From assembly GCF_018448935.1 (NCBI RefSeq), contig NZ_RCWC01000008.1:1-64000 (forward strand): a stretch of DNA of 64,000 nucleotides. Reading direction: 5' to 3'. The position numbers were made by a program, and so were the translations under genes. The notes beneath the pieces were generated by a model that saw only the letters and a program-made list of their open reading frames with translations, did not search any database and had not been told where the DNA came from. Of this stretch, positions 1 through 64,000 are shown piece by piece. The stretch comes from Photorhabdus noenieputensis (GTDB taxonomy: Bacteria > Pseudomonadota > Gammaproteobacteria > Enterobacterales > Enterobacteriaceae). Each line of letters starts with the position of its first letter. Position 1 is the stretch's first letter.

Positions 1-2
1 AA

Positions 3-158
3 CAGGCTTATTGTGACCGTAATGTTGTCGAACGCTGTTTTGGTTTTTTGAAAGGTAATAGACGTATTGCAACACGCTATGAAAAAACAGCACGAAACTA
101 TCTGTCGATGGTGAAATTAGGCTGTATTCGACTCTTTTGCCGGAGATTATATAATTAA
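3..158 (+). CDS. IS5-type transposase, C-terminal end (cut by window edge)
   Basis: The open frame from the window edge encodes the tail of a DDE transposase. It contains VERCFGFLKG, followed by RRIATRYEKTARNYLSMVKL and CIRLF. This E-R-C-F...R-R-I-A-T-R-Y-[DE]-K-T-A-R signature is typical of IS5/IS427-group transposases, and the E is the last residue of the catalytic triad. The element ends just downstream, near 159-180, where a short imperfect palindrome (ggacac...gtgtctcc) may be its terminal repeat. Whether the complete transposase is intact cannot be judged. Confidence 0.8.
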   Translation, partial: QAYCDRNVVERCFGFLKGNRRIATRYEKTARNYLSMVKLGCIRLFCRRLYN

Positions 159-165
159 GGGACAC

Positions 166-396
166 TACCTAGGTGTCTCCCCCGCAAAGAATTCGGTATC
201 CACAGTGCAGAATATTACCCGCTCAGTCATTAATAACGGATATAGTGGTATGATGGTATGGTCACCTAATACAATATTTACAATTGACCAAGCATCCCAA
301 TATTACACCCAAATCATTAAAGCAGAAGAGGGGGTAAATGAAGAAGTTATCTATGTCCCGGATACCAGCAAAGACAATGCAAGTAATTATGAATAA
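166..396 (+). pseudogene. Severed C-terminal tail of a GH18 chitinase-like protein
   Basis: The frame reads YLGVSPAKNSVSTVQ and then GYSGMMVWSPNTIF. The pattern 'YLGVPA' followed by a 'GxMxWS' strand is what the last beta-strands of a GH18 chitinase barrel look like. The frame abuts the IS end and its GTG at 205 has no ribosome site, so this is most likely the 3' remainder of a gene cut by IS insertion or deletion. About 76 residues survive, without the catalytic DxxDxDxE motif. The family assignment is tentative because so little remains. Confidence 0.5.
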
Positions 397-602
397 TTAC
401 ATTGTTAATACTTTAGTTGGTTATAAAAATAAATACCGTTGAATTTTTGATTTTATTGTGTAGCTTGAAAAGCAATTACACATTACCCAATTTGATGAAA
501 AATAATAAAAGAGAAGAGAAGAGAACCAGTAATACGTACTGGTATTAACCATCCGCAAGAACCGTGAAGTAAATATTTTGTGAAGCCGTATGAGGTTATC
601 TT

Positions 603-3600
603 ATGAAGAGCGAGTTTAAAGAGGGATATTGTACTCTCTGTAGATCAAGATGTGGCACTGTCAACGAAGTTCGTAACGATACACTGATAAAAATCCAACA
701 AAACCCAAAACATCCGACCGGCAACGCCATGTGCATGAAGGGTAAAGCAGCACCAGAACTGGCTCATAGTCCTAACCGGATTCTTTATCCTCTCCGTAGA
801 ACAAATCCCAAAGGTGATGCCGATCCAGGCTGGGAAAAGATCACCTGGGATGAAGCGTTGAAGTATGTTGCAGAGAAACTGGCTTTCTATAAAGCTGAGT
901 CTGGTGCAGAATCGGTTGCTTTCTCAATCACCTCACCAAGTGGCACACCTCTTAGTGACAGCCTTGAATGGATAGAACGCTTCATTCGGAATTTCGGCAG
1001 CCCTAACGTTTGCAATAGTACAGAGGTGTGTAACTGGCATAAAGACGAGGCGCATAAGTTTACCTTTGGGTGCAATATTCCTGTGGCTGATTACAGAAAT
1101 GCCGAGCTGATCATTCTATGGGGGCACAATCCAACAAATACATGGCTTGCGCAAGCAGAAGCCCTTGGAGCGGGAAGAAATGCAGGGGCCAAACTTATCG
1201 TTGTTGATCCTAGATATACGGCTCTTGCTAAAGAATCTGATAATTGGCTCAATATAAATCCTGGGACGGATGCCGCGTTAGCCCTCGGGCTCATAAATAT
1301 CATCATAAACCGAAGAGGATATGATCAGGCGTTTGTAGCACGCTGGACGAACGCCTCATTGTTAGTACGAAATGATAATGGTCTTTTCTTGAGAGAAAAA
1401 GATATAAACATTTCAGCTAAGAAAAACAGATATGTTGTCTGGAATAACATAACTCAATCTCCGCTACCCTATGATATTCACGAAAATGAGCCATGTGCTG
1501 AAAATGATAATTATGCTTTATTAGGCGAATTTTTGGTTAACTCTGCGGAAGATGTAAATAAAAAAATACCATGCAAATCTGCATTCCAACTACTTCTAGA
1601 TGAGTGTCAACCATACACACCTGAATATGTAGAAAAAATCACCGGCATAACCAAAGAAAAACTCCTATATGCCGCAGGTTTAATCATCTCTTCCAAACGA
1701 ATTGCTTATCATTCTTGGACTGGTGTAGCTCAACATACCAATGCAACCCAGACTGAACGAGCAATTGCCGTGCTGTACGCATTAACCGGGTGTTTTGACA
1801 CGCAGGGAAGCAACAGAGTGTACAATAAGCATCCAGTTAATCCTGTGAATGCCCGCAGACTTATGCCGAAGGAACAACAAGAAAAAGCCCTTGGCTTTAA
1901 GGAAAAACCGTTGGGGCCACCTCTGGATGGTTGGGTAACATCACAGGATCTGTATCAAGCAATCTTGCACAAACGGCCTTACCCGATTAGAGCTATGATG
2001 GCATTTGGTACCAATATGTTGTCATCTCATGCTGACACCAAGATTGGGATAGATGCGCTAAAACAGCTTGAATTTCATGTTCATTGTGATCTCTTTGAAA
2101 CGCCTACTGCACATTATGCTGACATCTTACTACCCGTGAATACGCCTTGGGAGAGAGAAGGGCTACGTGTAGGATTTGAGATTTCAGCTAAGGCAGAAGA
2201 ACTTGTTCAGTTAAGACAAAGAATGATTTCGCCTCGGGGAGAAAGCCGGTCAGATAATGAAATTGTCTTCGACTTGGCCTGTCGCTTAGGCATGAATGAG
2301 CTATTTTTTAATGGCAGTGTTGAAGCAGGATGGAATTATATTCTTGAGCCTATTGGCTTGACCGTAGCGGCGTTAAGAGAAAAACCGGAAGGAGTTTCAA
2401 TTCCATTAATTCAGCATGACAAGAAATACGCAGAAATCGATCCTGTTAAGAACACAGTTAAAGGTTTTGATACCGAAACAGGAATGGTTGAAATCTATTC
2501 TGAGAAATTGTGGCGGCATGGTTATCCACCACTACCGATATATGATGAACCAAAAGAGAATTTAAACTCTGAGTCACATTTCCCTTATCGACTGACCTCG
2601 GTAAAAAATGGTTTCTATTGTCATAGCCAGCAGAGAAGTTTAACCAGTCTGCGAAAAAAATCACCTTATCCTAAGCTTGAGATAAACAATAGATTGGCTG
2701 AAAAGAAAGGTATTAACAATGGAGATTGGGTAGAGGTCATCACTCGCAACGGCAAGGCGCGTTTTAAAGCATCGTTAGATGATCATATTGCTTACGATAC
2801 GATAATTGCCGAGTTTGGTTGGTGGCAAGCGTGCCCTGATTATGGGAAAGAGGGTTTTCCCGTCATAGGAAAAAACAGCAGTAACTATAATGCGCTTATT
2901 TCTGACGACTCTTGCGATCCTATCAGCGGCGCTTCTCCGCTCCGTTCATTCCGCTGTGATATTAAACTCGCAGAAGATATCAACCCGGAGAGAAGGCCGT
3001 GGCAGGGCCGTAAAGCATTTCGGGTTGTAAATATAAAACCCGAGGCCAAAGGTGTCAAAACCGTTATTTTTGAGTCACAAGATGGAGCAATGTTGCCTGA
3101 TTATGAACCTGGCCAACATATCACAGTACAAGTTTCCATACCTGGGCAGGATGACCCTGTTATCAGGGCCTATTCATTGACAGGAACGGCAACACTGGCG
3201 GGTAGAAAAACTTACAGTGTCTCCGTACGGCATCAAAAAGGCATAACTTCTGACGGGGAAACTTTTGAAGGTGTCATGTCTTCATATATTAACAGGGCGC
3301 TGGTAGCCGGAGCCGAGGTGAATCTGACACCTCCGGGAGGAAACTTTATTATTCCGCTTAATGCTAAGCAACCTGTTGTTATGTTGGCAGGAGGAATTGG
3401 TGTTACGCCATTTATAAGTTATCTTGAATCTCTTTCAGCTAATGGTGAAAAGCCCGAACTCTTATTGTTGTATGCTAATCAAAACAGCAATACACATGCC
3501 TTTTCCAAAAGGCTAAAAGAGCTTGAGTCAAAAATTAAACAGTTGAAAGTAATCAACTATTACAGTAATCCGCTGCCAGTGGATATTGAGGGTATTAATT

Positions 3601-4049
3601 ACCAGCATCATGGATATATTACTGCGAATGCCGTTCCTGAAACATTGATCAAGCAGCAAGCTCGTTTTTATATGTGTGGCCCGGCTCTTATGATGAAAAC
3701 TTTCGAAGAAGGTTTACGTACTCTAGGAGTTCCGCCTTTTGATATCTATAAAGAAGTGTTCCGATCGCTAACTCCGGTAAAAATTAAAGACGGGAAGAGT
3801 TTTGCCGTTAAATTTGAAAAATCTGGCATTCTTCTTGAATGGTCTCCTGACAAAGGGACACTCCTTAATTTTGGCGAAAAAATGGGTATTAAGATGGCAA
3901 GTGGATGCCGGGTTGGACAGTGTGAAAGTTGTGCTGTGAAATTAAAAAGTGGCGAAGTGCAACACTTGAATGACGTAGAACTTTCAGAGCAAGAGATGTG
4001 TCTTACTTGTCAGTGTATACCTATCACTGATATTTCCATTGATGCCTAA
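603..4049 (+). CDS. Molybdopterin oxidoreductase fused to ferredoxin-NAD(P)H reductase and 2Fe-2S domain
   Basis: This 1148-residue fusion combines three modules. Residues 1 to about 790 form a bis-MGD molybdoenzyme of the DMSO-reductase/nitrate-reductase superfamily, with 4Fe-4S ligands C10, C13, C17 and C44 and a C-terminal dinucleotide-binding domain. Residues of about 800-1045 form a flavodoxin-reductase-like FAD/NAD unit (RAYSLTG FAD motif, GGIGVTPFISYL NAD motif, MCGPALMMK). The last ~90 residues form a plant-type 2Fe-2S ferredoxin (CRVGQCESC plus CLTC). Electrons would flow NAD(P)H-FAD-2Fe2S-4Fe4S-Mo in one chain. There is no Tat signal, so it is probably cytoplasmic. The substrate is unknown; a self-sufficient assimilatory reductase or a demethylase-type enzyme is plausible. 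It stands alone, preceded by about 200 bp of AT-rich DNA. Confidence 0.85.
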   Translation: MKSEFKEGYCTLCRSRCGTVNEVRNDTLIKIQQNPKHPTGNAMCMKGKAAPELAHSPNRILYPLRRTNPKGDADPGWEKITWDEALKYVAEKLAFYKAESGAESVAFSITSPSGTPLSDSLEWIERFIRNFGSPNVCNSTEVCNWHKDEAHKFTFGCNIPVADYRNAELIILWGHNPTNTWLAQAEALGAGRNAGAKLIVVDPRYTALAKESDNWLNINPGTDAALALGLINIIINRRGYDQAFVARWTNASLLVRNDNGLFLREKDINISAKKNRYVVWNNITQSPLPYDIHENEPCAENDNYALLGEFLVNSAEDVNKKIPCKSAFQLLLDECQPYTPEYVEKITGITKEKLLYAAGLIISSKRIAYHSWTGVAQHTNATQTERAIAVLYALTGCFDTQGSNRVYNKHPVNPVNARRLMPKEQQEKALGFKEKPLGPPLDGWVTSQDLYQAILHKRPYPIRAMMAFGTNMLSSHADTKIGIDALKQLEFHVHCDLFETPTAHYADILLPVNTPWEREGLRVGFEISAKAEELVQLRQRMISPRGESRSDNEIVFDLACRLGMNELFFNGSVEAGWNYILEPIGLTVAALREKPEGVSIPLIQHDKKYAEIDPVKNTVKGFDTETGMVEIYSEKLWRHGYPPLPIYDEPKENLNSESHFPYRLTSVKNGFYCHSQQRSLTSLRKKSPYPKLEINNRLAEKKGINNGDWVEVITRNGKARFKASLDDHIAYDTIIAEFGWWQACPDYGKEGFPVIGKNSSNYNALISDDSCDPISGASPLRSFRCDIKLAEDINPERRPWQGRKAFRVVNIKPEAKGVKTVIFESQDGAMLPDYEPGQHITVQVSIPGQDDPVIRAYSLTGTATLAGRKTYSVSVRHQKGITSDGETFEGVMSSYINRALVAGAEVNLTPPGGNFIIPLNAKQPVVMLAGGIGVTPFISYLESLSANGEKPELLLLYANQNSNTHAFSKRLKELESKIKQLKVINYYSNPLPVDIEGINYQHHGYITANAVPETLIKQQARFYMCGPALMMKTFEEGLRTLGVPPFDIYKEVFRSLTPVKIKDGKSFAVKFEKSGILLEWSPDKGTLLNFGEKMGIKMASGCRVGQCESCAVKLKSGEVQHLNDVELSEQEMCLTCQCIPITDISIDA

Positions 4050-4679
4050 AAAAATACTAAGGTAACTTACAGCGGCGTTCAGGGAGAAATGTACGATGAC
4101 GACATTTCTCCCTCGCTCATTGTCAAGGTCACTGATGCCGTCAAAAGGATGGGGGAGTGAATGGCGGAATCGTCCAAAGCTAATATAGAATTTATATCTA
4201 GTGAAAATTAAGTCCATAAAATAACTTGTATATATTTAATTGAATTTATTGAAAATAAATTTAAGCTTGGTTTTAGTGAGTTTTTATCATATCTAAGATA
4301 GTAAATTCAGCATTCAGCACTATTTAAATCACAGGCTCAAGTATCAGGCATAATCTTAAACATAATCATATAGTTGATAACCTAATCTCCCATATAAACA
4401 CCAATCTCATATCTTTTAATAACAAAACATGTCAGTTTGTAATAAAATAAATAATGACATGATTAATTTATATTAATTAAGTTAAATTGGATTTTTAAAT
4501 TCCCTGTACTACTCTTTTCTATAGCAGCTTTTGATTTATATAAACCGTCTCTGTCTTTGCAATATAATTAATTGCTGCTACAGATCTATATTATTATCAC
4601 GGCAAACATAAATAACCACATATTTCACTGAACATGTTATTTATATGGTTTATTCATAAACTCATAGGAGTAATAACAC
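4050..4679. other. Intergenic region, AT-rich, no gene recognised
   Basis: About 630 bp separate the molybdoenzyme from the RhiA homologue. The first ~110 bp stay open in the molybdoenzyme frame after its stop, giving about 36 codons to the TGA near 4158, and are less AT-rich than the rest. They have no start codon or ribosome site and may be a remnant. Beyond about 4200 the sequence is very AT-rich and probably carries the promoter of the next gene. A good ribosome site (AGGAG) lies just before 4680. Confidence 0.4.
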
Positions 4680-5315
4680 ATGAGCCAATTAGACATATCA
4701 TCTGCAAGTGGTACACCTTATACTGTTAGGTTCGAAAATAAATCACCTTCTGCTTGGACAGTTTATCTTTACCAAAAAATGCCAGAGCAACCATCTGATG
4801 TTTTTTCTTTAGCATGGCAGGCAAGTCCTTTTAAAATAGCGTCAGGGGCATACTTTACTTTTAAATGGTCAATTGAGTATTCATTTATTTGGGGTATAAC
4901 AGGAACATTAACGGATGGCGTTGTTTTCGAAGCGGGCCAAATTGTAGATGCAAATCTTATAGACAGAAATATAATTACGTTTAATACAAATGATAATACT
5001 CCAGCATTTGGGGCAGCAACTGATGGAGGAGAAAGTGGAATTTTAACGATAAAGGAAAACAAAAATATTCCAAATAACCTTTACACAACAGGTATTGGAA
5101 TGTCTAAACAGGGTACATTTGTTCAACAAGTATTGGCAAATACAATCCAATTTTATACACCTGAACCAAAATATCATATTGCCGTGGGAGTTGGTGTTAA
5201 AATGGGGCAAGTGCTGGCTCACACAGTCAGTCAATCATCTGAATTATTATTTAAACCCAACGTATATAACCTGACAGCAACTTTAACTGATTCACAAACA
5301 TGGTCAATTAGTTAA
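4680..5315 (+). CDS. RhiA-family protein
   Basis: The 211-residue protein resembles RhiA, the abundant product of the quorum-sensing-controlled rhiABC operon of Rhizobium leguminosarum. Shared features are the opening S-G-T-x-Y-x-[VL]-x-F-x-N-x-S segment, 'VFSLAWQASP', 'FTFKWSIEYSFIWG' and 'GVVFEAGQ'. The biochemical role of RhiA is not established. There is no signal peptide and the protein is predicted to be beta-rich. The start is supported by AGGAG nine bases upstream. The gene is followed at 100 bp by a small membrane-anchored ORF. No rhiB, rhiC or luxI-type gene is nearby. Confidence 0.75.
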   Translation: MSQLDISSASGTPYTVRFENKSPSAWTVYLYQKMPEQPSDVFSLAWQASPFKIASGAYFTFKWSIEYSFIWGITGTLTDGVVFEAGQIVDANLIDRNIITFNTNDNTPAFGAATDGGESGILTIKENKNIPNNLYTTGIGMSKQGTFVQQVLANTIQFYTPEPKYHIAVGVGVKMGQVLAHTVSQSSELLFKPNVYNLTATLTDSQTWSIS

Positions 5316-5417
5316 TTTTTTACTTACAATTAAATTAATACATTATAAATTCCGTGATTAATATTTTTATATTGTAGTTAATCATATAATCCTAATACTT
5401 TGTTTATAGGTGAAATT

Positions 5418-5756
5418 ATGTCATCAGAACACAAGAAAGAATCGGAAGTATCCGGCGTTGAAGAGCCTATCCTTTACATAATAGGTGTAGCTGTTACCTT
5501 GGCAGCAGGATTTACCTACAAGACGCTATTACCAATTTTACAACATAAAATAGTGAAACACCTGTTTTCAGATTATAAATTGCAGGAAATAAGTATTATT
5601 GACTCTGGTTATGCGTTGAAATATACCAAAGATGAAGAAATGGTCATGTTAAAGAGTAATAAAGATAAGGATTATCTTGTGAGGATAACTAAAGAGGTTT
5701 TGGATGAAGAGAAAGGAGATATAATTACGGATTATAAAATAACCGCAATATTATAA
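5418..5756 (+). CDS. Small hypothetical protein with one membrane segment
   Basis: The 112-residue protein starts at the ATG with AGGTGA upstream, not at the TTG 18 bp earlier. It has a charged, Ser/Glu-rich N-terminus, one hydrophobic stretch (EPILYIIGVAVTLAAGF, about residues 15-32) and a Lys/Asp-rich soluble C-terminal half. No family is recognised. It follows the RhiA homologue and is closed by a hairpin terminator, so the two may be co-transcribed. Confidence 0.55.
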   Translation: MSSEHKKESEVSGVEEPILYIIGVAVTLAAGFTYKTLLPILQHKIVKHLFSDYKLQEISIIDSGYALKYTKDEEMVMLKSNKDKDYLVRITKEVLDEEKGDIITDYKITAIL

Positions 5757-5786
5757 AATAAGTTTCCTCACCTTATTATAACTTCT

Positions 5787-5813
5787 TATAGGGCGGCATC
5801 GCCGCCCTATATT
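5787..5813 (+). terminator. Rho-independent terminator
   Basis: A GC-rich stem (GGGCGGC, loop atc, GCCGCCC) is followed by TATATTT, about 30 bp after the stop of the small membrane ORF. It closes the RhiA-homologue unit. Confidence 0.8.
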
Positions 5814-5975
5814 TCACTCTATTCTACTTCACAACTGTAAAATAGGTTAAAGATAAAGGATTTAAATATATAATTACGTCCAACATTATTTGTTATCTAA
5901 TAATACTCGTCATTGTTGGAAAATAATAGGAGATTGAACTAAACTCAAATTTCATTCTTTTGGAAGGAGTTATCG

Positions 5976-7307
5976 ATGTCTAAAACCTATTATTCTGAAT
6001 CATTAAACCTAAAATCTCACTGGATGCCATTCAGTGCCAACCGAAATTTCCAACGCGATCCACGCCTTATCGTTGCTGCCGAGGGTCAATGGCTAAAAGA
6101 CGATAAAGGACGCCAGATTTATGACAGCCTATCCGGTCTTTGGACTTGTGGAGCGGGCCATACCCGAACCGAAATTCAAAAAGCTGTCGCTACTCAATTA
6201 AGCACCCTCGATTACTCACCAGGCTTTCAGTTCGGTCATCCCTTGTCGTTTCAACTGGCAGAAAAAATTGCCAATTTAACACCAGGTGATCTCAATCACG
6301 TCTTTTTCACCAGCTCAGGTTCTGAGACTTTAGACACCTCAGTCAAAATGGCGCAAGCCTACTGGCGTGTGAAAGGCCAACCCACAAAAACCAAACTGAT
6401 TGGCCGTGCACGTGGTTATCACGGTGTCAATATTGCAGGTACCAGTTTGGGAGGGATTGGTGGCAATCGCAAAATGTTCGGGCAGTTGATGGACGTAGAT
6501 CACTTACCCCATACGCTACAGGCCAATATGGCATTTACGCAAGGTATGGCAGAAACCGGCGGCGTGGAATTAGCCAATGAGATGCTCAAGTTGATCGAAC
6601 TGCATGATGCCTCCAATATCGCGGCAGTGATTGTCGAGCCTGTGGCCGGTTCTGCCGGTGCGATTATTCCGCCCAAAGGGTATTTACAGCGTCTGCGTGA
6701 AATTTGTGATCAACATAATATTTTGTTGATTTTTGATGAAGTTATTACTGGCTTTGGTCGCATGGGGCGCTGGACTGGTGCCGAATATTTTGGTGTGACG
6801 CCAGATATGCTTAATTTTGCCAAACAAATTACCAATGGTGCCATTCCTCTGGGAGGCGTAGTGGCAAGCAGTGAAATTTATGAAGCATTTATGTCTCAGC
6901 CACTGCCGGAACATCTTGTGGAGTTTAATCATGGTCATACCTACTCGGGACATCCGGTAGCTTGTGCCGCCGGGTTGGCAACCTTGGATCTGCTAGATAA
7001 AGACCACCTTATCCAGCGCTCTGCTGAACTTGCCCCTCATTTTGAAATGGCCCTTCATTCTCTCACAAATTGTCCAAATGTGACTGATATCCGCAACTGT
7101 GGCTTGGTGGGGGCAATTGAATTGGCTGCCCGTGACGGTGATACCGCTGTACGTCCTTTTGATGCCAGCATGATACTTTGGAAAGCGGGCTTTTACGTAC
7201 GCTTTAGCGCTGATACGCTGCAATTCGGGCCTATGTTCAATGCTGAACGCGCTGATTTGGATCGTCTTTTTGACGCTGTTGGAGAAGTATTGCATTACAT
7301 TGACTAA
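5976..7307 (+). CDS. Omega-amino acid (beta-alanine):pyruvate aminotransferase, class III
   Basis: This 443-residue PLP enzyme of aminotransferase class III has the usual family length. Visible motifs are YDSLSGLWTCGAGH near the N-terminus, the phosphate-binding SSGSETLDTSVKMA, the ARGYHG segment, the PLP-ring aspartate in LLIFDEVITGFGRMG, and the Schiff-base lysine in FAKQITNGAIPLGG. The family transfers amino groups from beta-alanine and other omega-amino acids to pyruvate. The ATG has GGAG at ideal spacing. The gene is monocistronic, followed by an ERIC element and a terminator. The exact amine donor cannot be told from sequence. Confidence 0.87.
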   Translation: MSKTYYSESLNLKSHWMPFSANRNFQRDPRLIVAAEGQWLKDDKGRQIYDSLSGLWTCGAGHTRTEIQKAVATQLSTLDYSPGFQFGHPLSFQLAEKIANLTPGDLNHVFFTSSGSETLDTSVKMAQAYWRVKGQPTKTKLIGRARGYHGVNIAGTSLGGIGGNRKMFGQLMDVDHLPHTLQANMAFTQGMAETGGVELANEMLKLIELHDASNIAAVIVEPVAGSAGAIIPPKGYLQRLREICDQHNILLIFDEVITGFGRMGRWTGAEYFGVTPDMLNFAKQITNGAIPLGGVVASSEIYEAFMSQPLPEHLVEFNHGHTYSGHPVACAAGLATLDLLDKDHLIQRSAELAPHFEMALHSLTNCPNVTDIRNCGLVGAIELAARDGDTAVRPFDASMILWKAGFYVRFSADTLQFGPMFNAERADLDRLFDAVGEVLHYID

Positions 7308-7355
7308 GGAAAGTATGTACCCATAAGATCTTCAATATTGCTAAACTCAAAGGAT

Positions 7356-7482
7356 TATACCCTATGGATTTCAAGATGCATCGCGACGGCAAAGGAGTGA
7401 ATCCCCGGGAGCATAGCAAACTATGTGACTGGGGTGAGCGAGTGCAGCCAACAAAGAGGCAACTTGAAAGATGACGGGTATA
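7356..7482 (+). repeat. ERIC element (full, 127 bp)
   Basis: This is a complete Enterobacterial Repetitive Intergenic Consensus unit running from tataccctatgg to gatgacgggtata. It contains the diagnostic tgactggggtgagcg and gaatccccgggagc segments and its termini are inverted repeats. It lies between the aminotransferase and its terminator. Confidence 0.95.
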
Positions 7483-7488
7483 GAGTAA

Positions 7489-7521
7489 AGCCCAAAAGTA
7501 CAGCTACTCTTGGGCTTTTTA
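7489..7521 (+). terminator. Rho-independent terminator
   Basis: AGCCCAA and TTGGGCT form a stem around a loop of about 17 bases, followed by TTTTT. It would end the aminotransferase transcript after the ERIC element. It lies just beyond the 3' end of the opposing ThDP-enzyme gene. Confidence 0.7.
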
Positions 7522-7536
7522 AATTTCAATCCTTCC

Positions 7537-9948
7537 TTATATTATATTGGCACGCTGCCATGTGGTTTCAGAGAACAGGACCATCCCGTCTCCATCGGAG
7601 CTATGTGAGAGCATGACATCGATAAAATAGATGGTTTGAGGGGTTGTTAACATGGTTTCACAATAGGTTGCGTCAAATGTTGTCCAACGCTCACGAATTA
7701 CCTGTGTTGTTGCATGTACGTCAGGGATAATCTGGACATTAGAAGCAGTAAACAAAGACAAATTACGCGATGATGCAGCAAGAAAGGTCTGTTTTGTATT
7801 ATTCGTCGCACTCCGCATATCGATATATGATCGAATCATCGACAGCATGCCATTGCAAAGATAAAACACAGAAATATTGATCTTCTGCCGATGAGGATTT
7901 TGCATCAATGCTCGTTCAACATGGGACTCAATGTTTGGGATTAAATCTCTGGCACCATCACCAATAAATGCCAGAATATTCTGGGATGATGTCCGAGCCA
8001 AATAAGGCAATGACATCAACGCATCCCCCATCAGTGCCCGACCATACCAACCTGAAAACCCTTTCCCTGTTTTCGGTAAATTCCGCATCGCCCCGATTCC
8101 GCACTTCCCTACATCATAAACACCGGTATAGACAAACCCCTGCTCACTAATCAGATTATGCAACTGTTTCCCTAAATGGGCATAAAAGTAATTGGGTGAC
8201 ATCGGTACCTGTGGCAACCAATCTATCGGGGTGGTGTTAGGGTAATTCTGAACTCGCTCCAGTTCGCGACGACGATAAGCAAGTACCTTTTCATCCACAT
8301 TAAGTCGAGTAAGAACGGTTTTTAAGAACGAGAGTAAATAGCTATGTACAGCCAGATCAGTGTAAGGTGACATATGCTCTAAACGACAATTCACCTGAAT
8401 AATATGACATTTATTTTTAAGTTTACTGGCGGAAAATGGCGAGGATACCTCATCGACTTTACTTTTAAGGAAAAAAATACTCTGGCTTTCAGGATCAGCA
8501 AGCTGCTGCCCCTCATGTAGGTAATGAAATACTTTGCTACTAAAGCCGTAAACCGACAGAGTTCCAATATAGTTACTAACAGGCTTTTGCTGGTAGTAAT
8601 CACTGACTGCCCCCGGAGATACTATCGTATCTACTAACGCTATCCCTGCTTTTTCAGCAATCTGATAAATCAGTTCACGTTCGTGATCCGTTAAATGACA
8701 ACATTGCCACAGTATACGACGTTTATCATGGTTGATCAGAAACATCACTGCATCCATGACGGACGCTTCATTATCCTCAATCTGTGGAACCAAAAGGCTC
8801 CACTGACTCGGGAGGGGTAGCTGCTCAGGTTTCAGTGTACATTCCAAAACTGATTGGGTCGCAAGAATAAACACTGGGCCGGGTTGAGAATGTAATAAAT
8901 CTATCGCCTCATTTAACCGCTCAGGCAAGTTCAATTGATTATCGATATAAACGCATGGAATTCCTTTTGCTTCAATCGACTTCTTACTATCATAATCTCT
9001 ATGCATCGTACCTTGAAATGGGAACCAGCTACTTCTAGGACTATCTGCACAAATGATGATGCCTGGCGCATGAGCACGTTTCAGATTGTATAGTGTGCCG
9101 CGAAACTCATCGATCATGCCTGAAGTCACCGCAATCACGTAACCACGCTGATAAAACTGCCAGCCACAAAGCGCAGAAACTGCCAGACTGTGCTCATTCG
9201 GCCCACTTTCACACAGGGTAGATGTACCATCACACAAACGAAGCATGGAATCGATAAACCCGGAGATCACCGACCCAGTATAGTAGTGGAAGTCCCAACG
9301 CTCCTGGAAGTGGTACTCCATATAATCATGAATAAACTGTGCCATTGATGATATTGTTACTTTAGACGTCGTCGCTCTAACAAGTAATGGATTAATATAA
9401 GTACTATCCAAATGATTCATTAGGTTTTTTAGCACCTGTATCTGCCAAACAAGCGGATCTGGCTGCCAAATATTGAGTGTCACTGAATCCATCACTTGTA
9501 CCCGTGCACTACCAGGAATCATCTCTGACAAAGAGAGTAGGAAAGAATAGGGTGATAATTTCCCAGGATTCGACTCAAACAATCGGAAAAACTGATGACT
9601 GACCTGCTCGTAATGTCCATGTTGTAAAAACAGATCATCAGCAATTACCAAATCGAGTGTTCTGTCTGGATGCAGTGCGATATCGGCCAGAGCTTCATCC
9701 AGCGTTTCATAGGTCATAACATGAAAAGAAAATTGATGCTTTTTCTGATAGAAAAGTAAATATCTTCTAGCTTGCTGAAGCAAGTACGTCATAATAAGAT
9801 CAACTGAAACTGTTGAATTAAGTTTACAGACTTCACCATGATTAGATTCAGCAGCAATTGACAATTCCAATTTGTTAATCGCTTCTTTCACTCCTTGGCT
9901 CACGATTTGGGACTGAGCAACCACACAAATTCCGATGTAATGATGCAT
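7537..9948 (-). CDS. ThDP-dependent enzyme (decarboxylase/acetolactate-synthase type) with N-terminal extension
   Basis: The 803-residue protein has the architecture of a thiamine-diphosphate enzyme. A pyrimidine-binding domain (around residues 235-390) holds a Glu in ESGPNEHSLAVSALCGW. The C-terminal PP domain (around residues 600-760) carries the ThDP motif GDGARDLIPN...YLCNG, that is, GDG followed by about 31 residues and N-G. The first ~230 residues are extra compared with a 550-600-residue decarboxylase and include a Rossmann-like stretch (LDLVIADDLF) that I cannot assign. Without E2/E3 partners or a small regulatory subunit nearby, it is probably a self-contained carboligase or 2-oxoacid decarboxylase. 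The substrate is unknown. It is monocistronic and convergent with the aminotransferase. Confidence 0.7.
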   Translation of the reverse strand: MHHYIGICVVAQSQIVSQGVKEAINKLELSIAAESNHGEVCKLNSTVSVDLIMTYLLQQARRYLLFYQKKHQFSFHVMTYETLDEALADIALHPDRTLDLVIADDLFLQHGHYEQVSHQFFRLFESNPGKLSPYSFLLSLSEMIPGSARVQVMDSVTLNIWQPDPLVWQIQVLKNLMNHLDSTYINPLLVRATTSKVTISSMAQFIHDYMEYHFQERWDFHYYTGSVISGFIDSMLRLCDGTSTLCESGPNEHSLAVSALCGWQFYQRGYVIAVTSGMIDEFRGTLYNLKRAHAPGIIICADSPRSSWFPFQGTMHRDYDSKKSIEAKGIPCVYIDNQLNLPERLNEAIDLLHSQPGPVFILATQSVLECTLKPEQLPLPSQWSLLVPQIEDNEASVMDAVMFLINHDKRRILWQCCHLTDHERELIYQIAEKAGIALVDTIVSPGAVSDYYQQKPVSNYIGTLSVYGFSSKVFHYLHEGQQLADPESQSIFFLKSKVDEVSSPFSASKLKNKCHIIQVNCRLEHMSPYTDLAVHSYLLSFLKTVLTRLNVDEKVLAYRRRELERVQNYPNTTPIDWLPQVPMSPNYFYAHLGKQLHNLISEQGFVYTGVYDVGKCGIGAMRNLPKTGKGFSGWYGRALMGDALMSLPYLARTSSQNILAFIGDGARDLIPNIESHVERALMQNPHRQKINISVFYLCNGMLSMIRSYIDMRSATNNTKQTFLAASSRNLSLFTASNVQIIPDVHATTQVIRERWTTFDATYCETMLTTPQTIYFIDVMLSHSSDGDGMVLFSETTWQRANII

Positions 9949-10370
9949 TGACTAGCTTCTCTACAATTAATTATCAAAATGTACTGGCTTTAATCATGCC
10001 TCAAGCCACAAGTAAAGCCTGATACAGTAAAAAGTATCCATAAGGTATATAAGGTATTTATATGATTTTATGTTTTATATAAAATCGGTATAGCAATGTC
10101 CATTATCTTATCTCGTTAATTATTATTGATCTTAGTCTTTATTCAATATTGAGAATACAAATTTTCACTATTTTTTTAAGTTTTATGTGATCTTTGTAGG
10201 TATACCACAAACATGGAGACAGAAAGGATCAATAATAGGCTTGGCGGTGTTGTCGATGTCCTTATTAAGATCGGTTTTTTCTTGGTCGAAAGTTATAATC
10301 TTAGAACAAGCACTCAATATTATCTTTTATCTATAACTCAAGTTAATTAGAAATAATGCGAGAAATAATA
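9949..10370. other. Divergent intergenic region with a possible tiny ORF
   Basis: About 420 AT-rich bases separate the ThDP enzyme (minus) from the deaminase (plus), and promoters for both should lie here. One open frame with an ATG (10213-10350, 45 residues, ending shortly before the deaminase) is visible. It has no ribosome site and no recognisable similarity, so I do not call it a gene. Confidence 0.4.
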
Positions 10371-10823
10371 ATGATTCCAAACAATGAAAACGTCGTTCTT
10401 GAAGAACAAGATGTTTCCCTAATTGAAGCAGCAAAAGCCGCGATCATATCTCGATACAAACCGGATTGGCATGTTGTGGGTGCCGCACTGCGTCTGTGCT
10501 CTGGCGAAATTGTAACGGGCGTGCATCTTGAGGCAAATGTTGGTCGCATCGCAGTTTGCGCAGAAGCCATTGCGCTTGGGCGTGCTGTGACAGAATACGG
10601 CTCCGCCGACATCGACACTATAGTGGCTGTTTATCACTCTCGTGAAGGGGAGATTAGTATCGTGTCTCCATGTGGTATGTGTCGAGAACTGATTTCTGAC
10701 TATGCGCCACAAGCAATGGCGCTTATCCAAGACGAGAAACACAACTGCGTGAAATGTCCAATCATGGACTTACTCCCGGCTAAATATCAGCGGAATATCA
10801 CAATAAATTACAAACCTAAATAA
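10371..10823 (+). CDS. Cytidine/blasticidin-S deaminase family protein
   Basis: The 150-residue zinc deaminase of the CDA fold has the motif CAEA (Zn ligand C63, catalytic E65) and PCGMC (Zn ligands C101 and C104). Its length and the 'HVVGAALRL...GVHLEANVGRIAVCAEAIALG' layout are closer to blasticidin-S deaminase than to housekeeping cytidine deaminase. It may therefore detoxify or modify a nucleoside antibiotic or an unusual nucleobase. An in-frame ATG 15 bp upstream is an alternative start; neither has a clear ribosome site. No nucleoside operon surrounds it. Confidence 0.75.
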   Translation: MIPNNENVVLEEQDVSLIEAAKAAIISRYKPDWHVVGAALRLCSGEIVTGVHLEANVGRIAVCAEAIALGRAVTEYGSADIDTIVAVYHSREGEISIVSPCGMCRELISDYAPQAMALIQDEKHNCVKCPIMDLLPAKYQRNITINYKPK

Positions 10824-10945
10824 TATAATTACGGTAATGGTACAAAAGGGTATACCGACTGGTCAAAAACGTATCCCTTTCGTATCGGATCTTCATATTC
10901 AGAATCTTAAACCTTAGAGTTAATTTGGTATAACAAGGAGTAGTT

Positions 10946-12139
10946 ATGAAAATATTAAATGCTATCATTTTATCTATATCGACAGTGATAGCTTCCAACT
11001 CTTTAGCCGATGAGATTAGAGCAAGGGATTTAGGCATTCCTTTCTCTGGAGTAACCGGGAAATATAATGCGATTACCGATGTTAGCGGTGTAGAAGTTGG
11101 CTATTCAACCATAATAGAAGGCGATGGAAAGCTAGAGGTTGGAAAAGGCCCAATAAGAACAGGCGTGACAGCGATATTGCCAAGAGGAAAGAAATTTAGC
11201 CCGGTATTTTCTAGTACATTCTCTTTAAATGGAAATGGAGATATGACAGGCAATCAATGGGTCAAAGAAAGTGGTTTTCTGGAAACGCCAATATTAATAA
11301 CCAACACTCATAGTGTTGGTGTTGTTAGAGACTCAACAATTAGCTGGATGTTTGATAACAATCTAACATCGCCACTAAAAGATGATTTATTTTGGTTATT
11401 ACCTGTGGTTGCAGAAACGTGGGATGGAATATTAAATGATATAAACGGTATGCATGTAAAAAAAGAACATGTATATCATGCGTTGGATAGCGCTAAATCA
11501 GGAGCGATAGAAGAGGGTAATGTCGGCGGTGGAACGGGAATGAACCTTTTCAAGTTTAAGGGAGGCACAGGTACCTCATCAAGAATTCTAGATAAAAAAG
11601 ATGGCGGATATACTGTTGGAGTTCTTGTTCAAGGCAACTTTGGTGATAGGGACGATTTGATTATTGCAGGGATTCCAGTTGGTAAAGAAATACAGGATCT
11701 CAAGCCGATATATCATGGAAACAAGAAAGAAATAAAGGATGCCGGTTCTATAATAGCCGCAGTGGCTACAGACGCACCATTAACTCCTCACCAATTAGAC
11801 AAAATAGCTAAACGAGTATCTCTTGGACTGGCAAAGGTTGGTGGGGTAGCCAGAAATACCAGCGGTGAGATATTTATTGCATTTTCGACCGCAAATAGTG
11901 ATGCATTCTCTAGAAAAGATGTAAAAACAATAAAAATACTGTCAAATGACCAACTAGATCCTTTGTATGAAGCCACAATAAATGCAACAGAAGAAGCAAT
12001 AATTAATGCTATGATCGCCGCAAAAAAAATGGTTGGGAGAAATGGCAATACTTCGTTTTCTATTCCTAAAGATAGAGTTCAAGAGATATTAAAAAAACAT
12101 AATGTCTTAGCTCAGACTCAATCTGACACTTCAATTTAA
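10946..12139 (+). CDS. Exported P1-family peptidase (DmpA/BapA-like, self-processing)
   Basis: The 397-residue protein has a signal peptide (about residues 1-21, ending SLA-DE), so it is probably periplasmic. The DmpA family comprises Ntn-hydrolases with L-aminopeptidase/D-esterase or beta-aminopeptidase activity that split into two subunits before a catalytic Ser. Visible motifs are 'NAITDVSGVEVGYSTI', 'GNGDMTGNQWVKESG', 'ITNTHSVGVVRD', 'GNVGGGTGM' and the probable cleavage region 'FKGGTGTSSRI'. Self-cleavage would fall before a Ser/Thr in that last motif. An AAGGAG ribosome site supports the start and a terminator follows at once. A second P1-family gene lies at 26442-27419. Confidence 0.85.
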   Translation: MKILNAIILSISTVIASNSLADEIRARDLGIPFSGVTGKYNAITDVSGVEVGYSTIIEGDGKLEVGKGPIRTGVTAILPRGKKFSPVFSSTFSLNGNGDMTGNQWVKESGFLETPILITNTHSVGVVRDSTISWMFDNNLTSPLKDDLFWLLPVVAETWDGILNDINGMHVKKEHVYHALDSAKSGAIEEGNVGGGTGMNLFKFKGGTGTSSRILDKKDGGYTVGVLVQGNFGDRDDLIIAGIPVGKEIQDLKPIYHGNKKEIKDAGSIIAAVATDAPLTPHQLDKIAKRVSLGLAKVGGVARNTSGEIFIAFSTANSDAFSRKDVKTIKILSNDQLDPLYEATINATEEAIINAMIAAKKMVGRNGNTSFSIPKDRVQEILKKHNVLAQTQSDTSI

Positions 12140-12148
12140 AAGAAATGA

Positions 12149-12187
12149 GTTACCGACTTTGATTAAACTGCAATCGAAGTCGGTAAC
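12149..12187 (+). terminator. Rho-independent terminator
   Basis: GTTACCGACTT and AAGTCGGTAAC form a long stem around about 17 bases, followed by a T-rich stretch (TTTCATGTTT). It closes the exported P1 peptidase gene. Confidence 0.75.
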
Positions 12188-12222
12188 TTTCATGTTTCAA
12201 CAATATTTCAGGATCTTTCGCA

Positions 12223-12981
12223 ATGCCGTGGACATTTTCACATCCAGCAGCCGTTTTTCCTTTGAAAAATCTTCCGGGGGGAAGGTTATTGAATTTGCCT
12301 GCGCTAATTGTGGGTAGTTTGTCTCCTGATTTCTTTTACTCTGTTGGGTTATATAATGTAGCAACGACTGCGCATCACTTACTCGGATGGTTTTATACTG
12401 CATTTCCTCTATGTTTATTGATATTTTTGATCGTACGCCTCTTGTCACATCCTTTATCCATCCTTTTCCCAATACCCTTTGTTCGCTATGAAAAACAGGG
12501 CTACAAGGATAGAGTTATTTTTGTGATATCGTTATTTCTAGGGGCTGTAACCCATATTGTCTGGGATGCATTCACACACGATAAAGGTTTCTTTGTCGAG
12601 CTAATTCCTCTACTGCAATTCCGAACTTTCCATTCCATTACCAACGGGCAGGGGATAAGTATATATAAAATTCTACAGCATCTCAGTTCATTGTTAGGGT
12701 TATTGTATCTCACCATAAAGTATTGGCGATATCAGAAAACATTAGCTCCTGTTATTCAAAAAAAGAACAAAAGAAAACTTTATTATTTGATTGTTATTGG
12801 ATTTATCTCAGGGTTTCTAACATGCCCTGTAGCATTGTTTTTATCCTGGGAGGTATCGGGAATAAATATTGGCAGGTTTGTTTTTAAGGAACTTACTCTG
12901 TCTGTATCAGTATTTTTTATTATTTTAGTACTTGTTGCGTTATGGATAAGGTATTACTCTGCGAAGATTAAATCTGTTTAG
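12223..12981 (+). CDS. DUF4184 family membrane protein
   Basis: The 252-residue protein opens with MPWTFSHPAAVFPL and has LIVGSLSPDFFY followed by AHHLLGWF. This is the DUF4184 pattern of conserved His and Asp residues near membrane edges. About five or six hydrophobic segments follow, with a charged loop (IQKKNKRKLYY) near residue 185. The function is unknown; the HTH/HxxxD-type motif (VTHIVWDAFTHD) hints at metal binding. It lies behind the peptidase terminator, so it is probably separately transcribed. Confidence 0.7.
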   Translation: MPWTFSHPAAVFPLKNLPGGRLLNLPALIVGSLSPDFFYSVGLYNVATTAHHLLGWFYTAFPLCLLIFLIVRLLSHPLSILFPIPFVRYEKQGYKDRVIFVISLFLGAVTHIVWDAFTHDKGFFVELIPLLQFRTFHSITNGQGISIYKILQHLSSLLGLLYLTIKYWRYQKTLAPVIQKKNKRKLYYLIVIGFISGFLTCPVALFLSWEVSGINIGRFVFKELTLSVSVFFIILVLVALWIRYYSAKIKSV

Positions 12982-13081
12982 TCTTCATCGAAAGAGAAAT
13001 ATTATTTTTAAAGTCAATCAACACTTTGAATATATGGTAACTAAAAGAAAAACAGAAAATATTATTATTCATGATAAAAGC

Positions 13082-13109
13082 AAAAACCCCGTTATTTTAA
13101 ACGGGGTTT
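13082..13109. terminator. Bidirectional Rho-independent terminator
   Basis: A stem AAACCCCGTT/AACGGGGTTT with a short AT loop has T-runs on both sides. It lies between the convergent DUF4184 and small exported-protein genes. The minus-strand side has the better T-tract. Confidence 0.85.
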
Positions 13110-13159
13110 GTCAGTGTTCCAAAAAATCCTTTAATTAAAGGATTTTTGGTAAAATTTTT

Positions 13160-13420
13160 CTACCTTTCATAAAGAGCGACATATTGTAGTCCATCACCAC
13201 AAGATTTAGAAGCTTTAAAATACCATTTAAACCCATCTCTATAAAGTACATTAGAAAAATTGTTATAAGAATGGACAATAGATAGAACATTCTTCCCACC
13301 ATCGTATCCTTGCAAACCGTCTATACAGTAAGTATATCCGCTAAATTCTGCCGATGCAGTCCCAATTCCTCCGATTAATGCTGTTGCTAATGCCCCAACT
13401 GTTAATAATTTCTTTAACAT
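13160..13420 (-). CDS. Small exported protein, unknown function
   Basis: The 86-residue protein has a clear signal peptide (MLKKLLTVGALATALIGGIGTASA, cleavage before EFSG), leaving a mature product of about 62 residues. It is rich in Tyr and Gly, with two cysteines (YTYCID and SKSCGDG) that could form one disulfide. The ribosome site AAGGAGA is strong, and the long AT-rich upstream region and efficient terminator suggest a well expressed single gene. No family is recognised; a small secreted effector or inhibitor is possible but unproven. Confidence 0.7.
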   Translation of the reverse strand: MLKKLLTVGALATALIGGIGTASAEFSGYTYCIDGLQGYDGGKNVLSIVHSYNNFSNVLYRDGFKWYFKASKSCGDGLQYVALYER

Positions 13421-14166
13421 AAAACTCTCCTTAAATAGTTTCAGAATTTACATATTTAAACGTATTATTTACCAAAATCATATGTGATAATGTATGCAAA
13501 ATCTAAATCATCACATTGATGATGTTACAATTTTAAAATTCAAAAACTGCTTATATATATTTCTCATCCTAGGTGGAATTAGGTTGGAAACCTAAATTCC
13601 ATTTACCATAATAGTGCCAGGAATTAAAAAGGGCAAATCTAATATATAATGATAATTTATTTTCCTATAGTTTTCCATGAAACTATCTTTAATGCCAGTA
13701 TATTTAACCTATCTGGAATTTATGATTTATCTCACATATTTAATCTGGAAAGGTAACAGTATGGTGGTGTTTTAAATAAGGGAAAGTCGGCGCTGACAAT
13801 TGAGATCGTTTATATTTTACTCACTCGCGCCGAATGGATTTTCTGGTAATAATGTCAACTATCCTGACTCTGGATGTTCTTAATGTGATTAACAGCAAAC
13901 ATTTTACTTCATTATTTTTTCAGAATAATCATAGTAAAAAATTATTTTTATAATTATTGCCTTTAAATGCTATATCTATTAACTATAATACTTACGAATA
14001 AGTACTTTCATCGTAATTATGTGGCTTCCAAATAAAAACATTCATTATTCCCTAAAAACATCATTTTTATTTTCATAATAAATTCATTTTTTATATTTTC
14101 ATATAAAAAATGAATTTAATTTAACGGTTAATCGTCAAACATGGGCCTCAAAAAATACCAGTGTGC
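13421..14166. other. Intergenic region, no gene seen
   Basis: About 745 bp of AT-rich sequence lie upstream of the small exported protein. Both strands are broken by frequent stops. It should contain the promoter of the minus-strand gene at 13160-13420. No repeat or recognised remnant was seen. Confidence 0.45.
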
Positions 14167-14322
14167 TCATCCAGAAAAGTAGGAGAGGAGGGCAATAGAG
14201 TTTTGCACACGATAAATCAATGCCTGCGCTCTACCAGGATCTGCTATCCCGGCAACGCCGGGAAAACGTCGCAATATGCGATCGTGGAAAGCAACAACTT
14301 CTTGAGCACTCACCCAAATCAT
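14167..14322 (-). pseudogene. Truncated Doc-type toxin
   Basis: The frame starts with an ATGA overlap at the antitoxin stop and encodes 51 residues beginning MIWVSAQEVVAFHDRILRRF, then PGVAGIADPGRAQALIYRVQN. This is the N-terminus of Doc/Fic-family 'death on curing' toxins. The normal protein is about 125 residues and carries the HxFx[DN]GNKR active-site motif. Here the sequence departs from the family right after RVQN and stops nine residues later, so the toxin is dead. Confidence 0.75.
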
Positions 14323-14552
14323 CGGTCAGTCAACGCTGCTACTGTATGACCATGACGTTGCATCATTGCATCAAACTCGGCATCCAGCTTTGCATTCTGA
14401 TACACCTCGAATTCTGCTTTACTGATCACTACAGCAGCGCTGCCGTCCCGACGGGTGATTTCAACAGGCTCACCATTGACTGCGGTATCCAGCACCACAG
14501 AAATATTGGCCTTGGCCTGAACACTGGAAAAGGAAAGGGTGTCAAAAACCAC
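14319..14552 (-). CDS. Phd/YefM-family antitoxin
   Basis: The 77-residue protein has the typical sequence SFSSVQAKANISVVLDTAVNG, then EPVEITRRDGSAAVVISKAEFE. This is a Phd/YefM antitoxin whose N-terminal half binds DNA and whose C-terminal helix neutralises Doc. The GTG start given is the only in-frame possibility. Family members usually begin close to 'MxTLSFS', so the true 5' end may have been altered. It overlaps the doc remnant by four bases. With the toxin truncated it would act only as an orphan regulator or as protection against other Doc toxins. Confidence 0.75.
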   Translation of the reverse strand: MVFDTLSFSSVQAKANISVVLDTAVNGEPVEITRRDGSAAVVISKAEFEVYQNAKLDAEFDAMMQRHGHTVAALTDR

Positions 14553-14655
14553 CTAGTTCTATGTGAAGTCGTTTATCGTTGAAGGCTATTTAACATAATA
14601 TACATTAGACGCACTATGATAGCCGAGGAAGAAATCTGAACCGATAGACCGAATA

Positions 14656-14855
14656 TTAGACCTGGCTTAATTGATGAACTTTAAATCGATTCGCCCTGGC
14701 TAAATGCCGGTACTGATCCCGCTGACACGTTCTTTCGTCTCCGACCATCAGACAACCCGTCCGCTTAACGAAAGACATTTTTCAGTTCATCGTGATAACG
14801 CCTCGCCTGGTTTTGACCAAATTGCTGTATCAGCCAACTCGGAAAACTTATACAT
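14656..14855 (-). pseudogene. Decayed ParE/RelE-type toxin
   Basis: A start ATG overlaps the parD 3' end and reads MYKFSELADTAIW. After a shift the other frame continues with QFGQNQARRYHDELKNVF, another gives GRRRKNVSAG, and another YRHLARANRFKVHQ. Together these are recognisable blocks of a ParE-family toxin. At least one deletion near residue 10, an in-frame stop and further shifts break it, so no active toxin is expected. Confidence 0.75.
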
Positions 14856-15090
14856 TTAAGTCCTTCGCTGCCATTACAAAAATATCATCCATGCTGTTTT
14901 TGCTGACAGGGGAATTCAGGCCAGCCAGCACCATTTCACGAACATTCTGAATACGCTGCTCGCGAGCCTCCATCAGGCGCAAAGCATCGAGGATAACTTC
15001 GGATGTGTTGCCATAACGACCAGATTGGATCATATCACCAACAAACCTGTTGAAATGCTCACCAAGGGTAACGCTAGTTACTCGTGCCAT
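14848..15090 (-). CDS. ParD-family antitoxin (CopG/ribbon-helix-helix)
   Basis: The 80-residue protein MARVTSVTLGEHFNRFV, then GRYGNTSEVILDALRLMEAREQ, is a ParD antitoxin with an N-terminal ribbon-helix-helix DNA-binding fold and a toxin-binding C-terminal tail. I place the start at the ATG matching the family N-terminus. The 45 extra codons upstream (to 15225) do not resemble ParD. The partner toxin gene behind it is broken, leaving an orphan antitoxin. Confidence 0.8.
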   Translation of the reverse strand: MARVTSVTLGEHFNRFVGDMIQSGRYGNTSEVILDALRLMEAREQRIQNVREMVLAGLNSPVSKNSMDDIFVMAAKDLNV

Positions 15091-15282
15091 AAATTCGTCT
15101 CTTAATAGCAAGGCATAATAATGATCGCCAGCGGACCATGTTGGTACACCGCCCGCTAGCTGACGGGAAAAAGGAGGCACGCCTGAAATGGGGTCATCCT
15201 TCCCTACTCCACTTATCTGTACCAACAGTTCTCAGGTTGTTAAAGGTCGTCTAGAGTGCACCTTGTCGTACATGAGTGATTT

Positions 15283-15723
15283 TCATTCAACGGTTTTAGA
15301 AAGAGGAATCCCTTTTTGCCCCGCGTAGAAGACCACAAGAGTAGCACCTTCTTTGCCTGTGTAACCGCGATGTGTACTGTCAACCATCTCCGGTACCGCC
15401 TCTCCCGCCTTTATAAGACGTTTTTCGCCACTGGATTTTTTCTCTGCCGTTAACACCCCGTCCAGCACGTAAGCGACATTAGGTATCGGGTGCTGATGCC
15501 AGGCAAGACTGGTATTTGGAGCAATAGTAATTTTGAGAACTGAAAGCTGAGGAGTGCCTTTAGGGTATTCCTGATAAGACACGCCATCCCAAGACTTTTC
15601 AGTCTCAAGCAATTTTTCAACGTTAATACCAGCAGTATTGCCGCTATGTGCTTGAGTGAGAAACGGAGCAATGAAGAAAGCAAAAGATGTAAAGGCTGAT
15701 AAGGTTCGAATAGATAGCCGCAT
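15283..15723 (-). CDS. Exported cupin-domain protein
   Basis: The 146-residue protein has a signal peptide (MRLSIRTLSAFTSFAFFIA, then PFLTQAHS) and a single cupin domain, with 'SLAWHQHPIPNVAYVLDGVLTAE' giving the HxH...E metal-binding pattern and a second strand 'EMVDSTHRGYTG'. It is probably a small periplasmic metal-binding cupin; the reaction is unknown. The start is chosen at the ATG with AAGGAA just upstream. An in-frame extension of 18 codons lacks a ribosome site. It follows the parD locus on the same strand but is separated by about 190 bp. Confidence 0.75.
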   Translation of the reverse strand: MRLSIRTLSAFTSFAFFIAPFLTQAHSGNTAGINVEKLLETEKSWDGVSYQEYPKGTPQLSVLKITIAPNTSLAWHQHPIPNVAYVLDGVLTAEKKSSGEKRLIKAGEAVPEMVDSTHRGYTGKEGATLVVFYAGQKGIPLSKTVE

Positions 15724-16023
15724 ATGGATTCCTTGTGCATAGTGCATAAATTGGGTAGGTGACCTGTAGCGAACCATACCATGCGCACCATGATTACTTT
15801 AAAACTTTTTTAAGATACAACTTTCTCCACTGAAAACTCCGAAAACATCATTACATCACAATGTCTATTGAAACACTTAGGATTTACTTGACCAGTACCA
15901 AGGATACGAGGTATATATTTTTCATAAATTTTTTTTATATATCTGTATTTTCAGCCTCATATTCATTTATCTAGATAGATGTTCTAGCTTTTTATTAAAC
16001 CAGAAAATATGAAGGGAGGAAGG

Positions 16024-16605
16024 ATGAGCCGTGTTATCAGAGAAATAAGTGATGCTAATATTGCATATGCAGAAACTTTTGGTGATAAAAAAAACCTTGG
16101 TTTACCTGCTGTCAGACGATTTGCCATATTGACGTGTATGGATGCTAGGTTAGATCCAGCAAAATTTGCAGGTTTATCTGAAGGTGACGCTCATATTATT
16201 CGTAATGCAGGCGGAAGGGCCAGCGATGATGCCATTCGTTCACTTATTATTTCCTATAAACTTTTTGGCACAAAAGAGTGGTTTGTAATTCACCATACTA
16301 ATTGTGGGATGGAACTTTTTACAGACAATATCATGGGCGATCTACTGGAAAGCAGCCTGGAAAGCGCGATAATGACGGATGAAGGATTTAAAGATGTCGG
16401 CAACGGCACAGGATCATCTGAGGGAAAATATATCAAATGGCTTACCATTAATAATCAAGTTGATAGTGTAGTTGAAGATATTCATCGTATTCGTACCCAC
16501 CCTCTTGTCCCCGCAAATATCTCCATATATGGGTACATATATGATGTGAGGTCAGGAAAATTAATTGAGGTTCCTGAGGCAACAAGCATTGCAGAAGGTG
16601 CTTGA
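16024..16605 (+). CDS. Beta-class carbonic anhydrase
   Basis: The 193-residue protein carries the beta-carbonic anhydrase signature: C38-x-D40-x-R42 (TCMDARLD) and H91-x-x-C94 (HHTNCG). These supply the zinc ligands and the Asp-Arg dyad, with [15 protein letters not shown] between them. It belongs to the short type seen in mycobacterial Rv1284 and many bacteria. It interconverts CO2 and bicarbonate in the cytoplasm. The start at 16024 follows a purine-rich GGGAGGAAGG; an ATG five codons earlier is the alternative. It is a single gene. Confidence 0.87.
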
Positions 16606-16976
16606 TTTTTCAGGAAATGAAGGCGTTCTGGCTAGAATGAATCTATGCTCATCTCCGTTTTTGTAACTATTGATCTTAATTTATGATGAGCTTGTTTAAA
16701 TCTATCCAGCATCAATGTGGACAAGGATGTCCCGTTAATCTCCCGCTCAGTTATAGTTAACCAGACTAAATAATTTGGGGAATATAGCTCATATTAAGGC
16801 ACCCATTCTCCCAAATTAAAACTAAATTCAATTGAAACAAAATATCACCGGTTTAAAAAAAGTTTAAACATCACATTAGAGCTTTGAACGTCAATTACCC
16901 TTCTCTTCCGAACAAAATAATTAAGCCCTGAACTCTCTTTCTGAATGAAGTTGTTTTTTTACATAATCCACCAGCA
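16606..16976. other. Convergent intergenic region with a minus-strand remnant
   Basis: Between the convergent carbonic anhydrase and permease genes, the minus strand is open for 54 codons at 16632-16793 (reads TEREINGTSLSTLMLDRFKQ and ends MSIDSF). There is no upstream start or ribosome site, so it looks like the tail of a lost gene. I cannot assign a family. The rest is AT-rich, with no clear terminator. Confidence 0.35.
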
Positions 16977-18578
16977 CTAATCCTCATCCTCCGTTGGTAA
17001 AATAGCATTGGGTAAAGCACTAAAAGTTCCCCAATAGAAGGCGATTAGAGAAATCACTGCTACTGCAACAATATCCCAAGGCGCAGGAATAATGCCTTTA
17101 CCGCCAAATGTGCCCAAATAGGACAGAATAATCATGGCACTGTAAAAACCAATCAACCACAGGGCTGAGATTATCTGTTGGCGCAGACTCACTTTTCCTA
17201 TCGGAACTTTATTTTTAAATAACAAGTAGATAAAAAACAAGACAATCTGTAATCCGAGCAACCAAGAAACGGTTTTCCAACCAGACCAGTAAACAATGAA
17301 AGCAGAAATAATAAAGGAAAGCGGGCCAATGAGTGCAAACCATTTAACATAAAAAGGGCGTTTTATCTCTTTAGCATTACGGCGTAAGGCAGAAGCGGTT
17401 ACTGGCGCTAATGCGTAACTCAGAATTAACGCCGCAGAAACAACACTGATAAGTTTTTCCCATGAAGGAAAAGGTAATGTCCAGAAAACAGCAAGAATAA
17501 ACGTCAACCAAAGTGCAGGACGTGGTATCCCCGATTTTTCATCGACATGGGTAAACACATTAAATAACGTCCCACTTTTTGCCCAACCATAAACTACACG
17601 GGGAGTGGCATTCATATAAATATTCCCAGTACCGCTTGGAGAAATCACCGCATCACATACCACCAAAAAAGCGAGCCACCCCACACCGAGGATTAAAGCT
17701 ATATCACGAAACGGCAATGAAAAATATTGCCCAATGTTATTCCAGCCACCAACGAGTAGATCAGAGGGTATCCCGCCAAGAAACGCTAACTGTAATAAAA
17801 CATAAATAACCGTAGACAGTGAAATAGACAGAATGAGGGCAATAGGAATTGTTTTTTGAGGTTTTTCTACTTCACCAGCGACAGAAATAATGGGTGTTAG
17901 GCCAAGATAAGCAAAAATAATGCCACCTGCTGAAACCGCAGCTTCAACACCCGATACCCCAAAAGGAGAAAATCCGTGAACTTGCAGATTACTCGGATTG
18001 AAATAATTAAACAGGATAATAATGACGAGCAGCGGAACGATGAACTTGAAAATACTAATAATATTGTTGGATTTCGCAAAGGTTTTCACGCTGTTGTAGT
18101 TAAGGTAAAAGAAAAATGCTAATAAGATAAATTGAACCAGCCAGCCTGTCAGAGTCGGATTACCCGAACCCGGCTGACTAAGAGACGGGAACCACGCCGC
18201 CGCATATTGTCGAGCAGCGACGACTTCGATGGCTATTAGGCTGGAAAACGCAATTAAGGTGATGGAACCCATTAAATATCCCATGAGTTCACCATGAGAA
18301 AACACCGGATAACGAATCATGCCACCTGATTTCGGCAGTGCCGCACCCAGTTCGCAATAAACAATACCGAGTAAGAGCACAGCAATACCGCCAATCACCC
18401 AGGAAAAAATCCCTGCTGGTCCTGCAATAACAGATACATGACTGGCCGCAAATAACCAGCCAGAGCCAAAAATAGCCCCTAACCCGATGAAGGTTAAATC
18501 CGTGAGTGTTAACTGTTTCTTAAATTTACCCTGCCCTGAACCGGATTTTGGCCGTGAAGAGGCTTCGTGTAGCGCCAT
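16977..18578 (-). CDS. APC-family amino acid permease, probably for hydroxyproline/proline
   Basis: The 533-residue integral membrane protein has about 12 to 14 hydrophobic segments and the APC-superfamily opening LTLTDLTFIGLGAIFGSGWLF (the GAIFGSGW helix-1 break that binds the substrate amino group). Other family blocks are YCELGAALPKSGGMIRYP, FAYLGLTPIISVAGEVEKPQKTIP and SPSGTGNIYMNATPRVVYG. It sits 60 bp behind the semialdehyde dehydrogenase of the hydroxyproline island and on the same strand. Uptake of hydroxyproline or proline is therefore the likely role, inferred from context only. Confidence 0.8.
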   Translation of the reverse strand: MALHEASSRPKSGSGQGKFKKQLTLTDLTFIGLGAIFGSGWLFAASHVSVIAGPAGIFSWVIGGIAVLLLGIVYCELGAALPKSGGMIRYPVFSHGELMGYLMGSITLIAFSSLIAIEVVAARQYAAAWFPSLSQPGSGNPTLTGWLVQFILLAFFFYLNYNSVKTFAKSNNIISIFKFIVPLLVIIILFNYFNPSNLQVHGFSPFGVSGVEAAVSAGGIIFAYLGLTPIISVAGEVEKPQKTIPIALILSISLSTVIYVLLQLAFLGGIPSDLLVGGWNNIGQYFSLPFRDIALILGVGWLAFLVVCDAVISPSGTGNIYMNATPRVVYGWAKSGTLFNVFTHVDEKSGIPRPALWLTFILAVFWTLPFPSWEKLISVVSAALILSYALAPVTASALRRNAKEIKRPFYVKWFALIGPLSFIISAFIVYWSGWKTVSWLLGLQIVLFFIYLLFKNKVPIGKVSLRQQIISALWLIGFYSAMIILSYLGTFGGKGIIPAPWDIVAVAVISLIAFYWGTFSALPNAILPTEDED

Positions 18579-18638
18579 AATTATTCGCCTTTTTCTGTTT
18601 CTTATTTGATATATGTCAACGTGGGATAACTGTGGGTT

Positions 18639-20228
18639 TTACAACACTTCCCGACTCATTACCCCATTGATTAATCGAGAAATATTTAACGGATTATGGT
18701 CTTGCAGTGCAGGCGGAAGTAAGGATTTGGGATAGTTTTGGAAACAGACCGGGCGCAGAAAACGCCAAATGGCCAGTGTGCCAACTGAAGTCCCTCTCGC
18801 ATCTGAAGTCGCAGGGTAAGGCCCGCCATGAACCACGGCATCACAGACTTCAACGCCCGTTGGATAGCCATTGACAACCACCCTGCCTGCAATGTTTTGT
18901 AATCGTTGACTGAACTCGTGTGCATTCGCTAATTCATCATCCTCACCAATCAAGGTAGCGGTAAGCTGCCCCGGCAAACAGTCAATTGCACGCAAAAGCT
19001 GATATTGGCTTTCGGCTTCGACCATAATCGCAACAGGGCCAAACACCTCCTCTTGTAACAGGGCATTTTTACTCAACAACAAAGCAATATCGGCGCGATA
19101 CAGCATTGCACTTGCCTGATTTTCATGATGTTCACCAATGGCTAACCGTGTCATTAAGGGTTCATCATCCAGTTGATGAATACCTATTTGGTAGTTGAGT
19201 AATGTGCCTCGGTTTAGCATTGACTGTGCCGGACGAAGCGTGATCTCCTGCGTCAATTGCGTAATAAATTGATCAAATTCGGGTGAACGAATACCCAAGA
19301 TTATTCCTGGCTTGGTACAAAACTGACCGCTACCTAATGTGAATGAATTCACCAACTCTTGGGCGATCTGTTTTCCTCGCAGTGCTAAGGCGTTTGGCAG
19401 CACAATGACCGGGTTGATACTCGACATTTCAGCAAAAACCGGAATAGGTTGTGGTCGCTGCATAGCCATATCGAACAGTGCACGTCCACCAGCGAGTGAA
19501 CCGGTAAAACCAACAGCCTGAATAATTGGGTGTTTGACTAGATCTGCCCCCACACTATTGCCATAAATCATATTAAATACACCGGCGGGCATTTGTGCGG
19601 CGATAATAGCGCGTTCAATGGCTTCTGCGATGATTTCGGCGGTAGCCATATGGCCGCTATGCGCTTTGAAAACAACGGTACAGCCTGCGGCTAATGCTGA
19701 CGCCGTGTCACCACCAGCCGTTGAAAAAGCCAACGGGAAATTACTGGCACCGAAAACCGCAATAGGGCCTAGAGGAATATGGCATTGGCGAATATCAACT
19801 CTGGGGAACGGTTTTCTCTCAGGTTGCGCAGTATCAATGCGGGCTGCATGAATATCACCACGGCGTAACAGCGTGGCAAACAGCCTCATTTGCCCGCTGG
19901 TTCTCGACCGTTCACCTTGAAGCCGGGCTGGGGGCAGAGCCGTTTCTTCTGATACAAGGGTAATGAAGTCGTCACCGAGAGCATCAATTTCATCGGCAAT
20001 TTTATCTAAAAAAACGGCACGTTCTTCTAATGATGTCTGGCTATAACGGGTAAATGCATCGGCTGCTGCCTGGGCGGCAAGATCGACCTCATGTCGTGTA
20101 GCCTGATAAAACACATAACCTATTGGTAAGTTATCCACCGCTCGCCGGTTGTGCAAACAGCGTTCGCCCTCGGCTTGCCTGCGACCACCAATAAACTGCA
20201 TACCTGAATGTGTTACCAACATAGTCAT
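18639..20228 (-). CDS. 2,5-dioxovalerate (alpha-ketoglutarate semialdehyde) dehydrogenase
   Basis: The 529-residue NADP-type aldehyde dehydrogenase has VFGASNFPLAFSTAGGD (cofactor site), GFTGSLAGGRALF, the catalytic base in FAEMSSINPV and the catalytic Cys in GSGQFCTKPG. This variant of the ALDH motifs is characteristic of alpha-ketoglutaric semialdehyde dehydrogenases. Here it would carry out the last step of hydroxyproline breakdown, producing 2-oxoglutarate. The start is supported by GGAGG. It lies 41 bp after the deaminase gene and 60 bp before the permease, in one operon. Confidence 0.87.
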   Translation of the reverse strand: MTMLVTHSGMQFIGGRRQAEGERCLHNRRAVDNLPIGYVFYQATRHEVDLAAQAAADAFTRYSQTSLEERAVFLDKIADEIDALGDDFITLVSEETALPPARLQGERSRTSGQMRLFATLLRRGDIHAARIDTAQPERKPFPRVDIRQCHIPLGPIAVFGASNFPLAFSTAGGDTASALAAGCTVVFKAHSGHMATAEIIAEAIERAIIAAQMPAGVFNMIYGNSVGADLVKHPIIQAVGFTGSLAGGRALFDMAMQRPQPIPVFAEMSSINPVIVLPNALALRGKQIAQELVNSFTLGSGQFCTKPGIILGIRSPEFDQFITQLTQEITLRPAQSMLNRGTLLNYQIGIHQLDDEPLMTRLAIGEHHENQASAMLYRADIALLLSKNALLQEEVFGPVAIMVEAESQYQLLRAIDCLPGQLTATLIGEDDELANAHEFSQRLQNIAGRVVVNGYPTGVEVCDAVVHGGPYPATSDARGTSVGTLAIWRFLRPVCFQNYPKSLLPPALQDHNPLNISRLINGVMSREVL

Positions 20229-20269
20229 AGTGATTCCTCCAAGGGTATCAGAAACGGTTACAGCCCAAT

Positions 20270-21190
20270 TCAGAGACCTACATCAGGCAGCGCAGGACGA
20301 TTAGCAAGAGCTTTTTCTACAATGGTACGTACCTTAGCCAATGTTTCCCCTTCGAGTGGTAAACGCGGTGGACGGGTAATGGCACTACCACGGCCAACCA
20401 TTTCTTCACACAGTTTGATGCATTGCACCAAATCAGGACGGAAATCCAAATGCAACAGAGGCATAAACCAGCGATATAATTCCCGCGCTTCTTCATAACG
20501 TTTCTGTTTAGCCAGACGGAATAAAGTTTCTCCTTCCCGTGGAAAGGCATTCGACATACCTGAAATCCACCCTTCTGCGCCCACTGCGACTGACTCTAAA
20601 ACCACGTCATCCAAACCTGCAAAAAGAATGAAGCGATCGCCTGCTTCGTTGGGAATATCACTAAAAGGACGGGTATTGCCTGATGAGTCTTTAAATGCAA
20701 CGATATTTTCGCAATCGGCCAGGGACGTCAGCATTTTCGGCGTAATATCATTTTTATACAGCAGAGGGTTGTTATATAGCATGACGGGTAAATCGGTAGA
20801 GGCAGCAATTGTACGGAAATACGCCCTGCTTTCTTTCGGTGTTGGGGTATAAATCAGAGGTGGCATGATCATCACCCCATTAGCGCCTGCCTGACGGCAT
20901 TCAGAAACCATTTTGCACGCATTATCGGTTGTCAATTCCGCGATACCTGAAAGAACGGGAACTTTCCCACCAGCAACATCTACGGCGAGTTCAACGATAG
21001 CACGCTTCTCTTTCATAGACAGAGACGTGTTTTCCCCCACAGAACCATTGACGACTAAACCGGAAACCCCATCTTTAATCAGGTTTGTCATTACCTTCTG
21101 TGTGGCATCCCAATTAATGGAAAAATCGGGGTTAAATTGTGTCGTCACTGCCGGAAAAACACCATGCCAACTAACCTTTCTCTTGCTCAT
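20270..21190 (-). CDS. 1-pyrroline-4-hydroxy-2-carboxylate deaminase (DapA family)
   Basis: The 306-residue class I aldolase-fold protein of the DHDPS/NAL family has GVFPAVTTQFNPD at the N-terminus, GSVGENTSLSMKEKR, the Tyr in VMLYNNPLLY and the Schiff-base Lys in IVAFKDSSGNTR. DHDPS itself belongs in lysine synthesis. In the midst of hydroxyproline genes this paralogue fits the deaminase that turns pyrroline-4-hydroxy-2-carboxylate into alpha-ketoglutarate semialdehyde and ammonia. It is the first gene of the minus-strand catabolic operon. Its substrate is assigned mainly from context. Confidence 0.83.
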   Translation of the reverse strand: MSKRKVSWHGVFPAVTTQFNPDFSINWDATQKVMTNLIKDGVSGLVVNGSVGENTSLSMKEKRAIVELAVDVAGGKVPVLSGIAELTTDNACKMVSECRQAGANGVMIMPPLIYTPTPKESRAYFRTIAASTDLPVMLYNNPLLYKNDITPKMLTSLADCENIVAFKDSSGNTRPFSDIPNEAGDRFILFAGLDDVVLESVAVGAEGWISGMSNAFPREGETLFRLAKQKRYEEARELYRWFMPLLHLDFRPDLVQCIKLCEEMVGRGSAITRPPRLPLEGETLAKVRTIVEKALANRPALPDVGL

Positions 21191-21454
21191 AGCCTTATCC
21201 TTTCAATCGTCATTGATTTACTTGATATTTAAAATGCAAATTGTTTTTATTTTGTTAACAAAATGTGACTCATTGGTTTTAGTGGAATGATGGCTATTTC
21301 ACTACAGAGAAGCTTGTGACTTTTCACAGTGAACAATGACGAAATTAGCATAATAGGAATGGCAAACTTAAAGCGAGAGACCTTGATGGAGCCCTAATGA
21401 CAGGTAAAAAGATCGGCTTCTCAAATATATGATTAATTAACCCAATACGGCAAA

Positions 21455-22291
21455 TTACTCCGGTCCTATTGACTGACGAAAATCACTGGGCGTGAGTCCA
21501 GTTGACGCTTTAAATTGCCGAGTAAATGCGCTGTGATCCGTATAACCACATTGCAAGGCGACATCTGTGATAGATAATTCTGTAGCCAACAATTCAGACG
21601 CTTTTTCAATTCTAATTTTGTGGATCATTTGCCGAGGTGTCAGGTGAAAGATACGTTTACAGTAACGTTCCAATTGAGCAACCGAGAGACGTGTTAAATC
21701 AGTTAACTCTTCGAGACGAATTGTTCGATCAAAATTTTCACGAATATAATCATCAACGATAGCCAATTTTTGGTACACAGGGTGATTTTCCTTAACTTCC
21801 ATTAAATCATGAGAAATTCCTGCCATACCAATAACTTGATTATGCTGATTATACAATGGCAATTTATATGTCATGCACCAACCTGCTTTGCGTCCATGAT
21901 AAAAATGTAGCTCCAGTTGGTTTTGGATAATTATCCCTTGATGCAACACACGTAAATCCTGTTCGGTGTAACAACTACCCATCTGAGCAGGAAAGATTTC
22001 GGAAGAGGTTTTACCGAGTAGCGCAGAGATCGACTTAAATCCGCAGCGTGTGGCTAGCGTAAGGTTCGCAATTAGATAACGTGCTTTGATATCTTTGATA
22101 AAGAAAACCACGCTGGGAATTGCATTTAACAATGGTGTAATTAAAGCAACCGCATTGAGAATATCTTGCAGGTTATTGGGTTTGTGATTAACTAATCCAC
22201 TACAAAGCGCCGATAAAAACTCAACATTACAAGCATCATGACCATTTGTACCAATGCCATTTTTTTCATTGTTCTGGTATATATTCATCAT
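21455..22291 (-). CDS. AraC-family regulator with PAS sensor domain
   Basis: The 278-residue protein has an N-terminal PAS-like domain (about residues 40-160: IPSVVFFIKDIKARYLIANL, then GYxxxSxLLGKTSSEIFP-type text and YNQHNQVIGMAGISHD). A C-terminal AraC double helix-turn-helix ends SITDVALQCGYTDHSAFTRQF. I chose the ATG preceded by GGAG; the in-frame upstream extension has none. It lies between the two hydroxyproline transcription units, and the long region to 22682 would serve both directions. It is therefore the likely hydroxyproline-responsive activator. Confidence 0.83.
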   Translation of the reverse strand: MMNIYQNNEKNGIGTNGHDACNVEFLSALCSGLVNHKPNNLQDILNAVALITPLLNAIPSVVFFIKDIKARYLIANLTLATRCGFKSISALLGKTSSEIFPAQMGSCYTEQDLRVLHQGIIIQNQLELHFYHGRKAGWCMTYKLPLYNQHNQVIGMAGISHDLMEVKENHPVYQKLAIVDDYIRENFDRTIRLEELTDLTRLSVAQLERYCKRIFHLTPRQMIHKIRIEKASELLATELSITDVALQCGYTDHSAFTRQFKASTGLTPSDFRQSIGPE

Positions 22292-22681
22292 CAATATCTC
22301 CACTCTATTACCATTAAAATGGGATTTTTGACCCATGTTTAGTTATTTACCTTGATTAAAAAGATAAATATCAGATTCGACATATTAGCAATATTCAAAA
22401 GAGCTATTTTATGTTCATGTGATAATTGTCACAGAAAGTTATTCCGGCCTCCTTGTTTACCTATTTGATTTTATAGATTAATGCATAAATTTTTTCTGGT
22501 AAAAACAGAAATAACACTCATCGGGTTTATGTATAATTTTTCATTTTATTGAAGTGCCTCTATGATAATTCAATGATTTTTTCATTGTGCTGATTTCAGC
22601 ATATTGCAGTATGAAATTCATCAAGCGGCAAACGAAATACTACGCCACCATTTACTAAAAATACGTTAATTGGATGGCTTT

Positions 22682-23632
22682 ATGGCAGATAAGCATGATT
22701 ATCAGATTGTTCGCGTCATTGATTCACACACAGGTGGAGAACCTACCCGCACGGTAATCGAGGGATTTCCATCTCTTGGCGAAGGAACCGTCGCCAAACA
22801 GCGTCAACGCTTTGAAGCCGAATTTGATCACTGGCGCAAGGCTCTCATTCTTGAGCCAAAAGGGAATAATATGTTGGTAGGTGCACTTTTATGTCCGCCT
22901 ACTACACCTGACGCAGATATGGGGGTTATCTTCTTTAATAACACGGGATACTTAGGCATGTGCGGCCACGGCACGATGGGCCTTATTACTTCGCTCTATC
23001 ATCTGAGCTGGTTGACCCCCAACAAATATAAAATTGAGACCCCTGTTGGGATTGTCGAGGCGGTACTCCATAAGGATGGAGCAGTGTCTGTTTATAATGT
23101 CCCCTCTTATCGTTATCAGCAAAATGTCACCGTGAACGTGCCTGATATAGGTGATGTTAATGGAGATATTGCCTGGGGAGGAAATTGGTTTTTTCTGATC
23201 GGTCAGCATAACCTGTTTCTAACCCCTCACCATATCGATGAACTTACGCAATACAGTTGGGCAGTCAGGCAGGCTCTGGAACAAGCGGGGATCACCGGTG
23301 AAAATGGTGAATGTATTGACCATATTGAATTGTTCGCTCCTGATAACGATGCTGATAGTCGCAATTTTGTGTTATGTCCGGGGAAAGCCTATGACCGTTC
23401 ACCGTGTGGCACTGGTACAAGCGCTAAGTTAGCCTGTTTGGCGGCGGATGGAAAATTGCAGCCGGGTGAGATTTGGCACCAATCCAGCATTATTGGTAGT
23501 GTTTTTGAAGCCCAATATCAGTGGGTTGGTCGGAAAATTGCTCCAGTGATCAGGGGAACAGCGCATGTTTACGGTGATAACAAGTTAATCATTGCCAAGA
23601 GCGATCCTTTTGTCTGGGGAATCAATGTATGA
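22682..23632 (+). CDS. 4-hydroxyproline 2-epimerase (proline racemase family)
   Basis: The 316-residue protein has [14 protein letters not shown] at the start and both catalytic cysteines, in GMCGHGTMG and [10 protein letters not shown]. Members with this Cys pair and no deletion are the cytoplasmic hydroxyproline 2-epimerases or proline racemases. They convert trans-4-hydroxy-L-proline to cis-4-hydroxy-D-proline without a cofactor. Neighbouring dehydrogenase genes that use the D-isomer argue for epimerase over proline racemase. The stop overlaps the next start (ATGA), indicating tight coupling. Confidence 0.88.
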
Positions 23633-24756
23633 CTCCCTGCCAAATATCGGATGTCATTATCGTTGGCGCTGGCATCGTTGGAACCGCATGTGCTTATCAA
23701 TTGGTACAGGATGGTTTGAAAGTCGCTGTAATTGATGATGGTGGTAAAGGGGCAACACAGGCAGGAATGGGGCATCTCGTGTGTATGGACGATAATCCTG
23801 CTGAACTGGCACTGAGTAGTTACTCATTAGATATATGGCGAACGTTCACCCCACATATGCCAGAAAATTGTGCCTGGCGTAGATGCGGCACACTTTGGCT
23901 GGCGGATGCAGAGGATGAAATGGCACTGGCTGAGGAAAAAAGCGCACGTCTCGCCGCCTATGGAATTGAAAATACCCCGATGACAGCGACACAGATTCAC
24001 CAACTGGAACCTATGGTGAGAAGTGGGATTGCCGGTGGTTTGTCTGTTCCTGAGGATGGGATGGTCTATGCACCGAATGTCGTACACTGGTTTCTTGCTC
24101 GCTGTAATGAAAAGACTCAGTTTATTAAAGGGCAAGTACATGCCTTAGAGCCTCAGACCGTTGTGCTACATGATGGAAAGAAATATTGCGCGCCGAGAAT
24201 ATTGTTGGCAAATGGGCTGTGGAGCACACATCTATTACCTGAATTACCGATTATCCCTAAAAAAGGGCAACTGGCGATTACAGATCGTTACCCTACCTGC
24301 ATCACACATCAACTGGTGGAATTAGGGTATAGCGCCAGTACACATGCATCGAATGGTACGTCAATCGCTTTCAACGTTCAGGCTCGCCCTACTGGTCAGC
24401 TTCTAATCGGCTCCTCACGCCAGTTCCATAATGAACAACACACTATTGATCTCGCCCTACTCCGTTCTATGCTCCAACGCGCACTTTATTTCTTACCTCA
24501 ACTTGGTCAGATGAATATCTTACGTTGTTGGTCTGGCTTTCGTGCTGCGACTCCAGATGGATTGCCGCTATTGGGGCAACATCCTGATTACGAATGGCTA
24601 TGGCTGGCTGTGGGCCATGAAGGATTAGGTGTGACGACCGCACCGGGCAGCGCCAAAATCATCTCTGCATCGATGCTGAACAGAAAAACGGAGATTGATC
24701 CACTGCCTTACCAACCCGCACGTTTCACTGCTATGGCCTGTAAGAGGTCGCCATGA
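23629..24756 (+). CDS. D-hydroxyproline dehydrogenase, DadA-like FAD subunit
   Basis: The 375-residue FAD oxidoreductase of the DAO/glycine-oxidase fold has the N-terminal dinucleotide motif [17 protein letters not shown] and a C-terminal '[19 protein letters not shown]...[22 protein letters not shown]'. It matches the beta (HcnC/LhpB-like) subunit of heteromeric D-hydroxyproline dehydrogenases, which oxidise cis-4-hydroxy-D-proline to pyrroline-4-hydroxy-2-carboxylate. It overlaps the epimerase upstream and the ferredoxin-like subunit downstream by four bases each. Confidence 0.87.
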
Positions 24757-25007
24757 CACTCAAAAAACCACCATTTACCGCTTTATTTATTGATGGCGAA
24801 CTGATCACCGTGCCTGCGGGGATTACTGTAGCGGCAGCGCTAGCGTATATCGGTGATGAGCATTGCCGTATCTCTGTATCACATCAATTGAGAGTGCCTT
24901 TTTGCGGTATGGGGATCTGCCAGGAATGCCGTTTGATGATTAATGGTCGCCGTCGTGTAGCGTGCCAGACAATTTGCGAAATGGGTATGAAAGTCGAGAG
25001 GATCTGA
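24753..25007 (+). CDS. D-hydroxyproline dehydrogenase, small 2Fe-2S subunit
   Basis: The 84-residue protein has cysteine spacing CGMGICQEC plus a later Cys (RVACQT). This is the 2Fe-2S ferredoxin-like fold found in the gamma (HcnA/LhpF-like) subunit of amino-acid dehydrogenases. It carries electrons between the two flavin subunits encoded on either side. Its stop lies two bases before the ATG of the next gene. Confidence 0.87.
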   Translation: MTLKKPPFTALFIDGELITVPAGITVAAALAYIGDEHCRISVSHQLRVPFCGMGICQECRLMINGRRRVACQTICEMGMKVERI

Positions 25008-25009
25008 AC

Positions 25010-26302
25010 ATGACAACACCCTCTTCTTCTACGGTATTGCACTGTGATGTTCTGGTTGTTGGCGCAGGACCGGCAGGATTAGCTACCGCACAAGCTGCGA
25101 TACAAGGACAACAATCCGTTATCCTGATTGATGACAATCCCAAAGCAGGCGGGCAAATTTGGCGTCAAGGACCATTTCATACATTGCCACCGATAGCGAA
25201 ACGTTATTTGTCGGTACTATCAGAAGATGACTTGATCTATTTACCGGGTTGTAAAGTGATTGCAGTAGACAGCCAATGTGTGATTGTTGAAACGGCAAGT
25301 AGGCACCGAATGGTTCACTACCAACGCCTCATTCTTTGTACTGGAGCCAAAGAAAAATTACTTCCTTTTCCCGGATGGACGTTGCCGGGTGTCACGGGCG
25401 CAGGCGGATTGCAGGCATTGATAAAAAATGGCCTGCCCATGACTGATGAGCGTGTCGTTATTGCCGGTAGCGGTCCCCTTCTGCTCGCGGTTGCGAAGAC
25501 GGTAAAAAAAGCGGGAGGGAACGTGGTTGGTATCATTGAACAAGCGCCTTTACACCGCTTATTTTCGTTTGGCTTGCGACTGCTGCGCTGGCCTAACAAG
25601 TTGCATCAAGCCATCGCTCTCATGCCACTTAAAAATTATTACAAAAACAGTATGGTGTTAGGCGTGGAAACCTCGATAGAAGGCAGGTTGACCGGAGTGT
25701 ATATCAGTAATAAAGGGCAGAAACAGAAATTACCCTGTACACGTTTAGCTTGCGGTTTTGGTTTAAGACCAAATACAGAATTGGCACAATTACTTGGTTG
25801 CTTGCTGGATGAACAAGGAAATGTTCAGGTAGATGCGTGGCAACAGACGACTATACCTAGTGTATATGCAGCAGGAGAATGCACAGGTATTGGCGGCAGT
25901 GAACTTGCACTTTGTGAAGGATTTATTGCCGGGTTTGCAGCGAGTGGTAAATACGCACTGGCTGCAAAATGGCAGCAGAAACGAAGAAAATGGCACTGTT
26001 TTGCCACAGCGGTAGCACAAACGTTTAAATTAAATAAAGAGATCACACAGGCACTTCCCGCCGATACCTTGATCTGTCGTTGTGAAGACGTAAGTTTAAA
26101 CGAGCTTGAACCATTCCAAGATTGGAATAGTGCAAAAATGGCAACACGGTGTGGCATGGGAGCTTGTCAGGGAAAAATCTGTTCTGCCATTCTCCACGAT
26201 ATCAAACATTGGGCAATACCAGCTCCTCGCATTCCACTATCGCCTACCAGTCTTGAAACGCTGGCAGCAGGAGCCACGGAAAAAATTAATTTTTCTGACT
26301 GA
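25010..26302 (+). CDS. D-hydroxyproline dehydrogenase, large FAD/NAD subunit with BFD-type iron-sulfur domain
   Basis: The 430-residue pyridine-nucleotide-disulfide-type flavoprotein has CDVLVVGAGPAGLATAQAA at the N-terminus, an internal second nucleotide site RVVIAGSGPLLLAVA, and 'VYAAGECTGIGGSELALCEG'. A C-terminal bacterioferredoxin-like 2Fe-2S domain (ICRCEDVS...CGMGACQGKIC) follows. This is the alpha (HcnB/LhpE-like) subunit. The start is taken at the ATG two bases after the previous stop; the longer frame from 24962 runs inside the upstream gene. It is the last gene of the epimerase-dehydrogenase operon. Confidence 0.87.
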   Translation: MTTPSSSTVLHCDVLVVGAGPAGLATAQAAIQGQQSVILIDDNPKAGGQIWRQGPFHTLPPIAKRYLSVLSEDDLIYLPGCKVIAVDSQCVIVETASRHRMVHYQRLILCTGAKEKLLPFPGWTLPGVTGAGGLQALIKNGLPMTDERVVIAGSGPLLLAVAKTVKKAGGNVVGIIEQAPLHRLFSFGLRLLRWPNKLHQAIALMPLKNYYKNSMVLGVETSIEGRLTGVYISNKGQKQKLPCTRLACGFGLRPNTELAQLLGCLLDEQGNVQVDAWQQTTIPSVYAAGECTGIGGSELALCEGFIAGFAASGKYALAAKWQQKRRKWHCFATAVAQTFKLNKEITQALPADTLICRCEDVSLNELEPFQDWNSAKMATRCGMGACQGKICSAILHDIKHWAIPAPRIPLSPTSLETLAAGATEKINFSD

Positions 26303-26441
26303 TAGATCAATGTCCCCTTTCGTTTATCAAACAGAACTCCCACTAAACATCACAGTTTGTTTGGTCGCCTTTGCTATGATTCACATCGAAAATCATTAAA
26401 ACCTGTAATGAGTTATTTTAAAGATTAAGGTGTGAACATTT

Positions 26442-27419
26442 ATGTATAAGACAAATGGAACCATTTTAGATGTACCGGGTGTTAAGGTTGGGCATGCTGA
26501 GGATGAGTTGGAACAAACCGGTTGTAGCATTATCATTTTTGACAACGGAGCTGTTTGTGGCGTTGATGTCAGAGGCTCTGCCCCGGGGACAAGGGAAACC
26601 GAGCTTTTAGATCCCATTAATACTGTTCAGAAAGTCAACGCGGTGGTGTTAAGCGGAGGTAGTGCTTTCGGGTTAGATTCCGCCTCTGGCGTAATGCGCT
26701 ATCTTGAAGAAAGAAAACAAGGGTTTGATGTCGGTGTTACTGTCGTACCTATCGTCCCTGCCGCGATAATTTTTGATCTAAATTTTGGCGATCCTGCTGT
26801 GCGCCCTGACGCTAAAATGGGCTATGTTGCCACGCAAAACGCTTCTGTAAGTCCTTTTCCATCGGGAAATACTGGTGCCGGTGCCGGAGCCACTATAGGT
26901 AAAATGGCCGGTTTTGACAAAGCCATGAAAGGTGGCCTTGGAACCGCATCGGTTAAATTACCTGGGGGGCTGACAATTGGCGCAATGGTTGTTGTAAATG
27001 CTGTTGGTGAAATCAGAGACCCTAAAAATGGTAAAACCATTGCAGGTGCATGTGATAAAAACGGTCATCTTATCGATCTCACTCCCTACATTATAAAAAA
27101 TAATAAAGATAATAATTTCATTCAGGGAGCAAATACGACTATTGGCATAATTTGTTGTAACGCCAATATGAACAAAAGCCAGATGAAAAAAGTTGCCCAG
27201 ATGGCTCATGATGGCCTGGCGAGAACGATATACCCCGTTCATACCATGAGCGACGGGGATACTATTTTTGCAGCGGCAACAGGTGGTGTGAACTCATCAG
27301 TGAATACGGTTGGTATTCTTGCTGCCGAGGTCATGGCTGCTGCGGTTTTAGATGCTGTAAAATCAGCTAAATCAAAATTTGGTGTTAGAGGCTATGCTGA
27401 TTTAGCACTTTCGATTTAG
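26442..27419 (+). CDS. P1-family peptidase (cytoplasmic DmpA/NylC-type Ntn-hydrolase)
   Basis: The 325-residue protein lacks a signal peptide. It has TILDVPGVKVGHAEDE, CGVDVRGSAPGTRETELL, AVVLSGGSAFGLDSASGVM, VPIVPAAIIFDLNFGD and the self-cleavage neighbourhood GGLGTASVKLPGG. These are the blocks of the NylC/DmpA superfamily that autocleave before a Ser/Thr and hydrolyse small amides or peptides. It is a different branch from the exported homologue at 10946-12139. It lies 140 bp after the hydroxyproline dehydrogenase and may be part of the same peptide-scavenging programme, by position only. Confidence 0.83.
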   Translation: MYKTNGTILDVPGVKVGHAEDELEQTGCSIIIFDNGAVCGVDVRGSAPGTRETELLDPINTVQKVNAVVLSGGSAFGLDSASGVMRYLEERKQGFDVGVTVVPIVPAAIIFDLNFGDPAVRPDAKMGYVATQNASVSPFPSGNTGAGAGATIGKMAGFDKAMKGGLGTASVKLPGGLTIGAMVVVNAVGEIRDPKNGKTIAGACDKNGHLIDLTPYIIKNNKDNNFIQGANTTIGIICCNANMNKSQMKKVAQMAHDGLARTIYPVHTMSDGDTIFAAATGGVNSSVNTVGILAAEVMAAAVLDAVKSAKSKFGVRGYADLALSI

Positions 27420-27495
27420 CACTTTTAAGGTAAGGTGATGCTGGTAGCCTTCCAAACTTGAACTACCCTACAAACCCGATAAAAAGGTTAACGTT

Positions 27496-28287
27496 ATGTC
27501 AGACATTCGCCTGTATATGCTGCAAACCGGAACCATAAAATGTAAGGTTCACAACATCAAGATGAATCAAGGCAACGGTGCCGATTATGAAATTCCGATT
27601 CCATTTTTCTTACTCACTCATCCTAACGGCCATACACTAATTGACGGCGGCAATGCAGTTGAAACTGCAACTGACCCCAAAGGCTACTGGGGAAATATCA
27701 CCAAAGCCTACTGGCCGGTGATGCGTGAAGATGAAGGTTGTGTCGCTCAAGTTAAAAAGTTGGGTATCGATCCCGCAGATATCCGCTATGTAGTGCAATC
27801 CCATCTTCATCTCGATCACACTGGCGCAATAGGACGCTTCCCCAACGCGACACATATCGTACAACGACGTGAATATGAATACGCCTACACACCTGACTGG
27901 TTTTCTGCTGGTGGCTATATCCGCAAGGATTTTGACCGTCCCGGTCTGAAATGGGAATTTCTCGATGGGGAACGCAATGACATGTTTGATGTTTATGGCG
28001 ATGGCACGTTAAAAACGATATTTACTCCAGGGCATTCGCCGGGACATCAATCACTACTGGTGACCCTGCCGAACAGCGGCAACCTGCTGTTAACGATTGA
28101 TGCCGCTTATACCCTCGATCACTGGGAAGAACGTGCATTACCTGGGTTTCTCACCTCTGCCACTGAAACCGTACGTTCGGTGCAAAAACTGCGGCATCTA
28201 GCCAAACGCACGAATGCAATTGTGGTAACAGGGCACGATCCGGATGCCTGGCCAACATTCCGTCAGGCACCGGAATATTACGATTAA
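27496..28287 (+). CDS. N-acyl-homoserine lactonase-type metallo-beta-lactamase
   Basis: The 263-residue MBL-fold hydrolase has the dinuclear zinc motif SHLHLDH (H103, H105, D107, H108), then H180 (TPGHSPGH), D202 (LTIDAAY) and H247 (VTGHDPD). The overall plan, including the N-terminal 'LYMLQTGTIKC' and the long insertion after the HxHxDH motif, resembles the AttM/AiiB branch of AHL lactonases that open the lactone ring of acyl-homoserine-lactone signals. Other lactones remain possible. The start has a good A/G-rich site (AAAAAGG) upstream. It is a single gene. Confidence 0.83.
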   Translation: MSDIRLYMLQTGTIKCKVHNIKMNQGNGADYEIPIPFFLLTHPNGHTLIDGGNAVETATDPKGYWGNITKAYWPVMREDEGCVAQVKKLGIDPADIRYVVQSHLHLDHTGAIGRFPNATHIVQRREYEYAYTPDWFSAGGYIRKDFDRPGLKWEFLDGERNDMFDVYGDGTLKTIFTPGHSPGHQSLLVTLPNSGNLLLTIDAAYTLDHWEERALPGFLTSATETVRSVQKLRHLAKRTNAIVVTGHDPDAWPTFRQAPEYYD

Positions 28288-28406
28288 CTCGAATTTGTCA
28301 ATGCAAAATAGCCAGTAACGAGAAAGTAGACGTTTCTGGCTTGGCACTCACTTTACGAAAGTTTAACTTACTATCCGAAATAACCGTTATTCCTCCTATT
28401 ATCCTA

Positions 28407-29378
28407 TTATCCTCTTAGCCAATCATTGACAAAAGACTGGGCATTTTCAGATTTAAACCCAATTGAAGATATACCGGTTGGTTTCCACAAAAGCTCAATA
28501 ACACGCACTTTCTGGTTATAATCAAGAGTATTAAATAGTTGACTTAACTGTTTATCTAAAAGCAAATCTCGATATTGAAGAAAACATTCATCATTGAATT
28601 GATCGCCACATCCAGCAAAAAGCTTACTGCCGTTTTCACGATTAAACCCACAACATTTCACACACTTAAAGCCAGATTTATAATAAAAATCGCATATCTC
28701 ATCATATCTATATGCATTGACAATAGGATTCAAAAATGCGTCTACATTAACAGCAATCTGATCAACACTATCATCCAAATGATTAGCTGTTCTATCGCCA
28801 TATTGATTCTGACTTAAGTTTTTGCATAGTTTATTCATTAAATCAGTATGTAAAAAATATTCTTCTGTATGAATTTGTTTTGCAAAAATCTGTAAAAGTT
28901 CTCGCTGCCTTAATCGTTCATATTCTCCTATAGCATTGTATAGCCAAATAAGCGCCATACCTTCTTCATTTAATGAACGTGACGCTGTTAAAAAACCCTC
29001 TTGTGGACACTCCATATGATGAATAACACCGGTAGAAACAACAACATCAAATTGATTATCTCGTGTTAGCTTCTCAATCGTATTATTTTCTAACGTGACG
29101 TTATCCAATCGATGATAAGAGATCAACTTATCTGCTACCTCTAACGCTTTATCCGTCATATCAACGCCCACAAATTGGGTATCGGGATACATACTTGCCA
29201 GCCCTACCAAACGATGTCCCGTTCCATACCCTAAATCGAGCACATATTTTCCCGTTAAATAACCCGGCTTAAATATCAACCCTACCACCGTGGCCATATC
29301 ATAAATAAGATTATCCCCAATGGCAGAACTAGGATATGGATATCGGTTATACATCGCTTTAACATCCTGATTACTCAT
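28407..29378 (-). CDS. Class I SAM-dependent methyltransferase
   Basis: The 323-residue protein has a Rossmann methyltransferase domain in its first ~170 residues: motif I VLDLGYGTGHRLVGLA (Tyr in place of the usual Gly/Cys), motif II acidic VGVDMTDKALEVA, and FDVVVSTGVIHHMECP. The C-terminal ~150 residues form a separate domain with a Cys-containing patch (FKCVKCCGFN). This architecture occurs in natural-product and sugar methyltransferases. Start chosen at the ATG with GGAG eight bases before. It is divergent from the FAD monooxygenase, with which it may share a pathway. Substrate unknown. Confidence 0.78.
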   Translation of the reverse strand: MSNQDVKAMYNRYPYPSSAIGDNLIYDMATVVGLIFKPGYLTGKYVLDLGYGTGHRLVGLASMYPDTQFVGVDMTDKALEVADKLISYHRLDNVTLENNTIEKLTRDNQFDVVVSTGVIHHMECPQEGFLTASRSLNEEGMALIWLYNAIGEYERLRQRELLQIFAKQIHTEEYFLHTDLMNKLCKNLSQNQYGDRTANHLDDSVDQIAVNVDAFLNPIVNAYRYDEICDFYYKSGFKCVKCCGFNRENGSKLFAGCGDQFNDECFLQYRDLLLDKQLSQLFNTLDYNQKVRVIELLWKPTGISSIGFKSENAQSFVNDWLRG

Positions 29379-29915
29379 ATCTATTTCTCCGAACAAAATG
29401 ATAAATCAGTGGTACTAGCTCATAATGACCAATCATAGTTAGTATAGTGGTCACCCTCACTAAATTCATGACAACAAGTAATTAAAGTATTTCATAACGG
29501 GAAAAATATATTAGACTTAATTAAAGTTGGAATAATTTCATATCCATAAGAATATAGCTAATAATTTATTACATGATCTTTACCCTTATCATATTTATAA
29601 TCCATTTGAATAGTTTAAGACAATAACAATCAAAGCAAGATGAATATTGATTTAATAACGAATCAAAACCTGTAAAAAATAAAAGTTCACTTCTGTAACT
29701 TAAGCATTCAATTATTTAATAAACAGCAATATAAATTTTTGGCGAAATATTTTTAAAAAAATAACTAGAGAACACCTTGCTCTCTTTCTATGTACCGTAT
29801 ATTTTTATTTTAAATACTACAAAAAAAATCATGGCTACGATTAGATAATATCAGATAGATATAGTCTCACCTGATCTAGCCAGAATCTCTTGTATCTACA
29901 ACTGGAGAAAATATT
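29379..29915. other. Divergent promoter region
   Basis: About 540 bp of strongly AT-rich DNA lie between the methyltransferase (minus) and the FAD monooxygenase (plus), with no convincing ORF. It must hold both promoters. The length and composition are typical of H-NS-silenced accessory genes in Photorhabdus, but no specific operator could be identified. Confidence 0.45.
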
Positions 29916-31151
29916 ATGCACGTTGGTATTATTGGGGCAGGAATTGGGGGTGCATGTTTAGCTCATGGATTACGTAAAAATGGAATCAGAGTAACGATCT
30001 ATGAACGAAACCCTGCGTTGTCATCCGAACTTCCCGGTTATGGAATTCATATTAATACATTCGGCAAGCAGGCACTGCAAGAATGCCTCCCGGATGCAAA
30101 CTGGCTAACCTTTAAGGAGGCATCAAGATATATTGGCGGACAATCACGGTTTTATAATGAACGTATGCGTCTTCTCGCCGTTCAGGGTGGTATTTCGCCA
30201 ATGGCAGGAAAGATTATTTCCGAGCAACGTCTGTCAATCAGCAGAACTGAACTGAAAGAAATACTAAACAAGGGGCTTTCAAGCATAATTCAATGGAATA
30301 AAACATTCGTCCGTTATGAACATATTGAAAACGGTGGTATTAAAATTTTCTTTGCCGATGGCAGTCACGAAAATGTCGATGTGCTTATCGGTGCAGATGC
30401 CAGCAATTCAAAAGTACGTAAACAATACCTTCCTTTTATCGAAAGATTCGATGTTGGTGTTAGTATGGTCATTGGTCGTGCGCGTCTTACCCCGGATCTC
30501 ACAGCTTTACTACCCCAAAATTTCCTGGACGGCACACCTAACAGCATCGTACCTAAAAGCCCCGACTGGTTGTTCATCTCTATGTGGCGTGCCCCAGTTA
30601 ATATCCATGTAGACGCCGCTTTAGCAGAAATCGATAACTTTATAGTATGGGTTTACGTAGCGGCAACAGATAGTCTTCCTTACAATATCACCGATTTTTC
30701 CGCAGAAGCCCTCTGTGATCTGGTCCGAGCCCGTATGATTTCATGGGACCCAAGCCTACATACTCTGATTAAACAAAGTGATATGGAAAACATATCTCCG
30801 CTACATTTACGCAGCATGCCTCATCTTCTACCTTGGAAATCGAGTGCTGTCACATTACTTGGGGATGCTATTCATAACATGACGCCAATGACAGGCTCAG
30901 GAGCGAACACAGCGCTGCGAGATGCTCTTTTACTCACACAGAAGCTTGCCAGTGTAGCGTCGGGCCACGAAGAGTTAGTCAAGGCAATTTCAGATTATGA
31001 GCAACAAATGCGCGCATATGCTAACGAGATCGTTGGAATTTCACTGCGCAGCGCTCAGAATGCGGTAGGACATTTTTCAATACCACCATTAAAACAACGG
31101 CATTTGAGCATAAGAAGAAATACATCTCAAGGTTATCAACACCGGCGTTAA
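29916..31151 (+). CDS. FAD-dependent aromatic monooxygenase (PHBH/ubiH-like)
   Basis: The 411-residue flavoprotein has the three class A monooxygenase fingerprints: MHVGIIGAGIGGACLAHGLR (GxGxxG), the DG-type motif in VLIGADASNSKVRK (Ala-Asp in place of the usual Gly-Asp-Gly), and GDAIHNMTPMTGSGANTALRD. It hydroxylates or epoxidises a small, often aromatic or polyketide, substrate with NAD(P)H and O2. It has a weak ribosome site (GGAGAAAATATT before ATG). It is divergent from a methyltransferase and ends at a terminator shared with the chitinase gene. Role in secondary metabolism is an inference. Confidence 0.83.
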   Translation: MHVGIIGAGIGGACLAHGLRKNGIRVTIYERNPALSSELPGYGIHINTFGKQALQECLPDANWLTFKEASRYIGGQSRFYNERMRLLAVQGGISPMAGKIISEQRLSISRTELKEILNKGLSSIIQWNKTFVRYEHIENGGIKIFFADGSHENVDVLIGADASNSKVRKQYLPFIERFDVGVSMVIGRARLTPDLTALLPQNFLDGTPNSIVPKSPDWLFISMWRAPVNIHVDAALAEIDNFIVWVYVAATDSLPYNITDFSAEALCDLVRARMISWDPSLHTLIKQSDMENISPLHLRSMPHLLPWKSSAVTLLGDAIHNMTPMTGSGANTALRDALLLTQKLASVASGHEELVKAISDYEQQMRAYANEIVGISLRSAQNAVGHFSIPPLKQRHLSIRRNTSQGYQHRR

Positions 31152-31263
31152 TATTCCGAGTGAATTGTCATACCTGAGCGGATATATCATTACATATCAT
31201 TACTCCAGATACACTGATTACAACAGTAAGAAAAAAGTAAAGATAAAAAAGAACTAAAAAGGA

Positions 31264-31293
31264 GCCGCCACCAGTATATATCATACTGGTGGC
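31264..31293. terminator. Bidirectional terminator
   Basis: GCCACCAGTAT and ATACTGGTGGC form a perfect stem. A T-run (CCTTTTT) follows it on the minus strand and GGTTTAATT on the plus strand. It lies between the convergent FAD monooxygenase and chitinase genes. Confidence 0.8.
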
Positions 31294-31306
31294 TTGGTTT
31301 AATTAA

Positions 31307-33010
31307 TTATGCAATTTTTACCCAAGGATAAGCATCAGATGTTTCTGCACCGTCTGGCACGGTTCCTCTATTCCACCATTTAGCTTCCCAATTTTGCTTG
31401 TTCCAACTCACTCTATCGCCAGCCTTATACACTTTATTTGCATCCCAGACAGGGTAATCACTCCCTGTATCTGGATTAACTGGATCAACCGGTTCAACAT
31501 TAATACCTTTGAAATAGAATGGTGCCATATCTATCTTTTTCGTGATTAACTCACAACCAAGACCTTCTCTAGCTGCATTGACTAATAAACCACGATCTTG
31601 GTCTGCGGTCCATGTAAATATTCCCCCCAGATTCTTTTCTAATGCATATTGTGCCTTAGCTTTAACGGAACGAGGAGTATCAAGAGAAATAAACAACTTG
31701 CTTTCCTTATTATAGAGATAATCAGCATCTGCTATTTCATCAGTATACAAGTCAAAATTATATATCCCCCTCTTTTCTTCCAAATCTAAATAATTATATA
31801 TCGTGTCGTACCATTCTGTTGTCCCTGATTCAAATGAGCCGGTCGTTGTAATCTTCGGATCTTTTTTCGGGACATAGCCAGGATCATAACTGCCAGATAA
31901 TGGAGAATAACTATCAATAACCGTATTTCTTCCATTGCGTGAATAGCCGGTGTAACCAATGTTGATTGCAGACGCAGGCACACCAAGGCTCAATAAGTAT
32001 TCAACCGCCTTTTCCACACTATTCTCACCGCCAGGATAATTACGGAGATTCGTGTGATGTAACAACCTTTCAGCCCACGGAGTACCAAAGAAATCATAGG
32101 TCATAACGTTAATACCATATAGCCCAGCTTGCAGTAATTCAGGTATTTTTGATTTTTCCATTTTCTCTGGTACCGCCGAACAAGCGATACTTATTTTTAT
32201 ATCTGAACGACCTGCTTCTTTAAAAGCAGCAGTTAAATCTTTAATTAAACTAACATAATAATCGCCATCGTCTGGCGCATATATGTTACCTTCATTTCCA
32301 GCAACTCCCGGATACTCCCAATCAATATCAATTTCTGTAAACATAGGGAAACGTTGGAATATATCAACTAGACTCGAACAGAAATAGGATTTTAATGTTT
32401 CGTCTCTGACCATATTATAAAAGCCATTACTCATGGTCCAACCGCCAACACTAAATGACATAATAAGGTCATGGCCTTGAGCTTTTGCCGCTTGTTGAAC
32501 TTTAGCCAATCCACCTAATACGCCCATACTTTTAGATTGTTCAAAATCCCTTGGCATTTGGATATCTTGCCAACCAGAATAAGTACAATTCTGATAAGAT
32601 TGGCAATCTCCCCAAGCATCTGTGAATGTTACTTCTCCATTATTGGTGCGGGCAAATAATGGCGCTTGCTCTTTAATTTGCTGCTTTTTTTCACCCTCAT
32701 CACCTAATATTCCACAGAAACCAATAACTAATTTATCATAAGCAAAAGGATTATCTAAAAGGTGCTGTAAATCTATTCCTCTACCTCGACGAATAGGATC
32801 TTGATTTCCTTGTAATCTACCATCATATTGCGACCAATCTGTATAATAGCCAAAAACTTTAGGTTTATTTCGTGTGTCATATTTATTGTAGACTGGTAAT
32901 GCGGTTCTTCCCGATGTGTAACTGAAATTTATTGTTTCAGTTGATGGATTGAAATTATCTATCTTATAAGACTGTTCACTAAGAGAATCTGTCTGGATTA
33001 TTTTTGACAT
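31307..33010 (-). CDS. GH18 chitinase-like protein with C-terminal chitin-binding domain (TC-toxin chitinase type)
   Basis: The 567-residue protein has a GH18 barrel at about residues 50-490 (KVFGYYTDWSQYDGR, LIMSFSVGGWTMSNGFY, the catalytic strand FTEIDIDWEYPG, VMTYDFFGTPW, GGIFTWTADQD). A CBM5/12 domain lies at the end (YPVWDANKVYKAGDRVSW, then WWNRGTVP). The catalytic Glu is kept, but the first Asp of DGxDxDxE is replaced by Thr. There is no signal peptide, as in chitinases that assemble with Tc insecticidal complexes in Yersinia and Xenorhabdus. Reduced or altered activity is possible. Monocistronic, divergent from stlA. Confidence 0.83.
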   Translation of the reverse strand: MSKIIQTDSLSEQSYKIDNFNPSTETINFSYTSGRTALPVYNKYDTRNKPKVFGYYTDWSQYDGRLQGNQDPIRRGRGIDLQHLLDNPFAYDKLVIGFCGILGDEGEKKQQIKEQAPLFARTNNGEVTFTDAWGDCQSYQNCTYSGWQDIQMPRDFEQSKSMGVLGGLAKVQQAAKAQGHDLIMSFSVGGWTMSNGFYNMVRDETLKSYFCSSLVDIFQRFPMFTEIDIDWEYPGVAGNEGNIYAPDDGDYYVSLIKDLTAAFKEAGRSDIKISIACSAVPEKMEKSKIPELLQAGLYGINVMTYDFFGTPWAERLLHHTNLRNYPGGENSVEKAVEYLLSLGVPASAINIGYTGYSRNGRNTVIDSYSPLSGSYDPGYVPKKDPKITTTGSFESGTTEWYDTIYNYLDLEEKRGIYNFDLYTDEIADADYLYNKESKLFISLDTPRSVKAKAQYALEKNLGGIFTWTADQDRGLLVNAAREGLGCELITKKIDMAPFYFKGINVEPVDPVNPDTGSDYPVWDANKVYKAGDRVSWNKQNWEAKWWNRGTVPDGAETSDAYPWVKIA

Positions 33011-33268
33011 AAATCACCTCGACTAGATATCAATTTATTTTTCGATGAACACTCCAGTTGCTTTACTTGCGTGGTAACATAATCACATTCTAGCTTGTAT
33101 TCTTAGGAAAACAAATAATTGCTATTTGTTTGATTGTTAATGGTCAACTCAAATTTATGTCAACGGAATTTATATTACCGACAATTTATTGTCAGATAGT
33201 AAAAGCAAATAATTGCAAATTGTAAATATATTCATTGTCATTATTGCATCATCCACCTCCATTAAATT

Positions 33269-33286
33269 TGTAAATTAATTTTTACG
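33269..33286 (+). promoter_or_regulatory. Candidate TyrR box upstream of stlA
   Basis: TGTAAA-TTAATT-TTTACG matches the TyrR consensus TGTAAA-N6-TTTACA at 11 of 12 defined positions. A weaker half-matching box (TGTAAA-N6-cattgt) lies 48 bp upstream at 33221-33238. If the promoter at 33314 is right, the strong box is centred about 73 bp before the start of transcription, a position from which TyrR activates in E. coli. Confidence 0.7.
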
Positions 33287-33313
33287 AATTATTTATTTTA
33301 ATTTTGTTTTCAA

Positions 33314-33344
33314 TTGACTAATTCTTATATTTTATATCTATACT
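33314..33344 (+). promoter_or_regulatory. Possible stlA promoter
   Basis: TTGACT (33314-33319) and TATACT (33339-33344) are spaced 19 bp. The overlong spacer makes it a weak sigma-70 promoter that would fit dependence on an activator. Other -10 choices (TCTATA at 17 bp) exist. Confidence 0.4.
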
Positions 33345-33411
33345 AATTTGTATCCTTAGGGGTGTTCGTTTCTTTGAAATATTATTACCATACTTATATA
33401 TGGAGATTAAA

Positions 33412-35010
33412 ATGAAAGCTAAAGATGTTCAGCCAACCATTATTATTAATAAAAATGGCCTTATCTCTTTGGAAGATATCTATGACATTGCGATAAAACA
33501 AAAAAAAGTCGAGATATCAGAGGAAATCACTGAGCTTTTGGCGCATGGTCGTGAAAAATTGGAGGAAAAATTAAACTCAGGAGAGGTTATATATGGAATC
33601 AATACGGGGTTTGGGGGGAATGCCAATTTAGTTGTACCATTTGAAAAGATTTCAGAGCATCAGCAAAATCTGTTAACTTTTCTTTCTGCTGGTACTGGGG
33701 ACTATATGTCCAAACCTTGTATTAAAGCGTCACAATTTACTATGTTACTTTCTGTTTGCAAAGGTTGGTCTGCAACCAGGCCAATTGTCGCTCAAGCAAT
33801 TGTTGATCATATTAATCATGACATTGTTCCTCTGGTTCCTCGCTATGGCTCCGTGGGTGCAAGCGGTGATTTAATTCCTTTATCTTATATTGCACGCGCA
33901 TTATGTGGCATCGGCAAAGTTTATTATATGGGTGCAGAAATTGATGCTGCTGAGGCAATTAAACGCGCAGGGTTGACACCATTATCGTTAAAAGCAAAAG
34001 AAGGTCTTGCTCTGATTAACGGCACACGGGTAATGTCAGGCATCAGTGCAATTGCCGTCATTAAACTGGAAAAACTATTTAAAGCCTCAATCTCTGCTAT
34101 TGCCCTTGCTGTTGAAGCATTACTTGCATCTCATGAACATTACGATGCCCGCATTCAGCAAGTAAAAAATCATCCTGGGCAAAAAGCGGTGGCAAGCGCA
34201 TTGCGTAATTTATTGACGGGTTCAACTCAGGTTAATTTATTAACTGGGATTAAAGAACAAGCCAATAAAGCTTGTCGTCATCAAGAAATTACCCAGCTAA
34301 ATGATACCTTACAGGAAGTTTATTCAATTCGTTGTGTACCACAGATATTAGGTATAGTGCCAGAATCGTTAGCTACCGCACGGAAAATATTGGAACGGGA
34401 AGTTATCTCAGCTAATGATAACCCACTGATAGATCCAGAAAATGGCGACGTTCTACACGGTGGGAATTTTATGGGACAGTATGTCGCCCGGACAATGGAT
34501 GCATTAAAACTGGATATTGCTTTAATTGCCAATCATCTTCATGCCATTGTGGCACTGATGATGGATAACCGTTTCTCACGTGGATTACCTAATTCACTTA
34601 GTCCGACACCCGGCATGTATCAAGGTTTTAAAGGAGTCCAACTTTCTCAAACCGCTTTAGTTGCTGCAATTCGCCATGATTGTGCTGCATCAGGCATTCA
34701 TACCCTCGCCACAGAACAATACAATCAAGATATTGTCAGTTTAGGTCTGCATGCCGCTCAAGATGTTTTAGAAATGGAGCAAAAATTACGCAATATTGTT
34801 TCAATGACCATTCTGGTAGTTTGTCAGGCGATTCATCTGCGCGGCAATATTAGTGAAATTGCGCCTGAAACCGCTAAATTTTACCATGCAGTACGCGAAA
34901 TCAGCTCTCCTTTAATCACTGATCGTGCATTGGATGAAGATATAATCCGCATTGCGGATGCAATTATTAATGATCAACTTCCTCTGCCAGAAATCATGCT
35001 GGAAGAATGA
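33412..35010 (+). CDS. stlA: Phenylalanine ammonia-lyase StlA
   Basis: The 532-residue protein of the aromatic amino acid lyase family has the MIO-forming triad A150-S151-G152 in GSVGASGDLIPLS, the active-site YGINTGFGG loop, and QDIVSLGLHAAQDVL near the C-terminus. The sequence agrees with what I know of Photorhabdus StlA, which deaminates phenylalanine to trans-cinnamate, the entry point for isopropylstilbene antibiotics. Histidine ammonia-lyase is the obvious alternative, but no hut genes are present. Start at the ATG preceded by GGAG; the ATG four codons upstream has no site. A TyrR box lies upstream. Confidence 0.93.
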   Translation: MKAKDVQPTIIINKNGLISLEDIYDIAIKQKKVEISEEITELLAHGREKLEEKLNSGEVIYGINTGFGGNANLVVPFEKISEHQQNLLTFLSAGTGDYMSKPCIKASQFTMLLSVCKGWSATRPIVAQAIVDHINHDIVPLVPRYGSVGASGDLIPLSYIARALCGIGKVYYMGAEIDAAEAIKRAGLTPLSLKAKEGLALINGTRVMSGISAIAVIKLEKLFKASISAIALAVEALLASHEHYDARIQQVKNHPGQKAVASALRNLLTGSTQVNLLTGIKEQANKACRHQEITQLNDTLQEVYSIRCVPQILGIVPESLATARKILEREVISANDNPLIDPENGDVLHGGNFMGQYVARTMDALKLDIALIANHLHAIVALMMDNRFSRGLPNSLSPTPGMYQGFKGVQLSQTALVAAIRHDCAASGIHTLATEQYNQDIVSLGLHAAQDVLEMEQKLRNIVSMTILVVCQAIHLRGNISEIAPETAKFYHAVREISSPLITDRALDEDIIRIADAIINDQLPLPEIMLEE

Positions 35011-35043
35011 AAAGAAAATCACTGAAAGTTTTTCAACCATCGC

Positions 35044-35072
35044 TTGACTAAAAATACAGAACCCCCTTTACT
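35044..35072 (+). promoter_or_regulatory. Candidate ydfG promoter inside the stlA-ydfG gap
   Basis: TTGACT (35044-35049), a 17-bp spacer and TTTACT (35067-35072) predict transcription from about 35079, giving a short ydfG leader. It overlaps the left arm of the stlA terminator-like stem. Confidence 0.5.
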
Positions 35073-35106
35073 GAGGTAGAAACAGTGTAAGTAAATAAGG
35101 GGTTTT
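35060..35106 (+). terminator. stlA terminator-like stem overlapping the ydfG ribosome site
   Basis: AACCCC-c-TTTAC pairs with GTAAA-taa-GGGGTT, followed by TTTT. The right arm contains AAGGGG, the ribosome site of ydfG. In a transcript reading through from stlA the stem would either terminate or hide that site. A transcript starting at the internal promoter lacks the left arm. Confidence 0.55.
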
Positions 35107-35108
35107 GT

Positions 35109-35858
35109 ATGATCGTTTTTGTGACAGGAGCAACGTCAGGTTTTGGTGAATCAATTGCCAGAAGATTCATTCAAAACGGTGCTAAAGTTATTGCGACTGG
35201 ACGACGTAAAGAACGGTTAGAGAAACTAAAAGCTGAACTAGGTGATAACTTTTACTTTGTTCAATTTGATGTAACTGATCGGGCAGCTATCAACCAAGTT
35301 GTAGAACAATTACCAGAATCACTCCGTCATATCGATATTTTAGTCAATAATGCAGGTTTAGCGCTTGGATTAGAACCTGCTTATCTGGCTAACCTGGATG
35401 ACTGGGAAAGCATGATTGATACTAATGTCAAAGGGCTTGTCAATATGACCCGTGCTCTGCTGCCTGGAATGGTAGCAAGAAATCATGGGCATATTATTAA
35501 TATCGGTTCTACCGCTGCAAGTTGGCCATATTCCGGTGGGAATGTTTACGGCGCAACTAAAGCTTTCGTCAAACAGTTTAGTTTAGGTTTACGGGCCGAT
35601 TTACAGGGAAAAAATATCCGTGTTACTGATATAGAACCCGGTTTAGTTGGTGGAACTGAGTTTTCTTTAGTACGTTTTAAAGGCGACAATGATAAAGTAA
35701 ATAAAACCTACGATGGCACCCAGGCATTAACCGCTGAAGATGTCACTGAAGCTGTTTTTTGGGTAGCTAATTTACCTGCACATGTCAACATTAATACATT
35801 AGAAATGATGCCAGTTTGCCAATCATTTGCCGGACTTAGTGTGCACAGAGATGAATAA
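35109..35858 (+). CDS. ydfG: NADP-dependent 3-hydroxy acid dehydrogenase YdfG (SDR)
   Basis: The 249-residue classical short-chain dehydrogenase opens MIVFVTGATSGFGESIARRF. It has the cofactor-binding TGRRKERL arginines (NADP preference), NNAG, and the catalytic Ser with YGATK (Tyr, Lys). Length and sequence match enterobacterial YdfG, which oxidises L-allo-threonine, serine and 3-hydroxypropionate. In E. coli it also removes malonic semialdehyde. It has its own candidate promoter and a strong site AAGGGG. Confidence 0.9.
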   Translation: MIVFVTGATSGFGESIARRFIQNGAKVIATGRRKERLEKLKAELGDNFYFVQFDVTDRAAINQVVEQLPESLRHIDILVNNAGLALGLEPAYLANLDDWESMIDTNVKGLVNMTRALLPGMVARNHGHIINIGSTAASWPYSGGNVYGATKAFVKQFSLGLRADLQGKNIRVTDIEPGLVGGTEFSLVRFKGDNDKVNKTYDGTQALTAEDVTEAVFWVANLPAHVNINTLEMMPVCQSFAGLSVHRDE

Positions 35859-35939
35859 TCACATTCTTCTTGATAATTTGTTGAACATCTTGATGCTATC
35901 TTATAATTTATCTATCTGATAATTTCTTGTTGTGCCATC

Positions 35940-36066
35940 TATACCCTATGGATTTCAAGTTGCATCGCGACGGCAAGGGAACGAATCCCCGGGAGCATAG
36001 ATAACTATGTGACTGGGGTGAGTGAGTGCAGCCAACAAAGAGGCAGCTTGAAAGATGACGGGTATA
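35940..36066 (+). repeat. ERIC element (full, 127 bp)
   Basis: A second full-length copy in the same orientation as the one at 7356, from tataccctatgg to gatgacgggtata. It ends about 30 bp before the ynfB-like gene and so lies in that gene's promoter or leader region. Confidence 0.95.
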
Positions 36067-36098
36067 AATTGACTCCATCTCTTTCAAGAGGATAAAAG

Positions 36099-36461
36099 AT
36101 GAATATTTGTAATTCTTTAATATTAAAAGCTATGCCAGCTATCGCTCTGGCAATACCATTGTTATGGCAAACACCGGCACTGGCGGCAACTTGCACTTCG
36201 GGAAGTACCTGCGTCACAGTGCATGGCAGCGGAGATTCTGTGCTTGATAAAGAAGCCGCCCGTCAAAGCAAAGAACAATGGGATGAAACCAAAAATCTTC
36301 GCACTAAGGTTAATAAACGTGCTGAGAAAGAGTTCGACAAGTTCGATAAAGCCATTGATGCTCGTGATGCATGTATGAAAAGCACCAATATCAATGCTTA
36401 TTGGGAACCCAATACCGAACGTTGTTTAGACAGCAATACAGGTATGCCTATCAGACCGTAA
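36099..36461 (+). CDS. ynfB: DUF1283 exported protein (YnfB-like)
   Basis: The 120-residue protein has a signal peptide (to about residue 29, ALA-ATC). Its mature part contains [21 protein letters not shown], then [18 protein letters not shown]. The last stretch, with paired cysteines, is the YnfB/DUF1283 hallmark. Periplasmic, function unknown. AGAGG supports the start. Followed at 16 bp by a second small exported protein. Confidence 0.83.
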
Positions 36462-36477
36462 TATAAAGGTAATGATA

Positions 36478-36756
36478 ATGAAGATGAAAAAAGCACTTTT
36501 ATGTAGTGCGCTGCTCCTTACCCTATCCCCACTTGCACTTGCTGCACAAGCTTCATGCGAAAGCGTGAAAGAACAAATTGCGCAGAAGATTATCAATAAT
36601 GGTGTGCCGGAATCTGGCTTTACATTGGAAATTGTTGCTAATGACCACGTTGAACAAGCTGGAAGTAAAATCGTTGGGCATTGTGAAAATAATACCAAAA
36701 AGATTGTGTATACCCGGCAAGGAAACCAATCTCAACCTCATCCAACCTCAAACTAG
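36478..36756 (+). CDS. ynfD: DUF1161 exported protein (YnfD-like)
   Basis: The 92-residue protein has a signal peptide (MKMKKALLCSALLLTLSPLA, cleaved near LAA-QA). Its mature sequence CESVKEQIAQKIINNGVPE, then SKIVGHCENNTKKIVYTR, has two cysteines and fits the DUF1161 family (YnfD in E. coli). The start is the ATG eight bases after AAGG; an ATG six bases earlier is too close to it. Probably co-transcribed with ynfB. Function unknown. Confidence 0.7.
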   Translation: MKMKKALLCSALLLTLSPLALAAQASCESVKEQIAQKIINNGVPESGFTLEIVANDHVEQAGSKIVGHCENNTKKIVYTRQGNQSQPHPTSN

Positions 36757-36835
36757 ACCCACATCATCTTTCTGAAGGAAAACACATACAGTTCAGAGAA
36801 AATATTACGCCAATATTTTACCATTAATGAGTAGA

Positions 36836-36865
36836 GGTCGAGGCTATACGCTTCGGCCCTTTTTC
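36836..36865 (+). terminator. Rho-independent terminator
   Basis: GGTCGAGGC and GCTTCGGCC pair with two G-U pairs around a short loop, followed by CTTTTTC. It lies 80 bp after the DUF1161 gene. Confidence 0.6.
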
Positions 36866-37099
36866 ATATTGTCTCTCGATGAACAGCGCGTTAGCAGTGT
36901 CTTCCGTGGCAAGTTGTACCTGAATGATAACTTTAATATAGTTTCATATATAAACCATTAGTTTTTTTAAAACTGACAATTCAAATAACCAACTCTAATA
37001 TTATAAAGTTTTGAAACATAAATATTTACCGAATAATGGTGAGTTAAATATCTTTTTAGCTCAAAAAATCACATTGAAATTTTAAAATAGGAAACCGTT

Positions 37100-38497
37100 A
37101 TGAGTGATCTTATCGCTAAGAAAATTCTCTCTATTATGGTGTTTTTAATAGCATTAGCGATATCAGGATGTAGCGCTGTCGCAGGAAATCAAACAGAAAC
37201 CGAGAATTTTAATGGCAGCAGCAGTGAGCAATATGTGAAAATTTATTTGCATAATAATACATCACGTTTATTAGTGGCTGAAAAAACAAATTTATTTTGG
37301 GGAAGTTGGATTGAAAAACCATCGTCATCAATACCTGCATATAGTCGCGATTCATTTACCTCAAAAGGTAAGATTTTTAGTGGCACTGAGGGTGAAATTA
37401 TTTATCGTTTACCCAATAGTGAGGATAAGTTAAATGTTCACTGGAGCCTTTCATATTGGGGTGCTCAGAACCACAATATCTCTCTCTCCGCAGTATCAGC
37501 TAATTATAAAGTTGAGAAAACAGTTAAAAGTTTGTCTTCTTCGGGCATAAAGATTGATATTTATCTCACTGAAAAAAATATAGATAGCAATTATAAAATT
37601 GCCGTAATGTCAGATCCCCAGCCGTGGCGTTTAGATCCTGAAAAAGGTGATCCTAATGCCGACAAAAAACCGTGGGAAGAATTAAATAGAAAAGTAGCAG
37701 ACAGTATCAATAATATTTATGAACGCAATCATCTTGCCTTTGGTATCGTTAATGGCGATCTTACCGAGTTTGGACGCGCCAGTACCAGAAGAAGCCTTGA
37801 GGAGATATATACATCAAAAATCAAATTCCCGCTATTTATGGGATTGGGAAATCATGATTATGCAAATAATGTTAATGATTGTACTTCCCTCGAAAATCTT
37901 GATTTCAGTCGTAATGCCTGTGCCAGATCCGCTGTATTTGATATGGCAGAGAGAATAAGTAATTATAGTAAAGAATTAAATAATTTCTCCTATGACTATG
38001 ACAATAAAGCATGGAAAGGAAGTCTATCTTATTCATGGGATTTTGGTGATATTCATTACGTTCAATTACAAAATTACCCTACCTATAGCGTCAATTTGAA
38101 CCACTATATCAGCCCAACTGTTTATATTACAAAATCCCTTGACTGGTTGGAAAGCGATCTTAAATCTGCTCAAACAAGAGGAAAGGCTGTGGTTTTAAAT
38201 TTTCATGATGGGTATGACCATTTTATTAGTAACAGCAGTTATGCTGAAAAAGAAAAATTTAAATCACTGATTAAAAAATACAACGTTATGGCGGTTTTCG
38301 TTGGACATTCACATTTTCTTAAAGAATACAACGCCCCTGTATTTGGAAATGCCATAGTCTATGATAGCGGAGCACTATTTAAAGGTGATTTCTTTATCAT
38401 TAATGTTAACAAAAAATGCATGCAAATATCTGCATATAATGGAATAAATGGCATTCCCAAGTTTGTTAAAAAAATGACAAGTGTTTGTGGTAAATAG
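37100..38497 (+). CDS. Lipoprotein with aegerolysin-like domain fused to calcineurin-like phosphoesterase
   Basis: The 465-residue protein has a lipoprotein signal (LIALAISGCSAV, Cys24). Residues of about 45-150 resemble aegerolysins, with YVKIYLHNNTSRLLV, FWGSWIEKPSSSIPA, the family mark SGTEGEIIYRL, then VHWSLSYWGAQNHNISL. From about residue 170 a metallophosphoesterase follows: VMSDPQPW (Asp in the usual D-x-H/Q position), VNGDLTEFG, GLGNHDY, LNFHDGYDH and VFVGHSH. Aegerolysins bind membrane lipids, so the enzyme half may act on a lipid phosphate or phosphodiester at a cell surface. The fusion is unusual and the substrate unknown. Monocistronic, with terminator. Confidence 0.72.
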   Translation: MSDLIAKKILSIMVFLIALAISGCSAVAGNQTETENFNGSSSEQYVKIYLHNNTSRLLVAEKTNLFWGSWIEKPSSSIPAYSRDSFTSKGKIFSGTEGEIIYRLPNSEDKLNVHWSLSYWGAQNHNISLSAVSANYKVEKTVKSLSSSGIKIDIYLTEKNIDSNYKIAVMSDPQPWRLDPEKGDPNADKKPWEELNRKVADSINNIYERNHLAFGIVNGDLTEFGRASTRRSLEEIYTSKIKFPLFMGLGNHDYANNVNDCTSLENLDFSRNACARSAVFDMAERISNYSKELNNFSYDYDNKAWKGSLSYSWDFGDIHYVQLQNYPTYSVNLNHYISPTVYITKSLDWLESDLKSAQTRGKAVVLNFHDGYDHFISNSSYAEKEKFKSLIKKYNVMAVFVGHSHFLKEYNAPVFGNAIVYDSGALFKGDFFIINVNKKCMQISAYNGINGIPKFVKKMTSVCGK

Positions 38498-38542
38498 AGA
38501 TCAAACCTATTATATCGAATTGAGATTTTAGATTAATAATAA

Positions 38543-38571
38543 ACCTCACTTTTTCGCAAGTGAGGTTTTCT
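38543..38571 (+). terminator. Rho-independent terminator
   Basis: AAACCTCACTT and AAGTGAGGTTT form a perfect stem with a short loop, followed by TCTTATT, about 45 bp after the phosphoesterase gene. Confidence 0.85.
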
Positions 38572-38713
38572 TATTGATTGCTTATAGATCACAATCACGA
38601 TATTTATGTATAAATAAGATTCCAAAATAGCGCTACATCTTATTCCACAAATAATTATATGTATAACAATGGGTTGAATAAGGCTGCGTGTAGCAGAATT
38701 ATGAAACGTTATT

Positions 38714-38738
38714 TATACCCGTCATCTTTCAAGATGCA
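38714..38738 (-). repeat. ERIC fragment (terminal 25 bp)
   Basis: tatacccgtcatctttcaag plus atgca matches the end of an ERIC element in reverse orientation and runs directly into IS630-type transposase sequence. It indicates that an ERIC was broken at this point. Confidence 0.7.
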
Positions 38739-39025
38739 GTTTTTAGCACCTGAAAATGGTCGTTAATTCCAGACATCAGCGAGTCCGCTATATCAGGTAG
38801 CGTTGTGGTGAAAAATTTGAATACTTTGTCTCGAAATTCATGTTTATCAGCGAAATAACGGTTATTTCGAACAGGTTCATTCATAACCTTCCATAATCGT
38901 TCTATCGGGTTTAAATTTGGGCTATATGGAGGAAGGTAATGTCACTCAATGTTGCTAACATAAGCCTACTCCTCCACAAGATGAGCTTTGTTGTCACCCG
39001 CACCATCCACAATAAGATGAATTTT
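38729..39025 (-). pseudogene. IS630-type transposase remnant
   Basis: The minus strand reads IHLIVDGAGDNKAHLVEE, stop, AYVSNIE, stop, HYLPPYSPNLNPIERLW, KVMNEPVRNNRYF. LIxDGAGxHK and LPPYSPxLNPIExxW are the catalytic blocks of IS630/Tc1 transposases. Two in-frame stops and the missing N-terminal half mark it as dead. Confidence 0.88.
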
Positions 39026-39029
39026 TTAA

Positions 39030-39182
39030 TATTTGCCATTTATTAACCATCCTGAATTCGATGATAGGAATATTTTTGATATTACGTCCCAAATATCACC
39101 CGCTAAAACACCATTATCTCAAGAGGAGATACAAGCTCATATTGCTGCCGGCAATAAAAGAAGAAATAAAAAAAGCAAATAA
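39030..39182 (+). pseudogene. C-terminal fragment of an unidentified protein
   Basis: An open frame without a start codon reads NHPEFDDRNIFDITSQ, then PLSQEEIQAHIAAGNKRRNKK and stop. It abuts the IS630 remnant and looks like the polar tail of a gene truncated by the insertion. An imperfect hairpin (GGGAG...CTCCC) follows at about 39197-39219. The parent gene is not recognised. Confidence 0.4.
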
Positions 39183-39397
39183 TCTTATTATTAGGGAGTA
39201 GCATAGGATGCTCCCCTGATAACATTGCTGATAAAAGATCACAGGAAACAATGTACTTGATTAGAAAACCGAACTCTTTAATAAATTTACCCGCTCTTAA
39301 TTAATAAAACCGACAAAGAAAAAAATAACTTGCATAAAATAACTTATTTTGGTAGCTATAATTGAGAATACTAATGTCAACAATGAGGGCAAACTGA

Positions 39398-39790
39398 ATG
39401 ACTAAATTCATCCTTACGCTGTCTATTATCCTTGGTCTTACAGGGTGTGTTTCGCAGAAACAACCACTTTCTCTTGATTACATCGCAGGTAATGAAACAT
39501 TTCATTTATCCAAACCTTGTATAGAACAAGCTCTTCCTGTAGGAGAAGTCGGTGATGATTTAGCTGTGAATGCCAATAACATTTTTATTAAGGTTAAAAA
39601 AGGACTGAATTGTAGTGACCGGTTCAAACTTTTTTTAGCAAGAAACTTAGGGAAAGAGTTGTTTATTTACTTTGACGGTAAGCCAGTCATAAAAACCAGA
39701 CTTGTTTCTATGATTCATCCAGAAGAAGGCTTCCATCAAGCAATAGAATCGAAATCATTGTCAGATGGAATTCTTAGATCCTTGAATTAA
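39398..39790 (+). CDS. Small lipoprotein, unknown function
   Basis: The 130-residue protein has a lipobox (ILGLTGC, Cys17). The mature sequence has two further cysteines (KPCIEQ and LNCSDRF), and ends with 'ELFIYFDGKPVIKTRLVSMIHPEEGFHQAIESKSLSDGIL', which resembles the SecD-type periplasmic P1-fold strand-helix pattern. AGGG lies eight bases before the ATG. Probably outer- or inner-membrane anchored. Function not known. Confidence 0.65.
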   Translation: MTKFILTLSIILGLTGCVSQKQPLSLDYIAGNETFHLSKPCIEQALPVGEVGDDLAVNANNIFIKVKKGLNCSDRFKLFLARNLGKELFIYFDGKPVIKTRLVSMIHPEEGFHQAIESKSLSDGILRSLN

Positions 39791-39859
39791 TGAAAAGCCT
39801 ATGGTTGCTACTCTTGTGTTTCATTTATCCATCAAAAAAAGCAAACCATAGGCTCAACT

Positions 39860-40087
39860 TTAAGCGTTGTAAATGATCCTAATGACTTGACCTATAGAGT
39901 AACTTTTAAACCTAATACGATCCGTACCAGCACCATTATTATCCGTAATTTGATGTGATCCAGGTCCCGTTGTACTTATTCGTTTCACTCCAGTCGATAC
40001 GGGATATTCAATTTCAACACCAAAAGCTGATGGGGCCGATGAGTCGGTATCAAAACTTATGGTATATACTGAAATTCCTGAATGCAT
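39860..40087 (-). CDS. Short hypothetical protein or gene fragment
   Basis: The 75-residue frame is beta-rich (ISVYTISFDTDSSAPS, YPVSTGVKRISTTGPGSHQI). The frame stays open about 14 codons upstream of the ATG (TWGPWVDLR), with no better start and no ribosome site. It may be the C-terminal end of a lost larger gene. No family recognised. An inverted repeat (GCCTATGGTT...AACCATAGGC, 39795-39854) lies between it and the lipoprotein gene. Confidence 0.35.
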   Translation of the reverse strand: MHSGISVYTISFDTDSSAPSAFGVEIEYPVSTGVKRISTTGPGSHQITDNNGAGTDRIRFKSYSIGQVIRIIYNA

Positions 40088-40280
40088 CCGAAGATCAACC
40101 CACGGTCCCCATGTTTTAGACAGAAAATTAACTAAATTCTAATTAATATAAAATTATAACTCATTATAGTAATATTTTATGTAGATTAATGAGTTATTAA
40201 ATGATATATATCCAAAATGGAGGAAGGTAATGATCTCCATTTCGGATAAAATCAAGCATCTTCAATGATTACGGGTATAT

Positions 40281-40988
40281 TTATGTATATTGGTTCTCTA
40301 TACCAACTTCACTCTCACTTCCCCCAACTTGTTTAAATATAGTGGCGACATCCAAGTAGCAGGATAAATCTTTCTCTTCGGGGCGTAAAATATAAGGAAT
40401 TTCACCTAATTGTGGCGCATTAATGTGACGGCGTAATCTACCCATCACTTTAGTATAGTGCGATAAGCCAGGATTAATTCTGTTAGCTACCCACCCGACT
40501 AATTGCAATCCATCATTTATTATTGCCTGCGCAGTTAAAATTGAGTGATTTACACAGCCAGGCTGAATACCAACAACTAAAATCACTGGGATTTTTTCCC
40601 TAATCACCCAATCAAAATAAAAAGTTTCATCATCCAATAATACACGCCAACCACCGTTACCCTCAATAATAACGCGATCTGCTTTATTACTAAGATTATT
40701 CAATCCTTTTTTCATCTGTTCGAAATCAACCTGATTTCCTTCACAATACCTGCTTTTCCAGATAACTGGGTTAATTTCTTCATAGTTAAGCGGAACGGGA
40801 GAAGATTTTTGTAGGATCACGCCATCTCGATTACGTATACCTTCTTCTGTTTCATACCCTTCTGTAGCTATAGGCTTATACCCTACTGCCGTTGCTCCGT
40901 CACGATTAAAAACTTGTAATAATGCACGGGTAACAACCGTTTTACCTATGTTGGTATCTGTCCCCGTAACAAATAGGCGCGTTAACAT
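40281..40988 (-). CDS. bioD2: Dethiobiotin synthetase paralogue
   Basis: The 235-residue P-loop enzyme has FVTGTDTNIGKTVVTRAL (Walker A with the GT-x2-GKT form), YKPIATEG and VIIEGNGGWRVLL. It joins CO2 to 7,8-diaminopelargonic acid to make dethiobiotin. The gene lies outside any bio operon and next to mlc, exactly like the ynfK/bioD2 paralogue of E. coli. In the usual family motif 'EGAGG' the second residue is Asn here. Confidence 0.87.
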   Translation of the reverse strand: MLTRLFVTGTDTNIGKTVVTRALLQVFNRDGATAVGYKPIATEGYETEEGIRNRDGVILQKSSPVPLNYEEINPVIWKSRYCEGNQVDFEQMKKGLNNLSNKADRVIIEGNGGWRVLLDDETFYFDWVIREKIPVILVVGIQPGCVNHSILTAQAIINDGLQLVGWVANRINPGLSHYTKVMGRLRRHINAPQLGEIPYILRPEEKDLSCYLDVATIFKQVGGSESEVGIENQYT

Positions 40989-41160
40989 AAATTCTGTTTT
41001 CCATAATGACAGATAGAATCCGATTAATGAGCGCTTAAGTCTAGAGGATGCAACTATAAGGGAGATTGCGTTAGCTCAATGTTTTGTTTAATTGCCAGGT
41101 CAATTTAGCAAAAAAATCCATATAAAGTTGATATTACAACCAGAAAATCGCTATCAAGCA

Positions 41161-41287
41161 TATACCCTATGGATTTCAAGATGCATCGCGACGGCAAGGG
41201 AGCGAATCCCCGGGAGCATAGCGAACTATGTGACCGGGGTGAGAGAGTGCAGCCAACAAAGAGGCAACTTGAAAGATGACGGGTGCA
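41161..41287 (+). repeat. ERIC element (127 bp, degenerate right end)
   Basis: Third full-length copy; the last bases are gggtgca instead of gggtata. It ends exactly at the mlc stop codon, so it forms the 3' end of the mlc transcript. Confidence 0.93.
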
Positions 41288-42499
41288 TTATCCTTTCATT
41301 AAATTGATCAACAATGAACCATCATATAAAGCTTTTTTAATTGATGCTACCGCAGATAATGTGCCTGAATTATTGAATTTTGTCGCAACTAACTCAATCT
41401 GTTTGCCATAAGCAGGCAAAGAGTGTCGTTGAATACATTCATTAATCACCGGATACAAAACCTGCTGTGAAGCATTAAGGGGTGAACCCATCAAAATTTT
41501 TTCTGGGTTAAATAAATTAACCATAATTGCGATAATATGACCAATTTTCACCCCGATATCACGAATAATATCTATTGCCAAAGTATCGCCGTTATTAACC
41601 GCTTGACAAAATGATTCAATAGTCAATGGCTCACCGTTCAGTAAAGAATCTGGTACCACTGACAACTGCTGTTTTGCTCTGGATAAAATATGGCTGATAC
41701 CCGCAACTGTTTCCAAACACCCCAAATTCCCACAATAGCAGCGTTTACCATCAGGTTCAGCCTGAATATGTCCTATCTCCATTACACCACCGTTGCCAGC
41801 ATGTAATGTCTGCCCCGCAATAATCACGCCAACGCCAACATATTCATCAATGACCATTTGGATAATATTCTGACAATTTTTTGCCGCTCCATATAATGAT
41901 TCAGCTATCGTCCAGGCGGTTATTTCATGTTGAAGAAATACCGGTAATCCAGTTCGACAATGCAGGTATTCTCCTATTGGTAACTCCTGAACCTGATAAT
42001 AAGGGAAACTATGGATTAAACCCTTGGTCGGATCAACAATGGCATTTATAGTTATGCTAATTGCCGTCAAACGTTCAAGACGAGATTGATAGCGACCGAA
42101 AAATGCATCAATCTCATCAATAATAGTATCTAAAAAGGATTTTTCCTGGTTGACCGGTAATGGCAATACATCTTCAACAATTAACTTGCTGCTTAAATCA
42201 CGCAGTCCCAATATTAAACTTCCCAAGTTAATACCGACACACAGGAAATGCCAACTTTCAGAATCCAGCTTCAATCCGGTCGCCGGACGCCCTCTGAATC
42301 CTAAATCCAGAAATTCCGTTTCCATGACTAAATGCGCATCAACCAATTCACGGACAATCTTAGTAATACTGGCTGGAGCAAGTTGAGCTGTTTTGGATAG
42401 TTCAATACGGGAAATTGGCCCATATTGATCAATTAACCGATAAACAGTACCAATATTAATCTGTTTTATCTGATCAATATGCCCCGGTTGTCCATCCAT
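41288..42499 (-). CDS. mlc: Glucose-responsive ROK repressor Mlc (DgsA)
   Basis: The 403-residue ROK protein has an N-terminal winged helix (YRLIDQYGPISRIELSKTAQ, then LAPASITKIVRELVDAHLV) and a sugar-kinase-like body. Its zinc site is in the ROK signature GHIQAEPDGKRCYCGNLGCLETVAG. In E. coli Mlc represses ptsG, ptsHI and manXYZ and is pulled off DNA by dephosphorylated PtsG. Length and neighbour bioD2 fit that gene. An ERIC element abuts the stop. Confidence 0.92.
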   Translation of the reverse strand: MDGQPGHIDQIKQINIGTVYRLIDQYGPISRIELSKTAQLAPASITKIVRELVDAHLVMETEFLDLGFRGRPATGLKLDSESWHFLCVGINLGSLILGLRDLSSKLIVEDVLPLPVNQEKSFLDTIIDEIDAFFGRYQSRLERLTAISITINAIVDPTKGLIHSFPYYQVQELPIGEYLHCRTGLPVFLQHEITAWTIAESLYGAAKNCQNIIQMVIDEYVGVGVIIAGQTLHAGNGGVMEIGHIQAEPDGKRCYCGNLGCLETVAGISHILSRAKQQLSVVPDSLLNGEPLTIESFCQAVNNGDTLAIDIIRDIGVKIGHIIAIMVNLFNPEKILMGSPLNASQQVLYPVINECIQRHSLPAYGKQIELVATKFNNSGTLSAVASIKKALYDGSLLINLMKG

Positions 42500-42629
42500 T
42501 ATTTATCCTTTTACGCTCTAATTAATTCACGTTCCAAAATAATTGTTGGCTGATTATGTCTAGGTTTTAGGCAAAAAGTATGATTTTTTCAGTAAATATG
42601 TGATATTCAGCACGAAATTTAGCTGATTT

Positions 42630-43544
42630 CTACTTATTTTTTCCATCTAATATATTAGATATGAGCAGGCTTATCAGCCTGTCTGCGGCGGCCGATATTG
42701 GCCTATTTTTGTGATTTACCAACCAGACCTCAGAGCAAGAGTGGTTATCAACGATTGGAATATACTGAACACCATCCACTTTCATTCGAGTAAAAGATTC
42801 AGTCACAATACTGACGCCTAATCCCGCCGAAACCAGCCCAAGAATAGTCATTGCTTCGCCTGCTTCCTGTGAAATCATCGGTGTCACACCTGCTTGAGCC
42901 AGTAATGTCATGATTTCATCATACAAAGCCGTTCCTACTTCGCGCTCAAAAAACACCATCGAATAACCAGCCAACATTTCGAGCTTTATTCCCTGTGAGG
43001 CATATTCCAGCAAAGGATGTCCATCATAAACAGCAAGCATAAAAGGTTCTCGAAATAATAGCCGATACTCAAGATTATCTGGCAATTGGGTATTACGCAT
43101 GATGCCAACATCGATCCGCCCAGTCAGTAATGGCGCAATTTGTTGTTTAGTATTCATCTGATGCATATGAATAGCGACTTCCGGGTAACGTTCCCGAAAT
43201 TGCCGTAAACTCAGAGTAACCTTATGCATAAAGGGTGTCGTAGAGGTGAAACCAATAGATATTTCACCTAATTCTCCTTTCTGCATTCTTGCTGCTTTTG
43301 TTGCGGCAGCATCAACCTGAGCCAGGATCTGATAAGCTTCTTTTAGAAACATGCTACCGGCTGGCGTCAAGCTCACATTCCGGTTATTACGTTCTAACAA
43401 CTGCGCATTTATACTATTTTCAAGTGATTGAATTTGTTGGCTTAACGGAGGCTGTGAAATATTAAGCCGTTCTGCCGCACGACCAAAATGTAATTCCTCT
43501 GCCACTGCAATAAAGTAGCGCAAATGCCGTAGTTCGATAGCCAT
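42630..43544 (-). CDS. ynfL: LysR-type regulator YnfL
   Basis: The 304-residue LysR protein has N-terminal helix-turn-helix MAIELRHLRYFIAVAEELHF, then RAAERLNISQPPLSQQIQ, and a periplasmic-binding-type effector domain. It is divergently transcribed from the MFS gene ynfM, as in E. coli, and is likely to regulate it. ATG chosen with AGG five bases upstream; a GTG two codons earlier is possible. Confidence 0.88.
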   Translation of the reverse strand: MAIELRHLRYFIAVAEELHFGRAAERLNISQPPLSQQIQSLENSINAQLLERNNRNVSLTPAGSMFLKEAYQILAQVDAAATKAARMQKGELGEISIGFTSTTPFMHKVTLSLRQFRERYPEVAIHMHQMNTKQQIAPLLTGRIDVGIMRNTQLPDNLEYRLLFREPFMLAVYDGHPLLEYASQGIKLEMLAGYSMVFFEREVGTALYDEIMTLLAQAGVTPMISQEAGEAMTILGLVSAGLGVSIVTESFTRMKVDGVQYIPIVDNHSCSEVWLVNHKNRPISAAADRLISLLISNILDGKNK

Positions 43545-43670
43545 AATCACCTTTGAGATCTAATACATATTATTATCAATGATTAATATATTAGACAAAA
43601 TATTTTGCAATTCATATGCTTGATCTTCATAAAAATATAAGCCTGCTAATGCGTTAAGTAAGGAAATTAT

Positions 43671-44987
43671 GTGAGCGCCAGCCCTAGTAGTAATACCAAC
43701 CTTAGTCGTAATACCGACCTTAGTCGTAATAGTAATAATAGTAGTATCAGTGAAAATCCGGCTCTTGGTCATCATCTTGTCCAAAATGTTCAACATAAGA
43801 AAAACCACATTCAGAAAGACGATCCTCTCTATGTTAAAGTTACATTGTCACTCTTTACCGTAGGGTTAGCTGCATTTGCCCTACTCTATTTCGTTCAACC
43901 AATCTTACCCATGCTGTCGGATGATTTTGGTGTTTCTCCCGCTACCAGTAGCTTATCTCTATCCCTTTCAACTGGCATGCTAGCATTGGGCTTATTAATC
44001 ACAGGTCCTCTGTCTGATGCTATTGGCCGTAAAAATGTGATGGTAACGGCACTATTTGCCGCTGCATTTTTCACTTTGCTCAGTGCATTTATAACCAGTT
44101 GGCATGGAATCCTGATTGTACGCGCTCTGGTTGGTTTATCTCTTAGTGGCGTAGCCGCCGTGGCAATGACTTATCTTAGTGAAGAAATCCACCCTAACTT
44201 TGTTGCTTTATCAATGGGACTTTATGTTAGTGGTAATTCTATTGGCGGCATGAGTGGACGATTAATATCGGGTGTTATCACTGATTATTTCTCATGGCGG
44301 GTTTCTGTCATCGTACTAGGTTTATTAGCATTAATTGCGGCAATGATGTTTTGGCGTATGTTGCCTGAATCACGTCATTTTAGACCAAGCTCTCTCAAGC
44401 CTAAATCTTTATTAGTCAATCTGAGATTACATTTTCGTGATAAAGGATTGCCATTACTGTTTTTTGAAGCCTTTTTACTCATGGGCAGTTTTGTTACCCT
44501 ATTTAATTACATAAGTTATCGTTTATTAGATTCACCTTACCATTTTAATCAATCAATTGTCGGTATGTTATCTATTGTTTATTTGGCAGGGACATTCGGC
44601 GCATCTAAAGTGGGCACATTAGCTAATCAATATGGACTCGGAAAAGTGCTGATCGCGACGATAAGTATGATGCTGATCGGTACGCTTATTACCTTATTCT
44701 CATCTGCGGTGATGATTATCATTGGGATGATAGTCCTCACTTTTGGTTTCTTTGCTGCACATGCTGTTGCCAGTAGTTGGGTCGGACGTCGTGCTCGCCG
44801 GGCCAAAGCACAAGCCTCTTCCCTTTATCTGTTTTGTTATTATTTTGGTTCAAGTGTGGTCGGCACTTTTGGCGGTATATTTTGGCTCCAATTAGGTTGG
44901 AATGGCGTTATTTTATTTATTGCCATTCTTATCTTCTTGGCTCTACTTTTAGGGTTTAAACTCGCCAAACTTACAGAAGCAAGGTAA
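43671..44987 (+). CDS. ynfM: MFS transporter YnfM
   Basis: The 438-residue transporter has about 12 hydrophobic segments. Its sequence follows E. coli YnfM closely: LYFVQPILPMLSDDFGVSPA, GPLSDAIGRKNVMVTAL (MFS motif A) and LSGVAAVAMTYLSEEIHP. It belongs to the AraJ-like drug/metabolite exporter group. GTG start with AGGAAATT upstream. The first ~50 residues form a Ser/Asn-rich cytoplasmic tail encoded by tandem repeats and are not conserved in E. coli. The divergent ynfL probably regulates it. Confidence 0.9.
   Translation: MSASPSSNTNLSRNTDLSRNSNNSSISENPALGHHLVQNVQHKKNHIQKDDPLYVKVTLSLFTVGLAAFALLYFVQPILPMLSDDFGVSPATSSLSLSLSTGMLALGLLITGPLSDAIGRKNVMVTALFAAAFFTLLSAFITSWHGILIVRALVGLSLSGVAAVAMTYLSEEIHPNFVALSMGLYVSGNSIGGMSGRLISGVITDYFSWRVSVIVLGLLALIAAMMFWRMLPESRHFRPSSLKPKSLLVNLRLHFRDKGLPLLFFEAFLLMGSFVTLFNYISYRLLDSPYHFNQSIVGMLSIVYLAGTFGASKVGTLANQYGLGKVLIATISMMLIGTLITLFSSAVMIIIGMIVLTFGFFAAHAVASSWVGRRARRAKAQASSLYLFCYYFGSSVVGTFGGIFWLQLGWNGVILFIAILIFLALLLGFKLAKLTEAR
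43686..43739 (+). repeat. 18-bp tandem repeat in the ynfM N-terminal codons
   Basis: Nearly three copies of an 18-bp unit (tagtcgtaataccgacct) encode SNTNL-SRNTDL-SRNSNN. Slippage here would change the length of the transporter's cytoplasmic N-tail in steps of six residues without breaking the frame. Confidence 0.75.
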
Positions 44988-45023
44988 TAGAAAGAGAGAA
45001 CGAGGCAGTTAAAGAAACCTATT

Positions 45024-45150
45024 TATACCCGTCATCTTTCAAGTTGCCTCTTTGTTGGCTGCACTCGCTCACCCCGGTCACATAGTTTTCTATGCTCCCG
45101 GGGATTCGTTCCCTTGCCGTCGCGATGCATCTTGAAATCCATTGGGTATA
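45024..45150 (-). repeat. ERIC element (full, 127 bp, reverse orientation)
   Basis: Fourth complete copy, inverted relative to the others, from tatacccgtcatc to cattgggtata. It lies between the convergent ynfM and the hypothetical gene at 45168 and could act as their terminator hairpin. Confidence 0.95.
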
Positions 45151-45167
45151 TACAACCAAGCCATTGA

Positions 45168-45701
45168 CTAATTAATAATGACTTCAAAATCTGTGGAAAT
45201 TAAATTTGCTAAAAAATTTGAACTCACTTTATTTTTTACAAAAAAAGAGAGATTTGGAAAAATAGAGCCTTTACCACTATAACTTAATTCACCCTCTTTT
45301 ATAATATAACAACAGGGTTCAATTAAATTTATGCTGTACTCTCCGGCACCTGTATCATCGGAATAGATGCCAAAATTATCAAAACCGTTCTCAACGTATT
45401 CCCCATTATTGAAAAACCAATCTTGAGTTGGCTTCTCCCTAGACATTTCTGCTGTAAAATTTCGTGGAGTGAAAAACTGTGCTTTAAACGTGAATGCAAG
45501 ATAAAGATTTGAAACATTTGGATAACAAAATAAGTTGCGAAATTCTGAAATATTCCGGCCATCCAACCATATAAATCCTGGAGTACCAATGCGAAAATTC
45601 AAATTTTCTGCTTTCCACTTCTCTATCTTTCTATCGGGTGCTAATGGGAATTTCATGACGATACCATTTGGAGCATATTTGTTTACATAAATATTAGTCA
45701 T
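45168..45701 (-). CDS. Hypothetical protein
   Basis: The 177-residue soluble protein has no signal or membrane segment and is rich in Phe, Asn and Ser (FRIGTPGFIWLDGRNISEF, IYSDDTGAGEYSINLIEPCC). It is predicted to be mostly beta. No family recognised. GAGG lies nine bases before the ATG chosen; the ATG one codon earlier is equally placed. Single gene. Confidence 0.6.
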   Translation of the reverse strand: MTNIYVNKYAPNGIVMKFPLAPDRKIEKWKAENLNFRIGTPGFIWLDGRNISEFRNLFCYPNVSNLYLAFTFKAQFFTPRNFTAEMSREKPTQDWFFNNGEYVENGFDNFGIYSDDTGAGEYSINLIEPCCYIIKEGELSYSGKGSIFPNLSFFVKNKVSSNFLANLISTDFEVIIN

Positions 45702-45704
45702 CAT

Positions 45705-46109
45705 TGTGCCTCATTTTTTAATTGATTTACTTGGCTCAATCGCCCCAACCTTGTTTATTATCTCTTTTTCACAGTATAATGCCATAATCTGATTACCGCT
45801 AATATTCCACGGTTAAAATCACTTCATATTCATCATATTGCTAAGAAAATAACAAGATGATTAAGAAAATAGTAAAATACCGAAATTTATTTAGGATAAA
45901 TGCAAAATATTCACCTATTGAAAAATTATTATCAACACTGATATCAATATTAAAATAATATACAAGAAGATTATTCCCATGTGGAAATAAACAGGAAATC
46001 GAGTAACGAGAATACGCCGGATTAATACCTTAAAAACTTTTTGGGATTTTAACTCGATATCTCCGCCTACATTGAGAGAAAATTTACAACAATTTTTACT
46101 AACGTGTTG
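45705..46109. other. AT-rich divergent intergenic region
   Basis: About 400 bp lie between the hypothetical gene (minus) and the mazEF operator. A minus-strand ORF of 65 codons (45915-46112) has low-complexity hydrophobic content and no ribosome site, and I do not accept it. Nothing else seen. Confidence 0.4.
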
Positions 46110-46151
46110 CATGTAACGTTTTTTTGGTTATATTATAGACATCGTTACATG
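46110..46151 (+). promoter_or_regulatory. Inverted-repeat operator and promoter of mazEF
   Basis: CATGTAACG (46110-46118) and its perfect complement CGTTACATG (46143-46151) flank a T-rich stretch containing TTGGTT and TATTAT. The arms are 33 bp apart centre to centre, about three helical turns, so two repressor dimers could sit on the same DNA face and enclose the promoter. This fits autoregulation by an antitoxin or antitoxin-toxin complex. Confidence 0.65.
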
Positions 46152-46166
46152 TCACGAGGGTGAAGT

Positions 46167-46385
46167 ATGAATAAGGTTGCAGATCGTGTCAAAAAACACA
46201 GACAACAGCTCAGGATGTCAGGATTAAGGCCCGTTCAAATATGGGTGCCTGATACACGCCTTCCTCATTTTAAAGAAGAGTGTCGGCGTCAAAGCCGTCT
46301 GGCTATGGCAACACAGGACAAGGAAACGGATACACTATTGGAAAACGCGATAAATGAACTAGCTGATTCAGGAGACTGGGAGTGA
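46167..46385 (+). CDS. mazE: MazE-type antitoxin (DUF3018)
   Basis: The 72-residue protein NKVADRVKKHRQQLRMSGLR, then PVQIWVPDTRLPHFKEECRRQ, is an antitoxin of the DUF3018/MazE-like group. It has an N-terminal DNA-binding segment and an acidic C-terminus (ELADSGDWE) that binds the toxin. AGGGTGAAG supports the start. Its stop overlaps the toxin's GTG start (GTGA). Confidence 0.82.
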   Translation: MNKVADRVKKHRQQLRMSGLRPVQIWVPDTRLPHFKEECRRQSRLAMATQDKETDTLLENAINELADSGDWE

Positions 46386-46708
46386 AACGGGGAGACTTGA
46401 TAACAGTTGCTCTACAAGGGGCTTATGGCAAGCCCCGCCCTGCGCTGGTTATCCAATCTGACAACTTTGATGAACATCCCAGTGTTACTATTTTGCCCGT
46501 GACCTCAACATTAATTGATGCACCACTTTTCCGGGTGATGATCGAGCCTCTTCCTGAAACAAATCTTGAAAAACCGTCACAGGTCATGATTGATAAAACC
46601 ATGACTCTCCCGAAAGAAAAAGCTGGCGCAGTATTTGGTAAACTCGATTACGCGACGATGCAACAAGTGGATCGATGTTTAGCTTTGTTTTTAGGTATCG
46701 CAAAATAA
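46382..46708 (+). CDS. mazF: MazF/PemK-type endoribonuclease toxin
   Basis: The 108-residue protein has the MazF/PemK pattern KRGDLITVALQGAYGKPRPALVIQSD, VTILPVTSTLIDAP and 'SQVMIDKTMTLPKEKAGAVFGKLD'. The basic loop between the first strands and the conserved Arg-Pro and Thr/Ser residues are present. It is therefore probably an active mRNA interferase held by the preceding antitoxin. It appears complete, in contrast to the other TA loci in the window. Confidence 0.88.
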   Translation: MKRGDLITVALQGAYGKPRPALVIQSDNFDEHPSVTILPVTSTLIDAPLFRVMIEPLPETNLEKPSQVMIDKTMTLPKEKAGAVFGKLDYATMQQVDRCLALFLGIAK

Positions 46709-46786
46709 AAAAATCATCATCATATAACTTCTTGCAAAATAGTTTTAAATTCAATTTTCGACTTCTCATAAAAGGCGACATCCATG

Positions 46787-46852
46787 ATAACTATGTGACC
46801 GGGGTGAGCGAGCGCAGCCAACAAAGAGGCAACTTGAAAGATGACGGGTATA
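46787..46852 (+). repeat. Half ERIC element
   Basis: Only the right 66 bp of an ERIC remain, from ataactatgtgaccgggg to gatgacgggtata, about 80 bp after mazF. The left half has been replaced by sequence that follows the toxin gene. Confidence 0.85.
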
Positions 46853-46896
46853 TTTAATCAGTCAAAAACAACAGACAAGCAAGACTTTATTTATGA

Positions 46897-47592
46897 TTAA
46901 CAAGTCGCTATCGGCCGTAAAACAATTTCTGCCGGACAACTACCTACTGGATGCTGAAGAATAAAAACAATCGCGTCAGTGACGGATGAAAGCGGGACAG
47001 TTCCTACACCATTTGGTAATACCGCACCTAACACTTCAAGCTGACCCGGTGAGATTGCACATACTCGTACACCTTGTTTCCATAGTTCTTGTTGTAACGC
47101 TACAGTAAACCCAACGACTGCCCATTTTGATGCTGCATAGCAACTAGCCCCAGGCAAACTGGCTTTTCCAGCCAAAGAGCTAATATTGATAACCGAGGGC
47201 TGTGCGCTTGATAATAGATGTGGCAAAGCGAGATATGTCATATGAATTAAAGCAGTGACATTAGTCGTAATAACCTGATCAATTTCTTCCGGTATTAGAT
47301 CCACCAGTTTGCCAAAATGGAAAGCGCCGGCATTATTGATTAATACATCCAATCCACCCAACTTTGCACAGGTGAAATCTATCAACTGCTGGCGGAAATT
47401 ATCATGACAGATGTCCCCAGCAAATGAATATATTTCGCAGTTATCCTGATATTGTCGGGACAATTCTTTAAGTCGATTCTCACATCTTCCGGTTACTACC
47501 ATTCGAGAATCATTGCCTGCAAGCATTTCAGTGATTGCGTGACCAAGCAGGCCACTGGCACCGGTGAGTAATACACGTTTACCACGCAACAC
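46897..47592 (-). CDS. Short-chain dehydrogenase/reductase
   Basis: The 231-residue SDR has KRVLLTGASGLLGHAITEML (TGxxxGxG form), TGRCENRL suggesting NADP use, LINNAGAFHFG, ISSLAGKASLPGA (catalytic Ser) and YAASKWAVVG (Tyr, Lys). GTG start with GGGAGGGAAG directly upstream. It is the last gene of the minus-strand unit with the peptide and the HEAT-cupin genes, 109 bp after the peptide. It may reduce an oxidised group installed by them, by position only. Confidence 0.82.
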   Translation of the reverse strand: MLRGKRVLLTGASGLLGHAITEMLAGNDSRMVVTGRCENRLKELSRQYQDNCEIYSFAGDICHDNFRQQLIDFTCAKLGGLDVLINNAGAFHFGKLVDLIPEEIDQVITTNVTALIHMTYLALPHLLSSAQPSVINISSLAGKASLPGASCYAASKWAVVGFTVALQQELWKQGVRVCAISPGQLEVLGAVLPNGVGTVPLSSVTDAIVFILQHPVGSCPAEIVLRPIATC

Positions 47593-47701
47593 CTTCCCTC
47601 CCTAATAACTCAAAATAGCGGACCTCCATCCGGTGGTATTATTCGCCAATTAGAAATCCGCTCAACTTTATATTGCTATCAAATAGCTACAGAATTATTT
47701 A

Positions 47702-47884
47702 TCATTCGTGTTTTGATGATTCGGTACAAGAACGACAACCAAAGCCAAGCACCCTTCCCGCTTCACTACCAGATAAGGTACGCGGTACGGCCCCAGCCAG
47801 ACTAACCGGTTGGGAAAAAGTCGCTAACCGGAGAGAATTTTCCATTTGGCCTGTTTCAATCTTGCCCAATTTAGTGTTTTTCAT
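47702..47884 (-). CDS. 60-residue peptide, candidate RiPP precursor
   Basis: The frame has a strong ribosome site (AGAGG, eight bases from the ATG). Its N-terminal half has the look of a leader (MKNTKLGKIETGQMENSLRL, then ATFSQPVSLAGAV). Its short C-terminal part holds two Cys in a CxxC and many Ser, Thr and Arg (VLGFGCRSCTESSKHE). There is no signal peptide. It lies between three putative oxygenase genes and a reductase gene on the same strand. No homologue is recognised. A small antitoxin-like or structural peptide cannot be excluded. Confidence 0.5.
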   Translation of the reverse strand: MKNTKLGKIETGQMENSLRLATFSQPVSLAGAVPRTLSGSEAGRVLGFGCRSCTESSKHE

Positions 47885-47943
47885 ATAATTTACCTCTTTT
47901 TTATATTAGTGCGTCTGATATGACGCGGTACTATTAACGCTCG

Positions 47944-48867
47944 CTAGGCCAGCGCTAACATACATTGCTGAGCTTGCACACGGACATAACTACTGGGATC
48001 ACTCATGGCAAGGTGATAAATCTGATCACGATATTGTGTATCGGTAGAAAAACTCAGCATGGAAACAAAAGCGATAGAACGTAGCTCTTCACGAGTATGG
48101 CTGCTGGCAATTATATGCAGTAGCTCTCTGCTACGTTCATTGCCTTCTTTCATCAAAACAGAAAACAAGGCTTTATGTGCACGAAATCGTTCAAACCGCC
48201 CGTTTTTAATACGTGCAACCTGAAAGCCAGAATTATTTTCCCTATCCAGATCAAATTCATATTGGCGCTGTCCATTCCCTCTGGGTTGAATGATGATATT
48301 GATAGAGACGGATAAATTTGGTGGTGGAAATTGAATATGCATATCTTTACTGCGAAAGAAAAATATGACTTTGCCTGGGGATAACATTTGTTCGCCAAAG
48401 TAATTCATAGCGACTTCTTCACCCTCAACGCCATCAACACTGTCATAGTCGTATTCATAAAGACGTGTCGTATAGCCATCACCAAAAAAGTTAGTTGTCA
48501 AAAAATCAAAATTATGGTCATGAGGTTCTAGCCAGGAAAATGGGGCGGGTGCTGACTGAGGACCAGGTGGTAACCATAGAACCATGCGAATAGCAAATCT
48601 CCAGTCGCTGTACAGAATAAATGTCGGTGGCTGAACATCGTTTCCAGACTGGAACTGGTTAGGGGAGACTAATTGGTCACAGATGATGTCCAATATTTCT
48701 TGCTTGTTAGCCGCAAAATCTACCAACCATTGACTGGCTATCTCTATCTCTTCCCGCTGGTAATGGCCACAGGAAACATTGTCCACCATATTACTGGTCT
48801 TCAAAAGCTGAACCAACTCAGGCAATGCCAATGGCTTACCGGGTTTAGGCGTGAATTCAAGCGTCAT
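47944..48867 (-). CDS. Cupin-like putative oxygenase with C-terminal HEAT repeats (copy 2)
   Basis: This 307-residue protein is a paralogue of the upstream gene, aligning without major gaps. Both share the segment H116-D117-H118 (LEPHDHNFDFLTTNFFGDGY here), a later H177 (DMHIQF), the pattern Y-x-Y-D and a strand NLSVSINIII. This is consistent with a metal-binding cupin/2-oxoglutarate-oxygenase-like barrel. The last ~90 residues form HEAT-like helices (ELLHIIASSHTREELRSIAF, SSYVRVQAQQCML). Start at the ATG with GGAG seven bases before; it overlaps the upstream gene by 11 bases. Reaction unknown. Confidence 0.62.
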   Translation of the reverse strand: MTLEFTPKPGKPLALPELVQLLKTSNMVDNVSCGHYQREEIEIASQWLVDFAANKQEILDIICDQLVSPNQFQSGNDVQPPTFILYSDWRFAIRMVLWLPPGPQSAPAPFSWLEPHDHNFDFLTTNFFGDGYTTRLYEYDYDSVDGVEGEEVAMNYFGEQMLSPGKVIFFFRSKDMHIQFPPPNLSVSINIIIQPRGNGQRQYEFDLDRENNSGFQVARIKNGRFERFRAHKALFSVLMKEGNERSRELLHIIASSHTREELRSIAFVSMLSFSTDTQYRDQIYHLAMSDPSSYVRVQAQQCMLALA

Positions 48868-49780
48868 GAATTTTCTCCTGCAAAGTTGCCAATACTGCCT
48901 GAATCGCATTACGAACATAGTTGCTATTGTCAGCCAATGCGCTATCAATCAACGATTGTGGGGCCTGATGACGAAGAATAGCAGCCCATGCCATTGCCCT
49001 GGCTTCTTCCGACTGGTGAGTTTTAGCAATATGGATCAACAGTTTTTGTGTACGTAGATTCCCCTGATGCGCCATCAATGAAAAAATCGAGCGTTGGGAA
49101 ATTACCCGTTGTAAGCTATTGAATATTGGTTTACCAACAATACGCCCTTCCGATTCCGATAATTCAAAAATCGTTTGTCGAACTGAAGGAATACTTTTAG
49201 GAATAATGAGATTCAAAGATGCTGATAACGAAACAGGTTCATGCTGAATGTGCACATCCTTATTCGCGTAATAATAAATAATATCCCCTTCTTCCAGAAA
49301 CATATCCCCTGCGTAGCTGAAAAGTGTTTCCCCGCTGTCACTCTGCTCGATCTGAGAATAGTCAAAACCATACAGAGAAGTACGATATCCAGGACCAAAA
49401 AAACCCACACTCATCAGGTCAAATGCATGATCATGGGCATAACGATAGGAAAAAGGGATACTCCGAGCCTGAAATCCCGTAGGTATCCAGACCATTAAAC
49501 GCAATGTAAAAACTGGGCAAGTGTACAAAACATAGCTTTGTGATTGTCCATTATTGGTATCTTGGAAAGTTTCAGGTGTCACTAAGGCATTACTTATATG
49601 TTGCAACATTTCATGGCGATTAAGCGCTAAAGCCTTAAGATGAGTTGCTGTATTTAACATATCATCCTGGCTATAACAGGATGCTCTCAAACTCTCAAGC
49701 ACGCCGGAATCGGTCAGATATTCAATTAAAGCCGTCAAAGTGATTTGAAAGCCAGGCTCGACTGCCAATTTTATCGCCAT
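48857..49780 (-). CDS. Cupin-like putative oxygenase with C-terminal HEAT repeats (copy 1)
   Basis: The 307-residue protein has the same plan as its downstream paralogue: H116-D117-H118 (RYAHDHAFDLMSVGFFGPGY), H177 (DVHIQH), strand SLSASLNLIIP, then a C-terminal HEAT-like tail (LLIHIAKTHQSEEARAMAW, NSNYVRNAIQAVL). GGGAGG lies eight bases before the ATG, inside the previous gene's end, with two bases between the genes, so translation is coupled. The duplication suggests two successive or two differently specific modifications. Confidence 0.62.
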   Translation of the reverse strand: MAIKLAVEPGFQITLTALIEYLTDSGVLESLRASCYSQDDMLNTATHLKALALNRHEMLQHISNALVTPETFQDTNNGQSQSYVLYTCPVFTLRLMVWIPTGFQARSIPFSYRYAHDHAFDLMSVGFFGPGYRTSLYGFDYSQIEQSDSGETLFSYAGDMFLEEGDIIYYYANKDVHIQHEPVSLSASLNLIIPKSIPSVRQTIFELSESEGRIVGKPIFNSLQRVISQRSIFSLMAHQGNLRTQKLLIHIAKTHQSEEARAMAWAAILRHQAPQSLIDSALADNSNYVRNAIQAVLATLQEKIHDA

Positions 49781-49782
49781 GT

Positions 49783-51600
49783 TTAGTCCTCCCTTGCAAC
49801 GTCAAACCCACTGAGCCGTAAACTATTTTTTGCCGTTTCTCGCATCATCATATCGGTATCTTCACGAGCTATCTGGTGTAACAATGCCAGACACGCAGCA
49901 CTATCAATCTGTGCAAGACTTTCAACCGCCTCCCAGCGAACAAAATTGGCATAATCAGATGTCGCAAGTTTCTCCAGTACAGCACTTGCGCCATGATATT
50001 TCATCGCCCCCAGCAGCCGGACATATAGCTGAATACGTGACGCACTTAAATTAGTACAAATGGTTTCGACGGGTTGTAAGCTCACTCGATCGTAAATCCA
50101 ACTAATCCACCCTTTAGCATCTGAATGTGCAATGAGTAAGAAAGAGCCATTACGATTCTCATAACCGAAATCAAGAATATCCTCGTAAGCTTTAAAGCTA
50201 TATAGCTGGTTTGGTTCGAAAGTAAAAACGCCTAATGAAGTCAATGCTTCTGGTTGTACAAATGGATCATTATGATTAATTTTACATTTGTAATATGGAA
50301 CTTGTATTGCCTCTTGTGATGGATTGATGATAAAAGTATCGAATTCATTGACGTACAGTCTTTCATTATTGGTTTTGCCAATAAAGCGAACAAGTAAATG
50401 AAAGTTTTTCTGTCGGTGAATATAAATACTATCTTCAGAAAGAAGTTCATATTTATCAGTAATTTCTTTCTTTTCTAACAGATCATTTAATATATCGATA
50501 ATGTTATCACGTGATAACTTACCCAAAACCTCACCAACCGACCAGAAATCTCCACCATTATCCGCCATCTTCTTGGTAATTATTTCCTGCAATTGGGCTA
50601 ATTTGGCAATTTCTTCCGCTGCCTGCTCATCAAAATGTAACTGTTTACTCTTGCTAGCTTTGGGTAATCCATGTTTTTCATATAGCGAGGAAAAATAACT
50701 ATCACGTGAAGCACGTAACCAGTCTGATAGAGAAATATTTTTTTCTTCTGCCTCAGTGATAAGATTATCAATGCCTTTTTTCGCGATTAACTGGGCAATA
50801 CCTTTATTAATGAGCATGTTTTCCAAACGATCTTCTGTTTCTTTATTCACTACAATACCCATTCCAACTGAATATTGTGGCGTATTGCCAATATGATAAT
50901 GATGTGGTGGAAGAATAAATATATCACCAGCCTCTATTATCCAGTTATCGGCATAAGGCCGTAGTTTCTCCATATTAAACCGATATTTTATTCCCTCTAT
51001 TTCTTCAAAAATATCCTTATTAAACAGAGACATTTCTTTGGCATTAGGCCCACAATGGAAATGCACTACCGAGCTATAAGGATCATCAAGATGAACACCA
51101 AATGGCGTGTACCCATAGTTACCAATAAACAGACAAGTCCCTATGAAAGTATTTCTTTCGCCAAGAATTTTTCGCAAAGGAGCGAAAATAGAAGAAACTG
51201 CTTGAACAATATAATCAGACCAACGTTCAGTGTCATTGACAATCACACAGAACCGTTCCCCCCCAGTAGCTCGTGATATCCAACTCTCAAATGTCTCGTT
51301 TTCATGAAGCTCCGTATAAAGAATAGGATCAATATGTTCCGCGCTCAATCTCCCTTCTATATATACCCGAATTAAAGACTCCTGAGAAACCATCATTTCT
51401 TTTTTCAATATGCTGAATAGTGAAAATAAAACATCATCAGAAAACAACTCAGGATTAAAAGCTTCTTTTATTAACTTAGCTGACATAATCACAGGTTTAT
51501 TAACTTGATCATAAACTTTTTCATCTTCTCTTATCTTATGCATCTGATAATGTTCACAAACCTCATTGAATTTTTTAACGTACTTAATATAAGCGTTCAT
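49783..51600 (-). CDS. JmjC/cupin-8-like putative Fe(II) dioxygenase with C-terminal HEAT repeats
   Basis: The 605-residue protein (from this start) has a JmjC-type core with the metal triad H170-x-D172 (GYTPFGVHLDDPYSS) and H236 (ILPPHHYHIGNTPQYS). A middle winged-helix-like region (FWSVGEVLGKLSRDNIIDIL) follows, and then a C-terminal HEAT-like segment (VLEKLATSDYANFVRWEAVE, CLALLHQIAREDTDMM). Proteins with this fold hydroxylate Asp, Asn, Arg or His residues in peptides and proteins. It is the first gene of the operon. A 36-codon in-frame extension to 51708 reads like a membrane helix without family match and I leave it out. Confidence 0.65.
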   Translation of the reverse strand: MNAYIKYVKKFNEVCEHYQMHKIREDEKVYDQVNKPVIMSAKLIKEAFNPELFSDDVLFSLFSILKKEMMVSQESLIRVYIEGRLSAEHIDPILYTELHENETFESWISRATGGERFCVIVNDTERWSDYIVQAVSSIFAPLRKILGERNTFIGTCLFIGNYGYTPFGVHLDDPYSSVVHFHCGPNAKEMSLFNKDIFEEIEGIKYRFNMEKLRPYADNWIIEAGDIFILPPHHYHIGNTPQYSVGMGIVVNKETEDRLENMLINKGIAQLIAKKGIDNLITEAEEKNISLSDWLRASRDSYFSSLYEKHGLPKASKSKQLHFDEQAAEEIAKLAQLQEIITKKMADNGGDFWSVGEVLGKLSRDNIIDILNDLLEKKEITDKYELLSEDSIYIHRQKNFHLLVRFIGKTNNERLYVNEFDTFIINPSQEAIQVPYYKCKINHNDPFVQPEALTSLGVFTFEPNQLYSFKAYEDILDFGYENRNGSFLLIAHSDAKGWISWIYDRVSLQPVETICTNLSASRIQLYVRLLGAMKYHGASAVLEKLATSDYANFVRWEAVESLAQIDSAACLALLHQIAREDTDMMMRETAKNSLRLSGFDVARED

Positions 51601-51986
51601 ATGTGATCCCGCCTTTTGATGATAACGAAGAGAGAGATAGGTAGGTAGATAAAAAAAATAATAGGTCAGGATGCTAGAATAGCAAGGGACAATTATATAA
51701 GCACTCATTCATGTGAATAGGTCAAGATCCACTTTAGAACACGTTAATTAAAACAGGAACTGGATAAAAAAAACAAACCCAAGAATATGATCTAGAAATA
51801 ATTTATTTTGGTTTCATAATGAGATAATAATTTATTAAAAATAAAATTATAAGGTGATTTCGCATAGTAAATGCAATAAAGTTAAATAATCAGAAGCATT
51901 ATATTGACATATAAATGCGAATAAAATCACATATTTTACAATTAACTATTATAATCCTTGACAATATCTCACTCTATCTTTTGCCT
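51601..51986. other. AT-rich promoter region of the HEAT-cupin operon
   Basis: About 390 bp lie between the oxygenase gene start and the Rhs terminator. It is AT-rich throughout. No repeat or extra gene was seen. It should contain the promoter driving the 51600-46897 operon leftwards. Confidence 0.4.
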
Positions 51987-52018
51987 CAAAAAAACCAAAA
52001 GGCGACGCAAGCGTCGCC
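51987..52018 (-). terminator. Rho-independent terminator of the Rhs operon
   Basis: A perfect 8-bp GC-rich stem (GGCGACGC tt GCGTCGCC on the minus strand) is followed by TTTTGGTTTTTTTG, 45 bp after the Rhs stop. It separates the two minus-strand operons. Confidence 0.9.
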
Positions 52019-52063
52019 CAATAGCTCTTTTTCGTGAGACTTAACAATCAGCCCACAGGATTT

Positions 52064-55000
52064 TTATATGGTCAAACGGCCTCGCAACACATTACGGGTT
52101 TCAATGGACGATTGACTAAATAGATTCCCGGTACTATTGCGAAATGCTTGATTCACTTCAACGGCTCGAATAGAGGGGTGAACATTTACCGCTTCCGGTT
52201 CCAATTGCGTAAGACGAGATAAAGTATAGGCTTCGCTTCCTTCAGAAGTGCCTGCCGATGAGCTAAGTTCCCAAGTATGATGATTCACTGCATAAGCTGT
52301 ACGCGCAAGATTAATTAGCCCCGAAGTTGTTGACACAGCACCAAAACCCACAGAGACCCAGCCCAAGATATTAGCGGCATTCGCATTACTATTCTCAACG
52401 GCGGAAGCCGCTATCCCCGTAGAGAGGGCCACAGCATTCGCACTCAATGATACTGTGGATAAAGCGATGTCCCAACGTCTGCTAGAACGGCTGGCAATTT
52501 CACCAAATTCAATAGGTACTGACCCGATAACACCCGCGCTGGCTACCTGAGAACCACTCCGTGCCGATTTTATCAGCGAAGAGGTAAAGGTTATTGCGCT
52601 GATACCAAAGCTTAAAACCCCCAACCCCGAACTAATCCAATTTAATATCCCGGCTGTTTTCGGATCTTTTTCCGATAATGCGGCTGACGCAATCCCTATC
52701 GAATCAGCAGCCAATCCAATGACGGTCGCAGTAACTGCAAGTGTACTGGTAGAAGCAACCGCCCCCAGAGCTCCCCCTGCGGCAATTAAACCTGCGCTAA
52801 TTGCCGCGCCAGCCCCCAGTGATACAATCCCAACAATGATACCAATTGCCCCTAGCACAATACCTAATATCCCACCGGCACTAAGATGACCGTTAAGATC
52901 AATCCGATTTATAGGATCGCCCTGGCAATAAGTATAGAGATTAACCCCTCCCCGACCAAAAGGACTCCAACTGTCGGGACTATGAAATCTCATGAGAACC
53001 GGATTGAAAACACGATATCCGTTACCTAAGAAGTACCATCCTGTTACCGGATCAATCTGCGCACCATTCAAACCCGGTAATGAAGAAATTAAACTCCTAA
53101 AACCATAAGGCGTGTAGGACAAAGCCATCAACTCGTTTTCGTTTTGGCTGGCTATCACCGTGTTATTATGATCAGTGCCATATTGATAGTAGGCGGACTG
53201 GCCATTTTTGGTACTCTGATGACCAAGCCGTTGCTTATCGCTGTTCAACCAGGTAATGGTTTCATCACCCAATTGGATATTCGTCACTTTACCGGAAGCA
53301 TAATACTGACGATTAATCGTCCCATTCGCTAAAACTTGTGCGGTTAATTTGTTCAATGCATCATACTGATATTGGCATACCAGAGTACCCTTACTGTCTT
53401 TGACCTGTACCAAGCGATTATTCTGATCGTAAATAAGCGTCTGCCCTTTTTCGTCGCGCGTCAGATTACCGTTGGCATCATAACTTAACTCTATTTGCTG
53501 TTTGTCACTGGTAATACGAATAAGTTGAGTTGGATCAGTTTGACTGAAATGATAATCCACGGTTTCTTTACCATCTCGATATATATTATCAAGCCGTTTG
53601 ATATTACCCCATTGGTCATAATGGTAAATTTGCTGATTTAACACACGGCCAGTATGATCAATCGGAGACTGTTCTCCCTCACATTGGTACTGGCTTAAGC
53701 GCTGATTACTATCATATTGATAACGTTCATTTTTCATAACCACCCCATCGGCGGAGGTGATACGTTGACTGATTTGATTATTTTTTGTATAGCTTAAGGT
53801 AATGACTTGTATTGAGAAATCACTAATTAGCGAGCGTTTTATCTCTCGATCAAAAACATCATATTCGATTTTTGTAACTAATTGGGATAATGATGTTGTG
53901 TCTTTTGTCGTCGTTGTTATTAGCCGTCCAACACTGTCATATTCAAATGTCGCGTATTGCGAACTCTGTTCTGTTTTGACTAATCTTCCTTGGGCATCGT
54001 AGCTATAAACATGATCATGACCAAAACTATCTTTATGACGTTGAATTAAGCCGGACATCGTATAACGGTAATCGCCCGATGAAACGGGTTTATTATCCCG
54101 CGAAAACGATTCGTGCTGTAATACACCCGATGGGAAATAACTGTAATTGCTCTGGGATACCCCTTCTGACGCAGATAATAATGCCCCCGTTTTCGGATGG
54201 TAACGAAAGTTTTGTTGGCTTGTCTCTGTGGTAAATTTGGACATCACACTGCCGAGAGAGTAAAGATAATCGATGTTTTGTTTATTATGTGCAGGAGTGA
54301 CAGACTGGATAGGTTTATCACCTTGAGGACCATATAAATATTCCGTTTTGCGCCCACCCACCGTATCGCTGGTTACTCGCCCAAGACCATCATAAGCTAA
54401 CGAGCCTAATTGTGTTCCATTCACGTTCAGTGCAGAAATTAATTCTTCATGGCTAAAGCTGGCATAAGCGGATTCTAATATTGTTCGGTCTGGCAACGTT
54501 TTTTTCACTATACGATCAAATACATCGTATTCAATTTGGGTAGCATAACCTTCCGCATCTGTTTCAGTCACCGTACGACCAAATCCATCATAACGATAGG
54601 TTCGAGTGCTATATATCACACCATCAGGATACACAACTTTAATTGAAGCAGGTTGTTCAAAGTTATTTTGCTGAATATTTAGCATCCCCAATCCTTTGAC
54701 CCCTTGAGTAATTGTTCTCGTAATAGGATCATGGATTTCTAGCTCTATCCGACCATCGCTGTATTCAGTGCTGTAACGATTTCCCCAACCATCATATTGA
54801 TAGGTTTTCGTTGCAACCAAAGGAGTCGTCAAGCGAGTCAAAGGATTAGCAGATAAATCCCATAACCAATCATTTGAAATTTCTTTGATCAATTGCCCCA
54901 AAACATCATATTGTCTGGCAAGAACTTTTCGATATGTACCTTGATAAACCCCCGATGTTCCCCAAGTACCATCATCATCTTGTTCTTCAATCGAACAAAT

Positions 55001-56941
55001 ACGCCCCATTCCATCGTAATGGGTTTTACGCCTGACACCTTGGGAATCAATTTCTATCATCACCGGCCAAAAATCATTTTCGTCACCACCGGGATATTGA
55101 TAAACATAATTACGTTTAGTTTCTTTTGTCGTACCAGGGTCAATAATTTGACCTGTAATTCGGCCCAGAAGATCATAAGACTGATCTGTAATCACACGGT
55201 TTACATCAACTTTACGAAGCTGGCGATGTGTATAAATAGAGGTCACATTTTTCGATTCCATATGCGCCCCATCAAACCCCGTCACCGTAGAGTTTGTGGT
55301 CATCTCACTTTCTGAATATTCATATTTAAATGTTGTGACCGTTTGCTGATTATTCATTACCGATGTTATTTTCGCTAACGAGCCATGAGATTTGCTCGTC
55401 GGTGAATTCACATAACTAAACGTTCTCACTATTTTACTATCTATGGTTTCTGAAACTTTGCTGACATATTCCTTTATATAAGCACCTGTAAAAGTCGGCA
55501 ATTTTTGATATGTGTAGTGAGTTACTCTATTCGCAACACTTTGAGCGGCATCAGGCGATCCTTTTTGCGTCGCTGATTTTAAAAACCGGGAAAAGCCCAA
55601 TGGATCGGCAGGACAATTATTACCTTCACCATTCACCGGATAATAAACATATTCTTTCTGTACTCCACTGGTTTCAGTAATAAGTAGAGTATTTCCCCAA
55701 TCATCGCTTTTAATATTAACGGTCTCTTCTCGTGAAGTATTGGTCTGTAAGTCTGTGTAATGCGTTAACACCCGAGAGGGTTGTTGTAAATTTTCTGGTT
55801 GCTCGGAGAAACTTTTTGACGGATCTTCATTGTAAGTAATTTCTGTTGTAATTCTCTTATTATCTTGTGTTCTTGCTTCTTTAGTCATTAAATGGAATTT
55901 ATTAAACACTCTTTCTGTTACTGAAATGACATTTTGACCATCTAAAATACGTTCAATGGATGAATAGGTATATTTTCCTGTGACCAAATACAAATTATCC
56001 TGGTTAGAATCAAAACTTGTCCGGCCAGAAGAATAGCCCAAGAAATTATGTACTGAACTATATTCATAGGATTTGCTGATCGCAGGCTGCCCATTACCAG
56101 GTTGAATAGTCAATGCAGCAGCATAAGGAATAGATTCCGTGTCCGTCACTTTATGTCCATTCTCTTTATAACTTACCAGCTCAACATAGCCTGTTGGTGT
56201 ACGAAAAGCGCTAATAACCGGAAATATTCCTTTTAATGTCTGATAGGTCATCTTAAATCTGGCAGAATCAATAGGGCCAGAAGCATCATAAGGTACCGTC
56301 ACCGTAATAAGGTAATCATTACGATAATCGAATGAGATTTTCGCAGAGATATTATTATCATCAGGGTATTCGACTGATGTACAATTATTTCCAGAGTAAT
56401 TGAGTTTAAGGTAGGTTTTACCCGTCACACGGTATTTTATTTCAGACAATGCAAATCTTGAATTATAAATTAAATCAAATGCTTCACCATCTGGAAATTC
56501 AAGTGCCACCGTTTTTGCAATGTCACTTGATCCAATTCGTTTAAGTGTTTCTATAATACCATTCTTATTATAAACATAGAAAGTGTTACTATCGAGTTTA
56601 TATACACGTAAATCTTTTAATTTTTTATCTTTAAAACTAATGTCATTATTATTTGGTGGCAATGGCTTACATTTAAATTGCTCTCCATTTGCCCGGCTAA
56701 ATGTGAGTGTCTTTACATCTAGTGTTGTTAATGAAAACCGCCAGCCAATCCCAAATCCATTATTTAACGTTGTTAATGGCGAAAATGATAAATTAAGTAC
56801 CTGTTCAATATTACCGACATTATTTGGTCTCAACGTGATAATGTTGATATTTGCGCTATATTGACCTGTTCTGGGATCGACACCGGTATCAATATAAGAT
56901 CCAAAATTAAATGCATTGGAATATATATCGTTAGCCTTCAT
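52064..56941 (-). CDS. Rhs/YD-repeat giant protein with hydrophobic C-terminal region
   Basis: The 1625-residue protein begins with the N-terminal domain of insect-associated Rhs proteins (FNFGSYIDTGVDPRTGQYSA, then NGFGIGWRFSL). Many YD repeats follow (YDGxGR, YDxxGRL, YDANGNLTR). It closes with the Rhs core signature near residues 1290-1345 (GWYFLGNGYRVFNPVLMRF, SPDSWSPFGRGGVNLYTYCQ). The ~280 C-terminal residues form the variable module: Gly/Ala-rich hydrophobic segments (GIVLGAIGIIVGIVSLGAGA), then a polar tail. This is where Rhs and TccC proteins carry their toxic part. A membrane-active role is a guess. Last gene of the KS-ACP operon, 177 bp after the previous gene. Confidence 0.87.
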   Translation of the reverse strand: MKANDIYSNAFNFGSYIDTGVDPRTGQYSANINIITLRPNNVGNIEQVLNLSFSPLTTLNNGFGIGWRFSLTTLDVKTLTFSRANGEQFKCKPLPPNNNDISFKDKKLKDLRVYKLDSNTFYVYNKNGIIETLKRIGSSDIAKTVALEFPDGEAFDLIYNSRFALSEIKYRVTGKTYLKLNYSGNNCTSVEYPDDNNISAKISFDYRNDYLITVTVPYDASGPIDSARFKMTYQTLKGIFPVISAFRTPTGYVELVSYKENGHKVTDTESIPYAAALTIQPGNGQPAISKSYEYSSVHNFLGYSSGRTSFDSNQDNLYLVTGKYTYSSIERILDGQNVISVTERVFNKFHLMTKEARTQDNKRITTEITYNEDPSKSFSEQPENLQQPSRVLTHYTDLQTNTSREETVNIKSDDWGNTLLITETSGVQKEYVYYPVNGEGNNCPADPLGFSRFLKSATQKGSPDAAQSVANRVTHYTYQKLPTFTGAYIKEYVSKVSETIDSKIVRTFSYVNSPTSKSHGSLAKITSVMNNQQTVTTFKYEYSESEMTTNSTVTGFDGAHMESKNVTSIYTHRQLRKVDVNRVITDQSYDLLGRITGQIIDPGTTKETKRNYVYQYPGGDENDFWPVMIEIDSQGVRRKTHYDGMGRICSIEEQDDDGTWGTSGVYQGTYRKVLARQYDVLGQLIKEISNDWLWDLSANPLTRLTTPLVATKTYQYDGWGNRYSTEYSDGRIELEIHDPITRTITQGVKGLGMLNIQQNNFEQPASIKVVYPDGVIYSTRTYRYDGFGRTVTETDAEGYATQIEYDVFDRIVKKTLPDRTILESAYASFSHEELISALNVNGTQLGSLAYDGLGRVTSDTVGGRKTEYLYGPQGDKPIQSVTPAHNKQNIDYLYSLGSVMSKFTTETSQQNFRYHPKTGALLSASEGVSQSNYSYFPSGVLQHESFSRDNKPVSSGDYRYTMSGLIQRHKDSFGHDHVYSYDAQGRLVKTEQSSQYATFEYDSVGRLITTTTKDTTSLSQLVTKIEYDVFDREIKRSLISDFSIQVITLSYTKNNQISQRITSADGVVMKNERYQYDSNQRLSQYQCEGEQSPIDHTGRVLNQQIYHYDQWGNIKRLDNIYRDGKETVDYHFSQTDPTQLIRITSDKQQIELSYDANGNLTRDEKGQTLIYDQNNRLVQVKDSKGTLVCQYQYDALNKLTAQVLANGTINRQYYASGKVTNIQLGDETITWLNSDKQRLGHQSTKNGQSAYYQYGTDHNNTVIASQNENELMALSYTPYGFRSLISSLPGLNGAQIDPVTGWYFLGNGYRVFNPVLMRFHSPDSWSPFGRGGVNLYTYCQGDPINRIDLNGHLSAGGILGIVLGAIGIIVGIVSLGAGAAISAGLIAAGGALGAVASTSTLAVTATVIGLAADSIGIASAALSEKDPKTAGILNWISSGLGVLSFGISAITFTSSLIKSARSGSQVASAGVIGSVPIEFGEIASRSSRRWDIALSTVSLSANAVALSTGIAASAVENSNANAANILGWVSVGFGAVSTTSGLINLARTAYAVNHHTWELSSSAGTSEGSEAYTLSRLTQLEPEAVNVHPSIRAVEVNQAFRNSTGNLFSQSSIETRNVLRGRLTI

Positions 56942-57060
56942 TTTAAATTTCCTGTTTAATTAATTAAGAACATAGCAAAACCAAATATCTATTTAGCTAT
57001 TCATTTATGTACAATAACAGATATCGCTATATTCCTATTTCAATAATGGAATATCTTAAT

Positions 57061-57090
57061 TGCTGGTAAACACATATGCGATTACCAGCA
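57061..57090 (-). promoter_or_regulatory. Hairpin between the 340-residue gene and rhs
   Basis: TGCTGGTAA and TTACCAGCA form a 9-bp stem about 30 bp after the upstream stop. No T-tract follows on the minus strand, so it is more likely an mRNA processing or stabilising stem than a terminator. Confidence 0.45.
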
Positions 57091-57117
57091 TAGACAAAGG
57101 TTATTTACTAAGGAAAA

Positions 57118-58128
57118 TCAACTTATTCTCGCTATACTTAGCGCACGTCCAATATTAGCCGAGGATATTCTAAATTTATGCTGGCAACCGTAGTTATCAA
57201 TGATTGTGACATCATGATATCCATCATGATAACCACTTGTCCATGAACATCCTGTCACATGGAGTACTTCAGCAGCAAGCTGCGTATCTGGAACAGTTAC
57301 GGTGTAAGAATAGTCCATGACACATCCTCCACTTACATTATCACGTGCATTCACATATGAAGTTCCTCGTTTAAATACCCTTCCTCTTGTCAGGAATCTA
57401 TCGTCTGATGGATCTTTACCAAGGACATATATTCTATTAACAGTACTATCATTCCCTTCAAGAATTCTCAGATGATATGGCAATGTCCAAGTATAAAGAT
57501 TAATGGTTTGATGGTGAGTATCCGATTTCGTCGGTTCTTCTGTTTTATCAAATAATGTATTGATGTTTTCATGCAATTGATTTGCATTAATTGCATAAGG
57601 AGCAATAGCTTTTAATAAAATCTTGCTGTCAAAAACTTCATCGCCAACTGACATATTCGTTGTTAGTGTGCGTTTCCCGTCTGTATCTTCGAAGGTCATT
57701 TTTGCTATTAGATACTCTGTGCTTGTTCTATTACTACTAACATAACGATAGATATATTCAGGAACACTTTTCACACTGTTCTGATAGCTTTCATTTGTAC
57801 AACAATCTCCTGCATGATCCATTGTCGGCTCCTTAATAGAAGCGTCAATACGATAAACACCATTTAATAACCCAAGATCATATCTATTTCTTGTCTCTGT
57901 TGTTGTCCAACCTGAAGGCATTTTTAATTGGTCATATATGAGGCTATCACTTAATGCTGCCACCTGAATCGATCTTTTTTCAGCATCACTAAGTGCTAAT
58001 TTTACCCAATCACCATTCTTATATTCTTGTTTAAGTACAGAGATTTTCACCATACATTGATGCCGACCATTAGCATAAAAACTATCATCAGTTTTCTCAA
58101 TGGTAAATGTTGTTATTCTCTTTTCCAT
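57118..58128 (-). CDS. Unrecognised beta-rich protein in the KS-ACP-Rhs operon
   Basis: The 336-residue protein has no signal peptide or membrane segment. Its N-terminal ~60 residues (FTIEKTDDSFYANGRHQCMV) look like a beta-sandwich module with an F/Y-A-N-G turn. The C-terminal third is Cys-, Gly- and aromatic-rich (VSGGCVMDYSYTVTVP, HVTGCSWTSGYHDGYHDV, NYGCQHKFRIS). Start at ATG with GGAG six bases before; an ATG four codons upstream lacks a site. It lies 23 bp behind the 186-residue gene. A lipid- or Rhs-binding partner is possible, but nothing proves it. Confidence 0.55.
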   Translation of the reverse strand: MEKRITTFTIEKTDDSFYANGRHQCMVKISVLKQEYKNGDWVKLALSDAEKRSIQVAALSDSLIYDQLKMPSGWTTTETRNRYDLGLLNGVYRIDASIKEPTMDHAGDCCTNESYQNSVKSVPEYIYRYVSSNRTSTEYLIAKMTFEDTDGKRTLTTNMSVGDEVFDSKILLKAIAPYAINANQLHENINTLFDKTEEPTKSDTHHQTINLYTWTLPYHLRILEGNDSTVNRIYVLGKDPSDDRFLTRGRVFKRGTSYVNARDNVSGGCVMDYSYTVTVPDTQLAAEVLHVTGCSWTSGYHDGYHDVTIIDNYGCQHKFRISSANIGRALSIARIS

Positions 58129-58151
58129 AACATTCTCCATAATATTGTAAA

Positions 58152-58712
58152 TTAAGCTGTAATAGAAATAATATCAAGTTCAAAGCCATAATATGGCCCT
58201 TGCAATTCTGGAATAATTCTTACGCGATAGCGTTTTGATAATTCATCTTCAAAGTCTCTCAAGGCGTTCATGATAAATTCGCTGTATTTTCCTTGTGCAA
58301 AAAAGATAAATTGCGTGGTTGAAGGATTAATAGCAACATATTTGCCAAGAGCATGGCGTAATGTCTTAATAAACAGTGTTCCATCTTCATTTAATTCGAA
58401 TAGCTTTTTATCTGTCGTCGTTCTATCCATAAAATTACCTTCACCTAAAAGATAAATATTTATCTCACGATGGTCACGACGCAGTAAAAATTGTTTATTG
58501 ATATCCAAATCGAATATTCTGGGTTTAACCGTTTTATCAAGCAAATGATCTGGAATAACAAATTCAATCAAGAAACGACGCCCATTCACGATAATAGGCA
58601 AATGCTCTCGATCAATTGAGAAACAGCACAAATTTCCAACCCACGAAGAACCTTCCGTCTCTGAATAGGCTGAATATAAAGCAGCGACTTTACTTTGCTC
58701 TAGAATGTTCAT
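58152..58712 (-). CDS. Unrecognised protein in the KS-ACP-Rhs operon
   Basis: The 186-residue soluble alpha/beta protein shows LCCFSIDREHLPIIVNGRRF, FLLRRDHREINIYLLGEG, and a final helix-strand QFIFFAQGKYSEFIMNAL. No family recognised. GAGG lies six bases before the ATG. It is separated from the acyl carrier protein gene by 95 bp containing a hairpin. Confidence 0.55.
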   Translation of the reverse strand: MNILEQSKVAALYSAYSETEGSSWVGNLCCFSIDREHLPIIVNGRRFLIEFVIPDHLLDKTVKPRIFDLDINKQFLLRRDHREINIYLLGEGNFMDRTTTDKKLFELNEDGTLFIKTLRHALGKYVAINPSTTQFIFFAQGKYSEFIMNALRDFEDELSKRYRVRIIPELQGPYYGFELDIISITA

Positions 58713-58757
58713 TTTAACCTCTTAAATATTAATGGTAAAAAATAAGGTTAGTGAAAG

Positions 58758-58781
58758 ACCACCTCTTAAAGAGCAGGTGGT
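58758..58781 (-). terminator. Hairpin behind the acyl carrier protein gene (attenuator-like)
   Basis: ACCACCT and AGGTGGT pair around a 10-base loop, with only a short CTTT stretch following on the minus strand. It may reduce transcription of the downstream genes relative to KS, dehydratase and ACP, or act as a processing site. Confidence 0.45.
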
Positions 58782-58807
58782 TTAAAGATGACAATTAAAA
58801 TTTCAGT

Positions 58808-59053
58808 TTATAACTTAGATTTCACATAATCAGTGAGTTCATTTAACGTTAAAATAGAATGATTTGAAAAAAGCTCAGCTTTAATGCTAATACCATATAC
58901 CTCCAATACAAAAACCTGAATTTCCACATAATCAAGGCTATCAAATTTAAGCGAAATAAAAGAAGATTCTGGTGTTATTTCTTCCTCTTCTATATCCTTC
59001 ATCATTAATATTCTATTCTTTATTTTAGTAAAAATATCACTTTGTGTTGGCAT
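58808..59053 (-). CDS. Acyl carrier protein
   Basis: The 81-residue protein has the carrier-protein plan of four helices with phosphopantetheine attachment at S39 in FISLKFDSLDYVEIQVF (DSL motif), preceded by an acidic loop (KDIEEEEITPES). It differs strongly from housekeeping AcpP and so is a dedicated carrier. AAGGA lies seven bases before the ATG. It is encoded with a ketosynthase and a MaoC dehydratase, which would build or modify the acyl chain it holds. Confidence 0.85.
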   Translation of the reverse strand: MPTQSDIFTKIKNRILMMKDIEEEEITPESSFISLKFDSLDYVEIQVFVLEVYGISIKAELFSNHSILTLNELTDYVKSKL

Positions 59054-59065
59054 TTCGCTTTCCTT

Positions 59066-59842
59066 TTATTTCATCTTAGAGATAATTGAAATCTTTGACA
59101 CAAAAATAGGTTTTTTATCATATAAACATCGATAATAAAAAATACGAATATAGTCTTTAGGGCCATTCTTAATTATTAATGGTGGATTTAATTCAATACA
59201 GATATCCGGCACAGATGATAATGATGTACTATTAACAACTGTTTTTTTTATCTTAATCGCTTGTCCAGTATGCACAGTAAAGGATTGGTTCAAATAATCT
59301 TGTAATTGGTTAAAATGGTAGTGCTCAAAATTAAGAAAACTTGTCGAATTAATAACAAGATGAAAAGCAAGCGCATCCAGAAACCACCCAATAGAAGTGA
59401 CACTCGGGAAATAGAGTCTAAAGAGAGCATATTTTTCACAAACTTCTCTCTCTGTTATCGTTAATTTTTGACAGTTATCCTGAACAATCCAATCTTCAAT
59501 TGACTCCATTGTATTTTCTACGTTGGTATTGCCGGACAATGTGCTTTTTTTACTAGGATTTTCTAATTTAAACGTTTTGTTTTCAGTATTAATCCTCAGT
59601 TGATATGGTAATGCGGTATAAACATATTGCCGGAACGACGCATCAATGTTCAATATTCCAGTTGTAAGCGCTGAAGTTAATTGAGAAAACTGTTGCCGCA
59701 CATAGAGCAAATTCAACATCCCCTGTACCGGATGTTGCTGCATATTGTGTGAAGACTCACTTTTTGCCGGATAATGAATGGGATTAAAATCCCCGGAAAA
59801 ATCCGACCAATGTTCAATATCTTCCATTTCAAAAATCAACAT
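59066..59842 (-). CDS. MaoC-like (hotdog-fold) dehydratase/hydratase
   Basis: The 258-residue protein has the hydratase-2 motif in WSDFSGDFNPIHYPAKSES (D18, H23), then HPVQGMLNLLYV. This is the signature of MaoC-type enoyl-ACP/CoA hydratases. The rest looks like a second, degenerate hotdog half (VTSIGWFLDALAFHLVINS). It would dehydrate a 3-hydroxyacyl-ACP made by the ketosynthase after reduction; no ketoreductase is encoded in the unit. AAGG lies eight bases before the ATG and the ketosynthase stop is five bases away. Confidence 0.8.
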   Translation of the reverse strand: MLIFEMEDIEHWSDFSGDFNPIHYPAKSESSHNMQQHPVQGMLNLLYVRQQFSQLTSALTTGILNIDASFRQYVYTALPYQLRINTENKTFKLENPSKKSTLSGNTNVENTMESIEDWIVQDNCQKLTITEREVCEKYALFRLYFPSVTSIGWFLDALAFHLVINSTSFLNFEHYHFNQLQDYLNQSFTVHTGQAIKIKKTVVNSTSLSSVPDICIELNPPLIIKNGPKDYIRIFYYRCLYDKKPIFVSKISIISKMK

Positions 59843-59847
59843 AGCAG

Positions 59848-61113
59848 TTACCTTACCTTAGAGATAACCAACGCAGCATTATGTCCCCCAAAACCCGCAC
59901 TAATATTGAGCATCACTTCTGGTCGAGCGGTGTAGCAATGTTGATTAGGTAAATAATTGAGGTCGCAATCTGGATCGGCCCGATGTAAATTCAAGGTTGC
60001 CGGCAAGCAATTTTCAGTCAATGCCTTTACACATACAATAGTTTCGAAACTACCGGCAGCAGCAATAAGATGACCGGTATACGATTTTGTACTTGATATG
60101 GGGACCTGATAAGCATGCTGCCCCAGTGCCGCTTTAATTGACTGGGTTTCATAAAGATCATTTAACGGTGTAGAAGTGCCATGAGCATTAATGTAGTCAA
60201 TCTCTTCCGGCAAAATCTGTGCCTGCTTAATGGCTTTGGTTATCGCTAATATTTTAGGTTCAATATCTTCTGTTGGCCGAGTTAAATTAGCGGCATCTGA
60301 ATATTGAGCATAACCTTTAATTTCCGCCAGAATCGTTGCACCACGCGCGACGGCTGAATCATAATCTTCCAGACAAACCACCGCCGCGCCTTCGGCTAAT
60401 ACAAACCCAGAGCGATCAAGGCTAAATGGACAACATGCGAGATTTGGGTCCGTTTGCTCTTTCGATAGTGCATTCAATACATCAATACTCCAAATATTGC
60501 ATTCCCGGGTTAGTGATTCAGAAGCTCCGGCAATCATACATTTTGCCCGTCCTGAGCGAATAATTTCAAAGGCGTCACCTATTGCCATTGTGCCCGTTGC
60601 ACAGGCGGCCATAACGGTATTCTGATAACCACGTAGTCCATACATAATCGAACATGCAGCCGTCATGGAACTTGGCATGGTGATAAGATTACTCATAGGA
60701 TGAGCTAATTTTGTTTTCTTATATTGGCAAGCATAATCTGCGACATTATCAATAGCCCCCCAACCACTGCCAAGGATTACTCCACATTCATATTTATCGT
60801 AATATTCAACAGGTGATACATTCACTCCAAACGCTTGGGTAAAAGCTTGATACGTCGCTTTCAACGCCATTTTTCCGCAATCCGAAAGCATATGAGTTAA
60901 CTTTTTTGGTAATAACTGATAACGGGATGGGTCTGGTGCGAGGAAAGAAAAGAAACGTGAATTAATGAATGAGTCGGGAAATTCAATTCTGTGAAATTGA
61001 TGTTGTTTCTCGATAATACTTTGCCAACATGATTCAACATCTTCACCAATCGGTGTTACCGCTCCCATACCTGTAATAACAACTCTTTGAGTTCTCTGCA
61101 TATTGATTACCAT
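59848..61113 (-). CDS. Beta-ketoacyl-ACP synthase II (FabF-like), dedicated
   Basis: The 421-residue KAS enzyme has RVVITGMGAVTPIGEDVESC at the N-terminus, the nucleophile C171 (MAACATGTMAIGDAF), H311 (NAHGTSTPLND), K343 and H348 (STKSYTGHLIAAAG), and the GFGG loop near the end. All catalytic residues are present, so it should condense malonyl-ACP with an acyl primer. It differs from housekeeping FabF, and the AT-rich upstream region and unknown partners mark it as accessory. An ATG four codons in (61101) is an equally good start. First gene of the operon. Confidence 0.88.
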   Translation of the reverse strand: MVINMQRTQRVVITGMGAVTPIGEDVESCWQSIIEKQHQFHRIEFPDSFINSRFFSFLAPDPSRYQLLPKKLTHMLSDCGKMALKATYQAFTQAFGVNVSPVEYYDKYECGVILGSGWGAIDNVADYACQYKKTKLAHPMSNLITMPSSMTAACSIMYGLRGYQNTVMAACATGTMAIGDAFEIIRSGRAKCMIAGASESLTRECNIWSIDVLNALSKEQTDPNLACCPFSLDRSGFVLAEGAAVVCLEDYDSAVARGATILAEIKGYAQYSDAANLTRPTEDIEPKILAITKAIKQAQILPEEIDYINAHGTSTPLNDLYETQSIKAALGQHAYQVPISSTKSYTGHLIAAAGSFETIVCVKALTENCLPATLNLHRADPDCDLNYLPNQHCYTARPEVMLNISAGFGGHNAALVISKVR

Positions 61114-61798
61114 TTATACATGGATTGAGAATGTCAATTTTTCTAGTTATAAAAGTAGGCTAATGAAGATATATCACCATAATCATAAATAAGTATTTTC
61201 AATATTTCTGCTTATTAGCATCGCCATTTGTGAATTACGTAAAACTAATTGACAGATTATTCCCCCCCTGTAATAGAACCGATGATAAATATCCATGATA
61301 AAATATATTGTTATTTTAATACCATTATGCTACCAATCTGTTTGTAGAATAATTTTCCATACCACATTCGGCTGTAATATCATGACAAATCCTGAGAATT
61401 TATTTATCATCAACTCATTATTCTATTTAATAAAGCATATCATTGTATAAAAACAAAATAAAAATAATAGCTTTAATTATTACGAAATTGTTTATTTCAT
61501 CACATATAAATTCAATTATTATATTAATAATTCAGAAGTACAATTAAATAAAAGAAAATAATAAATATTTCATATTATTCTCGTGAATGAGTACATTAAC
61601 AATGAATACATTAATATTGTCCTACCGCATATTCTCACGGCTAACTGACAGCATACAATGAGGTACATTTTTCAATCATTTTCTGTATCAAAACATATAC
61701 CCTGCCCCGTTGTCTGTAATATACTGACACAACTGGATAAATACACAGCCTTGCGCGTCTTCGCTGTCCAGTTAATGTAATAAAACCGGAGGCAACAT
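61114..61798. other. Long AT-rich intergenic region
   Basis: About 685 bp lie between the divergent ketosynthase operon and the RES gene. The left two thirds (61140-61600) are extremely AT-rich and probably hold the promoter of the KS-ACP-Rhs operon. The right part is less AT-rich and may have arrived with the RES locus. A CTG-N10-CAG sequence (61733-61748) resembles a LexA half-sites pair but is weak. No ORF is supported. Confidence 0.4.
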
Positions 61799-61861
61799 AT
61801 GGCTGAAACAGGCAAGAATACAGGAGTGTTCAGTGGTAACAAAATCAGAGGCAAGCCCTGA
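61799..61861 (+). CDS. 20-codon leader ORF overlapping the RES gene
   Basis: ATG with an excellent site (GGAGG, six bases) opens a 20-codon frame (MAETGKNTGVFSGNKIRGKP) that overlaps the RES GTG start by 29 bases in another frame. It may couple translation of the toxin, or it may be what is left of an antitoxin gene. Being so short, it is uncertain. Confidence 0.35.
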   Translation: MAETGKNTGVFSGNKIRGKP

Positions 61862-62459
61862 CTCAGTGACAAAGCAACAATTAGACACCCTCACCATCGA
61901 TAAAATTACGCAAAGTATCATTATCATCTCAGTCGGCACAGTTTTTTACCGACTACAAGAGGGTGAACACGGAGGCAGTGGCGTATTCTTTAACCTCGAT
62001 GGAGAACATACCCGGTACGGGTTAACGAACGGCACAGTTGGTAATTTATATCTTGCCAACTCGCCAAGAACATCGATGAAGGAGGTGTTTCAAAGTCTGC
62101 CAGCCATAACAGACCGGGAACTGGATGGGTACCATATGGCTACATTAGTGACAGAGAAAGATTTACGCATTGTAGACATTACCCGGCTTGCGCCGAAAAT
62201 GCATATCACCGCCCATCAGCTAACTGGCACAGACTATCGGATCACACAGCAACTCGCGGCGAAGCTGTCACCGCACGCGGATGGGCTGGCCTACATGTCC
62301 AACGTCACGCTTGAGCCTTGCATCGTGCTCTGGCATGACGAGCCTTCTGGTAAAGACGTGATACGCACCGAAGAACTTAAAGTGCTCAGGGAATTTGAGT
62401 ATGAAGGAGAAATTGCCGAAGATATCCTGGTGAACGACCTGGATATCCCCGTAATATGA
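61833..62459 (+). CDS. RES-domain protein (NAD-directed toxin type)
   Basis: The 208-residue protein has the RES family features: VFYRLQEGEHGGSGVFFN (Arg near the start of the domain), then HTRYGLTNGTVGNLYLANSP, RTSMKEVF, and a conserved Ser/Glu-rich end. RES toxins of the RES-Xre systems consume NAD+. GTG start with AGGAG six bases upstream. Usually the Xre antitoxin gene precedes RES on the same strand. Here the only HTH gene is convergent at 62500. Confidence 0.72.
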   Translation: MVTKSEASPDSVTKQQLDTLTIDKITQSIIIISVGTVFYRLQEGEHGGSGVFFNLDGEHTRYGLTNGTVGNLYLANSPRTSMKEVFQSLPAITDRELDGYHMATLVTEKDLRIVDITRLAPKMHITAHQLTGTDYRITQQLAAKLSPHADGLAYMSNVTLEPCIVLWHDEPSGKDVIRTEELKVLREFEYEGEIAEDILVNDLDIPVI

Positions 62460-62460
62460 C

Positions 62461-62499
62461 AAAAGGGGGAGCTAGCATGTGCCTGTTCCCCTTCTTTAT
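62461..62499. terminator. Terminator between RES and HTH genes
   Basis: AAGGGG and CCCCTT form a stem with a long loop, followed on the plus strand by CTTTATTT. It separates the convergent RES and HTH genes. Confidence 0.6.
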
Positions 62500-63189
62500 T
62501 TATGCAGCATCTTGAGTGCCAAACAACTTGGCTAAGCGGATTATCTGTTGAAGCTTATCATCCGAAACATCCTCTCTCAGCAAATCAATAACAGTGAACT
62601 CTTGACCTTCTGGTAAACGATGATCCAGTACATTACGTTTCTGCACGAAAAATCCGTACTGCATCACACCGCTAAAGTGATTGAGATGAAACAGAATCTC
62701 CGCCACCCCCCTGAGCACACCTTTTTCGCCTTTGCTTTCATCATCGGTGAACTGAAAAGCCGGATAAATAAACTCACCATCGTATTCCAAGGCCAGTAAT
62801 TTACCGGTGTCCTTTTTCTTTTTAACGGTTACTTTACTGACACCTAGCAAACTCGCCACCTCGGCCGAATTTAACACACCGCCGTTTTCACGCACATTAT
62901 CAAAAAAGCGCGCTCGGCTACGCACACGATTGAGTAACCTCTTCTTTTCCGGCGTCAGTTCAGCAAGCGCCCGTGCCGGTATCGCCAAAAACAACATATT
63001 CATCAGAAACTGATTATCCGGCAACGCTAGCTGACGCTTGATGTTAGCCTTACCTTTACTGCGAATACCATCAGCCAGTTCCTTAATAATATTCTCAAGG
63101 CGATCAGCCGCGGCATTAGCGTCGTCATACTCATCATGAGGTGCCGACACGTTATTATCGAATCTGGTTTTCCTATACAAAGTTTGCAT
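62500..63189 (-). CDS. HTH DNA-binding protein, possible antitoxin of the RES toxin
   Basis: The 229-residue protein has a helical N-terminal half (AAADRLENIIKELADGIRSK). A helix-turn-helix follows in the middle (LNSAEVASLLGVSKVTVKKK), then a C-terminal region (VIDLLREDVSDDKLQQIIRLA) whose 'I-D-L-L...' pattern recalls the toxin-binding end of Xre/MbcA/ParS antitoxins. Start set at MQTLYRK; the 21 upstream codons encode a chance hydrophobic stretch. It faces the RES gene tail to tail, an unusual arrangement. The antitoxin role is an inference. Confidence 0.6.
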   Translation of the reverse strand: MQTLYRKTRFDNNVSAPHDEYDDANAAADRLENIIKELADGIRSKGKANIKRQLALPDNQFLMNMLFLAIPARALAELTPEKKRLLNRVRSRARFFDNVRENGGVLNSAEVASLLGVSKVTVKKKKDTGKLLALEYDGEFIYPAFQFTDDESKGEKGVLRGVAEILFHLNHFSGVMQYGFFVQKRNVLDHRLPEGQEFTVIDLLREDVSDDKLQQIIRLAKLFGTQDAA

Positions 63190-63368
63190 GACGCACCTCA
63201 AGTTAACGATTGATATAATCAAGAATATACATACAATCGTTAACCAATGCAAATTTTAATCAGTCTGTACACTAACTTAACCTGAAGTTTGCTTAAGAAG
63301 GGAACCAAGTGCCTGAGGCACGATCAAAGTTTTTGTCAAAGAAAACAAAATCGTGGAGATCCTCAGGC

Positions 63369-64000
63369 ATGTTTAATTTAGAAGAACTTTACTGCTGCAT
63401 CGATGACTTTTGCCAAAAATTTATTCCTCTCTGGCATCAACAGTTAATTGAACATGGTTTGCTCAAACGTCGCCGCGAAGCTTCCCTTTCTCTCAGTGAA
63501 GTCATGACGATACTCATTTTGTTCCACATGAGCCATTATCGTGATTTTAAAACGTTTTATATTCAGCATGTTAAACACTATCTTCAGGCCGATTTTCCCC
63601 GGTTGGTCAGCTACACCCGGATGTTAACCTTGAAGCAAAGGGCGCTCATTCCCCTCTGTGCTTTTCTTTCGTCACGCAAGGCTGAAACCCAGGGGATCGC
63701 TTTTATTGATTCAACCAAAATTACCGTTTGCCACAATCTCCGTATTCCCGTCATCGCGTATTTCAGGGCGTCGCACAGCGAGGGAAAACGAGTACAGGCT
63801 GGTTTTATGGCTTTAAACTTCATCGGGTTATCAATGATTGTGGTGAACTTTTGGCGGTTAAGTTGACCTCAGGAAATAAAGATGATCGTCATCCCGTCAA
63901 AGCACTGGTACAAGGGTTAACAGGGTGTTTGTATGGCGATAAAGGGTATTGTCACAGGCTTTGTGCGATGAACTGGAAGAAGAAGGAATAACGTTAATCA
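63369..64000 (+). pseudogene. IS982-type transposase with two frameshifts (cut by window edge)
   Basis: The text FNLEELYCCIDDFCQKFIP, LSEVMTILILFHMSHYRDFK, IAFIDSTKITVCHNLRI is IS982-family transposase. The family sequence then continues in another frame (SRHRVFQGVAQRGKTSTGWF, GFKLHRVINDCGELLAVK, GNKDDRHPV, LYGDKGY), and after Y in a third (SQALCDELEEEGITLI). One base appears to be missing near 63747 and another near 63949. The element is probably inactive here. Confidence 0.85.

What the first reader, a model, noticed from the sequence alone, without database searches (positions are those of the whole stretch)
46897..51600. Operon of three HEAT-tailed putative oxygenases, a small peptide and a reductase: possible new RiPP-type system
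Seen: a minus-strand run of a JmjC-like protein (H170xD172...H236), two paralogous cupin-like proteins (both H116-D-H118...H177), all with C-terminal HEAT-like repeats, with overlaps or gaps of 11 and 2 bases. A 60-codon peptide with a strong ribosome site and an SDR follow. Known: JmjC/cupin-8 enzymes hydroxylate side chains, HEAT repeats bind peptides, and several RiPP pathways use 2OG oxygenases. Inferred: the HEAT tails hold a common substrate, the peptide (CxxC and Ser/Thr-rich C-terminus), which is oxidised two or three times and then perhaps reduced.
Basis: partly seen in the sequence, partly recalled or inferred. Interest (0 to 1): 0.85.

Follow-up and report, generated by a model that had tools for sequence, protein, structure and literature searches.

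The report
Peptide-modifying cassette with HEAT-repeat enzyme pair
Some Photorhabdus bacteria carry a five-gene cassette that probably makes a chemically modified small peptide with a pair of previously undescribed HEAT-repeat enzymes, and related pairs sit beside small peptide genes in many other bacteria.

Summary
The genes are real and at the stated places. The 60-residue peptide is conserved (residues 18-60: 14-16 synonymous against 0-1 nonsynonymous changes versus the most distant carrier) and occurs, with enzymes and SDR, in the same 5 of 12 genomes of the genus. It recurs beside homologous enzymes in Ca. Paraburkholderia kirkii, Yersinia similis and six Legionella. The enzymes have no Pfam or NCBIfam family model: an H-D-H...H HEAT protein beside a paralogue lacking those residues. 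In 199 genomes of one family (inferred Sphingomonadaceae) another peptide tracks the enzyme: 60 of 61 peptide-bearing genomes have it, 59 of 61 peptides directly upstream. Best reading: a RiPP-type pathway with this pair as core maturase; in Photorhabdus a fused JmjC domain and an SDR add steps. Corrections: protein A is JmjC plus the inactive partner; 'cupin' for B and C found no profile support; the CxxC tail is not the conserved part. At 9 of 85 loci no peptide was recognised. Chemistry is unknown; no structure could be predicted.

The parts
50806..51600 (-). Protein A residues 1-265: JmjC domain with H170-x-D172...H236
49783..50610 (-). Protein A residues 331-605 and stop: inactive partner (H-D-H...H residues missing) with HEAT repeats; a separate gene in other bacteria
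48857..49780 (-). Protein B: HDH-HEAT enzyme 1 (H116-D117-H118...H177)
47944..48867 (-). Protein C: HDH-HEAT enzyme 2, paralogue of B (32% identical)
47702..47884 (-). Precursor peptide D, 60 residues
47789..47827 (-). Peptide residues 20-32 (LATFSQPVSLAGA), proposed recognition segment
   Evidence: motif chosen after inspection
47735..47764 (-). Peptide residues 41-50 (EAGRVLGFGC), the most conserved block of this peptide family
47705..47734 (-). Peptide residues 51-60 (RSCTESSKHE), variable tail; RSC seen only where the JmjC domain is fused to the partner
46897..47592 (-). SDR oxidoreductase E with TGASGLLG and YAASK motifs (motifs recalled)
52000..52019 (-). Terminator-like hairpin between the preceding gene and the cassette
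   Evidence: consensus match only, near expectation

Best explanation
The cassette makes a ribosomally synthesised, post-translationally modified peptide. D is the precursor. A heteromer of an HDH-HEAT enzyme (B or C) and an inactive HEAT paralogue (the C-terminal half of A) recognises the first half of D (around FxxxVSLAGA) and modifies its conserved EAGRVLGFGC block, probably with a metal held by H116, H118 and H177. B and C, which split by duplication, act on different positions or in sequence. The SDR oxidises or reduces a group made by them. The JmjC domain of A hydroxylates a side chain, most likely an arginine; R51 of the RSC tail is the first candidate. Shown here: gene order, co-inheritance, purifying selection on the peptide, recurrence of enzyme pair plus peptide across genera, paralogy of enzyme and partner. 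Inferred: that the peptide is the substrate, the heteromer, the metal, the recognition segment, every reaction, and the order of steps.
For: Peptide conserved with the enzymes in Photorhabdus, residues 18-60 almost free of amino-acid change (the split at residue 18 was set after seeing the alignment). Peptide, SDR (E <= 1e-40) and enzymes occur in the same 5 of 12 genomes of the genus. The same peptide family is in 12 of the 13 loci of the Photorhabdus/Yersinia/Paraburkholderia/Legionella enzyme clade and in none of the other 72 loci tested. A second peptide family is in 51 loci and in none of the first clade; in 199 genomes of the family of G576, 60 of 61 peptide-bearing genomes have the enzyme and 59 of 61 peptides lie upstream on the same strand at a distance that fits one gene. 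Small SD-led ORFs of suitable make-up lie by the pair in other lineages (11 of 12 further loci; all chosen by eye), with three tandem paralogues in Lysobacter. ABC transporter ATPase genes adjoin the pair in L011, L042, L082 and L091 and lie one gene away in L051; Mucilaginibacter has LanC and a C39-peptidase exporter nearby. JmjC or cupin-like enzymes hydroxylate ornithine in biphenomycin-type RiPP pathways (passages of PMC12707348 and PMC12257519), and PMC12710340 notes bacterial JmjC (PF08007) homologues in RiPP-like contexts (passage). Homologues of A's JmjC domain lie next to arginase-family genes on a Pantoea and a Klebsiella plasmid. The RSC tail occurs in the two lineages with the fused JmjC domain and not in Y. 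similis (no JmjC match in its 16.5-kb locus) or Legionella (separate Cupin_8 gene).
Against: No product, transcript or modified peptide is known. No exporter or protease is among the five Photorhabdus genes (an MFS gene lies about 1.9 kb beyond, on the other strand). No peptide was recognised at 9 of 85 loci: L012, L047, L053, L078, L084, and L028, L073, L082, L086, which are cut by contig ends or doubtful. Of the 13 loci assigned by eye, the Mucilaginibacter ORFs lack a recognised SD and other small ORFs passed the same loose test. In the distant Vibrio plasmid member D117, N190 and Q202 are not kept. The fold is unknown and the cupin assignment found no profile support. The JmjC-to-R51 link rests on two lineages against two. 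No leader-binding (RRE) domain was identified, and none was specifically looked for.
Confidence: 0.62

Rival explanations
1. The peptide is not a substrate but a small fixed subunit or regulator of the HEAT complex, whose true substrate is another molecule.
For: In Photorhabdus the peptide is nearly invariant, as a subunit would be; no exporter or protease is among the five genes.
Against: Across lineages the peptides differ so much that the two family profiles do not find each other's loci, while the enzymes stay alignable; Lysobacter has three paralogous copies in tandem; exporters, LanC and a C39 exporter stand near the pair in some lineages.
Confidence: 0.15
2. The peptide is a scaffold from which a small molecule is cut (as with PQQ or 3-thiaglutamate; recalled), and the SDR acts on the released molecule.
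For: The conserved block E[AE]GR[VA][LI]G[FW]GC is short and its tail varies; a classical SDR usually acts on small molecules (recalled).
Against: No peptidase or peptide ligase was found among the five genes; the SDR next to the pair was found in one clade only, apart from two weaker SDR matches in L084 and L091.
Confidence: 0.13
3. The JmjC and HEAT proteins modify a cellular protein (as RoxA/YcfD modifies a ribosomal protein; recalled), and the peptide gene is an independent neighbour.
For: A's JmjC domain is related by profile to JmjC_2; HEAT repeats are general protein binders (recalled).
Against: Peptide and enzymes are co-inherited across genera and families; the same genome has its own separate JmjC_2 protein.
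Confidence: 0.05
4. The peptide is a membrane-active bacteriocin or toxin and the HEAT pair is its immunity or binding protein rather than a modifying enzyme.
For: Many peptides outside the Photorhabdus type have a hydrophobic C-terminal half, and ABC transporter genes are near some of them.
Against: The Photorhabdus-type peptides are not hydrophobic at their ends; H-D-H, H177, Q179, N190, Q202, R94 and W98 are unchanged in 87 of 88 rows (the Vibrio member, not among these rows, departs at three of them), which suggests catalysis.
Confidence: 0.05

Closest known systems
Biphenomycin-type RiPP pathways (JmjC hydroxylase BipG, cupin-like PbsQ)
   Same: A small precursor next to metalloenzymes including a JmjC/cupin-like hydroxylase that acts on a peptide side chain (PMC12707348 and PMC12257519, passages).
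   Different: No MNIO, B12 radical SAM enzyme, arginase or TldD-type protease among the five genes; the core enzymes are HDH-HEAT pairs, and the precursor lacks the FRF motif.
JmjC_2 hydroxylases (PF08007; RoxA/YcfD type, recalled)
   Same: N-terminal domain of A aligns with the H-x-D...H triad in register.
   Different: Below Pfam's cut-off and fused to an inactive HEAT partner.
Lanthipeptide or C39-exported peptide clusters
   Same: In Mucilaginibacter the HEAT pair lies with LanC, a C39-peptidase exporter and small ORFs.
   Different: None of these was seen among the Photorhabdus genes, nor by eye in the Legionella loci.
Arginase-JmjC-MFS clusters on Pantoea and Klebsiella plasmids
   Same: Homologue of A's JmjC domain (25.7% and 27.4% identity) in a small natural-product-like operon.
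   Different: No HDH-HEAT pair among the annotated neighbours there.

Membership tests
RiPP (general) | Small genetically encoded precursor next to modifying enzymes | tested here: met
   (adjacency and co-inheritance; that the enzymes modify it is inferred)
RiPP (general) | Precursor is post-translationally modified | not testable with these tools
   Needs mass spectrometry
RiPP (general) | Leader recognised by the enzymes, core varies | tested here: inconclusive
   Shared motif in 16 of 39 listed peptides against 2.0 expected by shuffling, but the motif was chosen after inspection and some of the 39 are close relatives; in Photorhabdus the core too is fixed
RiPP (general) | Leader-binding RRE domain (common, not universal) | not tested
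   No such hit in Pfam or NCBIfam scans; no dedicated test or structure
Biphenomycin-type RiPP | MNIO, B12 radical SAM, arginase, TldD-type protease | tested here: not met
   Pfam and NCBIfam scans of the five genes; the rest of the window was not all scanned
JmjC 2-oxoglutarate oxygenase (protein A) | H-x-D/E...H triad in a JmjC domain | tested here: met
   below Pfam cut-off
Cupin superfamily (proteins B and C) | Detectable profile similarity to cupin families | tested here: not met
   No cupin hit in Pfam for 53 members; hhalign E 0.13-0.68 against Cupin_2 and JmjC_2 sets. A weak negative: four of the 28 Cupin_2 segments used look non-cupin
Cupin superfamily (proteins B and C) | Double-stranded beta-helix fold | not testable with these tools
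HEAT-repeat proteins | HEAT repeats in the C-terminal region | tested here: met
   A above cut-off; B and C by profile alignment to A's region; 6 of 53 family members hit HEAT_2 at E <= 0.1
Known anti-phage defence protein | Match to a PADLOC model | tested here: not met
   A, B, C and the SDR: 0 hits at E <= 0.01

The most novel reading that the evidence does not exclude
A new class of RiPPs defined by a heteromeric metalloenzyme of unknown fold, an HDH-HEAT protein with an inactive HEAT paralogue, that recognises short precursors and installs a so far unknown modification; found in Pseudomonadota, Bacteroidota and Planctomycetota and common in Sphingomonadaceae.
Probability: 0.5. Interest if true: 0.85.

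Novelty: new variant of a known kind. Interest (0 to 1): 0.72.

Why it matters
If right, a family of peptide-modifying enzymes with no model of its own in Pfam or NCBIfam has gone unnoticed, although it occurs in 73 of 199 sampled genomes of one family (inferred Sphingomonadaceae) and in 15 of 398 genomes sampled across the phylum, the window's own included. Most loci hand over a ready pair of enzyme and peptide, so a new chemistry can be tested by co-expression and mass spectrometry. In Sphingomonadales the loci seem, by eye and from a listing that was cut, to sit among housekeeping-like genes, which would suit a physiological role.

Tried and rejected
Considered and rejected or left open: (1) three independent HEAT oxygenases: rejected for A, whose HEAT half is a paralogue of B/C without the H-D-H...H residues. 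(2) Cupins for B and C: sequence and profile tests gave nothing; fold left open. The first profile script read several Cupin_2 loci on the wrong strand; one search repeats it with segments chosen by a stop-free frame and an H-x-H pattern. Of 30 segments 28 had H-x-H and were used; four of these (L143, L144, L148, L167) look non-cupin by eye and stayed in. Positive controls worked (JmjC_2 against Cupin_2, E 7.2e-6; A's JmjC domain against Cupin_2, 3.3e-5). These E-values are for single comparisons. (3) Homology of Legionella's Cupin_8 gene to A's JmjC domain: no BLAST signal. (4) Solved structures: no cupin found with the B/C profile and no hit at all with A's JmjC domain alone. (5) Defence system: no PADLOC hit. 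(6) Relatives in viral contigs: 2 stretches matched, none confirmed. (7) RNA families in the window: none. (8) Promoter scan: 16 found, 17.6 expected, uninformative.

Literature: ten searches. Among the papers listed I saw none that describes HEAT-repeat RiPP enzymes of this kind; the lists were capped (15 of 98; 15 of 48; 15 of 34), and only titles and the starts of abstracts were shown. The library is open-access PubMed Central; most subscription papers are missing. PMC12707348, PMC12257519 and PMC12710340 were seen as passages; all other papers as search listings only.
Full report
What is there. NCBIfam gives only SDR models, for E, besides two weak sub-threshold hits for A.

Photorhabdus. 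The cassette is an all-or-none unit. Of the twelve genomes of the genus searched, the enzymes are in G000 and four others; the peptide and the SDR at E <= 1e-40 are in exactly the same five. Against L020, the most distant of them, residues 18-60 show 14-16 synonymous and 0-1 nonsynonymous differences, residues 1-17 show 5.5-8.5 and 5.5-6.5 (the split was set after seeing the alignment). The peptide is therefore a real, constrained gene.

Beyond Photorhabdus. One scan of genome contigs with a single pattern around H-x-H matched 188 stretches, 178 of them relatives; the best 80 were kept as 79 loci, L017-L095. The pattern fixes H-x-H and some residues after it, so their conservation is partly by construction. 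R94, W98, G129, G131, Y132, H177, Q179, N190 and Q202 lie outside the pattern and are unchanged in 87 of 88 rows; the other row is gapped there, most likely the 23-residue fragment from L074. The distant Vibrio plasmid member, not among these rows, keeps the three histidines but not D117, N190 or Q202. In Ca. Paraburkholderia kirkii all five genes recur in order; in Yersinia similis the partner, both enzymes, the peptide and the SDR recur without the JmjC domain; in six Legionella loci the partner, one enzyme (interrupted in L027), the peptide and the SDR recur, the last two on the opposite strand, with a separate Cupin_8-like gene nearby (Cupin_8 tested by Pfam in two of the six). Ca. Burkholderia humilis (L028) has partner and enzyme but no recognised peptide or SDR; its contig looks doubtful. 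Among Legionella, 7 of 45 genomes have the enzyme.

The peptide family of this clade aligns around [LI]AGA..[RT].[LIV][ST][GA].E[AE]GR[VA][LI]G[FW]GC with a variable tail (nine peptides). Its profile, built from these, finds 12 of 85 tested loci, all among the 13 loci of the enzyme clade that groups Photorhabdus, Yersinia, Paraburkholderia and Legionella (21 rows, support 100/94). In the tree B and C each hold Photorhabdus, Yersinia and Paraburkholderia, so they split before these parted; Legionella's single copy falls next to both.

A second, larger case. In Sphingomonadales loci a different peptide, consensus MxLPKIDLxSLPDLDxxTGLFGS...DDRIVIxMVYxYE, lies directly before the pair: 50 loci by ORF search, 51 by six-frame search. 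In 199 genomes of the family of G576, 61 have the peptide and 73 the enzyme; 60 have both, and 59 of 61 peptides lie upstream on the same strand, a median 991 bases from the enzyme, which is room for the partner gene. The family is inferred to be Sphingomonadaceae in the broad sense, since coordinates in G943 match L036, a Pontixanthobacter record. Some of these genomes supplied rows of the two profiles, so this is a test of co-occurrence, not of discovery, and relatedness was not corrected for. The exceptions are G850 (peptide only, 85% complete) and G983 (40 kb apart). Thirteen genomes have the enzyme without this peptide; 12 were fetched for this (the thirteenth, G664), and 11 of the 12 show another SD-led small ORF just upstream with a similar first half, judged by eye.

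Other settings. These 13 were chosen by eye among other small ORFs that passed the same loose SD test. ABC transporter ATPase genes adjoin the pair in L011, L042, L082 and L091 and lie one gene away in L051; L034 has LanC upstream and a Peptidase_C39 exporter downstream. Tally over the 85 loci: 63 by the two profiles, 13 by eye, 9 none (L012, L028, L047, L053, L073, L078, L082, L084, L086).

Enzyme and partner. For 84 of 86 enzyme rows examined an ORF ends at or near the enzyme's start (none for L055 and L073); in L027 it is transposase-like, in L047 implausible, in L044, L082 and L086 cut or partly masked, and before C-type rows it is B itself. A profile of the partner, 24 rows including the C-terminal half of A, aligns with the enzyme profile over 265 columns (95.8%, E 7.7e-9); the stretch from H118 onward is deleted and H116 and H177 are not matched by histidine. 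So A is a JmjC domain fused to a partner that looks catalytically dead. A's JmjC domain matches JmjC_2 by profile with the triad in register (81.9%, E 1.1e-5; SDR control 0.47), whereas B/C match neither Cupin_2 nor JmjC_2 (caveats under Tried and rejected). I therefore call them HDH-HEAT enzymes, not cupins.

How it most likely works. The peptide is the substrate; the pair is the core maturase; in this clade an SDR, and in Photorhabdus and P. kirkii a JmjC domain, add steps. JmjC or cupin-like enzymes hydroxylate ornithine in biphenomycin-type RiPPs (PMC12707348, PMC12257519; passages), and relatives of A's JmjC domain stand beside arginase-family genes on plasmids, so an arginine side chain is a reasonable target. 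R44 is conserved in all nine aligned peptides; R51 is present only with the fused JmjC domain. A loose motif in the first half, [VTIA][GSTA][LIVMFA]xG[ASGQT], occurs in 16 of 39 peptides against 2.0 expected by shuffling; it was chosen after looking at them, several of the 39 are close relatives, and 23 of 39 lack it. PMC12710340 (passage) reports leader-binding RRE domains fused to JmjC domains; whether the stretch of A between its two parts holds one was not tested. The chemistry of B and C is unknown.

Limits. No structure, no expression data. Tree placement of several long-branched rows is unsure and the root was set at the midpoint.

Noticed in passing
52064-56941, minus strand: A 1625-aa Rhs/YD-repeat protein resembling the C component of Tc insecticidal toxins lies just upstream of the cassette (recognised by sequence style only).
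   Followed up: no
46167-46708, plus strand: A MazE-like antitoxin (PF11455) with an ORF right behind it that looks like its toxin partner (by position and style), downstream of the cassette on the opposite strand.
   Followed up: partly
L099 4179-9250 and L100 4195-10145: A Pantoea and a Klebsiella plasmid carry an operon of an arginase-family gene, two JmjC-like genes and an MFS-like gene, with a small divergent ORF upstream; it looks like a peptide natural-product cluster.
   Followed up: partly
L052 8859-9546: Three tandem paralogous SD-led peptides of 39-42 residues with Trp-rich hydrophobic ends downstream of the HEAT pair in Lysobacter psychrotolerans.
   Followed up: partly
L027 6914-8684: In Legionella sp. 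PC1000 the HDH-HEAT gene is interrupted by a transposase-like ORF.
   Followed up: no
G948, G1004, G990 (peptide); G791, G839, G983, G656, G997 (enzyme): One stop codon is reported inside the matched peptide or enzyme frame in these genomes, which may mean decay in some lineages.
   Followed up: no
45019-45187 and 46675-46857: A near-identical stretch (...YVTGVSE[CR]SQQRGNLKDDGY...) appears in ORF translations at two places downstream of the cassette, suggesting an interspersed repeat.
   Followed up: no
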